Origin: Bacteroidia bacterium
GTDB lineage: Bacteria > Bacteroidota > Bacteroidia > J057
Reading direction: 5' to 3'
NCBI GenBank assembly: GCA_030430205.1
Contig: JAUIGE010000009.1
Span: forward strand, 1 to 64,000
DNA length: 64,000 bases
Shown one piece after another: positions 1 to 64,000 of the stretch; within the stretch, counting starts at the first letter, position 1; the number at the start of each line of letters is the position of its first letter. A program made the position numbers and the translations under genes. The notes under the pieces are model-generated. The model saw nothing but the letters and a program-made list of their open reading frames with translations, did not search any database and was not told the origin of the DNA.

Positions 1-338
1 TCAAATAACTTTTACTCTTGCGAGTCTTTTTCTTTTTTTAGCCCTGTTTTTCAAAGGCGAGTGCAAATATCTAACTCTTTTTCGTAACCACCAAATCTTT
101 CTTCACTTTTTCTGAAATTTCTTTCAAGCCCCTCCGCATCACTTGCACTACTTCCGAAGGGGACGACAAAGGTCTACAAGCTTTCACTATTATCCAAACT
201 CACAACCACTTTTGTTTTCCACATATAATAAGTATTTGATGAAGGGAGCTGTGGATAACCCGATTCGTTTCAGAAAGAAGGTGGTAGTTCACTGAGAACC
301 ACCACCTTATCATTTATTTGAATCTTATTGCTTCAGAA
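1..338. other. Gene-free left edge
   Basis: No convincing gene is visible in this stretch. At 14-25 a short stem (ACTC/GAGT, TTGC loop) is followed on the plus strand by a T-rich run (26-39), which may be a weak terminator for a plus-strand gene lying left of the window. The right part holds the hairpin at 278-308, listed separately. The rest is AT-rich sequence without recognisable motifs. Confidence 0.5.
278..308 (-). terminator. Hairpin after sigma/anti-sigma operon
   Basis: An inverted repeat has arms 278-290 (AAGGTGGTAGTTC) and 296-308 (GAACCACCACCTT) around a five-base loop, with one mismatched pair. It lies about 30 bases downstream of the minus-strand beta-barrel gene. On the minus strand it is followed by CTTTCTG rather than a clean T-run, so it is a plausible but imperfect intrinsic terminator. 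Confidence 0.45.
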
Positions 339-1697
339 TTAGCCTTTAGGAATGAACCTTAAGCCCAATTCAAAGCCCAGTGACATCGGATTTCTACTGC
401 TACGGTTTTGGTAGCTAAATGCCGGCCCCATACCTAGCTGGAGGCTTGGCCCCGCGTGTAAAGCAACTGAAGAATTCAGCTTTACCTGATAATGTGCCCT
501 ACCAATAAGGAAAACCAAATCCTTAAAAGAGAAATTGCCCTCTACGGGATCAACAAAGCGCACATTGTTGGGAGCATTATTGGTATAGGCAATTGTTTCT
601 ACCAGGTAATCGGGACCATTGTTTAGCAAATGTTTATATAATACCCCTGTAGACAGGAGGAGGTGGGATTTGCCTTTTCCCATGTAGTAATTCACCAATA
701 AAGGAATGTCCAGGGAATTGTATTCCAGTTGGTTTACCTCTGACCCCAGGGAAGAATAATCCAATGCAACTGAATTTCCAGGTGTACCGCTTGCATTGAA
801 CCCTAAAGCAGGGTCCACAGACGTACTCAAATCGCTTCCAAAAGAAGTAGTTTGATAACTAGAGGAAAAACCTAAGCCTGTTTCAATACCCAGATGCTCA
901 CTTAACTGAAGCTCAACTTCTGCACGAGCAGCCGAAAAACTGTTTGGATATTGAAATTGAGAAGAAAGCGAAGAGATTCCTACGAGGTTATCCTCAAATT
1001 CTCTTGCCAGAATTGATTCTGAGACAGCATTCAGTTGGAGAGCTGACATCGCGGTCAGGCCCCACTTTATTTTTGGCTGAAAAGTTTTAGCCTTTTCTCT
1101 GCTATTGGAAGGGGCCACTGCACGGGTAGTGGAAAGGACATTTCCTCTTTCAGCCAACATGGGGAGAGGGCTATCGGAAATTGGGTCCAGTCTCTCCGTG
1201 GAATGAAACTCTACCCTTTGAATCTCCATAGCTCTTTTCTTGCCAAAAGGATAAAGCTCCTGCTTGAGGATTTCGTGTTCAGCTAACAATTCAAATGAAA
1301 TATCTTCAGAAACGGGAATGCGCTCAGCCGCTTTCCTTTCATCCCCTTTATCTTCTATATATATATGTGTGTGTTCTTCGGTTGTGGAAGGGCTTACTTC
1401 CTGACAATCTGCTTCAATGGTATGTGCTTCAGCAAATTTCTGAGCTGAGGCTGATTCCGGGGCGGAGCCCCAGTAATGGAGTCCAATAGCAAGCAGGCTA
1501 ACCACTGCGGCAGCAGAAACTGAATATTTAAGGTTTTCCTTGCGGAAAAACAGAGGCAGCACGAAAGCAGCCTTGCCTTCATCTCCACCTTCCGCCTGCA
1601 GGCGGCTGGAAATTTTATCCCAGACATCGGTTGTGGGCTGCACCCTGGCATCCTGTAACCTTTCTTTGATTTTATGTTCGAAGCTACTAAATGGCAT
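339..1697 (-). CDS. ECF-associated anti-sigma-like/beta-barrel fusion protein
   Basis: Membrane protein of about 452 residues, encoded directly after an ECF sigma factor. The N-terminal 50 residues are charged and contain a PTTDVWDKISSRL segment of the kind seen at the start of Bacteroidota sigma-associated membrane proteins. One hydrophobic span follows (residues ~60-78, rich in V, A, L), then a polar linker, and from about residue 205 alternating polar/hydrophobic strands typical of outer-membrane beta-barrel (PorT-like) domains, ending in an amphipathic strand with aromatic residues. The chosen ATG (1697) overlaps the sigma gene stop by 11 bases; an upstream in-frame ATG at 1730 would overlap by 44. 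Likely role: controls the sigma factor from the membrane (inference). The barrel assignment is by composition only. Confidence 0.6.
   Translation of the reverse strand: MPFSSFEHKIKERLQDARVQPTTDVWDKISSRLQAEGGDEGKAAFVLPLFFRKENLKYSVSAAAVVSLLAIGLHYWGSAPESASAQKFAEAHTIEADCQEVSPSTTEEHTHIYIEDKGDERKAAERIPVSEDISFELLAEHEILKQELYPFGKKRAMEIQRVEFHSTERLDPISDSPLPMLAERGNVLSTTRAVAPSNSREKAKTFQPKIKWGLTAMSALQLNAVSESILAREFEDNLVGISSLSSQFQYPNSFSAARAEVELQLSEHLGIETGLGFSSSYQTTSFGSDLSTSVDPALGFNASGTPGNSVALDYSSLGSEVNQLEYNSLDIPLLVNYYMGKGKSHLLLSTGVLYKHLLNNGPDYLVETIAYTNNAPNNVRFVDPVEGNFSFKDLVFLIGRAHYQVKLNSSVALHAGPSLQLGMGPAFSYQNRSSRNPMSLGFELGLRFIPKG
1592..1605. repeat. Perfect 14-bp palindrome in coding sequence
   Basis: CCGCCTGCAGGCGG is perfectly self-complementary. 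It lies inside the beta-barrel fusion gene and is one of several short perfect inverted repeats seen within coding regions of this window. No function is claimed. Confidence 0.6.
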
Positions 1698-2247
1698 CCC
1701 TGTATAGCTTTGTTTCCAAATTATCTTCATAAATCCGCTTCTTTAACAAGCTGCGGGCCCGAGTGTACTGTGATCGGGAAGTACTCTCAGAAATCCCCAA
1801 TTTTTCCCCTATTTCCTTATGTGAATATCCTTCTACTGCATACATATTAAAAACCATGCGATAGCCTTGTGGCAACTGCTGTATCAGGTTGAAGAGATAT
1901 TCGAGTTCCAGGCTATCAATGGCATCGTCAGAAACCTCTTCTCCATAAGCATCTTCTATATCTGTTTCTTTTTGTTGATGCTTATTTTTTCTCAAAATAT
2001 CGATAGCCGTATTTACCATGATCCTACGCATCCATCCTTCCAGAGAACCTTTGAAATTATACTTCTCGAGTTTTTGAAAAATTTTGATGAAGCCTTCCTG
2101 CAGCATGTCTTCTGCGCCATCTCTGTCGCGGGCATAGCGATAACAGACCGCCATGAGGGCAGGTGAAAACCGCTGATACAGCTCTTTTTGAGCTGTTGGG
2201 TCCCTTCGGATACATTTTTTTATAAGCGCCTTATGGGGCTGAAACAT
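1687..2247 (-). CDS. RNA polymerase sigma factor, ECF family
   Basis: A 186-residue sigma-70 family factor. Region 2 is visible at residues ~25-90 (YRYARDRDGAEDMLQEGF, then the W-M-R-R-I segment that contacts the -10 element), and region 4 at ~120-172 (helix-turn-helix with YSHKEIGEKLGISESTSRSQ). There is no region 1 or 3, and the length is normal for ECF factors. It recruits core RNA polymerase to a dedicated promoter set in the cytoplasm. The gene overlaps the downstream beta-barrel/anti-sigma-like gene, so the two are probably translated together and act as a regulator pair. Its regulon cannot be read from this sequence. Confidence 0.92.
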   Translation of the reverse strand: MFQPHKALIKKCIRRDPTAQKELYQRFSPALMAVCYRYARDRDGAEDMLQEGFIKIFQKLEKYNFKGSLEGWMRRIMVNTAIDILRKNKHQQKETDIEDAYGEEVSDDAIDSLELEYLFNLIQQLPQGYRMVFNMYAVEGYSHKEIGEKLGISESTSRSQYTRARSLLKKRIYEDNLETKLYRDAI

Positions 2248-2331
2248 ACTATATTATGCGTAATAGTTGGATCATTTAAAAGCTTGACGCGCAAGCCGAG
2301 GGAATTGCTGCATGGACCCATACTTTTTTTC

Positions 2332-2360
2332 AAAAAAAAAGCATCCACCGATCGGGTGGA
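2332..2360 (-). terminator. Rho-independent terminator of small ORF
   Basis: Arms TCCACC (2344-2349) and GGTGGA (2355-2360) enclose a five-base loop. On the minus strand the stem is followed by TGC and a run of nine T (complement of 2332-2340). It lies about 50 bases after the small minus-strand ORF at 2409-2603 and supports that ORF being transcribed. Confidence 0.7.
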
Positions 2361-2408
2361 CACTCTCTGAACCAAAAGCTTATATACTGAGTCTTTATTT
2401 CCTGCTAA

Positions 2409-2603
2409 TCATGGAACGATGGAAAAAGCTTTATCCATATCTATTTCCTGGCAATCATGCTTTTCCTTGCACAGTTCATGATTTTTCACACTAACAGTTT
2501 CTTTGTCTTGTCTGCTAGTCAGGAGAAATTGTCCTCCGATAAAAGCCGGTATGAGGAAAGAGAGTAATAGTCCGGCGCAAAAATGTCTCATTCTTTTTTT
2601 CAT
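2409..2603 (-). CDS. Small predicted membrane/secreted protein
   Basis: A 64-residue ORF not resembling any family I know. It begins MKKRMRHFCAG and continues with a 20-residue hydrophobic stretch (LLLSFLIPAFIGGQFLL), consistent with a signal peptide or single membrane anchor, then a short charged tail with two cysteines (LCKEKHDCQE). Support for a real gene: it has its own terminator (2332-2360), the start lies directly after a perfect 10-bp hairpin in the leader, and a T-rich promoter-like region lies further upstream. An in-frame ATG at 2690 would remove the hairpin from the leader and put an unlikely Cys-rich segment before the signal, so 2603 is preferred. Function unknown. Confidence 0.5.
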   Translation of the reverse strand: MKKRMRHFCAGLLLSFLIPAFIGGQFLLTSRQDKETVSVKNHELCKEKHDCQEIDMDKAFSIVP

Positions 2604-2639
2604 GGCGTTTATTATTAGCTGTCTGCATGAATAAACGCC
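2604..2639 (-). promoter_or_regulatory. Leader hairpin abutting start codon
   Basis: GGCGTTTATT (2604-2613) and AATAAACGCC (2630-2639) form a perfect 10-bp inverted repeat with a 16-base spacer. Read on the minus strand, the 3' arm ends exactly at the base before the ATG at 2603. In RNA it would occupy the whole ribosome-binding region; in DNA it could be an operator for a dimeric regulator. Confidence 0.6.
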
Positions 2640-2712
2640 GCATGAGCACTTTTGGTGAGAAAAAATGTTGCTTTTGAGCAAGCGTGACAAAAAGCCTTAA
2701 ATATGTGCTTTA

Positions 2713-3594
2713 TCAGGTAGCATAGCGGATTGTAGGGTATGCAAGGGTCAGCTTATCATTCTTAGCAATGATGCCCAAAACATTTTCCCAAATATCCTCC
2801 TCAATAGCCCTCCGCTCACGCGAAGGACAGGGATAGCGCAATGTCAGAAGTACTCCGGACTCTGCTACCCGGGTATAGACAGCAGCTTTAAAGGGTTGTT
2901 TTGGAAAAACATATTTATTGCTCAACCTCAGAATGCCCTCTTCATAAGCTTTTTCAAAAACGGAAGTTTTCTTTTTAATCAATTTGAGAAAGGCTAGCTT
3001 GGCCGTCTCCCAATCACTTTCAAAAGTCAGCATCACAGGGATTTCATGAAAAATGAAATCCAGCTCATGGTTGTAGGTAGCCAGGGTCTCACTGAATATG
3101 CGTGAATTGGGGATGAGGAGCGCCCTTCCAGTGGGCTGATCCGCGCTGACCCAATTGCCTATCTCGATCAGGGTAAACTGAAAAGTACCTATGTCAATCA
3201 CGTCGCCGGCATGTTTGCCGATCTGAATCCTCTCCCCTACTTCAAATGGCTTTCTCCAAATGATAAAAGCCCAGCCAGCAAGATTCAGGATCGGATCCTT
3301 TAAAGCAATGGCGATACCCGCAGCTACCAGACCCAAAAAGTTGGAAAGTGACGAAAACTGTTCAACCCATATCTGGCCAATCAGGATTATCCCTACTATA
3401 TATATAGTGTATTGAATGTTCTTTCTCCATTTGATATAGGTCTGCGGGTCCTTCTTCCGGCGAATCAGGAGGGTGAAAATGACTTTCCGCAAAACCCATA
3501 GGATACCTATAGTTATCAGGGAAGCCAGAATTTTGCTTTGATTGGCAAGGAGAAGATGCCCGAATTTTTCAAAAAAGGTTAGAATCCGATCCAT
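2713..3594 (-). CDS. Small-conductance mechanosensitive channel, MscS family
   Basis: A 293-residue protein with three N-terminal membrane spans (about 20-40, 58-76, 82-106). The third has the Gly/Ala-rich pore helix pattern of MscS (LGLVAAGIAIALKDPILNLAGW), followed by the beta domain (KPFEVGERIQIGKHAGDVIDIG) and an alpha-beta C-terminal domain. Length matches E. coli MscS (286). In the inner membrane it releases solutes on osmotic downshock. A polar loop insertion (WVSADQPTGRALLIPNS) in the beta domain gives the usual IPN motif. The gene stands alone: the upstream neighbour is 170 bases away and the downstream one has its own leader. Confidence 0.9.
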   Translation of the reverse strand: MDRILTFFEKFGHLLLANQSKILASLITIGILWVLRKVIFTLLIRRKKDPQTYIKWRKNIQYTIYIVGIILIGQIWVEQFSSLSNFLGLVAAGIAIALKDPILNLAGWAFIIWRKPFEVGERIQIGKHAGDVIDIGTFQFTLIEIGNWVSADQPTGRALLIPNSRIFSETLATYNHELDFIFHEIPVMLTFESDWETAKLAFLKLIKKKTSVFEKAYEEGILRLSNKYVFPKQPFKAAVYTRVAESGVLLTLRYPCPSRERRAIEEDIWENVLGIIAKNDKLTLAYPTIRYAT

Positions 3595-3706
3595 TCAACA
3601 TTGATATTACCGTATGGGAACCCCATCATTTCAGGCTGCAAAATTAGCTAATTATCTGACGCAAGAGGTGAAAATAGCATCTAAATATGAAAGAAAGGAT
3701 GGAAAG

Positions 3707-3738
3707 AAAAAGCCCATCCTGTGAGAATCAGGATAGGC
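3707..3738 (-). terminator. Rho-independent terminator
   Basis: Arms 3712-3721 (GCCCATCCTG) and 3729-3738 (CAGGATAGGC) pair over ten positions with one G-U pair on the minus strand; the loop is seven bases. On the minus strand the stem is followed directly by five T and a T-rich tract. It lies 26 bases past the stop of the 446-residue gene. Confidence 0.75.
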
Positions 3739-3763
3739 TCAAAGAGTGTAATGAATAATTTTT

Positions 3764-5104
3764 TTAGAGAAAAACACCAAGTAAAAAGTACACACTGTGT
3801 CTGGGGCTTGCTACCCCGATGACCCGTGAATAGCCCATGAAACTGTACTCATATTTCAATTCACACATAAAGGGGGCTTTGGTCAGGCCTACTCCAGCAT
3901 GTGTTCCCCATTCAAACTTCCTTAACCCATATTCTCCAAAGAGTGGTTCGACGGTGTGTCTTTCCACCCCCAAAACATACGAATCTGTCGTCAGGCTATT
4001 GGTCTCTTTGAGCAAAAGGGAACTTGTCAGGCCTAAGACTGTAAAAGGCTTGAGCCTGGATTTGTGAGGATAATTGTAGCGTACCGCAGTGGATAAACGC
4101 AGGTACTGGAGGTCTACCTGCATATCATAGGTATAATATTCGGCTTCACTGACGGTCCTGTCTACCAGACTTTGAGAAGCAAACCTATCGTACAAGGCTT
4201 CTGCCTGGAAGCCCCAACGCCCCTGATTGGAAGAGGATTGAAGGTTCAAAAACAGACCCGCTACCATGCCCATATTTGGCTGAAAATCAGCCGTTGCATG
4301 GGCAGTACGTACACTTCCGAGACTTCCTTTCAGGTTAATATAGGAATAGGATGGCCCGACAAGCAGCCCCAGACTGACATGGGGAACATCTTGTTCACTC
4401 AGTCCTTCCTTATAGCGCAAAGGAGGATGGCCCATCAATTCGTTGTAACGAATCACGAGTTGCTGGATTTCCGCTTCCCGCCAGGGAAGGCGGTTGTGTT
4501 TTTGAAGCAAAAACTCCTTCTGTATTTCCTCGCAATCGCTCATCAGCGAAGACAATTGACCAATGTATTTCTTCATTTCGACGATTTTGTTGGCGGTTCG
4601 GCCTTTCTCCCAGACTTTTTTGACAAACCTATACCTCACCAGGCCTATCATCTCTTCTTCTCCTTTTTGAAGGTAAAAGTGTAAATTGTCCTGACCGTCT
4701 TTGAAGAAATAGAGCGACAAGCCCCCTTTGACATATTCCTGAAGGAAGACAGCTTCTTCTTTAAAAGTAGGTTCAGGCTTCTCCACCAGGTCTTTGGCTT
4801 TATAAGAAGACTGATTTACGTCTACCAAAAAGCTCTCGTAACGATCTCCTGTATTCGTACCAAAAGCCTGGATGTCCTGGGGGTAAAAGGCTTTGGGAGA
4901 TTCTGCCTCTGTAGCAGCAAACCGAATCATGCGTGCATTTGCGGCCTTTCCTCTCAGGTCGAGAAAGCCCGAGAGACTATCTCCGTTGGAGGAAATGATA
5001 TAGCCTGGCTGTAAGGGTTGCTGTGCACTAACGACAGATGCAAAGAATAGGAGGATAGAAAACAGCACAAGGCTTCTCAAATGATGGGAAAATGATACTT
5101 TCAT
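3764..5104 (-). CDS. Exported protein with C-terminal beta-barrel-like region
   Basis: A 446-residue protein I cannot place in a named family. A clear signal peptide occupies residues 1-27 (hydrophobic core SLVLFSILLFFASVVSA, then QQ). Residues ~30-150 form a compact domain of a type common in Bacteroidota (GYIISSNGDSLSGFLDL...), followed by a charged helical segment (~170-225) and, from about 240, alternating beta strands ending ...HSVYFLLGVFL, compatible with a small outer-membrane barrel. It is divergent from the downstream kinase gene (48-base gap) and followed by a strong terminator. Envelope location is inferred; function is unknown. Confidence 0.55.
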   Translation of the reverse strand: MKVSFSHHLRSLVLFSILLFFASVVSAQQPLQPGYIISSNGDSLSGFLDLRGKAANARMIRFAATEAESPKAFYPQDIQAFGTNTGDRYESFLVDVNQSSYKAKDLVEKPEPTFKEEAVFLQEYVKGGLSLYFFKDGQDNLHFYLQKGEEEMIGLVRYRFVKKVWEKGRTANKIVEMKKYIGQLSSLMSDCEEIQKEFLLQKHNRLPWREAEIQQLVIRYNELMGHPPLRYKEGLSEQDVPHVSLGLLVGPSYSYINLKGSLGSVRTAHATADFQPNMGMVAGLFLNLQSSSNQGRWGFQAEALYDRFASQSLVDRTVSEAEYYTYDMQVDLQYLRLSTAVRYNYPHKSRLKPFTVLGLTSSLLLKETNSLTTDSYVLGVERHTVEPLFGEYGLRKFEWGTHAGVGLTKAPFMCELKYEYSFMGYSRVIGVASPRHSVYFLLGVFL

Positions 5105-5152
5105 GTAAAATCAATTTTAAGGGTTAGAAAAAATTAGAATCAGGTTTAAGGC

Positions 5153-6223
5153 ATGTGGAAAAAACTGGCTATTGTTTTTGCGCACTTTTTACTTTGGGCG
5201 ATGATTTATTTGCTTTTAAGCAAATGGATTTTGCCCTTATTAGACGCAGAGCTGTTTCCGGCATCAACACTTTGGAAAAATAATTTTTTCTTTTTCTATG
5301 GATTGCTGCTAAACATTGCCCTGGTGTACCTCTACACCTACTTTTTCAGGACTTATTTTACCCGTAAAAATCGCTTTGGGATCTACCTCAGATGGAATCT
5401 GATGTTTTGGGCAGGCTTCAGCCTGCTGGAGATAGGCCTGGATTATGTCTATCTGGGAGATCAGTATTTTTTTCACTTATGGGAAATAAATGCAGCCACC
5501 AATCTCTTCATGCTGATTTTGGTAAATTTTTTCTGCTTTCTCCAGGCCTGGTTTGAGGTTCAAAAAACGAAAGGGGAAATGGAAAGGGAAAAATTACGGG
5601 CGGAGCTTTCGGCACTCAAAAACCAGATCAATCCCCATTTCCTTTTCAATAGCCTGAATTCCCTCTATGGGATGGCATTTGAAAATGACGATGAAGAAAC
5701 GGCCGAAGGCATCGCCAAGCTCTCCAAAATGATGCGCTATTTACTTTATGAAGCACCAGCCGAAGAAGTCAGTTTGACAAAAGAATTGGAATACCTCAGG
5801 AATTATATTGACCTGCAAAAAATGCGGGTTTCTGAGCAGGTACAAGTGGAATTTGAGGTCAGTGGTGACCCGAGCGGTCACATGATCCCTTCCATGCTTT
5901 TTCAGCCATTTATTGAAAATGCATTTAAATATGGCATCAGCCAATTGAGGCCCTCTCAGATTAAGATCGAGACCAAAATAGAACCCGATAAGCTGACCTT
6001 CCAGGTCAGCAATACCAAACATCCTTTTATACAAAGTCAAAACAAGCATAAAGGGATTGGGATCAAGAATGTCCGCAAACGGCTGGATTTGTTACTCAAA
6101 AACCGCCATGAAATTGATGTGGTTGACGGAGACAATTTCTTTTCCGTCGTATTGCAAATTGACATGATAGACCCCATGCGGCGTCATTTGCCGTCTTTGT
6201 TTACTAACCCTCTCAAAAGATAA
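5153..6223 (+). CDS. LytS/YehU-type sensor histidine kinase
   Basis: A 356-residue kinase with four predicted membrane spans (about 5-35, 47-68, 86-106, 117-138), a short coiled linker, and the His_kinase domain characteristic of the LytS family: NQINPHFLFNSLNSL with phosphoacceptor His162. The HATPase region shows MLFQPFIENAFKYG (N box) and KGIGIKNVRKRL (G box). It has no large extracellular sensor domain. Six bases separate it from the LytTR response regulator on the same strand, its obvious partner. The short C-terminal tail after the ATPase domain is not recognisable. Confidence 0.9.
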   Translation: MWKKLAIVFAHFLLWAMIYLLLSKWILPLLDAELFPASTLWKNNFFFFYGLLLNIALVYLYTYFFRTYFTRKNRFGIYLRWNLMFWAGFSLLEIGLDYVYLGDQYFFHLWEINAATNLFMLILVNFFCFLQAWFEVQKTKGEMEREKLRAELSALKNQINPHFLFNSLNSLYGMAFENDDEETAEGIAKLSKMMRYLLYEAPAEEVSLTKELEYLRNYIDLQKMRVSEQVQVEFEVSGDPSGHMIPSMLFQPFIENAFKYGISQLRPSQIKIETKIEPDKLTFQVSNTKHPFIQSQNKHKGIGIKNVRKRLDLLLKNRHEIDVVDGDNFFSVVLQIDMIDPMRRHLPSLFTNPLKR

Positions 6224-6229
6224 GCTAAT

Positions 6230-6949
6230 ATGATCATGCAATGTATTGCCATCGACGACGAACCTATTGCTCTCAAGGTGATTGAGAGATTTGTCAAAAA
6301 AGTTCCTTTTTTGGAGCTATTGGGTAGTTTTCAAAACCCAGTGGAAGCTTCGCAATTTTTACAGGAACAGGAGGTAGACCTTATTTTTCTGGATATCCAA
6401 ATGCCTGACCTTACAGGTTTTCAGTTTTTGCAAAGCCTTTCCCATCCGCCTAAGGTCATTTTCACAACCGCCTATACAGAGCATGCAGTGGAAAGTTATG
6501 AAATGGATGCAGTGGATTATTTGCTGAAACCTATCCCCTTCGACCGCTTTCTCAAAGCAGTCAACAAGGCATTCAAACTACATCAGCTGGAGGCTGAAGC
6601 TGCCGAAGAAGCAGAAAGCGGGCAAGACGCCCTCAGTCCCTACCTATTTCTCAAATCTGATACGCGCATATTTAAAGTCATCAGAGATGAAATTCGCTAC
6701 ATCGAAGGGATGCGGGATTATATCGCCGTTCATACGCCTGAAAAACGCATCATGACCCTCATGAGCCTTACCAAAATGCTGGATCGTCTGCCCCCTTCAG
6801 ACTTTGTCCGGGTACATAAGTCCTACATCATCAATATGCATCATATCGCCCTTATCCAGCAAAATCGCGTGATTATTGGAGAAAAAGAGATCCCTATCAG
6901 CAATACCTACCGGGAAGATTTTTTCCATCGGATTGAAAAGCTACAATAA
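6230..6949 (+). CDS. LytTR-family response regulator
   Basis: A 239-residue regulator. The receiver domain occupies residues 1-120 with acidic pocket DDE (9-11), phosphoacceptor Asp55 in FLDIQMPD, Thr in TTAYTEHA and Lys in YLLKPI. A LytTR DNA-binding domain follows (~140-238: LFLKSDTRIFKVIRDEIRYIEG ... FVRVHKSYIIN). LytTR domains bind direct repeats upstream of target promoters. An ATG two codons inside (6236) is an equally good start. It is cotranscribed with the LytS-type kinase; targets are not evident. Confidence 0.92.
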   Translation: MIMQCIAIDDEPIALKVIERFVKKVPFLELLGSFQNPVEASQFLQEQEVDLIFLDIQMPDLTGFQFLQSLSHPPKVIFTTAYTEHAVESYEMDAVDYLLKPIPFDRFLKAVNKAFKLHQLEAEAAEEAESGQDALSPYLFLKSDTRIFKVIRDEIRYIEGMRDYIAVHTPEKRIMTLMSLTKMLDRLPPSDFVRVHKSYIINMHHIALIQQNRVIIGEKEIPISNTYREDFFHRIEKLQ

Positions 6950-7436
6950 AAAGAATGCCTTGCCCCTTCAGATCGCTCAAAATTGAGCGACAAGCCACTT
7001 TTGGCAAAACCATGGAGGCAGGAAATCTAAAATAAAACAAATAAAAAGTGTAAGATTTTGCTTTGTTTTAATATCAGGATTGATTTCCTTTGTGAAAGAA
7101 ATGGAAAGAGGAAATTTTATTCCTATTCCATGGATCCTCGTTCTATGTTTTGGGAAAGGAGTGAATTTACGGCTAAAAAAGCCACATTCAATTCTCAACA
7201 AGTCTGGCATAATAGAAGTATTTGGATAAATAAGGATTTTTTTTGAGTGGAATAACAACTCAAAAAAAAATTCGATTTTTTATTCCAAATTTATTGAAAA
7301 GGGGAGATTTTGGCTCGAAAGTTGCCAAAAAGAGAAAGTAAATACGAACAAAGAATTTGGTAATAATTGTGTTTGGTTAATTGGAGTCAAGGCATCCGCT
7401 AACAAGGCGGATGTCCTTGTTTTAGGGCCCTTTTTT
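6950..7436. other. Intergenic region with two hairpins; possible small RNA
   Basis: No credible protein gene is seen in this 487-base gap between two convergent genes. A perfect 8-bp inverted repeat (TCGCTCAA 6973-6980, TTGAGCGA 6983-6990) sits just after the response-regulator gene without a T-run. A strong plus-strand terminator ends the region at 7388-7438. The 400 bases between are AT-rich. Because a terminator so far from the upstream stop needs a transcript to end, a small RNA or a long 3' UTR is possible. Confidence 0.4.
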
Positions 7437-7438
7437 TT
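7388..7438 (+). terminator. Strong rho-independent terminator
   Basis: CAAGGCATCCGC (7388-7399) pairs with GCGGATGTCCTTG (7407-7419) over twelve positions with one bulged T; the loop is TAACAAG. After TTTTAGGGCCC comes a run of eight T (7431-7438) that overlaps the stop codon of the convergent symporter gene. Orientation is plus: the minus-strand flank has no T-run. Confidence 0.75.
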
Positions 7439-8813
7439 AACTTAAATCTTTTTCTCTTCCCAAAGATTTCAACAAGCGCCTGTGTTGCTCAGGGCTGATT
7501 TCATAAAAGGCCAGGGCTATCATAGAGGCAAGGATAAGTGCTGAAGGCACCAGACTGAGCGTCATGGAGATTCCTTCCAGTGTGAGCTCACTTTGAGCTT
7601 GTGGGATGATGGTTCCATCCAACCCAATGACAGGATATTTATAGTGGAAAAGATCCAATCCCCAGCCAGCTAATGCCTGGCCCAGACCACTTCCGAGTTT
7701 AAAAAAGAATCCAAAAATTCCAAAAAGAAGCGCTTCTACACGGATGCCACTCGCCCATTCACCATACTCGATGGTGTCAGCAAGCATGGCCCAGCCAGCA
7801 AAGGCACTACTCCCCGCTCCCAGAGCGGTCACCATCATAAAAGCATATTGAAGGCCTATCTGATCGGCCGGAGATAAATACAGGCCTACCAGGCCTAAAA
7901 TATAAGCCACACCTCCAAAAAGGTATACATTGTGCTTTCCCAATCTTTTGGCAACAAAAACCCAAACGGGCACCGAAAAACCGGCAGTGATATAGATCAG
8001 GCTTAAGCCCACTTCCTGTAGTTCAGGTCTTTGCAGATAGTATTCAAAATAATAGGGAATAATGGCCAAAATTAGGTACAGTCCCGCATAATTGAAAAAG
8101 AAACAGAGGGTAAGCGAAATAAAAGGCCTGTTTTTTCGAATCATTTTCAGGGCCTTGACCAGGGACACTTTTTGGCGGATAACCGCTATTCTCTCCCTTA
8201 CACCGGCAAAAGTCACCACGCTTGTCACAACCAATATCAACGCAAAAATGAGTGCTACATCAAAATATGCTGAAGCACCTGAGCCCCATTTGCTCAGCAG
8301 GTTTGCAGCCACAGCAGCCCCCACCAGGCCTCCACATATCCCCAGGGTCATGCGAAAACCCGCAAGGCGTGAACGCTTGCCATAGTCTTCCGTAAGACTG
8401 GCGATCAAGGTCCCGTAGGGCACATTCCCGATGGTAAAGGCCAGGTTAAAAAGCATAAAGGTGGAAATCGCGTAGGCGATCTTGCCGTTTTCGCTTAAAT
8501 CAGGGGTATAAAACATCATGAGAAAACTTGCCGCCAGGGGCAAGGCACCAAACAACACAAAGGGCCTGTAGGACCCCCAACGGGTCTTGGTGCGATCGGC
8601 CAGCCAGCCAATGATGGGGTCAGTTATGGCATCCCAGAAAAACCGTCCTACAAAAAAAACAGTGCCCGCAACTGTCGCCGAAATACCAAAGACATCTGTG
8701 TAAAATTTTAACAGATAAATGTTGGCGAAGGTAAAGAGCAGGTTAAAACCAATATCTCCGATACCATATCCCAGGTAATTTTTAAGTCGCAATGTTGGGG
8801 TAGTTTTACTCAT
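7437..8813 (-). CDS. Glycoside-pentoside-hexuronide (MelB-like) sugar:cation symporter
   Basis: A 458-residue polytopic protein with about twelve membrane spans. The N-terminal half carries the MelB/GPH signature (GIGDIGFNLLFTFANIYLLKFYTD, then DAITDPIIGWLADRTKTRWGSYRPF) including the acidic residues used for cation and sugar binding in that family. Length is typical (450-480). It imports a glycoside, hexuronide or similar solute with H+ or Na+ across the inner membrane; substrate cannot be told. No sugar-catabolic gene is adjacent, so it looks like a stand-alone transporter. Confidence 0.85.
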   Translation of the reverse strand: MSKTTPTLRLKNYLGYGIGDIGFNLLFTFANIYLLKFYTDVFGISATVAGTVFFVGRFFWDAITDPIIGWLADRTKTRWGSYRPFVLFGALPLAASFLMMFYTPDLSENGKIAYAISTFMLFNLAFTIGNVPYGTLIASLTEDYGKRSRLAGFRMTLGICGGLVGAAVAANLLSKWGSGASAYFDVALIFALILVVTSVVTFAGVRERIAVIRQKVSLVKALKMIRKNRPFISLTLCFFFNYAGLYLILAIIPYYFEYYLQRPELQEVGLSLIYITAGFSVPVWVFVAKRLGKHNVYLFGGVAYILGLVGLYLSPADQIGLQYAFMMVTALGAGSSAFAGWAMLADTIEYGEWASGIRVEALLFGIFGFFFKLGSGLGQALAGWGLDLFHYKYPVIGLDGTIIPQAQSELTLEGISMTLSLVPSALILASMIALAFYEISPEQHRRLLKSLGREKDLS

Positions 8814-8900
8814 TATTCAATTCCTACCTGGTTATTTTCATGTTGAATCAATGAAGAGGTAAGCAAAAATCGGGAAAATTTTAACGATTGGATAATATAG

Positions 8901-10163
8901 TTATTTATTTGATTTCTTTTCCTCCGCACCCCAGAAACTCAGCAAAAACAAAAAAAGTGCAGGCATGCGATAACGGAGGAGCGTTCCAAAGTTTTGACTA
9001 AACATAGCAGCTGCTACCGCCAGTCCAAGAGAAAAAATGAGCAGACTGATGGAAAAGGGACTTGCAAAGAGAGAATGGATGATTTTTCGCAAACCCTTTT
9101 GGCGAATCCAGAAAAATAAAGCTACCCAAATCAACAGGATTTCGATGCCTCCCAGGGCCACCAAAGGCTGCGTCCATTCCCAGGGTGCTGGCCTGAAAAG
9201 GCCGGATATGGCCAGGTAGGGTATGTAGAGGACGAATATTCGAATTCGGCCCAACTCAGGTAAGGCATAGGCAGATTGCCCGGCATCGAATGCATCAATA
9301 TGCCATTGCAGGTAGGTCAAAAGATGAACAAGCTGTGCTTGTTGCCAGCATAATAGCGCTGCGGCTATCAGGCCCAGGCCTGCTGTTATCCAGACTTTTG
9401 TCTGGATGGAATAAGGCTGAACCCAGCTGATAATCAGCCCCATGCTGATTGAAAAAACAAGCAAAGGGAGTAATGGCGGTTTTAAAAAAACAAGTAAAAA
9501 AGCCGCTAAAAAAAGAAAGGCAATGTTTGGCAAAATCGCTGGGGAAATATATTCCCTCTTTCTTAATTTCAGCCAGTTGCCCAGCAAAACACAGATTGCC
9601 AGGCATATAAAGCCATCTTTGCTCCAGCCACTTCCCCAAAAAAGGATAGACGGCAGGAAAAACAGGATAAAGGCACCCCACCAACTGTTTTTCCCAAAGT
9701 CTCCATTCCAGGCCTTGTACACCTGCCATGAGGCAAAAAAACCTACACCTGCGAGCAGGACCGTCATTCCCCAAAAGCTATTGAAAGTGAAGACACCCAA
9801 AATCAAGCCTACTTTGATGACAGCCAGAGGAGATCCCTGCGTAAAATAAATGTGGTAGGGGAAAATATCATCGCCCGTTGGGGCGGACAAAAAGCTAAAA
9901 TAGAGAGAGGGATCTGGGTGTATTTTTTCCCACAAAAGACCCAGGCAACGCATATACTCGACGGTATCTCCCTGCTGCTGAATCAACATGGCATATACCC
10001 CAAAACCCGTGGCACCCAGCAACTTACAAAGGGCTGCGCCCCAAAATAGTTTTTGTTCCAATGGATGAGCTAGCTTCCGCTTTTGATAACGAAAGGCGAT
10101 CAGGGAAAAGATTCCCAGCCAGAAAAGGCTTGTCAAAATGTCCAAGATAACATCCCCATTCAT
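8901..10163 (-). CDS. Polytopic membrane protein, possibly polysaccharide-related
   Basis: A 420-residue protein with around ten membrane spans and few soluble segments. The first loop after the second span is long and polar (QQQGDTVEYMRCLGLLWEKI...), and a later loop reads FLPSILFWGSGWSKDGF, a pattern seen in large integral membrane proteins annotated as O-antigen-polymerase-like or GT-C-like in Bacteroidota. No catalytic motif can be assigned with confidence. It is divergently oriented from the SIMPL gene and 87 bases from the symporter gene, without a shared operon. Treat as unknown membrane protein. Confidence 0.6.
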   Translation of the reverse strand: MNGDVILDILTSLFWLGIFSLIAFRYQKRKLAHPLEQKLFWGAALCKLLGATGFGVYAMLIQQQGDTVEYMRCLGLLWEKIHPDPSLYFSFLSAPTGDDIFPYHIYFTQGSPLAVIKVGLILGVFTFNSFWGMTVLLAGVGFFASWQVYKAWNGDFGKNSWWGAFILFFLPSILFWGSGWSKDGFICLAICVLLGNWLKLRKREYISPAILPNIAFLFLAAFLLVFLKPPLLPLLVFSISMGLIISWVQPYSIQTKVWITAGLGLIAAALLCWQQAQLVHLLTYLQWHIDAFDAGQSAYALPELGRIRIFVLYIPYLAISGLFRPAPWEWTQPLVALGGIEILLIWVALFFWIRQKGLRKIIHSLFASPFSISLLIFSLGLAVAAAMFSQNFGTLLRYRMPALFLFLLSFWGAEEKKSNK

Positions 10164-10278
10164 TGGGCAAATGTAGTCAAAAGTCTATTTCGTATAGCGA
10201 AAATGCCTCCTGACTCATTAGGAGAAATCTAAAGGCCTGTAGGTTCGTTTTGTCAACAACTCATTAAAACAAAACATC

Positions 10279-10998
10279 ATGAACAAAATCCATTTCGCTT
10301 TCCTCGCTATCCTTCTATATCTTCCCTTTAGCCTTTCAGCTCAAAACGAAAAACCCGAAAAATCAGATCAAAGGACGATTTCCATTCAGGGAAGCGCCAG
10401 CAGAGAAATCATTCCCAATGAATACTATTTCAGGGTCGTAATCCGGGAATTTATGGATGGAAAGGTGAAAAAGGACATTTCCCTTTTGGAACAAAGGATG
10501 CTACAGGGTCTGGATTCAATCGGCATAAAGCTGGACCAGATAGCGCTGGATAGAATGAGCGACCTGCAAACTTTCGACAAAAGGAAAAACCAGGAGCACC
10601 TGACAACGCAACTTTACCAGATCAAATTATCTGACCTGGAAAAACTCCAGCCTATGTTGGAGGTACTGGGTGGAGTCCCGGCACAATCTGTAACCCTTGA
10701 GCGGGTGGATCATTGTGATATGGTTCAGTTTCGCAAAGAAGTAAAAATAGAAGCCATCAAGGCCGGCAAAGAAAAAGCAGATTATCTCCTGGAGGCAGTG
10801 GGCAACCATACGGGAAAATTGCTCAGCGTAGTAGAAGATGAGGTGAATGGCTCCATTAACGGTTTTGCCTTAAATGAGAACCTCATTTCGAACAGCAATT
10901 ACAGGGCATTTGCGGATCAAAGTAGTGGGAACAACCTTACTTTTAAAACCATTAAAATTCGCTTTTCTTTTGATCTGGTATTCGAAATAACAGACTAG
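10279..10998 (+). CDS. SIMPL (DUF541) domain periplasmic protein
   Basis: A 239-residue exported protein: signal peptide 1-21 (FAFLAILLYLPFSLSA, then QN), then a SIMPL/DUF541 domain (RTISIQGSASREIIPNEYYFRVVI ... and the late segment RFSFDLVFEI). SIMPL proteins of this kind (for example E. coli YggE) are periplasmic and linked to stress tolerance, but the biochemical role is unsettled. Stands alone, about 90 bases before the SPOR-like gene. Confidence 0.8.
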   Translation: MNKIHFAFLAILLYLPFSLSAQNEKPEKSDQRTISIQGSASREIIPNEYYFRVVIREFMDGKVKKDISLLEQRMLQGLDSIGIKLDQIALDRMSDLQTFDKRKNQEHLTTQLYQIKLSDLEKLQPMLEVLGGVPAQSVTLERVDHCDMVQFRKEVKIEAIKAGKEKADYLLEAVGNHTGKLLSVVEDEVNGSINGFALNENLISNSNYRAFADQSSGNNLTFKTIKIRFSFDLVFEITD

Positions 10999-11090
10999 TG
11001 GAATATCCTTGTGAATAAGGACCTATACTATTGATTCCTGCGGCATATAATTTGTATAAATCTGTTTTACTACCAGATTAATCAATTGCC

Positions 11091-11594
11091 ATGATCGAAA
11101 AGAACAATGAAAATCCAGGCTGGGGAACCACCCAAATCGTAATTGTAGCTATACTTGCCGTATTAGTAGTCGCTTTAGGCGCCTTGCAGGTGATGGACTA
11201 TCTGGAGCCTGACTATAAGGCCCAGGTCCGATTCTATCAAAGAAATGTAGATACCCTACAATCTGAGGTCGTGCAGCTACGCCAACTCAATGGCCGCCTG
11301 GTCGAGCACCTGGGTGAAGAATTGCCTATAGGTTTTGAAGTACAAATCGGTGCTTTCCAGAATTATGATATCACCGCTGCTGATGCAGAGTTGGTGCGGA
11401 TGGCCCGCATCGAACAAGGGGGAATGAATAAATATATCCTCGGACGCTTTAGCTACTTTGACGATGCCCAGGCATTTCTTACAGATGTGCAAACCCTGGG
11501 GCTCAACGATGCCTTCATAGCAGGGCTTGTTAACGGAGAACGAACGACTGTAGAAGAAGCACAAAAAGCTGCCCGCAAATATTACGGTTACTGA
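11091..11594 (+). CDS. Single-pass membrane protein with SPOR-like domain
   Basis: A 167-residue protein: short cytoplasmic N-terminus, one membrane span (~15-37, IVIVAILAVLVVALGALQV), a short coiled coil (YQRNVDTLQSEVVQLRQLNGRL), then a ~75-residue alpha/beta domain starting FEVQIGAFQNYDI and containing YILGRFSYFDDAQAFLTDV, which matches the SPOR (sporulation-related) peptidoglycan-binding fold in pattern. This suggests an inner-membrane protein reaching the septal or wall glycan. Its stop codon overlaps the stop of the convergent TPR/anti-sigma gene by 7 bases (11588-11594). Confidence 0.65.
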   Translation: MIEKNNENPGWGTTQIVIVAILAVLVVALGALQVMDYLEPDYKAQVRFYQRNVDTLQSEVVQLRQLNGRLVEHLGEELPIGFEVQIGAFQNYDITAADAELVRMARIEQGGMNKYILGRFSYFDDAQAFLTDVQTLGLNDAFIAGLVNGERTTVEEAQKAARKYYGY

Positions 11595-12310
11595 TCCAGT
11601 GACTGAAGTAATACTTTAGCCTGAGCCTGATAAGATTGAACAGGGCCTTCCAACACTCGTTGGAGGGCTTTTTTTGCTTCTTCCCTTTTTTCGCTTTTCA
11701 ACAAAACCAGGGCCATATACCACTGAGCAGCAGGACCATAAACCGAGCCCGACGGGACCTGCTTAAAAGCTTCATGAGCTTTGTCTAATTCATTCCTTTC
11801 CACATAGCTTAGTCCCAGAAAATACAATGCTTTGGGGCGAAGGGAAAAGTTGCTATCCTGAAGGAGCTTTTCAAGCTCCTGGCTTGCCCGTGAAAAGTCC
11901 TTTGCCTGATAGGCATTTCCGGCGGCTTCAAAGAGGTCTTCTTCAGACCCACGGACGCCCGATTGAAAAGGCACAGCCTGGTAGTATTGGGCAAATAAAT
12001 CTTCATTGGACAAAGGACGATTCACTTGCTGAATGCCCCAAAAGGCAATCAAAATGGCCACTACGGCCGCGACAGCCCAAATCATGGGCCGTCCCAAAAG
12101 CGGTCTGGCGCTGCTTTCTTCAGCCAGTCCCCGCGCCATCAGGCGCGCTTTGCGGTCAAGGTAGGCAGAGGCTGCAATGGCAGCCCGGGCGCGGACCTCC
12201 TCTTCGAGCTCTTGCTCGAGTTGGGGGTCTTCTTCGAGCTTTTGCTCGAAGGATGCCTGCTCTTCCGCCGTCATTTCCTGCTCCAGATAGCGTGAAATAT
12301 ATTCATCCAT
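11588..12310 (-). CDS. Membrane anti-sigma-like protein with periplasmic TPRs
   Basis: About 240 residues. The N-terminal 40 (YISRYLEQEMTAEEQASFEQ...DPQLEQELEEE) has the helical pattern of non-zinc anti-sigma domains of Bacteroidota (I.RYL.GEM...E...FE..L..DP.L). One membrane span follows (~85-104, MIWAVAAVVAILIAFWGI), then three TPR-like helix pairs from about 140 to the end (AYQAKDFSRASQELEKLL, ALYFLGLSYVERNELDKAHEAF, QWYMALVLLKSEKREEAKKAL). Start at 12310 leaves a 10-base gap to the sigma gene stop; an upstream ATG at 12343 would overlap it. Probable function: holds the neighbouring sigma factor and senses envelope state through the TPR domain (inference). Confidence 0.65.
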   Translation of the reverse strand: MDEYISRYLEQEMTAEEQASFEQKLEEDPQLEQELEEEVRARAAIAASAYLDRKARLMARGLAEESSARPLLGRPMIWAVAAVVAILIAFWGIQQVNRPLSNEDLFAQYYQAVPFQSGVRGSEEDLFEAAGNAYQAKDFSRASQELEKLLQDSNFSLRPKALYFLGLSYVERNELDKAHEAFKQVPSGSVYGPAAQWYMALVLLKSEKREEAKKALQRVLEGPVQSYQAQAKVLLQSLDQ

Positions 12311-12320
12311 AACAAAAAAA

Positions 12321-12905
12321 TTAATCAACTTTCTTCCTGGCAATCAGTGATTTGAGCTTCTTCAGACAAGTCGATTTTTGACTCATCACACTCGCCGCAT
12401 TGCTAAATCCCATATTCTCTGCGATCTCTTTGGCACTATAGCCATGGTAGATCGAATTCCAGAGGATTTCTTTGCAACTCTTGCCCAGCTTTTCCATAAA
12501 AGCCACCAGCACCTCCACCTCTTCACGCTCAATGAGCGTTTTCAGCACATTATTGGCCTTATCTGGCAATGCCATATTTTCAGGCATCCAGCTCCAATTA
12601 TCCTTATTCGATTTCTTCCGCAAAACATCAACACATTTGTTAAAAAAGATTTGATGAAGCAGGGTTGAAATTTTGTTTTCTGTGCGAAAAGAGCCTCGTG
12701 CGATATGATCCACCACCGCGATTACGGCATCAGCATAAGCGTCCGTTGCCTGCTCCTGGTTCAGGAAATGTTTTGTTTTTCCTTTGGAAATCAGGTAGCC
12801 ATAACGGTCGTAAAGCAGGGCTTCTGCTTTCCGTCTTTGGGTGCCACCTGCCCGTATTCCTGCCAGGACTGCTTCTTCTTTAAAAATGGGTTTTCTTCCA
12901 AACAT
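12321..12905 (-). CDS. Divergent sigma-70 family (ECF-like) factor
   Basis: A 194-residue protein. Residues ~22-90 resemble a sigma region 2 (RKAEALLYDRYGYLISKGKT ... QATDAYADAVIAVVDHIARGSF ... ISTLLHQIFFNKCVDVLRK); residues ~130-185 a region 4 helix-turn-helix (KEILWNSIYHGYSAKEIAENMGFSNAASVMSQKSTCLKKL). The aromatic -10-contact segment is less conserved than in the sigma at 1687-2247. Ten bases upstream of the TPR anti-sigma gene, with which it forms a regulator pair. Divergent from the efflux operon; the shared 123-base gap holds a perfect inverted repeat. Confidence 0.8.
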   Translation of the reverse strand: MFGRKPIFKEEAVLAGIRAGGTQRRKAEALLYDRYGYLISKGKTKHFLNQEQATDAYADAVIAVVDHIARGSFRTENKISTLLHQIFFNKCVDVLRKKSNKDNWSWMPENMALPDKANNVLKTLIEREEVEVLVAFMEKLGKSCKEILWNSIYHGYSAKEIAENMGFSNAASVMSQKSTCLKKLKSLIARKKVD

Positions 12906-12950
12906 GAAAACAAATTAAGCATCTATCAGAATAAATCTTTGTCTTTTGCC

Positions 12951-12970
12951 TGAAATCTTAGGAGATTTCA
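12951..12970. promoter_or_regulatory. Perfect inverted repeat in divergent promoter region
   Basis: TGAAATCT (12951-12958) and AGATTTCA (12963-12970) form a perfect 8-bp inverted repeat with a 4-base centre, midway between the sigma gene and the efflux operon. Such a site could be a dimeric repressor operator serving either gene; no T-run follows, so a terminator is less likely. Confidence 0.4.
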
Positions 12971-13028
12971 GCCGTTCTTATCAATACATTCTCTTTTTCA
13001 ACAATTATTATTCCTCAGCCCATCGCGC

Positions 13029-14273
13029 ATGAAGATATCCAAAATTCTTATAGGGGGAGCCATTGTGGTGGCCATAGCTCTAGGCATCGCCTGGTTTACC
13101 AGCAATCCTCAGGAAGACAGCACAGACATTTTTGTAACAGCCACAGAAGGCGACTTTCAGGTAGTCGTAACCACTTCTGGAGAACTGCGTGCCAAGAACT
13201 CAACCGAGATACTGGGTCCCAGGAGGATACGGGATGTCGGCATCCGCCAGGTTCAGATCAATTGGTTGATTCCTGAAGGAACTGTGGTAAAAGAAGGCGA
13301 ACTCGTAGCACGCCTCGACCAAAGCGAATTGCTTACCAAAATTCAGGACGTTAAAATCTCCCTGGAGACATCACAATCGGAGCTGACTTCAACCAAATTG
13401 GACACCGCTCTTTCCCTTTCCAAAGCCAGAAACAATATCATCAACCTCAATTATGATATGGAAGAGCGAAAGGCGGAGATGGAACAGTCAAAATATGAAG
13501 CCCCTGCGACCCAGCAAAAGGCAAAAATAGCGTACCAAAAAGCAGAAAGAACCTACGAGCAGGCAAAAGCCAATTATGAAAAAGAAGAAGCCCAGGCCCG
13601 CGCTCAGGTACGCACCAAGCAACTGGAACTCAATAAAGCTCAAAATCAACTCAATGAATACCTCTCTCTTCAGGATCAGTTTACGGTGACAGCTCCGGCA
13701 GATGGCATGGTCATTTATGACAGGGAATGGGATGGTCGAAAAATAGCTACCGGCTCCAGTATCGGTGCCTGGAACCCTGTCGTGGCAACCCTGCCAGACC
13801 TCACAGAGATGGAGTCCATCACCTATGTCAATGAAATTGACATACAAAAAGTAGCAAAAGACCAGGAGGTTATTATCGGCCTGGATGCAGTTGCAGGCAA
13901 AGAATTGAATGGAAAAATCGTCTCAGTAGCCAATATAGGCGAAAAACGCCCCAACTCTGACGCCAAAGTATTTGAGGTAGTTATCAGTGTTTTGCAAAAA
14001 GACACAACCCTGAGACCTGCCATGACGACCAGCAACCAGATTATTATTTCGCAGAAAAAAAGCGCCCTTTCTATTCCTCTCGAATGCCTGCATACGCAGG
14101 ACAGCAGCAGCTTTGTTTTTATTAAAACCAAGACCAGACCTGTAAAACAACAGGTAGAAACAGGCCTCATCAATGAAAATTTCGCAGAAATAGTACAAGG
14201 CATCAAACCGGAAGATGAACTCTTCCTGACCTTACCCCAGGACACCACAGGCATCCCCCTGCGAGAGCTCTAA
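13029..14273 (+). CDS. HlyD/MacA-type periplasmic efflux adaptor
   Basis: A 414-residue membrane-fusion protein: one N-terminal span (residues 5-24), first half of the biotinyl-lipoyl-like domain (~50-105), a long alpha-helical hairpin rich in A, E, K and Q (~105-215), second half of the lipoyl domain (FTVTAPADGMVIYDREWDGRKI), and beta-barrel/MP domains to the end. It bridges an inner-membrane ABC permease and a TolC-type outer-membrane channel. First gene of a tight three-gene operon; the downstream permease starts 65 bases later. Confidence 0.88.
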   Translation: MKISKILIGGAIVVAIALGIAWFTSNPQEDSTDIFVTATEGDFQVVVTTSGELRAKNSTEILGPRRIRDVGIRQVQINWLIPEGTVVKEGELVARLDQSELLTKIQDVKISLETSQSELTSTKLDTALSLSKARNNIINLNYDMEERKAEMEQSKYEAPATQQKAKIAYQKAERTYEQAKANYEKEEAQARAQVRTKQLELNKAQNQLNEYLSLQDQFTVTAPADGMVIYDREWDGRKIATGSSIGAWNPVVATLPDLTEMESITYVNEIDIQKVAKDQEVIIGLDAVAGKELNGKIVSVANIGEKRPNSDAKVFEVVISVLQKDTTLRPAMTTSNQIIISQKKSALSIPLECLHTQDSSSFVFIKTKTRPVKQQVETGLINENFAEIVQGIKPEDELFLTLPQDTTGIPLREL

Positions 14274-14289
14274 TGGTCTTTTCTCCCAT

Positions 14290-14317
14290 CTCGCTTCTCG
14301 CTTCTCGCTTCCCTTTT
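14290..14317 (+). repeat. Triple CTCGCTT heptad ahead of permease start
   Basis: CTCGCTT is repeated three times exactly (14290-14310), followed by CCCTTTT. It lies between the adaptor stop and the permease ATG at 14339. Period is seven bases, as in the heptads before leuS and the dihydroorotase-like gene, but the unit sequence is different. Confidence 0.7.
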
Positions 14318-14338
14318 CTTCCCTCTATCCTCAATCCC

Positions 14339-15700
14339 ATGCTGCGAAAATTTATATACAATTTTGAAATAGGTCTGGAAGCCATCTTCCAGAACAAACT
14401 GCGTGCATTTTTGACTTCCCTTGGAATCATCTTTGGCGTAGCCTCCGTGATCACCATGCTTGCCATCGGCAAGGGAGCCCAACAGGAAATCCTGGAGCAA
14501 ATGAAGCTCCTGGGCGCTGATAATATCATCATTCGACCTGTGGTCGAGCAGGAAGAAGGTGAACTGAATGAAGAGGAAGACCTGACTGGCAAGTCACAAA
14601 AAAAGCGTTATACGCCTGGATTGAATACCCGTGACCTCGAATCTATCGCCCAACTGCCGGGGGTAGAGCAGGTAAGCCCTGAGGTCGAGATGGAGACCAT
14701 CGTCATCCGCGCTGCGCGCAAAAGAAGCGCCAAACTTATTGGCGTCCAGTCCAGCTATTTCCCCATCAATGGCTTTTCCCTATCTGAAGGCAATTATTTC
14801 ACAGATTATCATCTGGAAGAAGGGGCAGCTGTCTGCGTGATTGGCAGTGACATCAAAACACGTTTTTTCCCTACGGATGAGCCTCTCGGCAAACAAATCA
14901 AATGCGGGCATCTATGGCTAACGATCATAGGGGTATTGAAAAAAAGAAATATTTCGGAATCCTTTCAGGATAAATTGGGTATTCGAAATTATGATATGGA
15001 TGTCTATATCCCCATCAATTGCATGTTGCTTCGATACCGAAACAGAGGCCTTCTGACGGCTCAGGACATACAAAAAGCCAGTAGGCAGGGCATGGTATTC
15101 ATGTTTGGGGGTAGTTCAGAATCCAAAGAAACAGATGACAAAAAGAACTATCACCAATTAGACCGCCTGGTGGTCCGTGTTGCGGACAACCGCTACAGCC
15201 GCAGGCTTTCGGAACTTATCCAGCGCATGCTGAGCCGCCGCCACAATGAGGTGATCGATTATGAAATCATCGTTCCGGAACTTCTGCTTCAGCAGGAACA
15301 GCGCACACGGGACCTGCTCAACCTTGTTTTGGGGGCCATTGCCTCCATTTCATTGCTGGTAGGAGGCATCGGCATCATGAACATCATGCTGGCTTCTGTT
15401 CTGGAGCGTATCAAAGAGATTGGCTTACGCCTGTCGATCGGCGCGACCCAGAAAGATATCATCTTTCAATTTATGGGCGAAGCCATCGCCATCAGCATGT
15501 CTGGTGGCCTGATAGGCGTGGGTTTAGGCATTATATTCTGTTATCTCATTGAGATTTTTGCAGAAATACCCACCCTTATTTCTTCCTGGTCTGTTCTTCT
15601 TTCCTTTGCCGTGGCAGTCACGGTAGGCTTAATCTTTGGCATCTATCCCGCCCGCAAGGCGGCCACACAAGATCCCGTTGTATCCCTGAGATACGAATAA
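14339..15700 (+). CDS. MacB-like ABC transporter permease (no ATPase domain)
   Basis: About 453 residues. N-terminal span with the MacB start pattern (FEIGLEAIFQNKLRAFLTSLGIIFGVASVITMLAIGKGAQ split over residues ~8-47), a large periplasmic domain (~50-330), then three C-terminal spans in the FtsX-like domain (SLLVGGIGIMNIMLAS ... ERIKEIGLRLSIGAT ... FGIYPARKAATQDPVVSLRYE). E. coli MacB carries an N-terminal ABC ATPase domain that is absent here, and no ATPase gene lies in the operon. ATG at 14339 is preferred: the in-frame extension to 14273 translates the CTCGCTT repeats. It ends 5 bases before the TolC gene. Exports a toxin, peptide, siderophore or lipid; substrate unknown. Confidence 0.85.
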   Translation: MLRKFIYNFEIGLEAIFQNKLRAFLTSLGIIFGVASVITMLAIGKGAQQEILEQMKLLGADNIIIRPVVEQEEGELNEEEDLTGKSQKKRYTPGLNTRDLESIAQLPGVEQVSPEVEMETIVIRAARKRSAKLIGVQSSYFPINGFSLSEGNYFTDYHLEEGAAVCVIGSDIKTRFFPTDEPLGKQIKCGHLWLTIIGVLKKRNISESFQDKLGIRNYDMDVYIPINCMLLRYRNRGLLTAQDIQKASRQGMVFMFGGSSESKETDDKKNYHQLDRLVVRVADNRYSRRLSELIQRMLSRRHNEVIDYEIIVPELLLQQEQRTRDLLNLVLGAIASISLLVGGIGIMNIMLASVLERIKEIGLRLSIGATQKDIIFQFMGEAIAISMSGGLIGVGLGIIFCYLIEIFAEIPTLISSWSVLLSFAVAVTVGLIFGIYPARKAATQDPVVSLRYE

Positions 15701-15705
15701 GTGAT

Positions 15706-17199
15706 ATGGAAATGGAAGAAAAGCTCTTCAAAAAACTACTTTACCCTATGCGATTTTTTTGCCTTTTACTCCTTCAACTGGCGGTAATTCCGCTTAGTGC
15801 ACAGATGACACTCAGCCTGGAGCAATGCCTGCAAATGGCCAGGAGCAATAGCCCTGCTGCCCGGAGCGCCCAATTGTCCATGCAGGCTAATTATTATGAT
15901 TATGAATCATTTAAGGCTGGATTTCTTCCGCAGTTAAGTCTTTCGGCGGACCTGCCCGGGCTGACCCGCTCCATCACCAACATCACCCAGGATGATGGAA
16001 CCATCAAGTTCATTCCGCAAAGTCAGACTTTTTCAACCGTGAGTCTTAATCTTTCGCAGCAAATTCCCCAAACCGGAGGCACCCTTTTCGCCTATTCCTC
16101 TCTTTTTAATCGCCTTGATCTGGAAAATGGGGACAACGTTCTCTGGCAAAGCAGCCCTTTTGTGGTAGGCTTTCGCCAACCTCTCTTTCAGATCAACCGC
16201 ATGAAATGGGAGCGTCAGATCCAGGGCATCGATTTTCAGATTGCGCAATTGCGCTTCTCTGAAGTGATCGAGCAGACGGCCCGGGAGGTACAGGAAATAT
16301 TTTTTGATGCCCTTATTGCCAGCATCAACTATGACATCGCGTCCAAAAATGTGGCGAATAATGACACCATTTTCCAGATTTCCAAAGGCCGGTATAATGT
16401 GGGGAAAATTGCAGAAAACGAATTGTTGCAAAGTGAATTGAGCTACCTCAATGCCCAAACCGAGCAGGCATCTGCTCAGATCAATTATGAGCAGGCGATT
16501 CGTCGCCTCAAGATTGCTCTGGGACTGGAGGATGGCTTGGAGATCCAACTGCTTTCCCCCAGCGAAGCCAATATCCTGCAGGTTGATCCTGAAGAAGCAA
16601 TCGGGAAAGCCCTGGAATACAGCAACCTGATCCAAACGATGGATCGATCCCAAACTCAGGCAGAGCAAAATCTGGCTTTTGCCCGCCAAAATACCCGGCC
16701 TACGGCCAACCTGAATGCAAGCTTTGGGTTGAATGGGACCGATGTTACGCTGCCAGCTTCTTATCAGAATCTGGTGGATCGCGAGACTTTCTCGCTGGGG
16801 CTTGAAGTGCCTCTGCTCCAATGGGGCGCAGCCAGGGCTGAGGTTCAGGCCGCAGAAGCAAGAGCCGATCAGGCACGACTCGAAAACCAGCAGATCAAGC
16901 GTTCCTTTGAAAATGACATTCGGTATCGGGTGCTCAATTTACAATTGTTATCTGCCCAACTTTTTAGGGCCAGCAAGGGAGATACGGTAGCTCTCAGGCG
17001 CTATGAACTCACCAAAAACCGCTACCTGGTCGGCAAGGTTGACATACAGGCGCTTTTCATCGCACAAAATGAAAAAGACAATGCCCGAAGAAGTTATATT
17101 ACTACCCTAAGAAGTTACTGGCGCGCAGTCAGTGAGCTAAGAATCAGCAGTTTGTATGATTTTGAGAAACAAGAACCGATCCGTTGGAATTGGAATTAA
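15706..17199 (+). CDS. TolC-family outer membrane efflux channel
   Basis: 497 residues if started at 15706; an ATG at 15748 gives a tidier signal peptide (MRFFCLLLLQLAVIPLSA, then QM). Two homologous OEP halves with long helices are visible (first ~40-270, second ~280-480; SLSLEQCLQMARSNSPAARSAQLS at the start, LEQCL-type repeat). Forms the trimeric outer-membrane exit duct for the adaptor/permease encoded just upstream. No terminator is evident behind it. Confidence 0.88.
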   Translation: MEMEEKLFKKLLYPMRFFCLLLLQLAVIPLSAQMTLSLEQCLQMARSNSPAARSAQLSMQANYYDYESFKAGFLPQLSLSADLPGLTRSITNITQDDGTIKFIPQSQTFSTVSLNLSQQIPQTGGTLFAYSSLFNRLDLENGDNVLWQSSPFVVGFRQPLFQINRMKWERQIQGIDFQIAQLRFSEVIEQTAREVQEIFFDALIASINYDIASKNVANNDTIFQISKGRYNVGKIAENELLQSELSYLNAQTEQASAQINYEQAIRRLKIALGLEDGLEIQLLSPSEANILQVDPEEAIGKALEYSNLIQTMDRSQTQAEQNLAFARQNTRPTANLNASFGLNGTDVTLPASYQNLVDRETFSLGLEVPLLQWGAARAEVQAAEARADQARLENQQIKRSFENDIRYRVLNLQLLSAQLFRASKGDTVALRRYELTKNRYLVGKVDIQALFIAQNEKDNARRSYITTLRSYWRAVSELRISSLYDFEKQEPIRWNWN

Positions 17200-17281
17200 A
17201 TTATTGAAAATATTTTTAATACTGAACTTTTTTCGGCTCCTTTGCATTTGATACTTATATATTCACTTTTTATCTTGTTTT

Positions 17282-17668
17282 ATGAACATTTATGTTGGAA
17301 ACATCTCTTTTAATGCATCAGAAGATGATTTGAGAGATGCCTTTGAACAGTATGGAACAGTTGAGACTGTAAAAATCGTACTAGACCGTGATACTGGCCG
17401 CTCAAGAGGCTTTGGATTTGTTGAAATGGCAGATGATGATGCTGGAAGAGAAGCCATCAATGCATTGAATGGTTTTGACCTGGAAGGACGCGAATTGAAA
17501 GTAAACGAGGCTCGTCCTCGTGAACCACGCAGAAATAACTTCGGCGGTGGCGGCGGCGGTGGATACCGTGGCGGCGGCGGCGGTGGTGGCGGTTACCGCG
17601 GTGGCGGTGGCGGCGGCGGTGGTTACCGCGGTGGCGGTGGTGGCGGTGGATACCGCGACGACTACTAA
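17282..17668 (+). CDS. Glycine-rich single-RRM RNA-binding protein
   Basis: A 128-residue protein: RNA recognition motif at residues 1-80 with RNP2 (IYVGNI, 3-8) and RNP1 (RGFGFVEM, 41-48), then a basic linker (RPREPRRNN) and a tail made almost entirely of Gly with regularly spaced Tyr-Arg (GGGGGYRGGG units). This resembles RRM proteins of Bacteroidota and cyanobacteria that bind A/U- or purine-rich RNA; the tail can add low-affinity RNA binding or self-association. Followed by a bidirectional terminator at 17720-17739. Confidence 0.93.
   Translation: MNIYVGNISFNASEDDLRDAFEQYGTVETVKIVLDRDTGRSRGFGFVEMADDDAGREAINALNGFDLEGRELKVNEARPREPRRNNFGGGGGGGYRGGGGGGGGYRGGGGGGGGYRGGGGGGGYRDDY
17540..17659 (+). 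repeat. Glycine-rich tandem repeat coding tract
   Basis: A GGT/GGC-rich tract encodes repeated Gly-Gly-Gly-Tyr-Arg-Gly units of the RRM protein tail. The units (GGTGGATACCGTGGC and variants) are near-identical at DNA level, so unit number may vary among relatives by slippage. Confidence 0.8.
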
Positions 17669-17711
17669 AATTCCACGAACTGAACGAAATTTTTGAAATT
17701 TTATAGAAGAA

Positions 17712-17745
17712 AAAAAAATGCGCCTCCCTCGGGAGGCGCTTTCAT
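17712..17745. terminator. Bidirectional terminator
   Basis: GCGCCTCC (17720-17727) and GGAGGCGC (17732-17739) form a perfect 8-bp stem. An A-run precedes it and TTTCATTTT follows, so it can stop the RRM gene on plus and the HerA-like gene on minus. Confidence 0.8.
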
Positions 17746-17748
17746 TTT

Positions 17749-19332
17749 CTAGCGTTTGCGACGACTACTGCTGCTTCTAGTGCTTCGCACACCCAAAATC
17801 CCCAGTATGCCCCGCGTCAATTCTTTAGCTACAGCACGTCCTACCTGACGCACCATGGTATTTTTGCTTAATTCCTCCAAAAAGCTTTCCTCTTCTTTTT
17901 CCCCTACCCTTCTCCTGCGCGTAGTGACCTGAGCCTCCTGCTCACGCTGTTCGCGAAGTTCAGCCTGCCGCTTTTCCTCCTGCGCCTTAGCCATCTTTTC
18001 TTCCAAAATCTCAGCCGCACTCTCGCGATTGATTTCTTTATTGTATTCTGCTATCAAAGCCGATGAAGCCACCAACTCCCCAATTTCATCTTTTGTAAGT
18101 ACATCCATCCGTGATTGCGGTGCCCGCAACATGGTGTGTACCAAGGGAGAGGGAATCCCTTTTTCGTTCAATACAGTTATCAAGGCCTCTCCAATGCCCA
18201 TAGAGGTGAGCCTCTCCTCCACATCATAAAATTCAGACTCAGGGAAGTTCTCCGCCGCCAACCTGATCGCTTTGCGATCTTTGGCCGTGAAAGCACGCAA
18301 AGCGTGCTGTACCTTCATCCCCAACTGCCCCAATACATCATTGGGGATATCCGCGGGATTTTGTGTCACAAAAAAGATCCCCACGCCTTTGGAGCGAATC
18401 AATTTGATGATCGCCTCGATCTGATCCAGGAGAGCATTCGAAGCATTTTCAAAAATCAAATGCGCCTCATCTATGAAAATCACCAATTTTGGTGCTTCCA
18501 GATCTCCTTCTTCGGGAAAAGTGGAATAAATTTCAGCCAGCAGGCTAAGCATAAAAGTGGAAAAAAGCTTGGGCTTATCCTGTATATCCGTCAAACGGAG
18601 AATGGATATCACCCCTCTTCCATAATCATCCAGGCGCATCAGATCCTCTGTGTCAAAGGATAGTTCTCCAAAAAAGCGATCCGCACCTTGCTGCTCCAAC
18701 TCGATGATCTTGCGGATGATTGCACCCACCGAAGCCGTAGAAATACGGCCATACTCCTTCTCAAAAGCTTCTTTGCCATCATCCATCACAAATTGCAGCG
18801 TCCTTTTGATGTCCTCCAGGTCAATCAAAGGCAATTTGTTGTCATCACAATATTTGAATATCACGGCGATCACGCCTGCCTGGGTATCGTTGAGGTCCAG
18901 GATTTTGGAAAAAAGAACAGGTCCAAACTCCGTGACAGTGGCACGCAGGCGCACGCCCGGTTCATCAGAAAGGGAAAGCAGCTCTACGGTAGAAGCGAGG
19001 GCCGTAAATGGCAAGCCGATGGCTGCATGTCGCTCATCAATCTTTCGATGGCCGGGGCTGGCTTGAGCGATACCGCTCAGGTCTCCCTTGATGTCCATCA
19101 AGAGGCTGGGGACGCCTTTGGCGGCGAGTTGCTCTGCAATTACTTGCAGGGTTTTGGTTTTTCCGGTGCCTGTGGCACCGGCGATCAGGCCGTGCCTGTT
19201 AAACATTTTCAAAGGGGCCTGCACCAGCGTGCCTGTCTGGCACTCGTCATTGTACATCGCTCCTCCCAAAATCAGGGATTCACCCTCAAAAACATAACCT
19301 TTCGATATGGAATCGAGAAATTTATCTTTCAT
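17749..19332 (-). CDS. HerA-like ATPase (DUF853 family)
   Basis: A 527-residue P-loop ATPase (ATG at 19332; the upstream in-frame TTG at 19338 is less likely). Walker A GATGTGKT lies at residues ~52-59, preceded by HGLIAGATG; Walker B is PKLVIFIDEAHLIF around 280; an arginine-rich Gln/Asn-containing motif (FFVTQNPADIPNDVLGQLG) follows. This architecture defines DUF853, HerA/FtsK-clade motors that form hexamers. The C-terminal ~75 residues are charged, coiled and end in a Ser/Arg/Lys tail. Typical HerA partners (NurA nuclease) are absent, so it may be the stand-alone family member common in Gram-negatives. DNA translocation role inferred only. Confidence 0.88.
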   Translation of the reverse strand: MKDKFLDSISKGYVFEGESLILGGAMYNDECQTGTLVQAPLKMFNRHGLIAGATGTGKTKTLQVIAEQLAAKGVPSLLMDIKGDLSGIAQASPGHRKIDERHAAIGLPFTALASTVELLSLSDEPGVRLRATVTEFGPVLFSKILDLNDTQAGVIAVIFKYCDDNKLPLIDLEDIKRTLQFVMDDGKEAFEKEYGRISTASVGAIIRKIIELEQQGADRFFGELSFDTEDLMRLDDYGRGVISILRLTDIQDKPKLFSTFMLSLLAEIYSTFPEEGDLEAPKLVIFIDEAHLIFENASNALLDQIEAIIKLIRSKGVGIFFVTQNPADIPNDVLGQLGMKVQHALRAFTAKDRKAIRLAAENFPESEFYDVEERLTSMGIGEALITVLNEKGIPSPLVHTMLRAPQSRMDVLTKDEIGELVASSALIAEYNKEINRESAAEILEEKMAKAQEEKRQAELREQREQEAQVTTRRRRVGEKEEESFLEELSKNTMVRQVGRAVAKELTRGILGILGVRSTRSSSSRRKR

Positions 19333-19360
19333 AATCAATTAATGGGGTAATCAAAAAAGG

Positions 19361-19840
19361 CTAGCTCAAACTCTGTAAAAAGGTTTGAATTTTTGCAGGA
19401 TAGCTATCATAGGCTACCCCATCTGATTGCCAGGCACGGGTAAGAGGAATCCAGTTTGACCCATCTGCCAGCATTTCAATACGAAATCTAAATCGCTTCC
19501 CCTCAGCATCCTTCTCAATCGCTTTCACCTCTGAAAGACGATTCAAAGCATATTTTTCCATTTGTATTTTTCCAATGATGGGTTTTCGGATTATTTCCAG
19601 CATCCTCGTCTTTTCATCAAAAGTCGCAATGGTGGTTTCGCGGGCAAAATACATCAGAAAAGCACCTGCAAGCACCAGAAAGATGCCAAATGGCAGGTAC
19701 TCAGGTTTGTCAAGACCAAAGACAAACAAAAATACCAGTAGGATCAAACCCGCTCCGGCAAAAGTCCATCCCAACATCACATTAAGTGGACTTTTGTCCA
19801 CGATGACCAATCTTTTTTTTGTATATTCAACTATGTCCAT
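19361..19840 (-). CDS. Two-span membrane protein of unknown function
   Basis: A 159-residue protein from the ATG at 19840; the frame also opens 30 bases upstream at a TTG. Two predicted membrane spans (about 24-44 and 49-67) are followed by a ~90-residue soluble beta-rich domain (ETTIATFDEKTRMLEIIRKPIIG ... WIPLTRAWQSDGVAYDSYP). The arrangement resembles small PH-like inner-membrane proteins in Bacteroidota, but I recognise no family. Twenty-eight bases downstream of it on the minus strand begins the HerA-like gene, so they may be cotranscribed; functional link unproven. Confidence 0.55.
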   Translation of the reverse strand: MDIVEYTKKRLVIVDKSPLNVMLGWTFAGAGLILLVFLFVFGLDKPEYLPFGIFLVLAGAFLMYFARETTIATFDEKTRMLEIIRKPIIGKIQMEKYALNRLSEVKAIEKDAEGKRFRFRIEMLADGSNWIPLTRAWQSDGVAYDSYPAKIQTFLQSLS

Positions 19841-19927
19841 GAATTGTGCTTTCTTGTATGAATTCCTCAAAGATAAAAAAGTTCAGAGGATAATCAGGGG
19901 ATTAAATTATTTTGAAAAAATGAAAAT

Positions 19928-20623
19928 ATGGGGATAAAGAAGTTATTGCTGTGTTTTTCCCTTGTGGGAGTGCTTGTATCCTGTGATCCGGCCAGACATC
20001 AGGATGTCCGCAAAATTACTATTCTTGCCCGGTCTACAACCACCAGTGACTCTCTCCTGAATTACCGCATGCAACTCAGCTATCCGGAGATAGACAGCGC
20101 CTCAGAAAACTGGATGCAGGAGTTAAACGCACATTTTGTGCAGGAAATGGAGCAGGATGCAGATAGCTTTCGCAGCTTTATACAAGACTTTGATCCTGGG
20201 ATGCTGCGCGAATTGGAGGGCGATTTCCATGTGCATAGCAATTATGCAAAGCTGTTGAGTCTCAGCCAACGATTTGTCTGGGCCGTGCCAGGGACGCCTA
20301 TTTTACTTGGGGAAGTAAAAACCACCAATTACCGCCGCGAAAAACAAGCGTTTTTAAGCCTCTCAGAATGCTTCAAAAAAGAAGATTTTGAAACCGATCT
20401 TTTGCAAAAAATCAATGCAGAAGTGCGCAATCAATACGGCCAGGACATTTGCCGTGAGGTGGAAAAAAAGGATTTGCATGCTTTTACTTTGGAAAAAGCA
20501 GGAATTCGGTTTTTTCTGGATATATATGGAGGAAATCCCGCCTGCCAGCAATTGGAAATCATATTGCCTTTTGAAAAATTGAAAGGGACGCTGAAGTCCT
20601 TTGTACAAGACTTTTTTGAATAA
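19928..20623 (+). CDS. Lipoprotein, DUF3298-like
   Basis: A 231-residue lipoprotein: signal and lipobox VLVSC with Cys19 as acylation site. The body has the pattern of the DUF3298/RsiV-type fold (LLNYRMQLSYPEIDSASENWMQELNAHFVQEMEQ ... FVWAVPGTPILLGEVKTTNY ... LEIILPFEKLKGTLKSFVQDFF). RsiV-type domains bind lysozyme in some anti-sigma factors, but no membrane anti-sigma helix is present here. The stop overlaps the start of the next gene (TAATG, 20621-20625), indicating translational coupling. Confidence 0.65.
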   Translation: MGIKKLLLCFSLVGVLVSCDPARHQDVRKITILARSTTTSDSLLNYRMQLSYPEIDSASENWMQELNAHFVQEMEQDADSFRSFIQDFDPGMLRELEGDFHVHSNYAKLLSLSQRFVWAVPGTPILLGEVKTTNYRREKQAFLSLSECFKKEDFETDLLQKINAEVRNQYGQDICREVEKKDLHAFTLEKAGIRFFLDIYGGNPACQQLEIILPFEKLKGTLKSFVQDFFE

Positions 20624-22062
20624 TGCAAAACAACAAGCTCCTGAATATGCTCGAAAGGCTTTCAGTCATTGAGCTCAACCGTTTTCAAAAATTTGTGGAC
20701 TCACCCTATTTCAATGCCGATCAACGCCTTTCGGCCTTATCCGAATTTTTTATCCAAAAAATCAAATCAGAAACACCCGAACAGCTTCAACGTGAAGCCC
20801 TTTTCCATCTGATATGGCCGCAGGAGCCATTTGCCTATGCCCGTATCAACCAGCTCCTGACGGAGCTAAAACGCCTGCTCGATCGCTTTTTGGCGATCGA
20901 ATATGTCCAGCAAAAAGACTTTCGTCTTGATTTTGCCCTCCTGCAGACCGCCAACGAACGTGGCTGGGACAAGCTCTACAGACAAGCTTTTCGCCAAAGC
21001 GAAAAACACCTCATCAGCGATTTTCAACGCCCGGAAGAGCTTGCCTATTTTCAATATGAACTGGCCCGATCTGCCGATTACTTTGCGCTCAGCCGCAAAG
21101 ACCGCGAACACACCCCCAGCCTGGAACAGGCTTTATTTCATTTGCAGGCTTTCAGCCTGTTGGCCAGCCTCAAGCATGTCTGCGAGTTGCTCAACCGCCA
21201 ACATATCCTTCCCAGCGAACCCCAAAATGAAAAGCTTGAAAACCTCATTCAGCAAATAGAGGAGAGATCATCCCGCTTTTTGCAGGATCCTTACGTCTTG
21301 CTTTATTATGAGCTGATGTGCATGCTCAGGGAGGAAAAACACGCTCATTTTGAGCAGCTATGCACACTGCTACGGCAAAATAAAACGGCCTTTTCGTTCA
21401 TAGTCCGAAAGGAGCTGAACCAATATGCCCGCAATTTTTGCATCCGAAAAATCAACCAGGGCGAAACCGCCTATTATGCGGAATTGCTGACACTCTATGA
21501 AGAAGCCCTTCAGGATGATTTGCTTTGGGAGGAAAGCTTTATTTCGGCGGGTGAATTCAAAAATATCGTTTCTCTAAGCCTCCGCCTCAGGCGATACAGC
21601 TGGGCAAAAAGCTTTATGGAAAGCTACTCTGACCGTATCAGACCAGCCCAAAGGGAAGCAGTCCTCGCTTACAATGAGGCCCACCTCATGTATGCAGAAG
21701 GTGCCCTTCAGCAAGCTATTCGAAGCCTTCGGAGTCAGCATTTTGAGGATGTGTATTATGAGTTGGGTGCCCGGACCTTATTGCTTAAAATATATTTTGA
21801 ATTGGAAGAAGAAACGGGTTTTTGGGCCCTGGTGCATGCCTTTGGCAACTTTTTGCGCCGCCATAAGCAGATCTCTGCTTACCAGAAAGAAGTTCATCTG
21901 AACTTCATCAAACTCATCAAAAAGCTAGAACGGCTCCGCCAGGGGCAGAGCCGTATGCGAAAAGCGGCTTTTCACACAGCCTATGACAAACTTGCAGCTG
22001 AGCTGCAGGAGGCCCGGGTCAATCACAGGGATTGGCTGGAAGGTCAACTGGAAAAGATGTAA
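20623..22062 (+). CDS. Large all-helical protein of unknown function
   Basis: A 479-residue soluble protein made of amphipathic helices throughout, with repeat-like pairs (for example LSEFFIQKIKSETPEQLQREALFHLIW, LLTELKRLLDRFLAIEYVQQ), suggesting an alpha-solenoid (TPR-like). No signal peptide or membrane span. It starts in overlap with the lipoprotein stop and its C-terminus is basic and charged. It also contains an SPYFNADQRL motif at the start that I associate with an abundant Bacteroidota/Saprospiraceae family lacking a function. It converges with the T9SS gene, 13 bases apart. Confidence 0.6.
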   Translation: MQNNKLLNMLERLSVIELNRFQKFVDSPYFNADQRLSALSEFFIQKIKSETPEQLQREALFHLIWPQEPFAYARINQLLTELKRLLDRFLAIEYVQQKDFRLDFALLQTANERGWDKLYRQAFRQSEKHLISDFQRPEELAYFQYELARSADYFALSRKDREHTPSLEQALFHLQAFSLLASLKHVCELLNRQHILPSEPQNEKLENLIQQIEERSSRFLQDPYVLLYYELMCMLREEKHAHFEQLCTLLRQNKTAFSFIVRKELNQYARNFCIRKINQGETAYYAELLTLYEEALQDDLLWEESFISAGEFKNIVSLSLRLRRYSWAKSFMESYSDRIRPAQREAVLAYNEAHLMYAEGALQQAIRSLRSQHFEDVYYELGARTLLLKIYFELEEETGFWALVHAFGNFLRRHKQISAYQKEVHLNFIKLIKKLERLRQGQSRMRKAAFHTAYDKLAAELQEARVNHRDWLEGQLEKM

Positions 22063-22075
22063 CAAGCTCTTCTCT

Positions 22076-24202
22076 TTACCTCACAACAAATTTTTCAAAA
22101 ATCCGCCCTTTATCCGTCACGATTTCCAGCACATAGTAGGCGGCGGGGAGATCACTGATGTCAAAGTGTTCCTTGCCTACTCCTTTGCCTTCCCAGACCT
22201 GTTTTCCCGAAAGCTCATACAGCTTTGCCTGAAATGAAATCGCCTGCTCAAAGGCGATCACAAAGGCCTGCTGCGCAGGCTGCGGATAAATCACAGGCCG
22301 GGGGCCTGAAAAAGCCTGCTGAATGCCTGTGGCATTCGGATCGGTCAGCACCACTTCCGCATCAGCAAAGCTGATGGGAATCTCATGCTGATCTGCGCTG
22401 AGCGCCACGATATCTGAAAAGCTGAAGCTCAAAAGCTCGCTCAGCGCCCGTTTGCCCGAAAGGTCTTCGACCATGACGATGTCTGCGCGCGCTATTCTGC
22501 CAAAACCGCTTCGGTTTTGGTGATCGAGGCGTGTCATGGCAAAGTCTATTTCGCCATCGTCGGCGAGGTAATGGCTGAAGTTTAGCAGGTCTATGCTGCT
22601 CTGGCCCAGCCAGGTCGTATCATAGGAAATGCTGGCGATCGCTCCGCTATCCTGAAGCAGGCTTTGGTTAAAGGAAAGGGTAAATGCGATGCCATATATG
22701 CTGTCAGCGGGCAGGGTATCTGTTCCCAGATAAATGATCAAAGTCGCAGTATCTCCTGTCATGAGGCTGTCTTGCAGCACTTCTGCATAGAGCAAAGCGC
22801 CATTGCCGCTGCGCCCTCTTTTGTTATGGGTTTGCCCATAATTCTGGCTGATTGCGGCCGTATCGGCGATATTGATGGTGCCATCACCATTGCAATCCAC
22901 ATGCTTGATTTCCGCGCCATTGGCGAGGCTATCTCCCCAGTCAAAGGCCCGCTGGCCGACCCAGTTAAGCGAGGCATTCTGCCTCGTATAGCCGCCCCGC
23001 CCAAAGACCGTACCGATGGTCAATACATCCAGGTTGTTGGCTACGCCATCATAATTGGCGTCACCGGGCCAGACACTGTCCTGCCCGCAAGGCAAGGGAA
23101 CCACAATCTGTATCCCTATTTGACTGCTACAACCCATTGTATCGGTTACTTCTATGCCGTATGTAGTTATCTGGGGAGGAGAAGCAAAAGGATTGAGGAT
23201 ATTAGGATTGCTGAGACCTAAATTGGGAAACCAAAGTACGCTGGAGAAACCATGATGGGAAGTATAACTTCCCTGAAGCTGTGCGGCATCGCCGAGGCAA
23301 ATAAAGGTATCCGGCCCGCCGAAGGCGGTGGGAGGCTCTGCAATTATGATACACAAGCTATCTGCATTGCTCATACAGCCATTGAAGTCAACGCCATAAT
23401 AATAGTAACAAACGGTATCCAGCGGCGCTTGTATCGCTATGGGAGTAACGGTAGGAGTTCCTGAACTGGTGGTATTGTAGCCGCATTGAGCGGGTTTATT
23501 ACATGACCAGCTAAAGCTGGCAGGCAAGCCTGTTGATAAGGCTCCATTTAAAGGAAGGCTTTGCCCGTGGCAAAGCAGGGTATCATTCCCGATGTTGGCC
23601 TGCGGGCCTGGATGGATGACTATAGTGAAGGTTGCGCTATCGCTACATCCTCTGTCGTTGATTATTAATTTCCCTTGATTTGTTCCTGCATTGGGAAACT
23701 GAATCGGTCCGGGATTTGGGGTAGAAGCATAGCGGGGAATAGCACCCGGCCCAAAATCCCAGTAATAGAATGGATTGAAGGGCGAATTTATCCCACTCAG
23801 GAAAGTCACCAAATCTCCCTGACACAGGGAAGAAGGAGACGAAATCGTAATAGGCCCAACCGCAATGGGGTTGACAATCACTTCAAAAGTATCTTTTAGC
23901 CCCATATTGTCTGTCACAATTAGCCGAGCTGTATCCTGTAGAGGACTCAAAAAACTCACCTGGTGAGGTCCTGCGGTATTGGCAGTCTGGGGACTTGCTG
24001 AATTTCCAAAATCCCAATTATAGCTCAGGCCGGTACCAAGGGATTGGTCCGTTAGGGTCACGGTGGTATTTATACAGATTGGAGAAGATGGGCTGATGCT
24101 AAACCGGGCGGTAGGTTGCGCATCAGTTAAAAGAGGAAAAATCAGAAATAGCAAAAGTAGTTTGCTGATCAGGGGGCGTAAAAAATAGGTGTTTACTTTC
24201 AT
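22076..24202 (-). CDS. T9SS cargo with PKD, dockerin-like and cohesin-like modules
   Basis: About 708 residues. Signal peptide 1-28. A clear PKD-like domain lies at ~30-112 (WDFGNSAS), others follow to ~370 (CQGDLVTFLSG, CHGQSLPLNG, CLGDAAQLQG starts). At 381-392 and 436-447 are two dockerin-type Ca-binding loops (DANYDGVANNLD, DCNGDGTINIAD). Residues ~468-625 form a cohesin-like beta sandwich, and ~635-708 a T9SS sorting domain (YPQPAQQAFVI ... LYELSGKQVWEGKG ... YYVLEIVTDKGRIFEKFVVR). It is exported by Sec, then by the T9SS to the surface. ATG at 24202 gives the best signal peptide; in-frame ATGs at 24220 and 24259 add residues before it. Function: adhesion or complex assembly (inferred). 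Confidence 0.8.
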   Translation of the reverse strand: MKVNTYFLRPLISKLLLLFLIFPLLTDAQPTARFSISPSSPICINTTVTLTDQSLGTGLSYNWDFGNSASPQTANTAGPHQVSFLSPLQDTARLIVTDNMGLKDTFEVIVNPIAVGPITISSPSSLCQGDLVTFLSGINSPFNPFYYWDFGPGAIPRYASTPNPGPIQFPNAGTNQGKLIINDRGCSDSATFTIVIHPGPQANIGNDTLLCHGQSLPLNGALSTGLPASFSWSCNKPAQCGYNTTSSGTPTVTPIAIQAPLDTVCYYYYGVDFNGCMSNADSLCIIIAEPPTAFGGPDTFICLGDAAQLQGSYTSHHGFSSVLWFPNLGLSNPNILNPFASPPQITTYGIEVTDTMGCSSQIGIQIVVPLPCGQDSVWPGDANYDGVANNLDVLTIGTVFGRGGYTRQNASLNWVGQRAFDWGDSLANGAEIKHVDCNGDGTINIADTAAISQNYGQTHNKRGRSGNGALLYAEVLQDSLMTGDTATLIIYLGTDTLPADSIYGIAFTLSFNQSLLQDSGAIASISYDTTWLGQSSIDLLNFSHYLADDGEIDFAMTRLDHQNRSGFGRIARADIVMVEDLSGKRALSELLSFSFSDIVALSADQHEIPISFADAEVVLTDPNATGIQQAFSGPRPVIYPQPAQQAFVIAFEQAISFQAKLYELSGKQVWEGKGVGKEHFDISDLPAAYYVLEIVTDKGRIFEKFVVR

Positions 24203-24688
24203 GTGACTTCTTTTTTTCATGATGCCAAAGTAGAAGCTTATCTCTGCATAGAAAATCACAATTTTTTACAAAAGATGAGAAAAAACACAGGTCAAAATAC
24301 CATAATTAACTGTATATCAATTGAGTAAAATGAAATTAATTGAAATTAAATTGATTTAATCAGGAAATATATGGATAAGAAGCTTGGAGAATAATCTTTC
24401 ACCCCATTATATCCCCTATATGCAAATCACGATCCTACTTATCATCCTTACCCAAGACAGCAGCCTGTAGGCCCAGGAGATTTAGTACAACTCTTTCTTG
24501 TTTATTACAACATCAAATAGAATGATGAAAATGTCACTGATAGTACACAAAGAGGTAGCGGGAATTTGAGTAGTGGTCTAGCCCCCTATTAATCGGACAA
24601 AATTCCAGACGGGTTAAAAAATTAGGATAAATATAAAGAACTTTGTGCTGAGACGAAACGACCGAAGGTGATCATTCATTCTATAATC
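24203..24688. other. AT-rich gap with IS3-like terminal sequence
   Basis: No gene of substance is found in these 486 bases, apart from very short frames. From about 24574 to 24599 the text TGGTCTAGCCCCC...GGACA resembles the terminal inverted repeat of IS3/IS150-group elements (TG...CC...GGACA), but no second end and no transposase are visible. Base composition is clearly AT-richer than the flanking genes, as is the following ORF. Confidence 0.35.
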
Positions 24689-24691
24689 ATG

Positions 24692-26065
24692 ATGAAACAT
24701 TTACTCCCATTTGTACTTTTCCTTCTCCTTTTTCCCACTCTATCTGCTCAATCTTGGCATCCCATCGGTCAAGATGCATCCCTTGATCTCAACTGCGTCA
24801 ACGCAATCACAAAATTTAAAGGACGAATCACGATAGGAGGGGACTTTGAGATGGGAAAGAGTAAATTTAATCGAGTAGCTATATGGAATGGTCAATCATG
24901 GCAAGCCATCGGAACGGGAATTTCAAATTCCATATTAACGCCCTCTCTCTCATCAGTACATGCATTGACAAATTTTAATGATACACTTGTTGCAGGTGGC
25001 TGCTTCTGGGATAATGGGATCGCATATTGGGTGAGATGGGATGAAACAGATTGGGTGCCGTTTAGTGACTCAGTGTTTTCAAATGCTTGTGTAAATTTTG
25101 TTTTAGCTGTAGGCGATAGTCTGTTATTAGGAGGTTCGGCCCAGTTCGGACCTATAGACAGCAATTTTAATAATACAGATGGTATTGCCATCTATCAAAA
25201 AGGAAAATTAATTCCTGTGGGCGAAGGCCTTTTGGTAGGTGCAAATTTGACCAGAAAGGTCCGTACTATTTTTCCTTATCTAGGTTCTTTATATGTAGGA
25301 GGAGAATTCGACCTTCCTTTTTCCGGAGAAGAGGCTTTTCTTGCTCATTGGGATGGAAGCAGCTGGAATAAGCTGGGGCAAGGCTTAAACGACGATGTGT
25401 ACACTATAGCCGTATACCATGATACCCTTTATGTCGGGGGAGAATTTACAGAAGCAGGGGGGAAATCTGCCCATACAATCGCTTATTGGACTGATAATCA
25501 ATGGCATGCTGTTCCTGATTTTCAGCCCAATGCCTTATACCACAATCAAGTCAATACGATGGCTGTTTATGATGACAAGCTATTTGTTGGGGGAAGTCTC
25601 ACAGGTAATATCAGTTCTGATACCCTTAATTCCCTTGTCGTTTATGATGGTCATCAATGGAAATCAGCTGTTGATGTATCTGGGGGGATCCATACATTAA
25701 CGGTCATAGAAGACACACTATATGCTGGTGGCTGTTTTTACCGGATGGATGGTATATCAACAAATAATGTTGCGGCTTATTACCCTGAGCCCATGAGTAG
25801 CCTTGATTCAAAAGAAACTGCTAATATCAAGATAAGTCCTAATCCTGCTTACGACCAGGTTCAGCTTATTTTTTCCATTCCTCCAACTGCCCCTATCAAA
25901 ATCCAAATACATGATATGACAGGAAAATTAGTAGCCACAGAACACACTCCTCCACGAAGCAGACATCAAATGGATATCCATTCTTTACCATCAGGCGCTT
26001 ATCTTATTACGATTAACTCAGAGAATAAAATCTGGAGAAATTATGTAATTAAAGGGGTGAAGTAG
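24692..26065 (+). CDS. T9SS cargo with seven WxxIGxG/LYVGGEF repeats (propeller-like)
   Basis: About 457 residues from ATG 24692 (24689 also possible). Signal peptide of about 19 residues (LLPFVLFLLLFPTLSA, then QS). The body has seven repeats of about 50 residues, each with a V/I-N/H-x-[AIL]-T-x-F-x-[DG]-x-L-x-[VA]-G-G core followed by a W-x-x-[IVL]-G pattern: starts near residues 33, 88, 138, 188, 236, 289, 334. A seven-repeat beta-propeller is the simplest reading. The last ~75 residues are a T9SS type A sorting domain (KISPNPAYDQVQLIF ... IHDMTGKLVATEHTP ... GAYLITINSENKIWRNYVIKG). The gene is markedly AT-richer than its neighbours, hinting at acquisition. Confidence 0.75.
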   Translation: MKHLLPFVLFLLLFPTLSAQSWHPIGQDASLDLNCVNAITKFKGRITIGGDFEMGKSKFNRVAIWNGQSWQAIGTGISNSILTPSLSSVHALTNFNDTLVAGGCFWDNGIAYWVRWDETDWVPFSDSVFSNACVNFVLAVGDSLLLGGSAQFGPIDSNFNNTDGIAIYQKGKLIPVGEGLLVGANLTRKVRTIFPYLGSLYVGGEFDLPFSGEEAFLAHWDGSSWNKLGQGLNDDVYTIAVYHDTLYVGGEFTEAGGKSAHTIAYWTDNQWHAVPDFQPNALYHNQVNTMAVYDDKLFVGGSLTGNISSDTLNSLVVYDGHQWKSAVDVSGGIHTLTVIEDTLYAGGCFYRMDGISTNNVAAYYPEPMSSLDSKETANIKISPNPAYDQVQLIFSIPPTAPIKIQIHDMTGKLVATEHTPPRSRHQMDIHSLPSGAYLITINSENKIWRNYVIKGVK

Positions 26066-26392
26066 AAAAGAAGGTCATGGCTAGTTTTTTATTCAAAAAA
26101 GCCTCACATATTTAAATTTTTAAACTATTGATTACTAGCCAATTACACACCCCGAATTATAAAGCAGAAAAAAAACAATCTCTTTTTTCATTTTTTTCTC
26201 AAATCTATGTGACCTTTTATTCCTACCATCATCTTAAGTATGAGTTCTGAAAGATGAGCCACAAAAAAAGAAATAAGAATTAAGGTTAATAAAAAAGCTT
26301 AGACAAAAGGTTATTAAGATTTAAGGTAGTGAGTGAGGTGAAGTGTGCGACACGCAAGAAGCTTGCGGGGTTGCACACTCTTTTTTTATGCC
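26066..26392. other. Intergenic region with strong terminator
   Basis: The 327 bases hold AT-rich sequence without a gene, ending with a strong plus-strand terminator (26343-26387). Roughly 280 bases separate the upstream stop from the terminator, leaving room for an untranslated tail or small RNA. I see no repeats beyond short homopolymers. Confidence 0.5.
26343..26387 (+). terminator. Long rho-independent terminator
   Basis: GTGTGCGAC-A-CGCAAG (26343-26358) pairs with CTTGCG-GG-GTTGCACAC (26362-26378) through two stem segments (inner CGCAAG/CTTGCG and outer GTGTGC/GCACAC), then TC and seven T (26381-26387). It closes the AT-rich islet and stops just before the convergent glycosyltransferase gene. 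Confidence 0.8.
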
Positions 26393-28048
26393 CTATTTTT
26401 TGTTCGTTCGCCTGAAAAAAACGAATCCGTTTTTAGCCTGCAATTCTTCTACTCCCTCAATTTTCCTCAACAAAGGCGCTTTGTGAATCTTGGTTGAGAT
26501 GTACACATCTTTGTCTACCTCCTCATAAATCAATTGCCCAATAGAAGGGACGGCTTCGCCTGGAGGTGGTTTTTTTGTATAAAAAAGGTGAGCATAGGTC
26601 TTATAGTGCATGGGTTGCACAAAGACGTCTTTCCCTTCGAGGCTTTCAAAGAAAGCAAGGGGTGCAGCCTGCGAATAGCCTTCAATCTTGTTGATATAGA
26701 CTGCCAGCAGCAGCCAGACAAAAACCGCTCCGCCTCCAAAGAGGCTGATACAAGCCTCTTTCGGCCTTCCTTTTTGAAAAAAGTAAAAAGCAGCACCGAC
26801 AGCCAGCAGAAACAGCAGGCCCACCAGGCCTTCCCACCCGCTCCAATACACCTCCGCTTCCAGGGAAGCTCTGCCACTCGGATCCTGGATCCAGGGCTTC
26901 AGTTGTTCCGCATTTTTTCCCAAAAATGGAACCAGCATCACAGCAGAAGCGATCAGCAAGCCCAGCGTCAGCAAGCTGCTTTTCAGCCAGATTCCCCAGC
27001 GAATCCGCTTTTCCCACAACTGATCCAGCGTATATGCGGCAAGAAATGTCAGCGGAAAATAGCAGAGGGAGGAATAATGGATGATTTTGCTTTGCACAAT
27101 CGAAAACAAAATCAGCACCACCCAAAAGAGGATTTGCATCCATTTTTTCAGGTCTTTTTGGAAAAAGCTCCCATCCGAACGGAGAAAAAAGGCGCGCACA
27201 GCGAAGACAGAAGCGGGGAAACACCCCACCAGCAATACCACCAGGTGAAAACCTGGAAAGCCTCCATGCCCGGCGTCAGGCGTACTGAAAAGACGGTATT
27301 GGTAGATGACAAATTCCTTGAGGAAGGCAGGACCGTGCACAGCACTTTCCAACCCAAACCACAAGCCACAGACCAGCAAACTCAGTATACCGAAGGTCAA
27401 AATTGCGACAGGTCTTACATAAAATTTTCCCTTTAGCCCTATCCAATAGGTTCCCAAAACCAACCCCATGATCAGAAAGGCGGCGGGCCCTTTTGCGAGG
27501 ATCGCCAGGCCCATAAAAAAGGCCGAAAGGCCTAAGCGGCCCCAGGTACCTATGCGAGCAGCAGGAGGATGCCCTTTTTCTTTTTCCCAATAAAAGCGGA
27601 TAAAATGATACAGGGACAAAAAGATCAATAAATTGAAGGAAGGATCTATGATACCCGATTTGAAATACAGATGGGGGAGTAAACTCCCAAAATAGGCCCC
27701 TGCCCACAACATGCCAAAGCGTGTAGAAAAATGCCTTTCTCCCAGCCTGAAAAGCAGCACCAGCGTGATCATACCACAGATCGCATTGGGAAAGCGAGCG
27801 CCGTATTCACCCACGCCCCATATTTTCATGGACAAGCTTTGGAGCCAGAAGAAAAGCGGAGGCTTTTCATAAAATGCCTGAAAATCAATTTGTGGCTGGA
27901 GGTAATTACCGGTCAGCAGCATCTCGCGCGCACATTCAGCGAAATTGATTTCGTCCCAGTCAAACAAATGTACCCTGCCCAGGAAGGGCAAAAAAAATAA
28001 GGCTGCCAGCAGCCCCCATAACCATACATATCTTTTGGATACATCCAT
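26393..28048 (-). CDS. ArnT/PMT-type glycosyltransferase (GT39/GT83 family), membrane
   Basis: A 551-residue GT-C enzyme with about twelve membrane spans. The conserved acidic pair lies in the first periplasmic loop (FDWDEINFAECAREM, Asp32-Glu33) and the KPPLFFWLQS motif follows (~64-73), as in ArnT and protein O-mannosyltransferases. A soluble C-terminal part (~455-551) carries positive and aromatic residues. It transfers a sugar from a polyprenyl phosphate donor to lipid A, a protein or another acceptor on the periplasmic face. No other Arn or glycan gene is adjacent, so substrate is unknown. Convergent with the T9SS/AT-rich islet. Confidence 0.85.
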   Translation of the reverse strand: MDVSKRYVWLWGLLAALFFLPFLGRVHLFDWDEINFAECAREMLLTGNYLQPQIDFQAFYEKPPLFFWLQSLSMKIWGVGEYGARFPNAICGMITLVLLFRLGERHFSTRFGMLWAGAYFGSLLPHLYFKSGIIDPSFNLLIFLSLYHFIRFYWEKEKGHPPAARIGTWGRLGLSAFFMGLAILAKGPAAFLIMGLVLGTYWIGLKGKFYVRPVAILTFGILSLLVCGLWFGLESAVHGPAFLKEFVIYQYRLFSTPDAGHGGFPGFHLVVLLVGCFPASVFAVRAFFLRSDGSFFQKDLKKWMQILFWVVLILFSIVQSKIIHYSSLCYFPLTFLAAYTLDQLWEKRIRWGIWLKSSLLTLGLLIASAVMLVPFLGKNAEQLKPWIQDPSGRASLEAEVYWSGWEGLVGLLFLLAVGAAFYFFQKGRPKEACISLFGGGAVFVWLLLAVYINKIEGYSQAAPLAFFESLEGKDVFVQPMHYKTYAHLFYTKKPPPGEAVPSIGQLIYEEVDKDVYISTKIHKAPLLRKIEGVEELQAKNGFVFFRRTNKK

Positions 28049-28458
28049 AAAACCGAAAAGCTGACAGGGGATTCCCTTTTATTACATCACGTGGGGAGAA
28101 GGCCTGAGGGGAGGATTTTCTTTTTCCTTCCGCCTTCTATATCTTCGAATGCAAAGATAAAATAATCTCTGCTTGTAATTCTCTTGTTCACATATTTTCT
28201 AGCTCTTGTTTTTGTAATTCCACTTAGAAAAAAATTTCAGCCCTTCACAATGGCTCAACCCGCCCATCCCTTTTTCCGTTAAAGGCACTTCTTTCCCTAC
28301 ACATTTTTTACAAAAAGCGAAACCGTCTTTTAGAAAGATTGGTTTCCTTCCCCTTTTACTCCTATTTTCGCAAGCAAATTTTCAGAAATTGCTTCGGGAG
28401 TTCCAGCTTGAACGTGAAACTCGGAACCCGAAACCCGAAACCCGGAACCGTCTTAATT
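28049..28458. other. Divergent intergenic region before leuS
   Basis: No gene is seen in these 410 bases. A weak inverted repeat (GAAACC 28319-28324 ... GGTTTC 28341-28346, with a TCTTT/AAAGA core) sits in the middle. The end is occupied by heptad direct repeats (28416-28450, listed separately). A mix of T-rich and C-rich tracts suggests promoters but none matches the TAnnTTTG element well. Confidence 0.4.
28416..28450 (+). repeat. Five heptad repeats immediately before leuS
   Basis: Five consecutive 7-base units read GAAACTC, GGAACCC, GAAACCC, GAAACCC, GGAACCG, consensus GRAACYS, ending 8 bases before the leuS ATG. The period is exact. A near-identical set lies before the dihydroorotase-like gene at 55075-55102. 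Confidence 0.8.
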
Positions 28459-31401
28459 ATGTACGATTTTCAACAGATCGAGAAAAAATGGCAGCAGTAT
28501 TGGCAAGAGAATAAAACTTTTGCTGCCGAGAAGCTTTCAGAAAAGCCCAAATACTATGTGTTGGATATGTTTCCCTATCCTTCCGGTGCAGGGCTACATG
28601 TAGGCCATCCATTGGGCTATATTGCTACAGATGTGATGACGCGCTACAAGCGCCTGAAAGGTTTCAATGTATTACACCCGATGGGTTTTGACTCCTTTGG
28701 CCTCCCGGCCGAGCAATACGCCCTCCAAACGGGCATACATCCCTCCCAAACAACCGAACAAAATACCGCCCGCTACCGCGAGCAGATGGAGCTATTGGGC
28801 TTGCACTATGACCCGGAATCCTGGTTGCGAACCAGCGATGCTTCCTACTATAAATGGACTCAGTGGATCTTTATCCAATTGTTTGAACATTGGTATGACC
28901 AGCAGGCAGATCAGGTGAAGCCTATCAGTGAACTGGTTGCCCATTTTGAAAAAGATGGAAATGCGAATATTCAGGCGGCCACGGACCAGGAAGAAAACTT
29001 CACTGCTGCCCAATGGAAAAAAATGAGCCCCAGTGCCCAAAGCGATGTGCTGATGAACTACCGCATGGCTTATAATTCCTTTGCTTCGGTCAACTGGTGC
29101 CCGGCTTTGGGGACCGTCCTGGCAAATGACGAGGTGAAAGAAGGCCGCTCAGAGCGTGGCAATCATCCGGTTGAGCGCAAGTTAATGCGCCAGTGGATGC
29201 TACGGATTACCGCTTATGCAGATCGCTTGCTCAGCGATTTGGACGAGCTGGACTGGTCTGATTCCATGAAAGCCATGCAGGCCAACTGGATCGGACGCTC
29301 AGAAGGTGCGCGCATCCGCTATGAGGTGGAAGGGCACACAGGTGAATCCATTGAAGTCTTTACCACAAGACCTGACACCATCTATGGCAATACATTTATG
29401 GTACTGGCTCCCGAACATGAATTGGTAGCCAAAATCACCACCGATGAAAAGCGGGATGCCATTGATACCTATATACAGTGGGCAAAAAACCGCACGGAGC
29501 GCGAGCGGATGGCCGACACCCGCAAGACGGGAGAATTTACCGGTGCCTATGCAGTCCACCCCTTCACCGGGGATTTGCTGCCGATCTGGATCTCCGACTA
29601 TGTCGTGATCACCTATGGCACAGGTGCCATCATGGCCGTACCGGGGCACGACCAGCGCGACTGGGAATTTGCCCACAAATTTGGCTTAAACATTGACGAA
29701 GTCATCTCTGGAGGAGACATTTCCAAGGAAGCCTTTATCTCTAAAGATGGCATTTCCGTCAATTCTGAATTCATGAATGGCATGAAAGCGACGGAAGCCA
29801 TCAAAGCCTGCATCGAAAGGTTGGAAGCCACGAAACTTGGCTTTGGGGAAGTCACTTTCCGCTTACGCGATGTGATCTGGTCCCGCCAGCGGTATTGGGG
29901 AGAACCGACGCCCATCGTCTTCAAAGATGGCGTAGCTTCTGCCATTGACATCGCAGAGTTGCCGCTTAAATTGCCTCATTTGGAGGTATACAAGCCTTCA
30001 GAAAGCGGGGAGCCGCCTTTGGCCCGTGCAGGCGATAGCTGGCGTTACTTGCCAGACGGTAGCGAAAGAGATTTGAATACCATGCCGGGAGCGGCTGGGT
30101 CCAGTTGGTATTTTCTCCGGTATTTTGATGCCGAAAACAATACGGCTTTGGCCGACAGCGCCAAAATTGATTACTGGATGCCTGTCGACTTATATGTCGG
30201 TGGTACCGAGCATGCCGTAGGGCATTTGCTGTATTCACGCTTCTGGACAAAATTTTTGTTTGACCTGGGAGTTTGTTCCGTAAAGGAACCTTTCCAAAAA
30301 CTGGTCAACCAGGGCATGATACAGGGGGTTTCAGAGAAAGTCATGATGTCTACCATTCCGACTACAACGATCCACGGAAAGGATAAGGCCGGCAACTGGC
30401 ATGAACACGACATCTCTCATCGTCCTGTAACGGTATTTGTGAGCCATCATTTGGTGGATACATATCCTGATTTTCAGGAAAATGCCAATCCGCAAGCTCG
30501 CGTAGCAGAGATTCCGATTTATATCAAATACATCAAAGATTATGGCTTGAGCAATCCGTCCTACCTGGATGGAGAAAGCATCGCTCAGGTAAGCGAATGG
30601 CGGCCTGAGTATTCAGAAGCTGTTTTTGTCGCTGAAGGCGGCTACTACCAGAGTGGTATTTTTCACTCCTTCGGAAACGATGGTGGTAAGCAGGTATATA
30701 CCAAAACAGAAGTGGAGAAGATGTCCAAACGTCTTTTCAATGTCGTCAATCCCGACGATGTAATCGCTGATTATGGTACGGATACTTTCCGCATGTTCGA
30801 GATGTTTTTGGGACCATTGGAAATGAGCAAACCCTGGGATACCCAAAGTATCACAGGCGTTTATAAGTTTTTGCGCAAGTTTTGGAGTTTATTTGTTGAC
30901 GAAGAGGGAAAGTGGCTGGTAGTAGATGAAGCGGCTACAGATGAGGAGTTGAAAGAATTGCACAAAGCCATCAGGCAGGTAGAAGATAGCATCGAGCGCT
31001 TGTCCTTCAATACCGCTGTACCTGCCTTCATGGTTTTAACCAACTATATGACCAAAGCTGATTGCCACAAATTGGCAATTTTGGAGCCATTTTTGGTTAT
31101 TCTATCCGCTTTTGCCCCCCATATCTGCGAAGAATTGTGGGAGAAAATGGGCCATCGGCAAAGCATTTTGTTTGCTGAGTTTCCTCAGTGGGAGGAAAAA
31201 TACCTGAAAGAAGACAGCATCGAATACCCTATTCAGGTAAATGGCAAGATGAGGGCGAAAGTTTCGGTTGCGTCGGATGCCTCCAAAGAAGAGGTTGAAA
31301 AGGCCGCACTTGCCGATGAGCGCGTACAGCAATACCTGGGAGGAAAAGCGCCTCGCAGGGTGATCGTGGTACCTGGAAAAATTGTAAACATTGTAGTCTA
31401 A
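28459..31401 (+). CDS. leuS: Leucyl-tRNA synthetase
   Basis: Class I synthetase of 980 residues, charging tRNA-Leu in the cytoplasm. HIGH motif at 47-50 (HVGH within PYPSGAGLHVGHPLGY), editing domain in the middle (GNTFMVLAPEHELV ... TTRPDTIYG), and KMSKS as VEKMSKRLFN near residue 755. It is about 120 residues longer than E. coli LeuRS (860), chiefly from a ~45-residue insert after the HIGH-domain (QADQVKPISELVAHFEKDG...) and an enlarged segment before KMSKS (MSTIPTTTIHGKDKAGNWHEHD ...). These inserts are seen in Bacteroidota enzymes of this family, as far as I know. The ATG at 28459 fits; the frame opens upstream at 28339 through the heptad repeats and is not the start. Confidence 0.97.
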   Translation: MYDFQQIEKKWQQYWQENKTFAAEKLSEKPKYYVLDMFPYPSGAGLHVGHPLGYIATDVMTRYKRLKGFNVLHPMGFDSFGLPAEQYALQTGIHPSQTTEQNTARYREQMELLGLHYDPESWLRTSDASYYKWTQWIFIQLFEHWYDQQADQVKPISELVAHFEKDGNANIQAATDQEENFTAAQWKKMSPSAQSDVLMNYRMAYNSFASVNWCPALGTVLANDEVKEGRSERGNHPVERKLMRQWMLRITAYADRLLSDLDELDWSDSMKAMQANWIGRSEGARIRYEVEGHTGESIEVFTTRPDTIYGNTFMVLAPEHELVAKITTDEKRDAIDTYIQWAKNRTERERMADTRKTGEFTGAYAVHPFTGDLLPIWISDYVVITYGTGAIMAVPGHDQRDWEFAHKFGLNIDEVISGGDISKEAFISKDGISVNSEFMNGMKATEAIKACIERLEATKLGFGEVTFRLRDVIWSRQRYWGEPTPIVFKDGVASAIDIAELPLKLPHLEVYKPSESGEPPLARAGDSWRYLPDGSERDLNTMPGAAGSSWYFLRYFDAENNTALADSAKIDYWMPVDLYVGGTEHAVGHLLYSRFWTKFLFDLGVCSVKEPFQKLVNQGMIQGVSEKVMMSTIPTTTIHGKDKAGNWHEHDISHRPVTVFVSHHLVDTYPDFQENANPQARVAEIPIYIKYIKDYGLSNPSYLDGESIAQVSEWRPEYSEAVFVAEGGYYQSGIFHSFGNDGGKQVYTKTEVEKMSKRLFNVVNPDDVIADYGTDTFRMFEMFLGPLEMSKPWDTQSITGVYKFLRKFWSLFVDEEGKWLVVDEAATDEELKELHKAIRQVEDSIERLSFNTAVPAFMVLTNYMTKADCHKLAILEPFLVILSAFAPHICEELWEKMGHRQSILFAEFPQWEEKYLKEDSIEYPIQVNGKMRAKVSVASDASKEEVEKAALADERVQQYLGGKAPRRVIVVPGKIVNIVV

Positions 31402-31412
31402 CCTGAATCTCT

Positions 31413-32417
31413 ATGCTTCACGACATCTCATTCCCCATCTGGCGCCGGCTATTTAGCCTGGGATTCGACTTTCTGGAGTTGAAGCCCTGGGAATGGATGG
31501 AGGAAGACATGATGTTTGGTGTGGTACAGCCAGAGAATGGCGAAGTAGGCTATTGTGTTATATTAGGGAAGTCCCACCCCAGCCCGGGACTGGCCATTTT
31601 TAAGGGAGCCAAAGGCCTTCACAGCTATCTTTCCCTTTGGAATACCGAAAAAAAGGTCAATATAACGGATTGCATTTTGCTGTCGTTTGAGCCCCTTGAC
31701 AAATTTTGGAAGGAGGAAAAAGAGCTATTTGAATGGCTGGAGATGGAAAGCGAGGCTTCTTTTCCCCTTATCAGGGATCATGAAAAAGGCATGGAAGCCT
31801 GGCCTTTGGAGGATGAAGAGGAGGCACGTTTGGTGATGTTTGCCATCGAGCAAAGCATCAGCATGGCTATTCGCTTCAAATCAGAGCGCATGCTCTCCGC
31901 GCCCAATGATGCGGAGCATCACAGGATCCTGTTTCGGGTGCCCTTCCGAAAAGGAGCGATGCTCCTGTGGAAAGACCAATGGCAGGAAGTAAAAAACGAA
32001 TACGAAACCGGCGCAAAAGCGCAGGCCAATAAACTGTTCCTCCGGAGCAATTGCCAGAATCTGCCTGTCAAGGCTCAGCGCAAATGGTTGATGGAAATAT
32101 TTACTTTCCCCAAACTCAAGCGCCCCATTTCTCAGCGGCCCTATTATCCCTATGTCCTGATAGTGGTAGATCCCGATGAAAAGAATTTCATTGGAGAGTT
32201 TATGTTCCAGCCACCGGATTTGCACGAGCATCTGCAAATAAGAATAAAAGATTTATTGGTGCTTGAGGGCTATTTACCGGGCACTTTCCAGCTTGTGGGA
32301 GAGGAAAGCCTGGAATTGGTTTCTGATATCGCGGATGAATTACAGATCAAAAAGGTATTGATCCCGAAAGCCCCTCAGCTGCTTGAAGAGATGAAAGCCC
32401 GTCTGGTAAAGGAATAG
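31413..32417 (+). CDS. Uncharacterised cytoplasmic protein (DUF7309/DUF6930-like)
   Basis: A 334-residue soluble protein without signal or membrane span. The N-terminal half has a beta-rich pattern (LKPWEWMEEDMMFGVVQPENGEVGYCVILG ... GLAIFKGAKGLHSYL), which reminds me of the DUF7309 type; the C-terminal half (YYPYVLIVVDPDEKNFIGEFMFQPPDLHEHLQIRI ... LEEMKARL) resembles DUF6930. I am only moderately sure of those names. It starts 12 bases after leuS, so it is probably in the same transcript, and converges with the lipoprotein gene four bases away. No function can be offered. Confidence 0.55.
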   Translation: MLHDISFPIWRRLFSLGFDFLELKPWEWMEEDMMFGVVQPENGEVGYCVILGKSHPSPGLAIFKGAKGLHSYLSLWNTEKKVNITDCILLSFEPLDKFWKEEKELFEWLEMESEASFPLIRDHEKGMEAWPLEDEEEARLVMFAIEQSISMAIRFKSERMLSAPNDAEHHRILFRVPFRKGAMLLWKDQWQEVKNEYETGAKAQANKLFLRSNCQNLPVKAQRKWLMEIFTFPKLKRPISQRPYYPYVLIVVDPDEKNFIGEFMFQPPDLHEHLQIRIKDLLVLEGYLPGTFQLVGEESLELVSDIADELQIKKVLIPKAPQLLEEMKARLVKE

Positions 32418-32421
32418 GCTG

Positions 32422-33315
32422 CTAAATCCCTAATTGGTACAATTTTTCCCCATTTACGCTCATCATCATATAGCCGGCTTTGCCACCAGTCCTTTTTTGC
32501 ACCTCATCTAAATAAGTTAGAGACTGTTCTTCATCTTCAAAAAAACGGTAAGTCAAAACAAAGCTCTCCTCTGCCGTTCCGGCATCGTAAGGCAAGATGT
32601 GCAGCACATCTTCTCCCCTGTTGAGCCACTCAAACTGCTTTTCTTCTGCTTCTTCCATGCTGGCTGCCGTTTCGGCATAGATTACATAGATATTTTCAGG
32701 CCTTTTGGAAATCCTGGATTTCCGGGCAAGCAATCTGGCAACAATCTCCTTGTATCTGGAATCGGACTGCTCCTGAACGAAAAGCTTATGCGTTTCTGTC
32801 TCTGTATTCCAATAATCCCCGATCTCCATGGGATCGCCTACCCTTTCCAGCACATAACCGCCTTCTTCCAATTGATAAATGCCCACAAAATTTCTCAAAG
32901 CCTGGCGAAAATCTATTTTGATAGCTTCATAAAAGCTACTATTGGGAAAGGCTGTCATCAGCTTTTCGCCAGCTAGTACCATCTCTTTCTGGGGCTCCAT
33001 ATCGCCAAAAGGCGACTGTCCACTGGCCAGGGGACGGGTTCGGGCTTTCCGAAAGGCCTCAAAATAGGCTCTCGCTTCAGGGTCTCCGTTTTGGGAGATG
33101 CCCTGGTCGGGTGCGATGCGTCTGGCTGCGGGATCACTTCCCAGCATGGTATCCGCCTGAGCCTGGGCTCCAGAACTGGCAGCGCTGTCTCCCTTCTGAG
33201 ACAGGCTGCCAGCCGTTTTATCCTTTGGTTGTGTCCCACAACCCACAATCAGGGTCAGGAGCACAAACAGAGAAAGACATTCCAATGAAAAAAGGGAAGT
33301 GAAATACCGTTTCAT
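32422..33315 (-). CDS. Lipoprotein of unknown function
   Basis: A 297-residue lipoprotein: signal peptide with lipobox LIVGC (Cys26), then a low-complexity Ser/Ala/Gly/Asp linker (~30-75) and a folded domain (~85-297) of alternating helices and strands (FPNSSFYEAIKIDFRQALRNFVGIYQLEEGGYVLERVGDP ... KRPENIYVIYAETAASMEEAEEKQFEW ... TGGKAGYMMMSVNGEKLYQLGI). The C-terminal part has an SPOR-like strand-helix spacing but the match is weak. It begins 9 bases after the clpX stop, in the clpP-clpX orientation, so it may be expressed with clpX. Attached to a membrane by lipid (inference). Confidence 0.6.
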   Translation of the reverse strand: MKRYFTSLFSLECLSLFVLLTLIVGCGTQPKDKTAGSLSQKGDSAASSGAQAQADTMLGSDPAARRIAPDQGISQNGDPEARAYFEAFRKARTRPLASGQSPFGDMEPQKEMVLAGEKLMTAFPNSSFYEAIKIDFRQALRNFVGIYQLEEGGYVLERVGDPMEIGDYWNTETETHKLFVQEQSDSRYKEIVARLLARKSRISKRPENIYVIYAETAASMEEAEEKQFEWLNRGEDVLHILPYDAGTAEESFVLTYRFFEDEEQSLTYLDEVQKRTGGKAGYMMMSVNGEKLYQLGI

Positions 33316-33324
33316 AAGCCTTTT

Positions 33325-34563
33325 TTAAGAAGCGGCCCGAAAGTCAATAAGACTTGCTTCGAGTTTATCCTGCGCCCAATCCAACGAAATAAGATAATCT
33401 TCCCTATCGCTATCTGGCATATCAAACATGATATCCAGCATGATGGCCTCCAAAATGGAGCGCAATCCCCTGGCACCCAACTGAAGCTCATCAGCCTTAT
33501 CTACCACCATGTCGAGTACTGCATCATCAAAAGTCAGCGTCTTGTTTTCCAGCTCAAACATTTTTTGGTACTGGCGGATAATAGAGTTTTTAGGTTCTAC
33601 CAGTATCCGACGCAGCGTTTTCTTATCCAATGGGTTCAGGTGGCTGATCACAGGCAAACGACCGATGATCTCAGGTATCAAACCATAATGGCGTAAGTCG
33701 GAAGGTTGGATAAACTTAAAGAGATTGGTGCTTTCGGCTATTTCCGAGGTAGGTTTACTATTGAAACCTACAGTCTGAACCGAGAGTCGGTTAGAGATCA
33801 TCTTATCCAACCCAACAAATGCTCCTCCACAAATGAACAGGATATTTTTGGTATCAATCTGAACCAGATTCTGCTCAGGGTGCTTACGTCCCCCTTTTGG
33901 TGGCACACTGGCGATAGAACCTTCCAGCAATTTAAGCAATGCCTGCTGCACCCCTTCACCGCTTACATCACGAGTGATAGACGGATTGTCAGACTTTCGG
34001 GTGATTTTATCAATTTCGTCTATGTAAACAATGCCTTTTTCGGCTGCCTCCACATCAAAGTCGGCTTCCTGAAGCAAACGCACCAGGACACTTTCGACAT
34101 CCTCACCAACATAGCCCGCCTCCGTAAGGACGGTTGCGTCGGCAATACAGAAAGGTACGTTGAGGATTTTGGCAATGGTACGTGCCATGAGGGTTTTACC
34201 GGTACCAGTCTGCCCTACGAGCAGCACATTGCTTTTCTCAAGCTCGACATCGCTTTCCAGGCCGCTATTTCGCTCATGGTGCAGGACCCTTCGGTAGTGG
34301 TTGTAGACAGCAACAGAAAGTACTTTTTTGCCCTCTTCCTGCCCGATGATAAACTTATCGAGGTGCGCCATGATTTCCCTGGGGCGGGGCACCCTGGTGA
34401 TTCGGGTGGTGGGTTTCTGGCTAAATTCTTCCTCAATGATGGTGTTGGCATGTGCTACACAATTTTCACAAATATGTGCGCCTCCGTAGCCAGCGAGGAG
34501 GATTTGAACCTCAGATTTTGATCGGCCGCAAAAAGAGCAGCTTTCATGTTTCATGATATCCAT
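33325..34563 (-). CDS. clpX: ATP-dependent Clp protease ATP-binding subunit ClpX
   Basis: AAA+ unfoldase of about 412 residues. N-terminal zinc-binding domain with CSFCGRSK ... CENC (two CXXC pairs, 18 residues apart), Walker A GQTGTGKT near residue 115, Walker B VYIDEID near 180, sensor and arginine-finger region ([10 protein letters not shown]), and C-terminal lid to the end. Feeds substrates into ClpP. ATGs at 34563 and 34554 (MKHES) are both possible; an in-frame opening to 34665 reads back through the terminator hairpin and into clpP and is not used. Downstream lipoprotein gene starts 9 bases after the stop. Confidence 0.97.
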
Positions 34564-34568
34564 AATGC

Positions 34569-34608
34569 AAAAAAAAGAGTCCGCTACCCATTTTTGGGGG
34601 TAACGGAC
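34569..34608 (-). terminator. Terminator/attenuator between clpP and clpX
   Basis: GTCCGCTACCC (34579-34589) and GGGTAACGGAC (34598-34608) form an 11-position stem with one G-U pair on the minus strand. On that strand it is followed by TC and eight T, ending 6 bases before the clpX ATG at 34563. Too little space remains for a separate clpX promoter, suggesting partial read-through. Confidence 0.75.
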
Positions 34609-34627
34609 CTCAAAGATCGTAATTTTT

Positions 34628-35317
34628 TTATTTATCTTTCTTAATCGGTCCCAAGACCTCATCAATTAGGCCATATTCTTTGGCTTCATCTGCTTTCATC
34701 CACTTGTCGCGGTCAGAATCTTCCCATATTTTTTCAAACTCCTGGCCTGAATGATCAGCAAGGATCTGGTAAAGCTCTTTTTTCAGCTTTTGAATCTCAT
34801 TGTGAACAATGGCGATATCGGAAGCCTGGCCCTGTGCACCACCCATAGGCTGATGGATCATGATGCGTGAGTGTGGCAAGCTTGAACGCTTGCCCTTGGC
34901 ACCTGCTGTCAACAAAACAGCTCCCATAGAAGCGGCCATCCCTGTACATATCGTTGCGATATCAGGACTGACAATCTGCATGGTATCATAAATACCTAAG
35001 CCGGCATAGACAGATCCTCCGGGAGAGTTTATATACAAACTGACATCTTTTTTGGGATCTACAGATTGTAAAAACAACAATTGTGCGTTGATGATATTAG
35101 AGATAGCATCATTTACTTCCATACCGAGGAAAATAATCCTGTCCATCATCAATCGTGAAAAAACGTCAATTTCTGCAAACCGGCGTTCGCGTTCTTCAAT
35201 CACAGAACGGGTCATGCCATAGATTTGGTTATTGACAGCGCTCGTATAATCATGAAGCGTCAGGCTGTTGATGCCCATATGTTTCCGAGCGTAAAGCTGA
35301 AATTCGTCTGGTCTCAT
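34628..35317 (-). CDS. clpP: ATP-dependent Clp protease proteolytic subunit ClpP
   Basis: Serine protease of 229 residues forming the double-heptameric chamber. Catalytic Ser130 ([12 protein letters not shown]) and His155 (HSRIMIHQP) are visible, with the catalytic Asp further on. Length exceeds E. coli ClpP (207) through a longer N-terminal propeptide-like part. It works with ClpX encoded just downstream. Divergent from the subtilase gene (150-base gap). Confidence 0.97.
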
Positions 35318-35466
35318 ATATTTTGATTTTAATTCGGTAAATTACGCGGATTTATGGCAGGAGACCAATAATCCGGCCATTAAAAAAAAGACTGCCATTT
35401 TTACAGATTAGTCACGGAATTTGCTTGCAAGCATATATATTCCAATTATTTAACTCAATTAATTTT

Positions 35467-38400
35467 ATGAGTGCCCTTTATCGCATTGTAGGATATTGGT
35501 TGATGAGTTTGTGGGCCATGCCCCTTTTCGCCCAGCAGGAGCAGATAGCTTTAGTGCACGAATCACATCACAATTTTGCAAAAGAAACAGCTTTTGTAGA
35601 AGGCCAAATTATTTTTAAAATCCAGTCCGTCTATCGTCCATTTTGTCAGGATGAGGCCCTTAGTCTACCCGGTTTTCAGGAATGGATTTCCGCATTACAA
35701 CCGCTTTCTCTCAAGAAAAACTTTCCCTTTTCATCTTTCGCCAACAAAAATATTTCTGGCCAGCCCTACGATCTTGATTTGATCTATGAGCTGCGTTTTG
35801 ATGCAGATTGGCCGATGCAAAAGGTTATCAGGCACTTGGAAAGCCATTTTGCTGTCGCGTATGCGGAGCCCAGGTACATCTATGATTTTTTTTACCAACC
35901 CAATGACCCCCTTGCCGACACCACCGGTGGCATCGCAAATCAGTGGTACCTGGCACAGGTCAGGGCGCCTGAAGCCTGGAACCTTAACAAAGGAGATACA
36001 TCTGTAGTCATCGGAATCACAGATTCAGGAATTTCATTCCTGCATCCCGATTTGAAAAAAAACCTGGCCGTCAATCATGGAGACCCACTAGATGGGCGGG
36101 ACAATGACCAGGATGGATATATTGATAATTTTCGGGGATGGGATTTTGCAGGAAGATCAGGGGATGGCTTTGGAGATAATGATCCTTCCTTTCAGAGCAA
36201 GCATGGCGTCAGTGTGACAGGTATCGCCTGTGCTACGCCAGATAATAAAATCGGCTCTGCCGGCACTGCTTTCAATTGCCGTTACCTCCCGATCAAGGCT
36301 TCTCCGGATTCCTACCCCAACTCCATCACTCATGGGTATGAGTCTGTATTGTACGCCGCTGAACAAGGTGCAAAAGTGGTCAACTGCTCCTGGGGAGGAC
36401 GGGTAAATAGCAAGATGGGCAAGGATGTAGTCGATTATGCAATAGAGATCAAAAAAGTAGCTGTCGTAGCAGCATGTGGTAATGCCCCCGCAGATTTGCG
36501 CTTTTACCCCGCAGCTTTTGACAAGGTCCTCTCAGTAACTAACCTCCAATTTGGAGATACAGTTTGCTGCCCCGAGGGGCTGGGGTTGGGTACCACCTAT
36601 AATTATACCGTCGATGTCGGTGCACCAGGATGGAAGCTAAGCGGCCCCACTGGCAATAGTACCTACGAAGGATTTTCCGGCACCTCTGCGGCTTCTCCAT
36701 TGGCTTCTGCGGTGGTGGCCATTACCTGTGCCCATTTTCCTGACTATACAGGCTTCCAGGCAGCAGAGCGCGTGCGCGTGACCACAGACCCACATTACCA
36801 CATTACTTTTAACCAAAACTTTCTGCATAAGCTCGGAACAGGTCGGGTCAATATGTATCGTGCCCTAAAAGACCCACGAAAACCTTCCATCCGAAACCTT
36901 TCCTACCAATTATTGAATCAAAACGGTGCTCCGACTTACCTCCCTGGTGACACCCTATACCTCAGAGGAGAATTTGTCAACTACCTGGATGCTTCCAGCC
37001 CTGAACTTAGGTTGTCCATTGAACTCCCGAACTCTTCTCAAAATGCATTCGTCGAATGGCTTTTGCCAGAAAAAGTGCAGGGAGTGGTGAATATGAATGA
37101 AAAATTTGAGGTCGAAAAAAATCCTTTTGCATTCCGGATTTTGCCTCAGGCACCCAAAAATCTGCAACTGGAGCTTCGGCTGGTCTATACCGATACGGCA
37201 TTGATGTATAACGATTTTGAATACATAGAAGTGATCGTAAACCCTACACTGGTCAATATTGATATAAACAGGCTGCATACAAGCATGAATAGTACTGGCA
37301 ATTTTGGCTATGAGGATTATCCGAAAAATGACATTGGGCTCGGTGTCCAGTACTATGGCAACGAACGGAGTTCTTTGTTTGAAGGAGGTTTCCTGATAGG
37401 TAAAGGTCCTTCCCAGCTTTCTGCCAACCTACGTGATCATACAGGAAGAAAGCAGCAGGACTTTGTCAGTTTGCAAAATGCTGTTATCCTGGAAAACCCC
37501 TTACTGGCTGAATTGGAAGCAGAAAGCATTTTTAATGACGCCGGATCGCCCAACCCTCTGGGGGTAACCATTGTCCAGCATGCCTATGCATGGACGGACG
37601 TAGACCATGAGCATTATGTCATATTTGATTATGTGATTCAAAATGATGGGGCTGCTCCGCTTACGGATTTGTATGCTGGCATGTATGCCAACTGGGATAT
37701 CTCCGATTCTTTGCGAAATGCCACCTATTTCAGCTCCGGATTTCAGACCGTGTACGCGCTGGATTTGCAGAGGCAAGATCCCGCATATTACGGCCTAAGC
37801 CTGCTTACACCAGGCAACATCACTGCCTATGCGGCAGAGGTAGATTCCGCTGGGTTTTCTGATGCAGGCTATTTCACAGCTATAAGCAATGTCAATTCAG
37901 GCAAAACTACAGCCGGGACCTCTGGTCCCGGAGCAAATATATGGCACACCATAGGCCATGGGCCTTTTGACCTGCCCCCCAACAGCAGCAAGCGCATAGG
38001 CTTTGCTGTCATCGCTGCCAATGGCGTCAACAACCTCTTCATCCAGCGAAATCTCGCTGCCCTGAATTACAAATGTTATGTCCTCCAGGAGGGGCCCGTT
38101 GGGGGCTTTAACTTTTCGCCAGATACGGCTGGTATCAACCAGACTGTTACCTTTTCTGACTTAAATACCACCAGCATTTCCTGGCTCTGGGACTTCGGAG
38201 ATGGCACCTCCTCCACCCTCAAAAATCCCTCACATACCTACCACCAGGTGGGAAATTATACCGTGAGTATGACTGCCTCAGACGGCGCCTGCGAGGTGAA
38301 AAAAACGCAGCAGATCCGCATCGATTACCGTACATCAGGCATGGAAACAAAGGTTCCGCAAGCTTTCCGCCTTTTCCCCAACCCCAACAAAGGCAACTTT

Positions 38401-38607
38401 TCACTACAGACATCCAGCAGCTCGGCCAAAATCATTGACTTGCAGCTGCATGATTTAACAGGGAAAATCATTTGGGAAAAAACACAAATTCATATCCCGG
38501 CAGGAGAAACAGTTCCTATCCAAATCAAGGAACTGACCGCCGGCATATATTTGCTCAAAGTCATTTCAGATCAAAGGGTGGAAAGCCTAAAAATGATCTG
38601 CAAGTAG
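35467..38607 (+). CDS. Subtilisin-family (S8) T9SS cargo with PKD domain
   Basis: About 1046 residues. Signal peptide 1-22. A ~120-residue pro-domain (~25-140) precedes the S8 catalytic domain: Asp186 (VIGITDSGIS), His246 (SKHGVSVTGIA), oxyanion Asn339 (AACGN) and nucleophile Ser407 (GFSGTSAASPLASA). Beta-rich spacer domains follow (~470-860), a PKD domain near 875-955 (WDFGDGTSS), and a T9SS sorting domain at the C-terminus (LFPNPNKGNFSLQ ... LHDLTGKIIWEK ... AGIYLLKVISDQ). It is exported and anchored at the surface as a protease. ATG 35467 gives a good signal; the frame is open to 35425. It converges with coaE, overlapping 21 bases. Confidence 0.9.
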   Translation: MSALYRIVGYWLMSLWAMPLFAQQEQIALVHESHHNFAKETAFVEGQIIFKIQSVYRPFCQDEALSLPGFQEWISALQPLSLKKNFPFSSFANKNISGQPYDLDLIYELRFDADWPMQKVIRHLESHFAVAYAEPRYIYDFFYQPNDPLADTTGGIANQWYLAQVRAPEAWNLNKGDTSVVIGITDSGISFLHPDLKKNLAVNHGDPLDGRDNDQDGYIDNFRGWDFAGRSGDGFGDNDPSFQSKHGVSVTGIACATPDNKIGSAGTAFNCRYLPIKASPDSYPNSITHGYESVLYAAEQGAKVVNCSWGGRVNSKMGKDVVDYAIEIKKVAVVAACGNAPADLRFYPAAFDKVLSVTNLQFGDTVCCPEGLGLGTTYNYTVDVGAPGWKLSGPTGNSTYEGFSGTSAASPLASAVVAITCAHFPDYTGFQAAERVRVTTDPHYHITFNQNFLHKLGTGRVNMYRALKDPRKPSIRNLSYQLLNQNGAPTYLPGDTLYLRGEFVNYLDASSPELRLSIELPNSSQNAFVEWLLPEKVQGVVNMNEKFEVEKNPFAFRILPQAPKNLQLELRLVYTDTALMYNDFEYIEVIVNPTLVNIDINRLHTSMNSTGNFGYEDYPKNDIGLGVQYYGNERSSLFEGGFLIGKGPSQLSANLRDHTGRKQQDFVSLQNAVILENPLLAELEAESIFNDAGSPNPLGVTIVQHAYAWTDVDHEHYVIFDYVIQNDGAAPLTDLYAGMYANWDISDSLRNATYFSSGFQTVYALDLQRQDPAYYGLSLLTPGNITAYAAEVDSAGFSDAGYFTAISNVNSGKTTAGTSGPGANIWHTIGHGPFDLPPNSSKRIGFAVIAANGVNNLFIQRNLAALNYKCYVLQEGPVGGFNFSPDTAGINQTVTFSDLNTTSISWLWDFGDGTSSTLKNPSHTYHQVGNYTVSMTASDGACEVKKTQQIRIDYRTSGMETKVPQAFRLFPNPNKGNFSLQTSSSSAKIIDLQLHDLTGKIIWEKTQIHIPAGETVPIQIKELTAGIYLLKVISDQRVESLKMICK

Positions 38608-39198
38608 CTTAATCGCCTGGCGCACCTGCAAGGCGAGGCTATGCCTGCCGTCATTGTAGATCACAAAATCAGACCTTCTGATTTTCTCGGCATCCGGCCA
38701 TTGCCGGTTCATGCGATCGAGGACTTCTCCCTGCGAGACTTTGTCTCGCTTTATGACACGCGCTATGCGCGTGGTTTTGGCAGCGTAGACGCTGATGACA
38801 GCATCAGAGGCCTTATAAGTCCCTGATTCATAGAGGATAGCGGCCTCTTTCAGGAGAAAGCTTTTTTCATAGCCTTTTTCCTCCACTGCATTTGCCCAGT
38901 TGAGGAAATCTGCCGTAGTGCGCGGATGCACCGCAAAATTGAGCCGGGCCAGCATGTCGGGTTGCTTGAATACAATGCCGCCGATGAGCTGCCGGTTGAG
39001 GCTCCCATCTTCAAAATAAGCTTCTTCTCCAAACACTTCTTTAACAGCCGAAACCAGCTGAGAGTCATTGACCATCAGCCACTTGGCACGATCATCTGCA
39101 TTGTAGACGGCATAGCCCAGAGATTCGAATATCCGGGCAACCGTGCTTTTGCCGCTACCGATACCACCCGTAATGCCTACTTTCAAAATCTTGCTCAT
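38587..39198 (-). CDS. coaE: Dephospho-CoA kinase
   Basis: A 203-residue P-loop kinase, last step of coenzyme A synthesis: phosphorylates dephospho-CoA on the 3' hydroxyl. Walker A GITGGIGSGKST starts at residue 8; the KESLL-type AAILYESG and RVIKRDK sequences of the lid and base are present, as is AKTTRIARVIKRD. ATG at 39198 fits; the frame opens to 39234 through a terminator. Its 3' end overlaps the convergent subtilase gene by 21 bases. Confidence 0.95.
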   Translation of the reverse strand: MSKILKVGITGGIGSGKSTVARIFESLGYAVYNADDRAKWLMVNDSQLVSAVKEVFGEEAYFEDGSLNRQLIGGIVFKQPDMLARLNFAVHPRTTADFLNWANAVEEKGYEKSFLLKEAAILYESGTYKASDAVISVYAAKTTRIARVIKRDKVSQGEVLDRMNRQWPDAEKIRRSDFVIYNDGRHSLALQVRQAIKLLADHF

Positions 39199-39214
39199 GA
39201 GGATAAAAGAAAAT

Positions 39215-39240
39215 AAAAAAAAGACCTCTCGCAAGAGAGG
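39215..39240 (-). terminator. Rho-independent terminator upstream of coaE
   Basis: CCTCTC (39225-39230) and GAGAGG (39235-39240) with a GCAA loop; on the minus strand the stem is followed by TC-like bases and then eight T (complement of 39215-39222). It ends transcription of the 40065 beta-barrel gene 17 bases before coaE begins. Confidence 0.8.
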
Positions 39241-39276
39241 CCGGATCAGTTGGTGAATATAGGATTTGGGTCACTC

Positions 39277-40065
39277 TTATTTGTGATTGCAATCACAGCA
39301 GCAATTGCAATCCGGAGCAGACTCTCCGACTTCGTCATAAATCTTAAAATTAAGTCCTGCCTGTATACCCCATTGGCTGGTTGGGGTAAAGGCCGTTGGG
39401 TAGGAAATTTGGTTTTCAACCTGCGTGAGCTGGCCCAGATTTGCATATTTTACTGCGGATCCACGCGTATACACTGCCCTCATATCGAGGCTTACATCCT
39501 GGCTTATCCTCAATTGAAAACCTGCTCCTCCGCCATAATTAAAATTCCATTTGCTGAGCACAGCGTCTGAGGTATAATCTTCATAGCCGGGAAATGCCCC
39601 GATCAGGTCATAGCTTTCGGTAGTTGAAAAGCTTTGAAAACCCGTCATAAAGTCCACATACAGACGCAGTCCTGCATCGCGAGTGATCATCCGGGCGACT
39701 GCGCCTATTCCCACCTGAGAATTGCTCAGGCGGTATTTTGCCTGGGCATCTACAGGCTCCAGCAAGCTGACTTCTGCTTTGTAGCGGCCATGACCGGTGA
39801 TGTCGAAACGTGCACCCAGCTGCACATTTACGGGAAGCTGTTTCCCCAAATCATTGCTCATCCATTCCATGTTGAGGCCCAGCCCATTTTGGTACCCATT
39901 GAGGGCAAGATCTTCCAAAGGACGCAGGTGTAACATGCTGATGGCAAAGCTCCCGGATTGGAGGCTGCCCTGTGGGGCTAAAAGGCGGGAGTTTGGGGAT
40001 TCCTGTGCGAAAGAGAAAAAGGGGGCAAGGAGGATCAGGGCAAAAAGGAGGTAAGCATTTTTCAT
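39277..40065 (-). CDS. Outer-membrane beta-barrel-like protein with Cys-rich tail
   Basis: A 262-residue exported protein: signal peptide 1-20 (AYLLFALILLAPFFSFA, then QE). The body alternates strands and polar loops, compatible with an eight- or ten-stranded barrel (GLNMEWMSNDLGKQLPVNVQLGARFDI ... KWNFNYGGGAGFQLRIS ... QWGIQAGLNFKIYDEVGE). The last residues read SAPDCNCCCDCNHK, five Cys plus His in the final eleven residues, an unusual metal-binding-like terminus. Followed by a terminator before coaE. Function unknown. Confidence 0.6.
   Translation of the reverse strand: MKNAYLLFALILLAPFFSFAQESPNSRLLAPQGSLQSGSFAISMLHLRPLEDLALNGYQNGLGLNMEWMSNDLGKQLPVNVQLGARFDITGHGRYKAEVSLLEPVDAQAKYRLSNSQVGIGAVARMITRDAGLRLYVDFMTGFQSFSTTESYDLIGAFPGYEDYTSDAVLSKWNFNYGGGAGFQLRISQDVSLDMRAVYTRGSAVKYANLGQLTQVENQISYPTAFTPTSQWGIQAGLNFKIYDEVGESAPDCNCCCDCNHK
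39282..39297. repeat. Perfect 16-bp palindrome, CRP-consensus-like
   Basis: TGTGATTGCAATCACA is a perfect 16-base palindrome of form TGTGA-N6-TCACA. It lies inside the last codons of the beta-barrel gene (encoding C-D-C-N-H), not in a promoter, so a regulatory role is doubtful. Confidence 0.5.
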
Positions 40066-40208
40066 AGTTTTTGAAATTGAAATAAAGAATTCCCCCAAAT
40101 AATGAAAGAATTCATTCAGCTAAAAATGCTTTTACGCAAGCGTGTATCTCCTGTTTTCAAGTGTGTAAAAAAGGCTTGCTTACTGGCTGATTTTCACTTC
40201 AAAAAATG

Positions 40209-40274
40209 AAGCTCTTCAAACCTGGGTATCGAAAAGAACGGGGGTGCCTAACCCAACCCAGGCATGAAGAGCTT
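40209..40274 (-). other. Long structured inverted repeat
   Basis: AAGCTCTTCA-AA-CCTGGGT (40209-40227) pairs with ACCCAGG-CA-TGAAGAGCTT (40256-40274): 10 + 7 perfect pairs separated by a 2x2 internal loop. The 28-base loop itself contains GGGT/ACCC. On the minus strand the stem is followed by CATTTTTTG, so it may terminate the flippase transcript, but such a long composite stem-loop could also be a structured regulatory RNA. Confidence 0.65.
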
Positions 40275-40326
40275 TGAATAACTAAACGCACAAAAGTACT
40301 TTGTGTTACAAAGTATTTTAAAATAT

Positions 40327-40357
40327 TCTATCTGCTCATCAGCACATCTGCTAATCC
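40327..40357 (-). repeat. Period-8 repeat at flippase stop codon
   Basis: Read on the minus strand, the units are AGATGTGC, TGATGAGC, AGATAG, preceded by GGATTAGC, which contains the flippase TAG stop (40351-40353). Units resemble those at 50191-50221 (AGATTGGC, AGATGAGC, AGATTTGT). Confidence 0.65.
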
Positions 40358-41847
40358 TTCCCCTTTCCAAATACAGGGTAATACCTCTCTCCCACATAGA
40401 CAGCTCCCACCGCAGCGGCGGCTACCATCAGTTTGAAGAAGAAAGCAGGCCAATAGCCCGCAGTTGGCCCAATGCTTTCATTGATGACATAGGCTGTCAT
40501 AAAGACGAGAGCATAGACAAAAAGCCGCTGTACGCGGTAGGGAATGGGATAATATTTTTGGCCTAAATAATAACAAAGAATCGTCATGCTTCCATAAGCC
40601 GCCAGGGTAGCCCAGGCACTGCCCATATAGCCATGGCGGGGAATGGTCAGCACATTGATCACAATAGTGATAAAAGCGCCGGTTCCGGCGAGAAGAATGG
40701 CAAAACGTGTCTGTTTCGTAATTTTAAACCATATGGAAAGATTGATATAGGCTGCCGAAAAAACATAGGCGAGCAGCAAAATAGGTACGACCTTGAGGCC
40801 TTCCCAATAGGCTTCATTCACAAAAGTTTTATTTCCTGTCAGACCAAAAAAGTTAAAAGAAACTATCTCATGGGCATAGGAGCTAATCAGCATAAAAGTG
40901 GCAAAAACAGCAATCATGAAATAGTGAAATACCCGGGCAAAGGTTTCAGGAGAGCTTTTTTCTTTGGCTTCCCGAAAGAAAAAAGGTTCCGCCGCATAAC
41001 GAAAAGCTTGTGTCACCAGCATGATAAACATCGATAGTTTATAGCATGCATTGTAAATACCATTCATTTCCTTGCCTGTACGAGGAATCATTGGGTAATC
41101 AGGGGGACTTCCCCACAGGCTCCCATCCTCCCATAGTTTCGGAATAACAATGCGGTCAAAAGTCTCATTCATCATTCCAGCCAGACCAGCGACCATGATA
41201 AAAAAACCATAGTGCGCCATGCTGCGCAACAGTTTGGGGTCCAGGCTGAGGCTTGATGGCAAGCCTGTAATCATTGCCATCACCAGGCGAATGGATGAGG
41301 CGATGATATTGGAAATAAAGACATATTCCAGGCCGAGGCCCAAAACCCCGATAAAGAGGATATTAGCAAAAAGGGAAATCCCAATATTGGTCAGGTTAAT
41401 GATTGCAAAGCGCTTTGCCCGTCCTTCTTTGCGCAATTTTGCCATCGGCAAAGCTGCAAAACCGTCTATACAAACGATGATCAGCGTCATCAGTACCAGG
41501 TGTTCCTGCCCTTCATAGCCCATCCATTTGGCCACCACAGGGTAGACCAATAAACCTATCAACAAGGTCAGCAAAACCAATCCACTTACCCAAACAAAAG
41601 CCTGGTTATATGTTTTCTTAGGATCATCCTGGTCTTCGGAAAAACGGAAGAAAGCCGTTTCCATTCCGAATGTCAAAAAGACATTTGCAAAGGCTACATA
41701 GCCATAAAGCTGGCCCACTATGCCATATATGCCCGGGCTAAATATATTTGTATAAAAAGGCGTCAGGATCAAATTCAATACCCGCCCTATCACGGAGCTG
41801 ATTCCATAAATGGCTGTTTCGCCTGCAAGTTTTTTAAGTACGGACAT
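40351..41847 (-). CDS. Polysaccharide flippase (Wzx/MurJ-type MATE-superfamily)
   Basis: A 498-residue protein with about fourteen membrane spans, starting LKKLAGETAIYGISSVIGRVLNLILTPFYTNIF, typical of the polysaccharide biosynthesis (PST/Wzx) family. It moves lipid-linked sugars across the inner membrane. The mid-region has the usual polar loop (TKQTRFAILLAGTG). No glycosyltransferase lies next to it, so its donor substrate is unknown. Divergent from the 2OG-Fe(II) oxygenase gene. The stop codon sits in a period-8 repeat. Confidence 0.85.
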   Translation of the reverse strand: MSVLKKLAGETAIYGISSVIGRVLNLILTPFYTNIFSPGIYGIVGQLYGYVAFANVFLTFGMETAFFRFSEDQDDPKKTYNQAFVWVSGLVLLTLLIGLLVYPVVAKWMGYEGQEHLVLMTLIIVCIDGFAALPMAKLRKEGRAKRFAIINLTNIGISLFANILFIGVLGLGLEYVFISNIIASSIRLVMAMITGLPSSLSLDPKLLRSMAHYGFFIMVAGLAGMMNETFDRIVIPKLWEDGSLWGSPPDYPMIPRTGKEMNGIYNACYKLSMFIMLVTQAFRYAAEPFFFREAKEKSSPETFARVFHYFMIAVFATFMLISSYAHEIVSFNFFGLTGNKTFVNEAYWEGLKVVPILLLAYVFSAAYINLSIWFKITKQTRFAILLAGTGAFITIVINVLTIPRHGYMGSAWATLAAYGSMTILCYYLGQKYYPIPYRVQRLFVYALVFMTAYVINESIGPTAGYWPAFFFKLMVAAAAVGAVYVGERYYPVFGKGKD

Positions 41848-41969
41848 AAGGAGAATTGAAAAAATGGAGGAAATAAGAAATCAAGGAAACAGGGTCTCGC
41901 GTGAAGAAAAGAAATTTTCTCGTATTTTTGCCTGACATTTTAGCAATTGCAAAAAACCTATCCCTGCCT

Positions 41970-42001
41970 CCATTTATCCATTTCCACATTTTCAAATTCT
42001 T
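41970..42001 (+). repeat. Period-8 repeat just before 2OG oxygenase gene
   Basis: Four 8-base units CCATTTAT, CCATTTCC, ACATTTTC, AAATTCTT run up to 3 bases before the ATG at 42005. Unit length is exact and the units are T-rich. Confidence 0.55.
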
Positions 42002-42004
42002 AGC

Positions 42005-42967
42005 ATGAGTCTCAATCATATCCCCAAAGTTGACCTGAACGACTACATCCACGGCGACGAAGCCGCCAAAGCTGCTTTTGTCAAAAAGCTGGGCGACTCC
42101 TTCTCGCAAATTGGATTTGCGATCGTGAAAAATCACGGTGTTCCGCAGGAACATATCGACAAAGCATATGATGCTTTTCAGCGATTTTTCGCTTTGCCTA
42201 CCGAAGTCAAGGAAAAATATGAAGACAAAGCCCTGGCAGGCCAACGCGGCTACACATCCAAGGGTCGTGAGCATGCCAAAGGCAAAACGGTAGGCGACCT
42301 GAAGGAATTTTACCATGTAGGCCAGATCGTTAATGATGGAGACCCCATCAAGGCTGAATATCCAGACAACATCTGGGTGGATGAAGTTCCTGAAGTACAG
42401 GAATATGGGGTAAAAGTGTACCAATCTCTGGAAGGCTCAGGCCGGTATCTTTTGCGCGCCATTGCTGAGTATTTGGGATTAGATGTCCATTATTTTGACA
42501 GCAATATTTTTCATGGAAACAGCATTTTGCGACCCATTCACTACTATGGGATTGAAAATCCGCATGAAGTGCCTGATGGCGCTGTGCGTGCTGCAGAGCA
42601 TGAAGACATCAACCTGATCACCTTGCTGATCGGTGCAAGTGCAGAAGGTCTGCAGGTGTTGAATGCAGAGGGCGAATGGGTGGCGGCGGCTCCCGAGTCC
42701 GATGAAATCGTCATCAATGTGGGCGATATGCTCCAGCGATTGACCAACAATCGCCTGCGCTCTACGACGCATCGCGTCGTGAATCCCCCACGGGAGAGCA
42801 TGCACTTGCCGCGCTATTCCATGCCGTTTTTCCTGCATCCCCGTTCCGAAATGGACCTCACTTGCCTGGAAGGATGCATAGATGATGCGCATCCCAAAGC
42901 TTATAGTGACATGACAGCAGGAGAATACCTGGACGAAAGGCTAAGAGAAATTGGCCTGAAGAAATAA
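42005..42967 (+). CDS. 2OG-Fe(II) dioxygenase, isopenicillin-N-synthase-like
   Basis: A 320-residue non-haem iron oxygenase. The N-terminal DIOX-N segment covers 1-120 (IPKVDLNDYI ... GFAIVKNHG). The jelly-roll core has the iron ligands His199, Asp201 (AEHEDINLITLL) and His256 (STTHRVVN), and the 2-oxoglutarate-binding Arg270-x-Ser272 (PRYSMPFF). Substrate unknown; related enzymes hydroxylate small molecules or make antibiotics and plant hormones. A stand-alone gene, convergent with the asparaginase gene, which ends two bases away. Confidence 0.9.
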   Translation: MSLNHIPKVDLNDYIHGDEAAKAAFVKKLGDSFSQIGFAIVKNHGVPQEHIDKAYDAFQRFFALPTEVKEKYEDKALAGQRGYTSKGREHAKGKTVGDLKEFYHVGQIVNDGDPIKAEYPDNIWVDEVPEVQEYGVKVYQSLEGSGRYLLRAIAEYLGLDVHYFDSNIFHGNSILRPIHYYGIENPHEVPDGAVRAAEHEDINLITLLIGASAEGLQVLNAEGEWVAAAPESDEIVINVGDMLQRLTNNRLRSTTHRVVNPPRESMHLPRYSMPFFLHPRSEMDLTCLEGCIDDAHPKAYSDMTAGEYLDERLREIGLKK

Positions 42968-42969
42968 GG

Positions 42970-43965
42970 CTAGTTTTTAAGGAGCGAATCACAGCGGATC
43001 AACTGATTTTCAGTTCCCCGGGCGATAGCATAGGAGAAACCAGGGTGTATGGCATAGGCACCAAAAGCCCTGTTTTTATCTATGGCGATAAAAGCAGCCT
43101 GTGCTTCTTCATAATTTTTGACCTTTTTTGCCAACCGCCTGATGCCCTCTTCACAGGCTTCCTGTGGACTCGCACCCTGGCGCATCAGCTCTACGATCAG
43201 AAATGAGCCCAGCGTCTTTAAGATCATCTCTCCCAGGCCTGTAGCGACTACCGCGCCTACTTCTCCGTCACAATAAAGGCCTGCACCGATTACGGGCGAA
43301 TCCCCTACCCTGCCGCGCATTTTGTAGCCAAGTCCACTTGTCGTACAGGAAGCGGCCAGATGGCCCTTTCCATCTATGGCAATCATCCCGATGGTATCGT
43401 GGTTTTCTATATTGATAAGGGGTTTATATTGCTTTTCCACCAGCCACTTTTCCCATCTTTCTTTAGCTTCTGGGGTAAGCAAATCCATTTTTTCAAAGCC
43501 AGCGGAAAGCGCAAATTGCAGCGCTCCTTCTCCTGCCAACATCACGTGGGGTGTATCCTCCATGACCTTTCGAGCCACAGAAATCGGGTGCATGATATGC
43601 TCGATAAAACATACCGAGCCGCAGTTTCCATCATGATCCATGATGCAGGCGTCCAGGGTGACATGCCCATCCCTATCAGGAGTACTGCCATAACCGACAG
43701 TGGTGGTATTAGGATCGGCCTCGACTACCATGACCCCCGCCTCGACAGCATCCAGAGCAGATCCGCCTTGCTGAAGGCGTTGCCAGGCAGCTGCATTTGC
43801 CGGAATCCCATGATCCCAGGTGGAAATGACAATAGGTTCGCCAGCGATGGGTGATACAGGGACTGAAGTCTCCAAAGGAGTAGGTTGACATGCAGTTTGT
43901 GAGGCAGTAAGCATTCCAAGGCTTCCAATCAGGCTTCTTCCCAGGAATTTTCTTCGGCTTATCAT
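42970..43965 (-). CDS. Glycosylasparaginase (N4-(beta-N-acetylglucosaminyl)-L-asparaginase)
   Basis: A 331-residue Ntn hydrolase. An N-terminal twin-arginine signal (MISRRKFLGRSLIG) with a lipobox-like TAC suggests periplasmic or lipid-anchored location. The precursor cleaves itself before Thr191 (ENHDTIGMIAIDGKGHL), the catalytic nucleophile; downstream motifs TSGLGYKMRGRVGDSPVIGAGLY fit the family. It removes asparagine from GlcNAc-Asn in glycoprotein breakdown. Independent gene; convergent with the oxygenase. Confidence 0.92.
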   Translation of the reverse strand: MISRRKFLGRSLIGSLGMLTASQTACQPTPLETSVPVSPIAGEPIVISTWDHGIPANAAAWQRLQQGGSALDAVEAGVMVVEADPNTTTVGYGSTPDRDGHVTLDACIMDHDGNCGSVCFIEHIMHPISVARKVMEDTPHVMLAGEGALQFALSAGFEKMDLLTPEAKERWEKWLVEKQYKPLINIENHDTIGMIAIDGKGHLAASCTTSGLGYKMRGRVGDSPVIGAGLYCDGEVGAVVATGLGEMILKTLGSFLIVELMRQGASPQEACEEGIRRLAKKVKNYEEAQAAFIAIDKNRAFGAYAIHPGFSYAIARGTENQLIRCDSLLKN

Positions 43966-44471
43966 TAAATGTGATGAGGTTAGAGTTAAAAATATTCCCC
44001 TTAATCTGTCTTTCTATAAACTACATATTAAGGCGATATTTTTTGATATAAAAAAAAATCCACTCTTTTCGAAAAAAGAGTGGATTTTCATGAAGCATTC
44101 TTGCAAGAAGAAGGGGTCTCAAAGACCAATTTCTTACGTTCTTGCTGGTGTTAATCACAAATTCTGAAAGAACGATTGTGCTATATTCAGTCCCTCAACG
44201 AAAAATAGCACTTGTGGAAATGTGTAATTTTTTCCGAGTTATCTACATAAATAACAAAAATCATGCCGTCAGAGAAATATTTTCAACAATCGCAATATAT
44301 GAGCGAAAATAAGGACTCGAAAAAGATGCTCACTGCCACTTTCCTTTCATTTGTAGAACATTGTATACGAAAATAAAGACAGTGTATACACTTTGAAGGC
44401 CTATTTTGGACAGCTCTCAGGCGAACAATTCCTTTTGAGCATATTCTTGAAGGAGGTAATAAAACGGTTAT
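43966..44471. other. Intergenic region with terminator and palindromes
   Basis: No protein gene is visible in these 506 bases. A very stable terminator at 44050-44088 serves minus-strand transcription from the 1354-aa gene, whose stop is 384 bases away. Between them lie small palindromes: TTCTTGCAAGAA (44098-44109), GGTCT/AGACC nearby, and AGTGTATACACT (44381-44392). This spacing leaves room for a minus-strand small RNA or long 3' UTR. Confidence 0.45.
44050..44088 (-). terminator. Perfect 15-bp rho-independent terminator
   Basis: AAAATCCACTCTTTT (44055-44069) and AAAAGAGTGGATTTT (44074-44088) pair over 15 bases around a CGAA loop. On the minus strand the stem runs into more than eight T. 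It stops transcription coming from the 1354-aa gene, or from a small RNA downstream of it. Confidence 0.85.
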
Positions 44472-47400
44472 TTAACGCTTGAAAATCTTACCCGTTTTTA
44501 TTGTAAGATCAAATTGAAGTCGGTAAAAATACATAGCCCCGGCCATGTCAGAAAAGTCCCAGAAAATCGTCTCTTTTCCTTTCGAAAGCCAAATGGATTT
44601 TTGCTGAATCAGACGGCCATCGGCGGAGATAAGTTCCAGTTGGAGTGTTCCACTCACAGGAGCGAAAACTTCCAGTTGAAGACCATTACTGACAGGATTC
44701 GGATATGCTTTGACCAATTCAAAATCATTCCATTCGCCCCAAAATGCCTCTTCCACAGAAGAATAAAAGAAATCCCCCCCTGCGTTCACAGACCGGATCC
44801 TGTAGTAGTTGATCCCCAAATGAGGCTGCAAATCCTTTGCATGATAGCTGCCATCAATAAGGGCAAAATCCCCTTTCGATCCCTTTTGAATGCTTTCAAA
44901 CAACATCCCGTCGCTGCTTCTTTCCACTTCATATCCAAGCAAATCCTGGCTGTTTTCGACTTCCCACTGCAAGGCTATATGGTCCTCTTTCGCTTCAGCC
45001 CGGAAGTCTACATAGGTCAGCGGCTGGGGTTGATCCAGGGCAATGGCAAATTCTGAAAAGGCCGTATAGGCCGTTCTCGAAGCAATAACGGTTGTTCCCA
45101 AATCGGTATAGCCATTGTCAACGGCAGGAATAGTCCATGCACTGGCGCTATGGGGTCTGCGAACGACAGCATAATGTCCTGCCCCACCATTGCTGTAGCC
45201 TGTCTCCGCCAGGGTCAGATTAAAGCTTCCGCTAAAAGCAGCAACAGGATTATCTACTATCGTCCAGTAGCCTCCATCCAGCAAGCCCGAAAAATTGACT
45301 GCGTCGGTGGGATCAAGCAAGTTGGGCGTCAGAACCAAAGAGGCCAAAGGCCTGTTGAAATTCACATCTATATCTGTAGCACCTGCTGTGCCCAGGATGT
45401 CTATTGTGGCCAGTTCATAATAAATACTGGTTCCAACGGGATAATCATAACCCGCAGTACTGCTGTTGATCGCCCGCCTGAGGACGCCATCAAAAACATA
45501 TCTGTTATTCGCATAGCCTTGCAAGGCTCCAATTTGGCTGTTGTTGATGTCCAGCATAAAGCCATTTGCATCTATTTTTCCTCCCTGAAAAAGAAGTCGT
45601 CCATTTTGGCCCGGACCTCCTGTATAGGCTTCATCCAGGATGACGTCGTAATTCAACACAAGATTTCCACTGGCTTTGTTTACATCTATAGAGAAAAAGC
45701 CTTCGGGATTTACCCCCCCACATTCTATGGTCTGGTTGCCATTTCCCACAAAACGAACTTTGGAATTTCCCTCATCAAAAGCATTGGAAGTCAGCAAATT
45801 GTTCCAATTTCCATGAAGGACTATCTGCCCATCCAAGGTATTGTCGTTGCTGTCATTGCCATCGAGGCTGCCGGTTCCGGCCAGGTTGAGGTTTCCGTAA
45901 ATAGCCAGAATATTGAGGCTATTGCCGCTTACATCTACTCTTTGGGGGCCATTGATGGTCAGGTTTTTACAGCTTGCTGTATCGGAAAAGCGATCTGAAT
46001 AGGTGGCTGTATAGTCCACCCGGGCCTCATTGGGAGCGGCATTGACGAGCACACTCACGCCGGAGTCCGGCACCTGAAAATTGTCCCAATTGTGACAATC
46101 GAACCAATTGTTGTCAAATTCTCCGGTCCAAAGACCGGGGGTGACGGTGCCACTGATCGTGAAGGTATTGGAACAAATTGTTCCAGGTAAATCATCTCCT
46201 CCGCTGCCGGTGGCAGCGACCCAATTGGTTCCAAAGGAAACAATGCTTGCTATCAGGTTGTGAAAGGAGCTATTGCGTGTGCCGTTATAATAGGCGGAAT
46301 AATTGCCCGGTGTACTATTGCCTTCTATGGCAAAACACTCAATATCCGGAGGAATACGGGAACGTCTGCGATCCTGAAAATTGGGCAGGCCAATGGTATT
46401 ATCAGCCACATCAAACCAGGCTGCGCCATCCATGATTCCGCCCAGTATTCTCCCATCAAAGGTGCCATAGCTTGCCTTCAGGTTCCATGCTCCCTGCATC
46501 AGGAAAATAGGATCGGGATTGCTGGTGGAAAAATTGACCACCCCATTGGTTGAAGCGTCTTCAACAGCCACAAAATCCACTCCCGAAGTCAATGCGCTAC
46601 CATTGAGCGAAACCGTATTGATAGGGGTACCCAGCGAAGCTGGCAAGTCAATGCACCAGACTGCACCGGCAGCCACCGTACTTGCCCCCAGGTAGGTAAA
46701 TCGCTGGGAAGAAATGGTTGAATCCGGATTGCCGCTGGCGCTGTACCAACGCTCTGTGCGTACATTCGAAGCCGCTTCCAGCTCATAACAGGCATTTCCA
46801 ATAGAAAAAGAAGTCCCCGATGGAAAATCCACCAGATTGGTCAGTACGATTCTATCGGTTCCGCCGCTGATATTGTTGTCAAAACCAATAATGATCAAAT
46901 CACCCGGAAAAAGGGTGATGCCGGGCGTCAGGCAGACTTCCGCTCCCGAGCTCCAATTGGTTCCCTGGCGAATGTATACCTCAAAACAATAGGTCGTACC
47001 ATTGACAAGGGAAGTAACATTCACGGAATTTCCTGCTCCTTTATAAATCACCTGATTGGGGCCTGCATAGGCATTATTGGCGGTATATGCCGAGCCATTT
47101 CCTGTAGGGGAAAAACCAAGCCCTGCGGTCAGATCAGCCACCACCAGGATTTCGTCGAAGCAGCCTGCATCAGGATTTGTCCACCGGATGGTAGCCGTTC
47201 CATCACCCGGAATCCCATTGAGGTCGCGCACATTGTTCAGGCCCGTGGTGAGGGTGCGCTGGCTGCCTGAAGACCAGACGGTCCCCGTATTATTTTTGTA
47301 TACAAAAACCTTAACCGTATAGCTCAGGCCTGTGGTCAGGCCTGTAATGGTCAGGCTGCTGCCTGCGCCTTTGTAAGCCAGCCTCCTTCCTGCACCATAA

Positions 47401-48536
47401 TTGGGTGCAAAAAGGAAATTTGAATTTGCATTGATGTATCCATTGGCATCCAGGGTTGGATTTCCAGGTGCGCTTCCCTGTTCCACAAAAACCACCAATC
47501 CATCATAGGTAGAACTGGGCAAAGTCCAGCTGAGGGTGACACTATTATTAGTGATGCAGGTATAATCAAAACCAGAAACATTTTCGGGAACAGTGGTCCC
47601 ATTGTTTGTGGGAGGGGAAGTCGTAAGATAAAGCTCCCCGCCTGCGGCGCAGTTGTATTCAAAAACAGCGAAATGATAGGTTTCACCTGGCGTCAGGCCC
47701 GTTACAGAGACGGAGTTGGCCGCTCCTGCATAAAGGACATATTGTCCTCCTCCGAGGTCCGATCCGCTGCCATAGGCAGCATTTGCTGTATAGGTAGTAT
47801 TGTTGGTTGGGGTAGCTGTGACAGCACTTCCTTCGCGGATCAGCACGATCCGGCCCAGGCCGTTACCGTTGGTCCAACTGAGATCAGCAGTGGTACTGCT
47901 CAGGTTGGAGACCATCAGGCCAGAGGCCTGGGTGCTGGGTGGCGTCAGGCAGGGGCCTGAGAGGACTCCTTCCAGCTCGAAGTTGTCAAATCCGGCATAA
48001 TCCGAACCGCCATTTTGGGTCACATAGACAATCAGGCCCACAGTCGTGGGTGTACCGGAAACGTTGATCGTTTGAGTCTGCCATCCGGCAGTAGACAGAC
48101 CTCCCACTCCGCCCGTGAATAAAGCCGTAATCCCCTGCCCTACCCCATTTACCACCAATTCATATTCAACTTTATCACCGGTATCAAAGCCTTCAACATT
48201 GTAATCAAAACGAATGATGATGCTGGTAAAGGAAGCCACATTTTCATTTGCAAATGTAAGCGTACCTGCAACCCCTGAGGTGGTACCTCCATTGGGGTTT
48301 TCAAGGTCTTGTACCCCCCAAAAACTACTGCCTGGGGCCGGGGCTGAAATAGAACCCAAACTGCCCGAGACCACCGCCCAAACATCCCCGCTCACATTAA
48401 AAGTAGCGGGATTGGGGGTATAGTTCCAGGAACCCGCACCTTCAAAATTTTCATTTACGATGGTAAGCTGAGCAGAAAGCGGAAGGGAAAAAAGAGATAA
48501 AATGGCCGAAAGAAGGAAAGGGGAGAACGTTTTCAT
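44472..48536 (-). CDS. Large T9SS cargo: MAM-like, FnIII, lamin-tail-like modules
   Basis: 1354 residues. Signal peptide 1-23. A jelly-roll/MAM-like domain (~24-195), three fibronectin type III-like domains (~198-540) each ending in GLTPG/GLTTG-type turns, a lamin-tail-like domain (~545-760, GDLIIIGFDNNISGGTDRIVLTNL...), a beta-helix/G8-like region with WTGEFDNNWFDCHNWDNFQVPDSGVSVLV (~850 on), and a C-terminal T9SS sorting domain (AYPNPVSNGLQLEVFAPV ... LISADGRLIQQKSIWL ... MYFYRLQFD). No catalytic site is visible. Probable large surface adhesin. Its 3' region carries the long terminator. No partner genes are adjacent. Confidence 0.8.
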   Translation of the reverse strand: MKTFSPFLLSAILSLFSLPLSAQLTIVNENFEGAGSWNYTPNPATFNVSGDVWAVVSGSLGSISAPAPGSSFWGVQDLENPNGGTTSGVAGTLTFANENVASFTSIIIRFDYNVEGFDTGDKVEYELVVNGVGQGITALFTGGVGGLSTAGWQTQTINVSGTPTTVGLIVYVTQNGGSDYAGFDNFELEGVLSGPCLTPPSTQASGLMVSNLSSTTADLSWTNGNGLGRIVLIREGSAVTATPTNNTTYTANAAYGSGSDLGGGQYVLYAGAANSVSVTGLTPGETYHFAVFEYNCAAGGELYLTTSPPTNNGTTVPENVSGFDYTCITNNSVTLSWTLPSSTYDGLVVFVEQGSAPGNPTLDANGYINANSNFLFAPNYGAGRRLAYKGAGSSLTITGLTTGLSYTVKVFVYKNNTGTVWSSGSQRTLTTGLNNVRDLNGIPGDGTATIRWTNPDAGCFDEILVVADLTAGLGFSPTGNGSAYTANNAYAGPNQVIYKGAGNSVNVTSLVNGTTYCFEVYIRQGTNWSSGAEVCLTPGITLFPGDLIIIGFDNNISGGTDRIVLTNLVDFPSGTSFSIGNACYELEAASNVRTERWYSASGNPDSTISSQRFTYLGASTVAAGAVWCIDLPASLGTPINTVSLNGSALTSGVDFVAVEDASTNGVVNFSTSNPDPIFLMQGAWNLKASYGTFDGRILGGIMDGAAWFDVADNTIGLPNFQDRRRSRIPPDIECFAIEGNSTPGNYSAYYNGTRNSSFHNLIASIVSFGTNWVAATGSGGDDLPGTICSNTFTISGTVTPGLWTGEFDNNWFDCHNWDNFQVPDSGVSVLVNAAPNEARVDYTATYSDRFSDTASCKNLTINGPQRVDVSGNSLNILAIYGNLNLAGTGSLDGNDSNDNTLDGQIVLHGNWNNLLTSNAFDEGNSKVRFVGNGNQTIECGGVNPEGFFSIDVNKASGNLVLNYDVILDEAYTGGPGQNGRLLFQGGKIDANGFMLDINNSQIGALQGYANNRYVFDGVLRRAINSSTAGYDYPVGTSIYYELATIDILGTAGATDIDVNFNRPLASLVLTPNLLDPTDAVNFSGLLDGGYWTIVDNPVAAFSGSFNLTLAETGYSNGGAGHYAVVRRPHSASAWTIPAVDNGYTDLGTTVIASRTAYTAFSEFAIALDQPQPLTYVDFRAEAKEDHIALQWEVENSQDLLGYEVERSSDGMLFESIQKGSKGDFALIDGSYHAKDLQPHLGINYYRIRSVNAGGDFFYSSVEEAFWGEWNDFELVKAYPNPVSNGLQLEVFAPVSGTLQLELISADGRLIQQKSIWLSKGKETIFWDFSDMAGAMYFYRLQFDLTIKTGKIFKR

Positions 48537-48620
48537 GGTGCTTTTGTCATTGGAGTGTACAATTCAAGGCCAAAAAATACAAAAAAGCAGCTAAGTGAAG
48601 TAATCCATCTAAATTAAATC

Positions 48621-48650
48621 TTTGTTAAAGAAAGGTCAATCACTAATTTC
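48621..48650 (+). promoter_or_regulatory. Bacteroidota-type promoter before trkH
   Basis: TTTG (48621-48624), a 19-base spacer, then TAATTTC (48644-48650), close to the TTTG-N19-TAnnTTTG consensus of the main Bacteroidota sigma factor. Transcription would start about 14 bases before the ATG at 48671. Confidence 0.5.
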
Positions 48651-48670
48651 ACCACCCATATTAAGGAAAT

Positions 48671-50188
48671 ATGCCCAGGGCAAGAGCACAAGTAATTCAA
48701 CACAAAAGGCGTGGCCTGTTCAATTTTCGAATGGTTGCCAATGTCCTGGGCATGCTGCTGGCAATCAGTGGCTTAGCCATGTTGTTGGCGCTTCCTTTTT
48801 CCCTTTATTTTAAATCCGGTGATCATCCTGCGATTTTAATTTCAGGCCTGGGATCTATCAGCATCGGCTTATTGCTTTGGTTTTTCACCCGAAAAAACGC
48901 CAATTCCGAACTTCGGAAAAGAGATGGCTACCTGATTGTAACGCTGGGTTGGCTGATTATGTCTCTTGCCGGAGCTCTGCCCTATGTTCTTAGCGGAGCA
49001 ATTCCCAGCTATACGGATGCATTTTTTGAAACGATTTCTGGCTTTACGACCACAGGAGCCTCTATTTTGGGGCAAAATATCGAAGACCTGCCTTTGGGCC
49101 TACACTTTTGGCGAGCCATGACACATTGGATTGGCGGCATGGGAATCATCGTTTTGACGATTGCGATCCTGCCTCTCCTGGGCATTGGAGGCATGCAGCT
49201 GTATGCTGCCGAGGTGCCGGGGCCTACGCCCGATAAATTGACGCCGCGCGTCAAAGAGACAGCCAAAAGGCTGTGGATCATTTATGTCGCCCTGACAGCG
49301 GCAGAAGCTGTTTTGCTTATGCTGGGTGATATGAGCTTTTTTGATGCCATTTGCCATTCCATGTCTACCCTTTCGACGGGAGGATTTTCGACAAAACAAG
49401 CCAGTATGGGCCATTTTGGTGCCTATCACCAATATATTGTCTGCCTGTTTATGTTTCTGGCAGGCATCAACTTTTCGCTTACTTACTGGGCCCTGAAAGG
49501 CAAGCCATTAAGGCTTTGGAAAAACGAAGAATTTCGGGTTTACCTATATGCAGTCCTGGGGATTTCACTGCTTGTCACCTCCATAGTTTTCTGGGGAAAA
49601 TACCAGGAAACGGGGATTGGCTTTGAAAAAGCTTTTCGGGATAGCCTTTTCCAGGTATTATCCATCATTACAACCACAGGTTTTGGTACGGCAGATTATA
49701 CCTCCTGGGGCCACTTCCTCCTGGTACTGTTTTTTGTGCTCATGTTTATCGGTGCCAATGCAGGCTCCACAAGTGGCGGTGTCAAATTTGTGCGGATCAT
49801 TGTTATCCTAAAAAACAGCCATTATGAGCTAAAAAGGCAACTTCACCCCAATGCCATCCTGCCTGTTCGCTTCAATGGCAAGCCCATTAAAACAGAGGTT
49901 GTTTCCAAAATAAAGGCCTTTCTGATCATCTTTGTGCTGATTTTTGTCGCCGGCACATTTGTTATGTCCACCATGGGGCTGGACTTTGACTCCGCCATGG
50001 GCTCCGTGGCGGCCACCCTCGGCAATATCGGTCCCGGTATCGGGATAGTAGGACCTGGCGATGCCCTCAACTTTGCCCAAATACAGGATTCCGGAAAGTG
50101 GTTTCTTTCCTTCCTGATGCTTCTGGGCAGATTGGAACTTTTTACCGTCCTCATGCTTTTTACGCCTTTCTTTTGGCGGGATCATTAA
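48671..50188 (+). CDS. trkH: TrkH-family potassium transporter
   Basis: A 505-residue inner-membrane K+ uptake protein with four membrane-pore-membrane units. Selectivity-filter-like segments are visible: FTTTGASIL (~130), STLSTGGFS (~240), TTTGFGTADY (~345) and a last ATLGNIGPG (~455). TrkH needs a cytoplasmic TrkA nucleotide-binding partner, which is not in this window. Good promoter just upstream (48621-48650). Its stop lies inside a period-8 repeat. Expected to draw potassium in with protons or sodium. Confidence 0.9.
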   Translation: MPRARAQVIQHKRRGLFNFRMVANVLGMLLAISGLAMLLALPFSLYFKSGDHPAILISGLGSISIGLLLWFFTRKNANSELRKRDGYLIVTLGWLIMSLAGALPYVLSGAIPSYTDAFFETISGFTTTGASILGQNIEDLPLGLHFWRAMTHWIGGMGIIVLTIAILPLLGIGGMQLYAAEVPGPTPDKLTPRVKETAKRLWIIYVALTAAEAVLLMLGDMSFFDAICHSMSTLSTGGFSTKQASMGHFGAYHQYIVCLFMFLAGINFSLTYWALKGKPLRLWKNEEFRVYLYAVLGISLLVTSIVFWGKYQETGIGFEKAFRDSLFQVLSIITTTGFGTADYTSWGHFLLVLFFVLMFIGANAGSTSGGVKFVRIIVILKNSHYELKRQLHPNAILPVRFNGKPIKTEVVSKIKAFLIIFVLIFVAGTFVMSTMGLDFDSAMGSVAATLGNIGPGIGIVGPGDALNFAQIQDSGKWFLSFLMLLGRLELFTVLMLFTPFFWRDH

Positions 50189-50190
50189 GA

Positions 50191-50221
50191 AGATTGGCAG
50201 ATGAGCAGATTTGTAGATTAG
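50191..50221 (+). repeat. Period-8 repeat starting at trkH stop
   Basis: Units AGATTGGC, AGATGAGC, AGATTTGT, AGATTAG follow the trkH stop (TAA 50186-50188). The leading TTAAGAAGATTGGC shares 13 of 14 bases with the sequence at the lpxA stop (59945-59958, TTAAGAAGATTAGC). Confidence 0.65.
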
Positions 50222-50298
50222 AGGATGGAGGGGACTTTGTGCCTGTTATTGTGGCCTTATGGCGGAGATTGTTTATTTTGTTGCCAAAATATTATTAC

Positions 50299-50778
50299 AT
50301 GAAATCCATTTTATCTGTTTTTTTGTTGATGATCCTGTTTTTCCTTTTCACTGCTGAGTCCTGTGATCGTTCTGCCAAGTCGCTGAAAACAGTCAAGGCA
50401 GCTTCCTTTCTCCTTGGCACCAAAGACAGCACAAGTACTGCCAGTTGGCAAAAAGTCTCCCGTTTTGATCCCTACAATGGAGGACAGTTCCAAAGCTATG
50501 AAGGCAATCACAGCATGATTACGCTCTATGCAGATGGTAGCTATGAGGAAAAAGATCCTGAAAACTTTATCACAGGAAAGTACTACCTCAACAAAACCAA
50601 ATCGGCTATTGCCTTTGTGCCGGAAAAGATAAATGATACCGTACAGGATATAGCTGAAGGAGAACCCCGGTTTCGCCACGAAATCGTCAAATTTTCCGAA
50701 GACAGCCTGATTCTCGCCTGGCAAGGCAGGCATGGAATGGTAAGAGATACCTATGTGATGATGGAATCGGGAGAATAA
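50299..50778 (+). CDS. Small lipoprotein
   Basis: A 159-residue protein with a lipoprotein-type signal (LMILFFLFTAESC, Cys23). The mature part is beta-rich (GGQFQSYEGNHSMITLYADGSYEEKDPENFITGKYYLNKTKSAIAFVP), a pattern seen in lipocalin-like or DUF-type envelope lipoproteins; no named family recognised. The stop is directly followed by the meaB ATG, so these two are likely cotranscribed, though functional linkage is unclear. ATG at 50299 fits the signal peptide; the frame is open further upstream inside trkH. Confidence 0.6.
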   Translation: MKSILSVFLLMILFFLFTAESCDRSAKSLKTVKAASFLLGTKDSTSTASWQKVSRFDPYNGGQFQSYEGNHSMITLYADGSYEEKDPENFITGKYYLNKTKSAIAFVPEKINDTVQDIAEGEPRFRHEIVKFSEDSLILAWQGRHGMVRDTYVMMESGE

Positions 50779-51771
50779 ATGATTCGAAAGAGACTCAGTT
50801 CGGAAGAGTATGCCGCAGGCATACTGAAAGGGGATCGAATGATCCTCAGCAAATCTATCACCCTGATAGAGAGCAATTTAGATTCGGACAGAAATTTGGC
50901 CGGAGAGCTAATCTCCCACATCCTGCCCCATACAGGGCAGGCTTACCGCATCGGCATCACCGGGATTCCCGGTGTCGGCAAAAGCACCTTCATAGATAGC
51001 TTTGGCAGCTATCTCCTCGATCAGGGCCACAAAGTGGCCGTGCTTGCTGTAGACCCCTCCAGCAGCATCAGCAAAGGCAGCATATTGGGCGACAAAACAC
51101 GCATGCAACGGATTTCTCATCACCCCCAGGCCTATGTGCGCCCTTCCCCGACGGGCGGCTCTCTGGGAGGCGTCACGCGCAAAACGCGTGAGAGTCTGCT
51201 GCTGTGCGAAGCAGCGGGATTTGACATCATGCTGATCGAAACCGTGGGCGTAGGCCAGTCCGAAATCGCCGTTCACGGCATGGTAGATGCCTTTATGCTG
51301 CTCCTGCTGCCACATGCAGGCGACGAGCTGCAAGGCATCAAAAAGGGCATCATGGAAATGGCCGACCTGCTCGCCATTAACAAAGCCGATGGTGCGATGC
51401 AACAAAAAGCACAGGCCGCCAAGGCGGTTTATAGCCAGGCCTTGCGGCTTTTTCCCAAAACAGCCTCCGGCTGGAAACCGCCTGTGCTGACATGCTCAGC
51501 TTTGGAGCAAAAAGGCATTGGCGAGCTATATGAAAGCCTTTTGGCTTTTCAGCAAAAGCAGCAAGCTGCTGGTCATTGGCAGGAAAAACGCGCTGCGCAG
51601 CAGCAGCAGTGGATGCAGGAGCGCATCACGGATTTGCTGCATCAGGCCTTTTATGAAAATGAACAAGTGAAGGTTCGCTTTCCTGCTCTTGCGGAGCAAG
51701 TGGGCAAAGGCGAGATCGGGCCGATGCAGGCGGCGGAGACCCTGGTGCAAAAATGGATAGAGAAAAAATGA
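50779..51771 (+). CDS. meaB: Methylmalonyl-CoA mutase-associated GTPase MeaB/ArgK
   Basis: A 330-residue SIMIBI-class G protein. P-loop GIPGVGKST at 62-70, switch segment DPSSSISKGSILGDKTRM, G3 ETVGVGQSE, and base-recognition NKAD (LLAINKADG). It guards and loads adenosylcobalamin for methylmalonyl-CoA mutase. The mutase is not in the window, so it must act in trans. Starts at the base after the preceding stop. Confidence 0.93.
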   Translation: MIRKRLSSEEYAAGILKGDRMILSKSITLIESNLDSDRNLAGELISHILPHTGQAYRIGITGIPGVGKSTFIDSFGSYLLDQGHKVAVLAVDPSSSISKGSILGDKTRMQRISHHPQAYVRPSPTGGSLGGVTRKTRESLLLCEAAGFDIMLIETVGVGQSEIAVHGMVDAFMLLLLPHAGDELQGIKKGIMEMADLLAINKADGAMQQKAQAAKAVYSQALRLFPKTASGWKPPVLTCSALEQKGIGELYESLLAFQQKQQAAGHWQEKRAAQQQQWMQERITDLLHQAFYENEQVKVRFPALAEQVGKGEIGPMQAAETLVQKWIEKK

Positions 51772-51798
51772 TTTTTTAGCTGCTAATGGCCCCTTTTT

Positions 51799-52500
51799 CT
51801 AGCCCTCATAAACCTGCTGCATCAACTCCTGCTGATCGCTTTGGCCTATTTTATCCCAAACGACCTTGCCGTTTTTGATCCCTACAACCCTCGCCTGAGG
51901 CTGCAAATATTCCAGATCATGTGTGGCACAGATCACCAAATGGCTTTCGGCCAACTCTTCCAGCATGGCATAAAGCGTAGCTTTACTGAGAGGATCAAGC
52001 GATTGGGCTGGCTCATCGAGCAGCAAAACAGGGCTGTTTTGACAAAGGGCCCGCGCCAGATTGGCGCGTTGAAATTCGCCACCGGAAAGCTCGTCCATCG
52101 AGTGATGGCGAAAAGCCTGAATCTGCATTTTTTCGAGCGCCTGCTCGGCTATCTGCCTGTCCTCCTGGCTGTAATTTCCCAGCCAGTTGAGGTAGGGAAA
52201 CCTACCCATCTGTACAAAATCAAACACTTGTGTCCGAAAAGGAAGCTGGAGGCGTTGCGCCAGCAGGGCGATCTCCCGGGCTCTTTCGCGGGAAGAAAAA
52301 GTAGACAATTCTTGCGAATTTAAGCTGATGGTGCCGCGATAATTCACCATCCCGACGATAGCTTTCAGCAAACTGCTTTTTCCACTGCCATTCAGTCCTA
52401 TGAGGTAATTTAGTCCTCCTAAAAAACGAATAGAGACATCACACAGGATGTCTCTATTGCCAAAAGAAATGAATAAATTTTCAATAGATAAATTAGCCAT
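51799..52500 (-). CDS. FecE/BtuD-like ABC transporter ATP-binding protein
   Basis: A 233-residue ABC ATPase. Walker A GLNGSGKSSLL, Q-loop at ~83, signature LSGGEFQRANLARAL near 140, Walker B PVLLLDEPAQSLD, and switch His in ATHDLEYL. It resembles the ATPases of iron-siderophore, haem or cobalamin importers (FecCD-type). No permease or binding-protein gene is next to it; it converges with meaB. It may pair with a permease elsewhere. Confidence 0.85.
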   Translation of the reverse strand: MANLSIENLFISFGNRDILCDVSIRFLGGLNYLIGLNGSGKSSLLKAIVGMVNYRGTISLNSQELSTFSSRERAREIALLAQRLQLPFRTQVFDFVQMGRFPYLNWLGNYSQEDRQIAEQALEKMQIQAFRHHSMDELSGGEFQRANLARALCQNSPVLLLDEPAQSLDPLSKATLYAMLEELAESHLVICATHDLEYLQPQARVVGIKNGKVVWDKIGQSDQQELMQQVYEG

Positions 52501-52552
52501 AATGGCAAATCTAGTGATTTGCGATCAAGGAAATAAATGAATCAAACAAAGT

Positions 52553-52786
52553 CTAATATTCATCATCGTTGAAAAGGAAATCATCCTTTGTAGGATAATC
52601 TGGCCAAATTTCTTCGATTGAGCTATAGGTCACAGCTCCTGCGTCCTCATCTTCCTCCAGGTCAGCCAGGTTTTCCTCTACTTCTGCCGGAGCACCTGAC
52701 CTTCTTGCAAAGTCAATGAGCTCTTCTCTAGTCGCGGGCCAGGGAGCGTCCTCTAAATAAATTGCTAATTCTAATGTCCAATACAT
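52553..52786 (-). CDS. DUF2795-family small acidic protein
   Basis: A 77-residue, strongly acidic protein starting MYWTLELAIYLEDAPWPATREEL and ending YPTKDDFLFNDDEY. I recognise this sequence as the DUF2795 type, widespread in Bacteroidota with no known function. An upstream in-frame ATG at 52861 is inconsistent with family length. It is divergent from the BatA-type gene. Confidence 0.85.
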   Translation of the reverse strand: MYWTLELAIYLEDAPWPATREELIDFARRSGAPAEVEENLADLEEDEDAGAVTYSSIEEIWPDYPTKDDFLFNDDEY

Positions 52787-52926
52787 GGTTCTATGGTTCT
52801 TTAAATGCGCCGCAAATATATTAGATTTTAAGTCAAACGCAAGAAAAAATTTATGCAGCAAAAAGGGCGAAAAATCGTCGGTGAAAAAGAGTCCCTGAGC
52901 TTAGCTTATGTATAGTGGTAAAAATG

Positions 52927-52934
52927 TATATTTG
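52927..52934 (+). promoter_or_regulatory. -7 element before BatA-type gene
   Basis: TATATTTG matches the TAnnTTTG -7 box of Bacteroidota exactly. The expected TTTG -33 box is not clean. Distance to the ATG at 52977 is about 42 bases, suitable for a short leader. Confidence 0.4.
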
Positions 52935-52976
52935 CCGAATTGAGAGAAAAATGTGTGTAAAAAACCTGTTTAGGCC

Positions 52977-55037
52977 ATGACCTTTTTGAATCCCGCCATG
53001 TTTTGGGGCTTGACAGCTCTAGCTGTTCCAATCATTATTCACTTCTTTAATTTACAGCGTCCGAGGCAGATCCTCTTTAGCAATGTCGCTTTTGTCAAAG
53101 AGGTAAAAAAATCCATAGTAAGGCGTTTGCGGTTCCGCAAATGGTTGCTGCTGCTGCTGCGGCTTGCAGCCATCAGCTGTTTGGTTTTGGCTTTTGCCAA
53201 TCCGCTTATCACCTCCAACAGCAAGACCTGGATGCTGGGCAACCGCTCGCTGGCTATCGTCATTGACGATTCCTATAGCATGCAGGCAGGCAATGAAAAA
53301 GGGCCCTACTTCCAGCAAGCGAAAAAACTTTCGCAGGAAATCGTCAATACCTACGGTCAGCAGGATGAATTTCTCCTGATGCCCCTCAGCAGCATTCAGC
53401 TAAACGCCAACTTTGGCGACCAGCCAAGCGCCTTGCAGGACATCAAAGAGATGTCCATCGAGCAGGGCATACATGCCCACAGTGAGTTGCTTTCTTTTCG
53501 CAAGGAGATTTTTGCCAATGCCCAAAATACCGTCCAGGAGCTCTATTTCCTGAGCGATTTTCAGCGCTCCACGGTCATGGCTGACAGCGTACGGGTACAA
53601 TTGCTCGACACTTCTACCCTTGTCAAATACCTGCCTCTTGCCACCCGTGAGCAAAGCAACGTCTATGTCTCAGGCCAAAAAATCCTTTCTCAAATCATCG
53701 AAAAAGGAAAGCCTATCCAGCTCAAAATGACCCTTGTCAATGATGGCAACAAAAAGGTGAATGAACTGGGAGTCAGGGTTTTGCTAAATGACAAAGTTGT
53801 AGCCATTGCCAACCAGAGCCTGGAACCCAATACTTCCCTGGAATTGGAGATGAGCTTCACCCCAACTGAAAGCGGATGGCTCTCCGGGCATATCGAGCTC
53901 GACGACTATCCCATAGAATTTGACAACAAAAGGTACTTTTCCCTCTATGTACCAGAATCCGAAAAGGTACTGCTGGTGGAAGGCCAAAAATCCCGCAACC
54001 TGCATGTGCTTTATGCTGAGCTTTTTCAGCAGTTTGAAACCCAAATCATCAGCGAGCGCAATATCTCCAGCGTTCAGTTGAATGATTACAGGACGGTTGT
54101 ACTATTGGGGGTAAAGGAATTTTCCTCCGGCCTTGCGGATAAATTGACCCTTTTTCTGAATGAAGGCGGCAGCATCATGTTTTTTCCCGCTGACGAAATG
54201 AATCTCAGTGGTGCCAATGCCTTCTTCAACAACAGCGGCATAGGCAATTTGCAGGCACTGACAAGCGTGCAGGAAGGCATGAAGGCGCGTCTGGCAGAAT
54301 TGAACCATCCGCTTTTCGATGGCATTTTCACCAACGAGCGCAACAACCGCGAGTTTGACGCACCCAATGTGTACAAATACCATCCCATCAAGGTCAATAA
54401 CAACTCCATCCAGAATGAGATCATCAAAATGGAAAATGGCGATATTTTCCTGCTTGAATCCAAAATTGGAGACGGAATGATCTACACTTTTAGCGTGTTT
54501 CCCGGTGATTCCTGGACAGATTTTCATGTGAAAACCGTTTTTGCCCCTATCATTCTGCGTGCAACTCAAATCATGAGCCAGACGCAAAAACAGCAAATAG
54601 GACAGGAAATAGGCTATTTCCAGCCACACAGCCTGCGCACCTCCAGTCAAAACCAAATCCAAATGGTCGCCCAGGATGGCTTCAGCCTGATACCTGAACA
54701 GTATGTGCAGGGCGGCTCAACGATACTCAATTTTGAGAAGCTTGCCTTGAAAGAAGGCAATTACCGCATCATGCAGGGAGATTCCCTGCTGGAAATCATC
54801 TCCTTCAATATTTCCGATTACGAATCGAAACTGGACTTTATCGGAGTCGATCTTCTCCGCAAGCAACTCAATCAGGCCGGATATGAAGGGATTCAACTGC
54901 TGGAAGCCGATCCGGAAGATATCCGCCAGCGTGTTCAAATTGAAAAACAAGGCTTACCTTTGTGGAAATATTTTATCGTTTTTGCGCTCGTTTTTCTCCT
55001 TGCTGAGATTTTGATGCTTCGATTTGGAAAACAATAG
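52977..55037 (+). CDS. BatA/VWA-domain membrane protein
   Basis: A 686-residue protein. N-terminal BatA domain (1-78; MTFLNPAMFWGLTALAVPIIIHFFNLQRPR and a second span at ~58-76). A von Willebrand A-like region follows with MIDAS sequence DDSYS (97-101). A long central domain of beta strands and helices (~190-660) and a last membrane span (~663-684) complete it. BatA-type proteins occur in Bacteroides aerotolerance operons and alongside MoxR-type ATPases; no such partners lie here. It is the first gene of a run on the plus strand that includes the dihydroorotase-like and lipid A genes, but the gap before the next gene is 85 bases. Confidence 0.8.
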   Translation: MTFLNPAMFWGLTALAVPIIIHFFNLQRPRQILFSNVAFVKEVKKSIVRRLRFRKWLLLLLRLAAISCLVLAFANPLITSNSKTWMLGNRSLAIVIDDSYSMQAGNEKGPYFQQAKKLSQEIVNTYGQQDEFLLMPLSSIQLNANFGDQPSALQDIKEMSIEQGIHAHSELLSFRKEIFANAQNTVQELYFLSDFQRSTVMADSVRVQLLDTSTLVKYLPLATREQSNVYVSGQKILSQIIEKGKPIQLKMTLVNDGNKKVNELGVRVLLNDKVVAIANQSLEPNTSLELEMSFTPTESGWLSGHIELDDYPIEFDNKRYFSLYVPESEKVLLVEGQKSRNLHVLYAELFQQFETQIISERNISSVQLNDYRTVVLLGVKEFSSGLADKLTLFLNEGGSIMFFPADEMNLSGANAFFNNSGIGNLQALTSVQEGMKARLAELNHPLFDGIFTNERNNREFDAPNVYKYHPIKVNNNSIQNEIIKMENGDIFLLESKIGDGMIYTFSVFPGDSWTDFHVKTVFAPIILRATQIMSQTQKQQIGQEIGYFQPHSLRTSSQNQIQMVAQDGFSLIPEQYVQGGSTILNFEKLALKEGNYRIMQGDSLLEIISFNISDYESKLDFIGVDLLRKQLNQAGYEGIQLLEADPEDIRQRVQIEKQGLPLWKYFIVFALVFLLAEILMLRFGKQ

Positions 55038-55074
55038 AGGTTAATTGGCAGTCGGTAGTTTTCAGTAAACAGCA

Positions 55075-55102
55075 AAAACCCGAAACTCAAAACCCAAAAC
55101 TC
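55075..55102 (+). repeat. Heptad repeats before dihydroorotase-like gene
   Basis: Units AAAACCC, GAAACTC, AAAACCC, AAAACTC (consensus RAAACYC) lie 20 bases before the ATG at 55123. Period and consensus match the heptads before leuS (28416-28450). Confidence 0.8.
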
Positions 55103-55122
55103 AAAAAGTGTGAACCTTCTTT

Positions 55123-56373
55123 ATGCTGATACAAGGTGTAAAAATAATTGACCCGGAAAGTGCGTTTCACGCCCAAATCTGCGATTTGTTGATTGAAAAT
55201 GGGATAATTAGTGCGATAGGGAAGCCTGGCAGTTTGGCTGCTGATAAGGAAGAAGTTATTTCAGAAGAAGGGCTTCATGTTTCTCCTGCCTGGGTAGACA
55301 GCGGCGTAGTGCTGGCAGATCCCGGTTTTGAGCACAAAGAAAAGCTTGCTGCTTTGGCTAAAGCCGCCGCCTTCGGCGGTTTTGGTCGGGTAATTTGTTA
55401 CCCCAATACGGATCCCGTGATCGATCATGCCCAAATGATCCACGCCCTTCAGCAAAGAAGCAAGCCCCTACCGATCCATTTTCACTTTCTGGGAACCATC
55501 AGCAAAGGAGCCAAAGGCAAAGAGCTCGCCGAAGCCTATGACATGCAGCAGGCAGGTGCACTGGGTTTTTCTGACGGATTGCATCCCTTGCAATCTTCTG
55601 GCCTGATGCTCAGGGCTTTGCAATACTACCAGGCCTTCGAAGGCCTCCTGCTCAGCTACCCCGATGAGGAAAGCCTCAGCCATGGTGGCCAGATGAATGA
55701 AAGTGCACAAAGCGTCAAACTGGGCCTGAAGGGCATAGCCGAAATCGCCGAATCTTCCCGGATGGCAGAATTTCTGCAAATGCTGGACTATGCCGGCGGT
55801 CGGCTGCATGTGCAGCCGGTCAGTTCACCCCTGGCGCTGAACCTTATTCAGCAATTTCACTCGCCGGAGGCGAGTCTGACGGTCGGGGGCTCCATCGCCC
55901 ACCTCTGCTTTGACGACAGTGTTCTGTCGGAATTTGACGAAAATTTTAAGCTTTTCCCGCCCTTGCGGGATGCCTCCCAACTCAAAGCCTTGCAAAAAGG
56001 CTTGCAGGACGGTCTGTACGATCTCCTTTTCAGCGGACATTACGCACAGAGTCTGGAAGAAAAGCAATTGGAATTTGCCAGGGCTGAGCCAGGCATGTTG
56101 ATGCTGCAAACAGCTTTTTCAATTGCTAATAAGCATTTAGTGAAAAGCGGAATCATTTCTCTCGATACATTGATACATTTGCTCAGCCACGGCCCCCGAA
56201 AGGTTTTTGGGCTACCATCCTGTAGCATCGCTGTGGGCCAAAAAGCTGAGTTAACGCTGTTCCAGCCTGAAGCAAAATGGACATTTAGCAGAAATCATCT
56301 TTTTTCTCCTGCTCAAAACTCTCCATTTTTGGGGCAAGAGCTTGAAGGAAAAGTGCTTAGGGTGATTTGTTAA
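55123..56373 (+). CDS. Dihydroorotase homologue lacking metal ligands (probably inactive)
   Basis: A 416-residue amidohydrolase-fold protein. The alignment pattern of dihydroorotase is intact (GFEHKEKLAALAKAAAFGGFGRVICYPNTDPVID ... DEESLSHGGQMNES ... FGLPSCSIAVGQKAELTLF), but the zinc ligands are not. DxHxH of the first strand is D59-S-G-V-V, so both His are lost. The HAED segment reads SYPDE, and the catalytic Asp position reads FSGHYAQS instead of SDH. It cannot be a normal dihydroorotase. Non-catalytic dihydroorotase-like proteins are known to scaffold aspartate transcarbamoylase in some bacteria; here that is an inference. It is followed by lpxD, 21 bases away. Confidence 0.88.
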   Translation: MLIQGVKIIDPESAFHAQICDLLIENGIISAIGKPGSLAADKEEVISEEGLHVSPAWVDSGVVLADPGFEHKEKLAALAKAAAFGGFGRVICYPNTDPVIDHAQMIHALQQRSKPLPIHFHFLGTISKGAKGKELAEAYDMQQAGALGFSDGLHPLQSSGLMLRALQYYQAFEGLLLSYPDEESLSHGGQMNESAQSVKLGLKGIAEIAESSRMAEFLQMLDYAGGRLHVQPVSSPLALNLIQQFHSPEASLTVGGSIAHLCFDDSVLSEFDENFKLFPPLRDASQLKALQKGLQDGLYDLLFSGHYAQSLEEKQLEFARAEPGMLMLQTAFSIANKHLVKSGIISLDTLIHLLSHGPRKVFGLPSCSIAVGQKAELTLFQPEAKWTFSRNHLFSPAQNSPFLGQELEGKVLRVIC

Positions 56374-56394
56374 GGAATAGAAAGAACACACAAC

Positions 56395-57441
56395 ATGAAG
56401 TTTACACTTGGGCAAATTGCTGCCATTCTCCATGCCAAACTTGAAGGAAATCCAGAGACAGAAATATCTGATTTATCCAAAATTCAGGAAGGGCATGCAG
56501 GCAGCCTGAGTTTTCTGGCCAATCCCAAATACCTTCCTTATATCTATACTACCCAGGCTTCTGCGGTCATTGTCCAGGAGGATTTTGAGCCGCAGGAAGC
56601 GCTTCAAACCGCTTTATTGCGGGTAAAAGATCCTTATGCTGCCTTTACCTTTTTGCTACAAAAGGTGGCCGAACTTCAGCGTCGCCCCAAATCCGGGATC
56701 GAAAAACACGCCTTTATCGCAGATAGCGCTCAGGTGGCAGCAAGCGCCTATGTAGGTGCATTTTCCTACATCGCCGAAGGCGCTGTGATTGGAGAAGGCG
56801 CACAGATTCACCCACAGGTGTATATAGGCGAAGGCGCGCATATCGGCGCTGGAAGCGTTATTTTTCCCCATAGCACCATCTACCACCAGACGGTGGTGGG
56901 CGCAAATTGTATCATCCATGCCGGTGCCTGCATCGGCAGTGATGGCTTTGGTTTTGCGCCGCAGGCAGACGGCAGCTTTCAAAAAATACCCCAATTGGGC
57001 AGGGTCGTGCTGGAAGATGAAGTGGAAATCGGCGCCAATAGCTGTATTGACCGAGCGACTTTGGGAGATACCCTGGTCAAAAAAGGGGTCAAACTCGATA
57101 ACCTGGTCCAGATCGCCCACAATGTGGAGATCGGGTCCAACTCCGTCATCGCCGCCCAAAGCGGCATCGCAGGTAGCACTACCCTGGAAGAAAATTGTAT
57201 GCTGGGAGGCCAGGTGGGCGTAGTGGGGCATTTGACCTTGGCAAAAGGCAGCAAAATAGACGCCCAATCTGGCGTCAATAAATCCATAAAAGAACCCGGA
57301 CAGGCTTTCAGAGGCTCTCCTATTCAGTTATTCCGCGATCAGTTGCGATCCGAAATGGTTTTTCGCAAATTGGCCGATATGTACCAGCAAATGGATAGGC
57401 TGGAAAAAAGGCTGGAAGAGCTGGAAAGTCCATCTATTTAA
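56395..57441 (+). CDS. lpxD: UDP-3-O-(acyl)glucosamine N-acyltransferase LpxD
   Basis: A 348-residue left-handed beta-helix acyltransferase, third enzyme of lipid A synthesis. An N-terminal uridine-binding domain (1-100) precedes hexapeptide repeats (~108-310: [17 protein letters not shown]..., [24 protein letters not shown]) with catalytic His around 245, then a short C-terminal helical tail. Length is usual. First of a lipid A cluster with lpxC/fabZ and lpxA, all on the plus strand. Confidence 0.97.
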
Positions 57442-57480
57442 AATGCAGTCGCAAAAAGCGTTTTTCTTAAAAACAAAATG

Positions 57481-57488
57481 TAAATTTG
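57481..57488 (+). promoter_or_regulatory. -7 element before lpxC/fabZ
   Basis: TAAATTTG matches the TAnnTTTG -7 box exactly, 41 bases before the lpxC ATG (57529). A T-rich stretch at 57461-57465 could serve as a poor -33. This would give an internal promoter so that lpxC/fabZ and lpxA can be expressed apart from lpxD. Confidence 0.4.
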
Positions 57489-57528
57489 CGGCGCTTATAC
57501 CCATCAGCTAAATATTTGTTTCTTGGTT

Positions 57529-58914
57529 ATGCAACAACACACCATTCAAAAAACAGTAAGCGTTTCAGGCGTTGGCCTCCACACGGGAGTGAATGTAACA
57601 ATGACGTTCAAACCTGCTCCTGCAAATCACGGTTACGTTTTTAAGCGAATGGATTTGGAATCCCAGCCTCTTGTCAAGGCAGAGGTAGAAAATGTCGTAG
57701 ACACTTCCCGGGGAACCACGATCGCCGAAAACGGCGCTCAAATCCACACCGTAGAGCACACCCTGGCCGCCCTTGTAGGCCTCCAGATAGACAATATCCT
57801 CATCGAACTCGATGGCCCTGAGCCGCCCATCATGGATGGCAGCGCCAGAGATTTTACAGCAGCTTTGCTGGAAGCCGGGCTCGAAGAGCAGGAGGCTGAA
57901 CGCGAAATATTTGTTTTGGAAACACCCGTTCACTACCACGATGGAGAGCGGGGCGTGGAGTTGGCAGTATTGCCATCAGAAGCTTTTCACGCATCGGTTA
58001 TGATAGACTATAATTCCGATGTTTTGCCGCCTCAGCACGTTAGCCTTCCTGCCATGGAAGATTTTCCCAAATACTTTGCTGACGCCCGTACCTTTTGCTT
58101 TTTGCATGAGCTGGAAGCGCTTTCTGAAGCGGATTTGATCAAAGGGGGCACATTGGAAAATGCCATCGTGCTCGTAGACAGGGAGATCAGCGAAGAAGAA
58201 CTGGATCGTCTCTGCAAGCTTTTCAACAAGCCCAAAATGGAGGTGCGCCGTGGCGTCCTCAACAATGTGGGCCTGCGCTATGATGACGAGCCTGCCCGTC
58301 ATAAAATGCTTGACCTGATGGGCGATCTCGCCCTGGTGGGTATGCCCATCAAAGGCCATATCATGGCCGCCCGTCCCGGCCACAAAGCCAACGTAGAATT
58401 GGCCAAACTGATCAAGGCAGAAATCAAGAAAAAGCGCATCACCGACAGATATCAATCTGATAAAGTCAAAGGGGTAGTTTTTGACATCAACGCGATTCAA
58501 AAAATCCTGCCCCATCGTTATCCTTTCCTTTTAGTGGACAAAATCACCCATTTCGCAGAAAACAGCATCACAGGGGTAAAAAATGTCACCATCAATGAGC
58601 CTTTCTTTATGGGACATTTTGAAGGAAATCCCATCATGCCAGGCGTGCTTCAATTAGAAGCCATGGCCCAGGTGGGTGGAGTACTTTTGTTAAATACCGT
58701 TGAAGATCCTTCTACAGTTTGGGTTTATTTTGTTGCCATAGACAACGCAAGATTTAAAAAGCCAGTTATACCAGGTGATACGCTCATCTTCGAATTGGAA
58801 ATGGTTGCTTTGAAAAGGGGAATATGTAAAATGAAAGGAAAAGCATTAGTGGACGGTAAGGTTGTTTGCTCGGCAGATCTCGTTGCCAGCCTCGTCCCAA
58901 AAAACAAAGCATGA
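57529..58914 (+). CDS. lpxC/fabZ: Fused UDP-3-O-acyl-GlcNAc deacetylase and 3-hydroxyacyl-ACP dehydratase (LpxC/FabZ)
   Basis: 461 residues. The LpxC zinc deacetylase occupies ~1-305: VEHTLAAL (His77), HKMLDLMGDLALVG with the other zinc-binding His and Asp. The FabZ dehydratase occupies ~315-461: ILPHRYPFLLVDKI with catalytic His, and FEGNPIMPGVLQLEAMAQ with catalytic Glu. This fusion is a Bacteroidota/Chlorobi trait. Joins lipid A synthesis to fatty acid elongation. ATG at 57529 is preferred; an in-frame TTG is present at 57523. The stop overlaps the lpxA ATG (ATGA, 58911-58914), so these are translationally coupled. Confidence 0.97.
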   Translation: MQQHTIQKTVSVSGVGLHTGVNVTMTFKPAPANHGYVFKRMDLESQPLVKAEVENVVDTSRGTTIAENGAQIHTVEHTLAALVGLQIDNILIELDGPEPPIMDGSARDFTAALLEAGLEEQEAEREIFVLETPVHYHDGERGVELAVLPSEAFHASVMIDYNSDVLPPQHVSLPAMEDFPKYFADARTFCFLHELEALSEADLIKGGTLENAIVLVDREISEEELDRLCKLFNKPKMEVRRGVLNNVGLRYDDEPARHKMLDLMGDLALVGMPIKGHIMAARPGHKANVELAKLIKAEIKKKRITDRYQSDKVKGVVFDINAIQKILPHRYPFLLVDKITHFAENSITGVKNVTINEPFFMGHFEGNPIMPGVLQLEAMAQVGGVLLLNTVEDPSTVWVYFVAIDNARFKKPVIPGDTLIFELEMVALKRGICKMKGKALVDGKVVCSADLVASLVPKNKA

Positions 58915-59948
58915 CAGAAAAAAATTCCACACCATCCTACAGCCTGGCTCTGGTTCATCCTCAGGCTAAAATTCACGCCAACGTAAAAATTGCTCCTTAT
59001 GCTATCATTGAAGCCGAAGTAGAAATCGGAGAAGGTTCCTACATCGGTACAAATGTCGTTATTCAAAAAGGAGTAAAAATTGGGAAAGGTGTGCGCATCG
59101 GCCCAAATACGGTCATCACCCCCGATACCCAGCAATTGGAATTCTGGCGGGAAGCCTCTGAAACCCCCGTTTACGCCTTAGGAAATGTCCCCCGGATCAC
59201 CATCGGTGACCACGTCCATATCGAGCCCAATGTCACCATCCATGGGGAAGTGACCATTGGCGCAAAATCCTGGATCGGTTCCAATGTCACCATTTATGAT
59301 GGTGCTCGGATTGGCAAAAATTGCAAAATATTTGCTGGGGCAGTCCTTTCTGCCATTCCTCAGGACCTCAAATTTGTGGGCGAAAAGACCACCCTGGAGA
59401 TAGGGGAAGGTACTACCATCCGCGAATGTGCCACCCTCAACCGAGGCACTCAAGCCTACGGCAAAACCGTTATCGGCAAGGATTGCCTCCTGATGGCTTA
59501 TGTGCATGTAGCACATGACTGCATCATTGGCGACCGTGTCGTCATGGCTAACTCCGTCAACCTGGCAGGCCATGTCGAGATCGAAGATGACGCCCTGATG
59601 GGCGGCACCTCTGCTGTGCAGCAGTTCATCAAAATCGGCAAACATGCCTTCATCACCGGAGGTTCCAAAGTGCGGAAAGATGTTCCACCTTACATCAAGG
59701 TGGGCCGCGAACCTGTTCAATACCAGGGCGTTAACTCCATCGGATTGCGAAGAAAAGGCATGACCGCTGAAAAAATCAACGAGGTCATGGAGATCTACCG
59801 CCATATCTTCAATTCAGGCATGAACAATTCTGAAGCGATGGATTATATCGAGCAGAATGTCCCCTATTCTGAAGAACGAGACTATATTGTAAGGTTTATT
59901 CGCACTTCTGAAAGAGGGATTGTAAAGGGAGTTAGTTCGAAATCTTAA
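58911..59948 (+). CDS. lpxA: Acyl-ACP-UDP-GlcNAc acyltransferase LpxA, N-terminally enlarged
   Basis: A 345-residue left-handed beta-helix enzyme catalysing the first lipid A step; E. coli LpxA has 262. The normal C-terminal two thirds are clear (SAIPQDLKFVGEKT ..., catalytic His in AYVHVAHDCIIGD, and RSTRG-like ending FIRTSERGIVKG). The extra ~78 residues lie near the N-terminus: coils at ~45-70 (IGTNVVIQKGVKIGKGVRIG) are repeated at ~122-147 (IGSNVTIYDGARIGKNCKIF), separated by a loop TPDTQQLEFWREASETP and further hexads. So the helix is longer by several coils. Start chosen at ATG 58911 (ATGA overlap with lpxC stop); a TTG in the same frame at 58866 lies within lpxC. Function as LpxA is expected because of operon context. 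Confidence 0.92.
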   Translation: MTEKNSTPSYSLALVHPQAKIHANVKIAPYAIIEAEVEIGEGSYIGTNVVIQKGVKIGKGVRIGPNTVITPDTQQLEFWREASETPVYALGNVPRITIGDHVHIEPNVTIHGEVTIGAKSWIGSNVTIYDGARIGKNCKIFAGAVLSAIPQDLKFVGEKTTLEIGEGTTIRECATLNRGTQAYGKTVIGKDCLLMAYVHVAHDCIIGDRVVMANSVNLAGHVEIEDDALMGGTSAVQQFIKIGKHAFITGGSKVRKDVPPYIKVGREPVQYQGVNSIGLRRKGMTAEKINEVMEIYRHIFNSGMNNSEAMDYIEQNVPYSEERDYIVRFIRTSERGIVKGVSSKS

Positions 59949-59967
59949 GAAGATTAGCGCATTCCTC

Positions 59968-60573
59968 ATGAACATTTTCCTCCAGGATATTGGAAAAAAG
60001 TTTTACGGTCGCTGGCTTTTTCGGGAAATCCAACAGGATTTGAAAGCAGGCGAGCGGCTCGCTTTGGTGGGTTCCAATGGCTCCGGCAAAAGCACCTTGC
60101 TTCGCATCATTGCAGGGCAGATGAACCCTTCTGAAGGAAGGGTGATCTATCAGCTAAATGGAAAGAAACTCAACGCAGAGCACTTTTTCCAGCATCTGAG
60201 CTGGTCGGGTCCTTATATAGAATTGTACCAGGATCTCACCTTTGCCGAACATCTGCGTTTGCATTTTCGCTTCAAAAAATGCCTGTTCGACCAAGCTGAA
60301 GAGATCATAGATCTGCTTCATCTCAGACCGCATAAAGACAAAAAGCTTCGCTTTTACTCCTCCGGCATGCAGCAGCGTGCCAAGGTGGGCCTTGCCCTTT
60401 TCACCCAATCCCGCCTCCTGCTGCTCGATGAGCCCACCAGCAATATGGATAGCGAAAATGCATCCCGCATGCTGGAGTTGATCGAAACACATCTCGGAGA
60501 CCGAATCCTGGTACTCGCTTCCAATATGGAAAGAGAATTTCATACCTTTGAAAAGGTTTTGAGATTGAATTGA
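59968..60573 (+). CDS. ABC transporter ATP-binding protein, CcmA-like
   Basis: A 201-residue ABC ATPase, short. Walker A GSNGSGKSTLL (~35), Q-loop near 70, signature YSSGMQQRAKVGLAL, Walker B LLLLDEPTSNMD, and a switch region with ASNMEREF in place of a typical His. It resembles haem exporter CcmA and other short ABC-2 ATPases. No permease gene is next to it. It follows lpxA by 19 bases and runs with one base into the dipeptidase gene. It may power export of an envelope component (inferred). Confidence 0.82.
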   Translation: MNIFLQDIGKKFYGRWLFREIQQDLKAGERLALVGSNGSGKSTLLRIIAGQMNPSEGRVIYQLNGKKLNAEHFFQHLSWSGPYIELYQDLTFAEHLRLHFRFKKCLFDQAEEIIDLLHLRPHKDKKLRFYSSGMQQRAKVGLALFTQSRLLLLDEPTSNMDSENASRMLELIETHLGDRILVLASNMEREFHTFEKVLRLN

Positions 60574-60574
60574 T

Positions 60575-61387
60575 ATGAATACAACTTCCGTACTTTTCTG
60601 CTTTGCTTGCTTCTTTCTGTTTTCCTGCCAGCAACCTTTTGCTGAAAAGAAGCTTTCTGAGGCTGAATTAGCTGCGATTGACAGCATGCATGCAGTCGTT
60701 CATCCAGAAGAAATGGTGGAATCCGAGCCCATCGAAAAGAAAGTCTCAGCAGATTTATCTGAATTTGGAGGTGCGGTTCAGATGGGAGAACTGGAAAAAA
60801 AGCTTGTAGAAGCTGGTTTGGTTGACATTCAACTGGTAGAACCATCCATTCAGGTTGAGCTGAAATACGCCACTTCCGACAATTTTCTGGGAGAAAATGT
60901 CTATGGCGACCTTCGTCACTGTTACCTTCAGCCCATAGTTGCGGATATGCTGGCAGATGCACAGCACAGTTTGCAGGAAGCTCATCCTCATCTATCCCTG
61001 CTCATATACGATGGGGTGCGCCCGCGCTCCGTGCAATACAAGATGTGGGACATCGTCAAAGGCACCGATCAGCAACAATATGTTGCCTCTCCTAAAGCAG
61101 GTTCCATGCACAACTACGGCGCATCCGTAGACCTCACCCTCGCTACCATCGAGGGCCAGCCCCTGGATATGGGCACCCCTTTCGACTTCTTCGGGCCCCT
61201 CGCCCAGCCCCGCTTCGAACAGAAATACCTCGAAAGCGGCCAGCTTTCCCAACAACAAGTAACTAACCGCCGCATCCTGCGAGCCTCCATGATGAAAGCA
61301 GGCTTTCAGGGAATATTGAGTGAATGGTGGCATTTTAATGCCTTTTCGCGGGATACGATTAAGGCGCGCTTTACGGCTGTGGAGTAA
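60575..61387 (+). CDS. D-Ala-D-Ala dipeptidase, VanX/DdpX-like (M15D) lipoprotein
   Basis: A 270-residue protein with a lipoprotein-type signal (VLFCFACFFLFSC, Cys18). The peptidase M15 core begins near residue 80. Zinc site His179 and Asp186 (SMHNYGASVDL), catalytic Glu250 and third ligand His253 (SEWWHF), and the substrate-binding DGVRPRSVQ (Arg near 149-151) are present. Cleaves D-Ala-D-Ala dipeptide or related muropeptides in the periplasm. No vancomycin resistance genes accompany it, so a wall-recycling role is likelier. Convergent with the PLP gene; 17-base overlap of 3' ends. Confidence 0.88.
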   Translation: MNTTSVLFCFACFFLFSCQQPFAEKKLSEAELAAIDSMHAVVHPEEMVESEPIEKKVSADLSEFGGAVQMGELEKKLVEAGLVDIQLVEPSIQVELKYATSDNFLGENVYGDLRHCYLQPIVADMLADAQHSLQEAHPHLSLLIYDGVRPRSVQYKMWDIVKGTDQQQYVASPKAGSMHNYGASVDLTLATIEGQPLDMGTPFDFFGPLAQPRFEQKYLESGQLSQQQVTNRRILRASMMKAGFQGILSEWWHFNAFSRDTIKARFTAVE

Positions 61388-62534
61388 GCGCCCCCAACAA
61401 ATCCTCCATCAGTACCTCTGCCTCTTCCAATCCGATATAAAAGCGGATCAAATTCCAAGGCAGAGGCGAACCGCTATAATTTGCGGAATCTATCAGCGCG
61501 CTGGTCGGAAAGATCAGGGACTCAAAGCTCCCCCAGGAGCATGCCAGGGTGAAGTACTTCAGCCTGTTGCAGAAGTCATCCACCTCTTCTATCCTTTCGG
61601 CTTTCAAAGCCATCGAAAACTGCCCTGCGGGCGCTTTCATCTGCTTTTTGGCAAGTTCATATTGATCAAAATCAGGCGAAAAAGGATAATAGACTTTTTC
61701 AACACGGGGATGCTTTTCGAGCATGGCCACGATCCGTGGTGTAGTATCCGCCACCCGCTGCATGCGCAGCGGCAAGGTGCGCAAACCGCGCAGCATGAGC
61801 CAGGCATCATTGGGGGAAATGATCCCCCCAAGCGTCATGAATTCGCCTGCGAATATCTCTTCATATTTCTCTCTGCTGCAGCAGAGCACGCCCGCGACGA
61901 TGTCGCTATGACCATTGAGGTATTTGGTGGCGGAATGTACCGTCATGTCTATGCCCATTTTGATGGGCTGCTGGTTGAGCGGAGTAGCGTAGCTGTTGTC
62001 TACGATGGTGAGGATGCCATGCGCTTTGGCGATGGCGGCGATGGCCTCCAGGTCCTGCAATTCGAAGGTAGTCGAATTGGGAGATTCCAGCATAAACAGC
62101 CGCGTATTGGGCTGTATGGCCTTGCGGAAGTTTTCCGCGTCGCGCCCATCCACAAAGCTGGAGCTTACATCAAAGCGTGCCAGCAGCCGGGAAAGCAACT
62201 TCGTTGTCCATGAATAAGGTTTTTGGACACAGACGATATGATCGCCTGCCTTGACCTGAGACATCACCGCTGCTGCGATTGCGGCTGAGCCGCTGGAGAA
62301 AACCATGCATTCTTCGGCGCCCTCCAAAGCTGCCAGTTTGGCCCTGAGCGTTCGCACGGTGGGATTTACCCCACGGGTATAAAAAGGAGCATCCATTTCC
62401 CTGCGCAAGCCCTCCCGCATATCCTCTACCGTTTGGAAGGCAAAGTTGCTGGTTTGGAAAATGGGAGGCGAAACGGCGCCTTCGTAGCAATGCCGATCTT
62501 CGGCCAGGTGGTTGATGATATAGTCTAAATTCAT
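61371..62534 (-). CDS. Cystathionine gamma-synthase/lyase family PLP enzyme
   Basis: About 387 residues, fold type I. PLP-lysine lies in SATKYLNGHSDIVAGV; upstream are the typical SSGSAAIAAA segment, FTRGVNPT-type TRGVNPTVRTL and the E-Y-F-like stretch. It handles cystathionine, homoserine or methionine sulfur chemistry; which reaction (synthase, lyase or methionine gamma-lyase) cannot be read from the motifs. ATG at 62534 starts MNLDYIINHLAED; ATGs at 62549 and 62582 lie in frame further up. Divergent from the SLC13 transporter gene. Confidence 0.88.
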   Translation of the reverse strand: MNLDYIINHLAEDRHCYEGAVSPPIFQTSNFAFQTVEDMREGLRREMDAPFYTRGVNPTVRTLRAKLAALEGAEECMVFSSGSAAIAAAVMSQVKAGDHIVCVQKPYSWTTKLLSRLLARFDVSSSFVDGRDAENFRKAIQPNTRLFMLESPNSTTFELQDLEAIAAIAKAHGILTIVDNSYATPLNQQPIKMGIDMTVHSATKYLNGHSDIVAGVLCCSREKYEEIFAGEFMTLGGIISPNDAWLMLRGLRTLPLRMQRVADTTPRIVAMLEKHPRVEKVYYPFSPDFDQYELAKKQMKAPAGQFSMALKAERIEEVDDFCNRLKYFTLACSWGSFESLIFPTSALIDSANYSGSPLPWNLIRFYIGLEEAEVLMEDLLGALTPQP

Positions 62535-62621
62535 GTTCGTAAATATCATGACAAATCTTCTATCTTTATCTGCGAAAGTCATAAAAAATCTGCCTTTTCA
62601 AGGGTCCATTCCCCCCACCTC

Positions 62622-64000
62622 ATGGAAAAAAAGCAACTTGTTAAAATCGTACTTGGGCCTCTCCTCTTTGTCCTGACAAAACTGATCATCCGTCCCGAAG
62701 TAATCGGACCGGAATTATGGGGACTTACCCCCGAGGCAGGCTCTGTGCTGGCATGTACTTTTTGGATAGTGAGCTGGTGGATCACAGAGGCTGTGCCTAT
62801 TCCTGTCACCTCGCTTTTGCCCATCATCCTCTTTCCGCTTACAGGTGCATTGGAAATAGAAAAAGTGACAGACAATTATGCCAAGCCGATGATTTTCCTC
62901 TTCCTGGGCGGTTTTATCCTGGCATTGGCGATGGAAAGATGGCATTTGCATAGGCGCATCGCCTTGAGCATCATTTCGGCCATTGGCACGCAGGCACGGC
63001 TGATCGTGCTGGGATTTATGCTGGCGACAGCCTTTCTGTCGATGTGGATTTCCAATACTGCCACCACCATGATGATGGTGCCGATTGCCCTGGCGATCAT
63101 CAGCCAGATATCTGCCTTTCTGAGCAGGGAGGGAGAATTATCTCCCGGTATGATCAAAAACCGAAACAACCTGGGGGTTGTGCTGCTGCTGAGCATCGCC
63201 TATGCCGCCTCTATTGGCGGCATGGCTACCCTTATTGGCACACCTACCAACCTGATATTCAGCGGTTTTCTCACCGAATTTTACAAAAGTCCTGAAGACC
63301 TGGCCTTTTTGCAACAGTTTCAGGCAGCGGACTCTAGCCAGACAGCCAGCGAGTTGGTAGAAATCACCTTTATGGAATGGTTCCAAATCGGTTTTCCGGT
63401 AGCTGTGGTCATGCTGATTATCAGCTGGTATTACCTGGTTCGGGTAGCATTTCCTCTTTCCAATGAACCTCTGGCTGCAGGTAGGAAAGAAGTGCAAAAA
63501 CAACTCCGAGAACTCGGAAAAATGACTGCCGAAGAAAAGCGGGTGCTGATTGTTTTCGCCTCGGTAGCCTTTTTGTGGATGATGCGTAGCCCCCTCAGCA
63601 GCTGGCTAAGCCCCTGGCTCGATGGCCTCGATGACAACATCATTGCGCTTATGGGAGGGCTCTCCCTCTTTGTGATTCCCAGCACCCAAAAAGGAAAATT
63701 CCTGATGAACTGGAAAACAGCCAATAAAATGCCCTGGGGCATTTTGCTGCTTTTTGGGGGCGGCTTCGCCCTGGCCACCGCTTTCAAAGAAAGCGAATTG
63801 GCGGATTGGATCGCCATGAGCCTGCAGGCCATGAATGGCATTCACCTCTTTATCTTTATTCTTGTCATCACTGCCCTGGTCAATTTCCTCACAGAACTAA
63901 CCATGAATGTGGCTACTGTTACCATGATATTGCCCGTGCTGGCAGCACTCGCCCTTTCTGCAAATCTGCATCCCTACGGCCTGATGGTAGCAGCCACCAT
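62622..64000 (+). CDS. SLC13/DASS-family anion:Na+ symporter (cut by window end)
   Basis: 459 residues present; the gene continues beyond the window. First spans (~5-50) are followed by a polar motif and DASS signature segments (SNTATTMMMVPIALAII and GTPTNLIFSGF ... IGTPTN), with the last visible region in the SNTATT-like second half (LTELTMNVATVTMILP). It transports dicarboxylates, sulfate or citrate with sodium. Divergent from the PLP gene; start at ATG 62622. Confidence 0.88.
   Translation, partial: MEKKQLVKIVLGPLLFVLTKLIIRPEVIGPELWGLTPEAGSVLACTFWIVSWWITEAVPIPVTSLLPIILFPLTGALEIEKVTDNYAKPMIFLFLGGFILALAMERWHLHRRIALSIISAIGTQARLIVLGFMLATAFLSMWISNTATTMMMVPIALAIISQISAFLSREGELSPGMIKNRNNLGVVLLLSIAYAASIGGMATLIGTPTNLIFSGFLTEFYKSPEDLAFLQQFQAADSSQTASELVEITFMEWFQIGFPVAVVMLIISWYYLVRVAFPLSNEPLAAGRKEVQKQLRELGKMTAEEKRVLIVFASVAFLWMMRSPLSSWLSPWLDGLDDNIIALMGGLSLFVIPSTQKGKFLMNWKTANKMPWGILLLFGGGFALATAFKESELADWIAMSLQAMNGIHLFIFILVITALVNFLTELTMNVATVTMILPVLAALALSANLHPYGLMVAAT

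Follow-up and report, generated by a model that had tools for sequence, protein, structure and literature searches.

Heptamer repeats occur in several bacterial phyla and are without an accepted cause. In cyanobacteria, STRR are heptanucleotide repeats of the same class as the long simple sequence repeats (LSSR). Among the latter, according to the summary of Mrazek 2007 given in PMC4679880, heptanucleotides dominate and occurrence across species is sporadic. Heptamer repeats with the units GGGNATC and GGGGAYT, in which some positions are variable, were described from Xanthomonas and Nostoc by Rehm (2015; PMC4692102), with the G-strand oriented in sense close to stops but in antisense close to starts (within 50 bp), with frequent convergent inverted pairs, and with 83% of the arrays common to two Xanthomonas species; the formation of G-quadruplexes by the heptamers was proposed in the same study. 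Direct repeats of TAACTGA, situated before start codons, were reported from Beggiatoaceae, cyanobacteria and some Bacteroidetes by MacGregor (2015; PMC4679880). These are patchy over phyla and consist of one nearly uniform unit, related heptamers being rare, and translational or phase-variation control was proposed for the arrays in Beggiatoaceae.

The arrays dealt with here, from a Bacteroidota genome of 7.2 Mb, very probably belong to this known kind (STRR/LSSR, GGGNATC, TAACTGA) and are a new addition to it. With at least four families in one genome, sequence-specific explanations can be compared side by side. The window, i.e. the whole stretch of 64,000 nucleotides that was analysed, contains the following features:

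14281..14311, minus strand: heptad array of another family, GAGAAGC (TTCTCGC), just beyond the stop codon of gene 13029-14273
28416..28450, plus strand: RAAACYC heptad array of five units, C-rich strand in the leuS sense
28459..31401, plus strand: leuS (leucyl-tRNA synthetase), start MYDFQQIEKKWQQYW, ATG 8 nt past the array; relatives retrieved
52977..55037, plus strand: gene 5' of the second array
55047..55074, plus strand: four G-rich CAGT-type heptads (GGCAGTC, GGTAGTT, TTCAGTA, AACAGCA), read directly from the sequence
55075..55106, plus strand: second RAAACYC heptad array, four full units and one partial, from the sequence
55123..56373, plus strand: dihydroorotase-like gene, 3' of the second array; the name is that of the initial annotation and not from a family scan

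The first array (28416-28450) reads GAAACTC, GGAACCC, GAAACCC, GAAACCC, GGAACCG, and the full units of the second (55075-55102) read AAAACCC, GAAACTC, AAAACCC, AAAACTC; that they lie 8 and 20 nt, respectively, before the ATGs of leuS and of the dihydroorotase-like gene (55123), as the initial annotation had it, is confirmed by the sequence. Their TRF scores are 47 and 57, and within the window mismatch-free adjacent RRAACYS pairs are confined to these two arrays. The CAGT-type heptads at 55047-55074 precede the second array in perfect register, the 85-nt gap before the dihydroorotase-like gene being largely made up of heptads, and the whole of 55047-55106 is G-rich on the left and C-rich on the right, the order also seen in other gaps. 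Both window arrays obey the genome-wide polarity rule described below (C-sense at starts). Elsewhere in the window, CGG-rich tandem repeats of 27-33 bp (17542-17657) lie inside a short ORF (17282-17668), and probably encode a glycine-rich protein tail.

Three consecutive RRAACYS heptads are found at 604 + 624 places in the genome (overlapping places counted), as against 46 + 36 for the reversed control pattern, a figure that is itself inflated in that AAAACCC arrays match the control pattern in another register. It follows from this excess that the arrays at leuS and at the dihydroorotase-like gene are not due to chance. A scan for at least three consecutive heptads had been suggested with enrichment before start codons in mind; such runs are indeed abundant, but more arrays lie at stops than at starts. 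Besides RAAACYC the genome contains the families RRCAGTN, GAGANNA, GRGARGC and TAATGGA, and families are sometimes joined within one array or gap to give composites, at whose junctions some arrays keep register while others are offset by 2 nt.

Positional statistics were taken from 857 kb of stretches (12% of the genome), part of which had been picked at known array positions, while period counts come only from the 564 kb picked regardless of arrays. In these 564 kb, 31 of the 40 tandem arrays of at least 3.5 copies have a period of 7, 14 or 21, and there are about 50 arrays, from which a genome total of the order of 600 may be estimated by extrapolation. Genes were called by a simple home-made ORF script, starts from which may err by tens of bases. 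In sequence of which 87% of bases are coding, 87 of 107 arrays lie in gaps, 16 in called genes (for some of which the gene start or end looks misplaced) and four at edges. Co-directional, convergent and divergent gaps all carry arrays, and of those touching one gene end 37 are at a stop and 16 at a start, which tells against the tie to start codons that had been proposed. If the length of the array is subtracted from that of the gap, what remains is an ordinary gap length (53 versus 75 for array-free gaps in the co-directional case, 42 versus 42 in the convergent case), so that the arrays look like added DNA.

The unit had been described as degenerate but with its phase kept, and this is borne out: the core is nearly invariant and the spacer free, and no phase jumps of 1-3 nt were found between intact runs of the same family. 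Core and spacer were compared in internal units having two intact units on each side, their own sequence being unrestricted, with spacer counts referring to the main spacer positions. On this basis core and spacer changes number 1/540 and 75/270 (28%) in the AAC family, 2/272 and 92/204 (45%) in the CAGT family, and 3/352 and 95/264 (36%) in the GAGA family, the contrast having P below 1e-35 in each and being unchanged when each array is counted once. Pooled, there are six core breaks per about 1,160 core positions, for a core length of 3-5 bases; core variation is thus about 0.2-0.9%, as against 28-45% for the spacer. In the RAAACYC unit positions 3 and 5 are 100% invariant, while position 6 is C in 77%. 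Identical spacers occur in runs and alternations, as expected from unit duplication. Arrays of all families tend to start and finish with the core, and 41 of 52 RAAACYC arrays of at least three units end exactly after RRAAC (about 29% being expected for random ends), the base that follows being evenly distributed. In distant genomes a hand count gave eight of 15 arrays of at least four units ending after RRAAC (shorter ones being biased by the search pattern), which is suggestive of the same rule. With a core that stays fixed and a spacer that varies, the arrays are not plain copying slips. The earlier suggestion that the kept phase points to selection on spacing was right to the extent that the pattern is not neutral, selection itself being one of the rival readings considered below.

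Of 21 pairs of arrays sharing one gap, 20 have the G-rich member on the left and the C-rich one on the right, and none has the reverse order (0/21); the rule applies to gaps of all three kinds (convergent, divergent, co-directional) and to arms of different families as well. Among arrays within 15 nt of one gene end, those at stops are mostly G-sense (32:5) and those at starts mostly C-sense (14:2; P = 4.5e-7). In other words, the G-rich strand points inward, away from whichever gene flanks the array. Families lacking a G-tract show polarity and core invariance too.

The heptamers of Rehm share with these arrays the period of 7, the combination of conserved with variable positions and the intergenic dispersal; the orientation rule is also the same, here measured within 15 nt rather than 50 bp, and the convergent inverted pairs have their counterpart in the 20 of 21 G-then-C pairs. 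However, the units are different ones, at least four core families are present in this one genome, sometimes in composite arrays, and there is no invariant G-tract: within that of RAAACYC the middle G varies, and GAGA and AATGGA have none. The present arrays are also absent at the orthologues tested, in contrast to the 83% sharing in Xanthomonas, although the Xanthomonas pair are much closer relatives. The TAACTGA arrays resemble the present ones in being same-orientation heptamers before starts and patchy in distant genomes, and the complement of TAACTGA contains the CAGT core of RRCAGTN; here, however, spacers are degenerate and many arrays lie at stop codons and between convergent genes, while the CAGT family has NN spacers between GCAGT units, so that the core matches but the unit differs. 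With the LSSR/STRR class there is agreement in the excess of tandem 7-nt repeats over other periods (31/40) and in the dispersed, intergenic placement (87/107); the core/spacer contrast and the fixed ends of the present arrays find no mention in the summary of that class in PMC4679880.

Among the leuS upstreams of 80 relatives none has RAAACYC-type heptads (one has an unrelated period-7 array), and the dihydroorotase upstreams of four relatives are likewise without heptads (0/4). In G003, G005 and G007 an apparently homologous protein end (cf. 52977..55037) precedes the dihydroorotase-like gene, and by-eye comparison shows the gap there, ranging from overlapping codons to about 50 nt, to be heptad-free. 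The initial annotation had tied the heptads to these two genes, had proposed to look for conservation of their phase at orthologous genes, and had taken absence from the same genes in close relatives to mean that the position is accidental; absence is what was found, and the arrays are therefore lineage-specific gains and not regulators of leuS or of the dihydroorotase-like gene. The position of arrays before starts would reflect the shortness of gaps and a tolerance of C-sense arrays there and not regulation, and those at leuS and the dihydroorotase-like gene are most likely incidental.

Heptad arrays are also present in a congener (G001), in part with different units (AAAACCC, RRAACYT and others); the core columns are invariant there, and all three skewed pairs show the G-then-C order, a fourth pair being without skew. 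Synteny between the two genomes is broken. Upstream of leuS in the congener (L151), where the window has heptads, there is a long inverted repeat, ccacggattacacagatt ... aaatccgtgtaatctgtggc. Samples of 60 kb from three other genera of the family contain essentially no heptad arrays. CAGT arrays occur at 249 places in the genome under study and at five in one family member, while a search of 20 further genomes of the order found none. Across the phylum, 17 of 395 species have the RAAACYC unit with the same R/Y positions, usually in few copies, and neighbouring arrays in distant species are G-then-C in eight cases and C-then-G in none, with three CC and two GG. In one distant Bacteroidota genome, 20 consecutive RAAACYC heptads (G358:C6:107851-107932, L218), showing the same R/Y variation as those described here, lie a few bases 5' of an ATG.

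The reading preferred here, for and against which the balance is about even, is that the two window arrays belong to a genome-wide population of intergenic heptanucleotide arrays with fast turnover, grown by slip-and-reprime. Counted in its favour are abundance relative to the control pattern, period-7 dominance, gap placement, the ordinary gap length left after subtraction of the array, absence at orthologues, the different units of the congener and the core/spacer contrast, and also the spacer runs, end phase (41/52), polarity (20/21) and orientation at gene ends. The mechanism as such is put forward more tentatively, as one that may well prove wrong: arrays would originate and extend via 7-nt slip-and-reprime during DNA synthesis at gene borders, continuation would require the 3' end to match the core exactly while mismatches in the spacer would be tolerated, and the growing G-rich strand might fold back to give the inverted partner arm. 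Against this, ordinary slippage would reproduce spacer and core with equal fidelity, so that the near-absence of core variation calls for an extra assumption, a hypothetical error-prone synthesis with a core check; slippage of arbitrary seeds does not account for RAAACYC recurring, R/Y positions included, in distant Bacteroidota; and no enzyme for this putative process was found.

Of the same observations, the near-invariant core, the free spacer, the phase unbroken between intact runs and the core at both array ends would also fit an alternative that is unlikely but deserves serious attention, namely that cores are kept at exact 7-nt spacing by selection, as multivalent sites for a nucleoid-associated, RNA-binding or Rho-like protein at gene borders. 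Such a protein would, however, have to deal with at least four unrelated cores in one genome and with many types of gap, convergent ones included; thousands of core bases at hundreds of places would need to be under selection; and the 80 leuS and four dihydroorotase-like loci compared in relatives lack such arrays. Core-checked repriming and selection for cores are nonetheless the candidates that remain, since the polarity and the fixed core, occurring both with and without G-tracts, disfavour plain slippage as the sole process as well as G-quadruplexes as a general cause. That the arrays are just neutral microsatellites, arising through slippage of a polymerase prone to 7-nt steps (the LSSR view), is improbable: period-7 dominance, intergenic placement and lineage specificity would be accounted for, but uniform mutation cannot yield so large a difference between core and spacer, and neither the fixed end phase nor the polarity is predicted. 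Given the core/spacer contrast, plain slippage as the only process is strongly disfavoured.

Control of the downstream gene, whether translational or by phase variation (the initial annotation's slippage-prone leader tuning amounts to this), is a poor prospect. Position alone speaks for it, both window arrays being C-sense and 8-20 nt before an ATG, and unit number could change by slippage; but stops outnumber starts among array positions, convergent gaps carry arrays, orthologous genes have none, and the RNA fold of the two window leaders is no better than that of shuffles (z -0.02 and 0.38). Arms of the same family that pair do fold well as RNA (z -5.5 to -8.4). An RNA hairpin as a common function was nevertheless rejected, as neither the two window leaders nor a mixed-family gap folds well.

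It would be a surprise, too, if the arrays were the product of a dedicated or specific DNA synthesis that adds 7-nt units of fixed core and random spacer to gene-side ends, G-strand first, as a telomere-like activity on chromosomal gaps; were this true, such an activity would be at work in bacteria scattered across the phylum. A more specific form, in which a reverse transcriptase (RT) would copy a short RNA template to extend exposed ends by heptads before two such ends are joined, is very improbable, even though the G-strand runs inward from both sides as in fused telomeres, the phase is fixed at the gene-side border, and arms of different families are joined in one gap. As DRT10 shows, bacterial RTs are able to produce telomerase-like tandem-repeat cDNA, with 9-nt repeats (PMC12632851), but by analogy this speaks only for the existence of such chemistry in bacteria. 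The RTs found in the genome (PF00078) resemble only retron XIII, DGR and CRISPR Cas1-associated types, with the proviso that the 2023 PADLOC library may lack DRT10; no heptad arrays or templates were found beside these RT genes, and the diversity of spacers does not accord with a single template. Ku is absent from the genome, from the congener and from nine distant array-bearing genomes, and Ku-based joining of ends was rejected for the genomes tested.

That the repeats are kept as G-quadruplex-forming structures (the Rehm 2015 model) is barely credible, for while the complement GGGTTTC, four times over, fits G3N4 and the polarity equals that in Xanthomonas and Nostoc, the middle G of the tract is among the most variable positions (position 6, as against positions 3 and 5), and polarity and core invariance still hold for GAGA and AATGGA, which have no G-tract, and for CAGT, where one is only spacer-dependent, so that position-specific conservation disfavours it as a general cause.

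Some minor observations may be added. The RT loci (L171, L172, L173) comprise a retron type XIII-like RT, a diversity-generating retroelement (DGR) beside formylglycine-enzyme-like genes, and a Cas1 adjoining a short RT. Two cyanobacterial plasmids that came up in the RT search contain few heptads, with one weak pair of opposite polarity. Finally, two arrays 4.5 kb apart (L031:6048-6110 and L031:10529-10650) each have an almost identical promoter-like sequence, gggttttgtttaccttttttc, after them; the pair is a small duplicated gap, and could show how arrays diverge.
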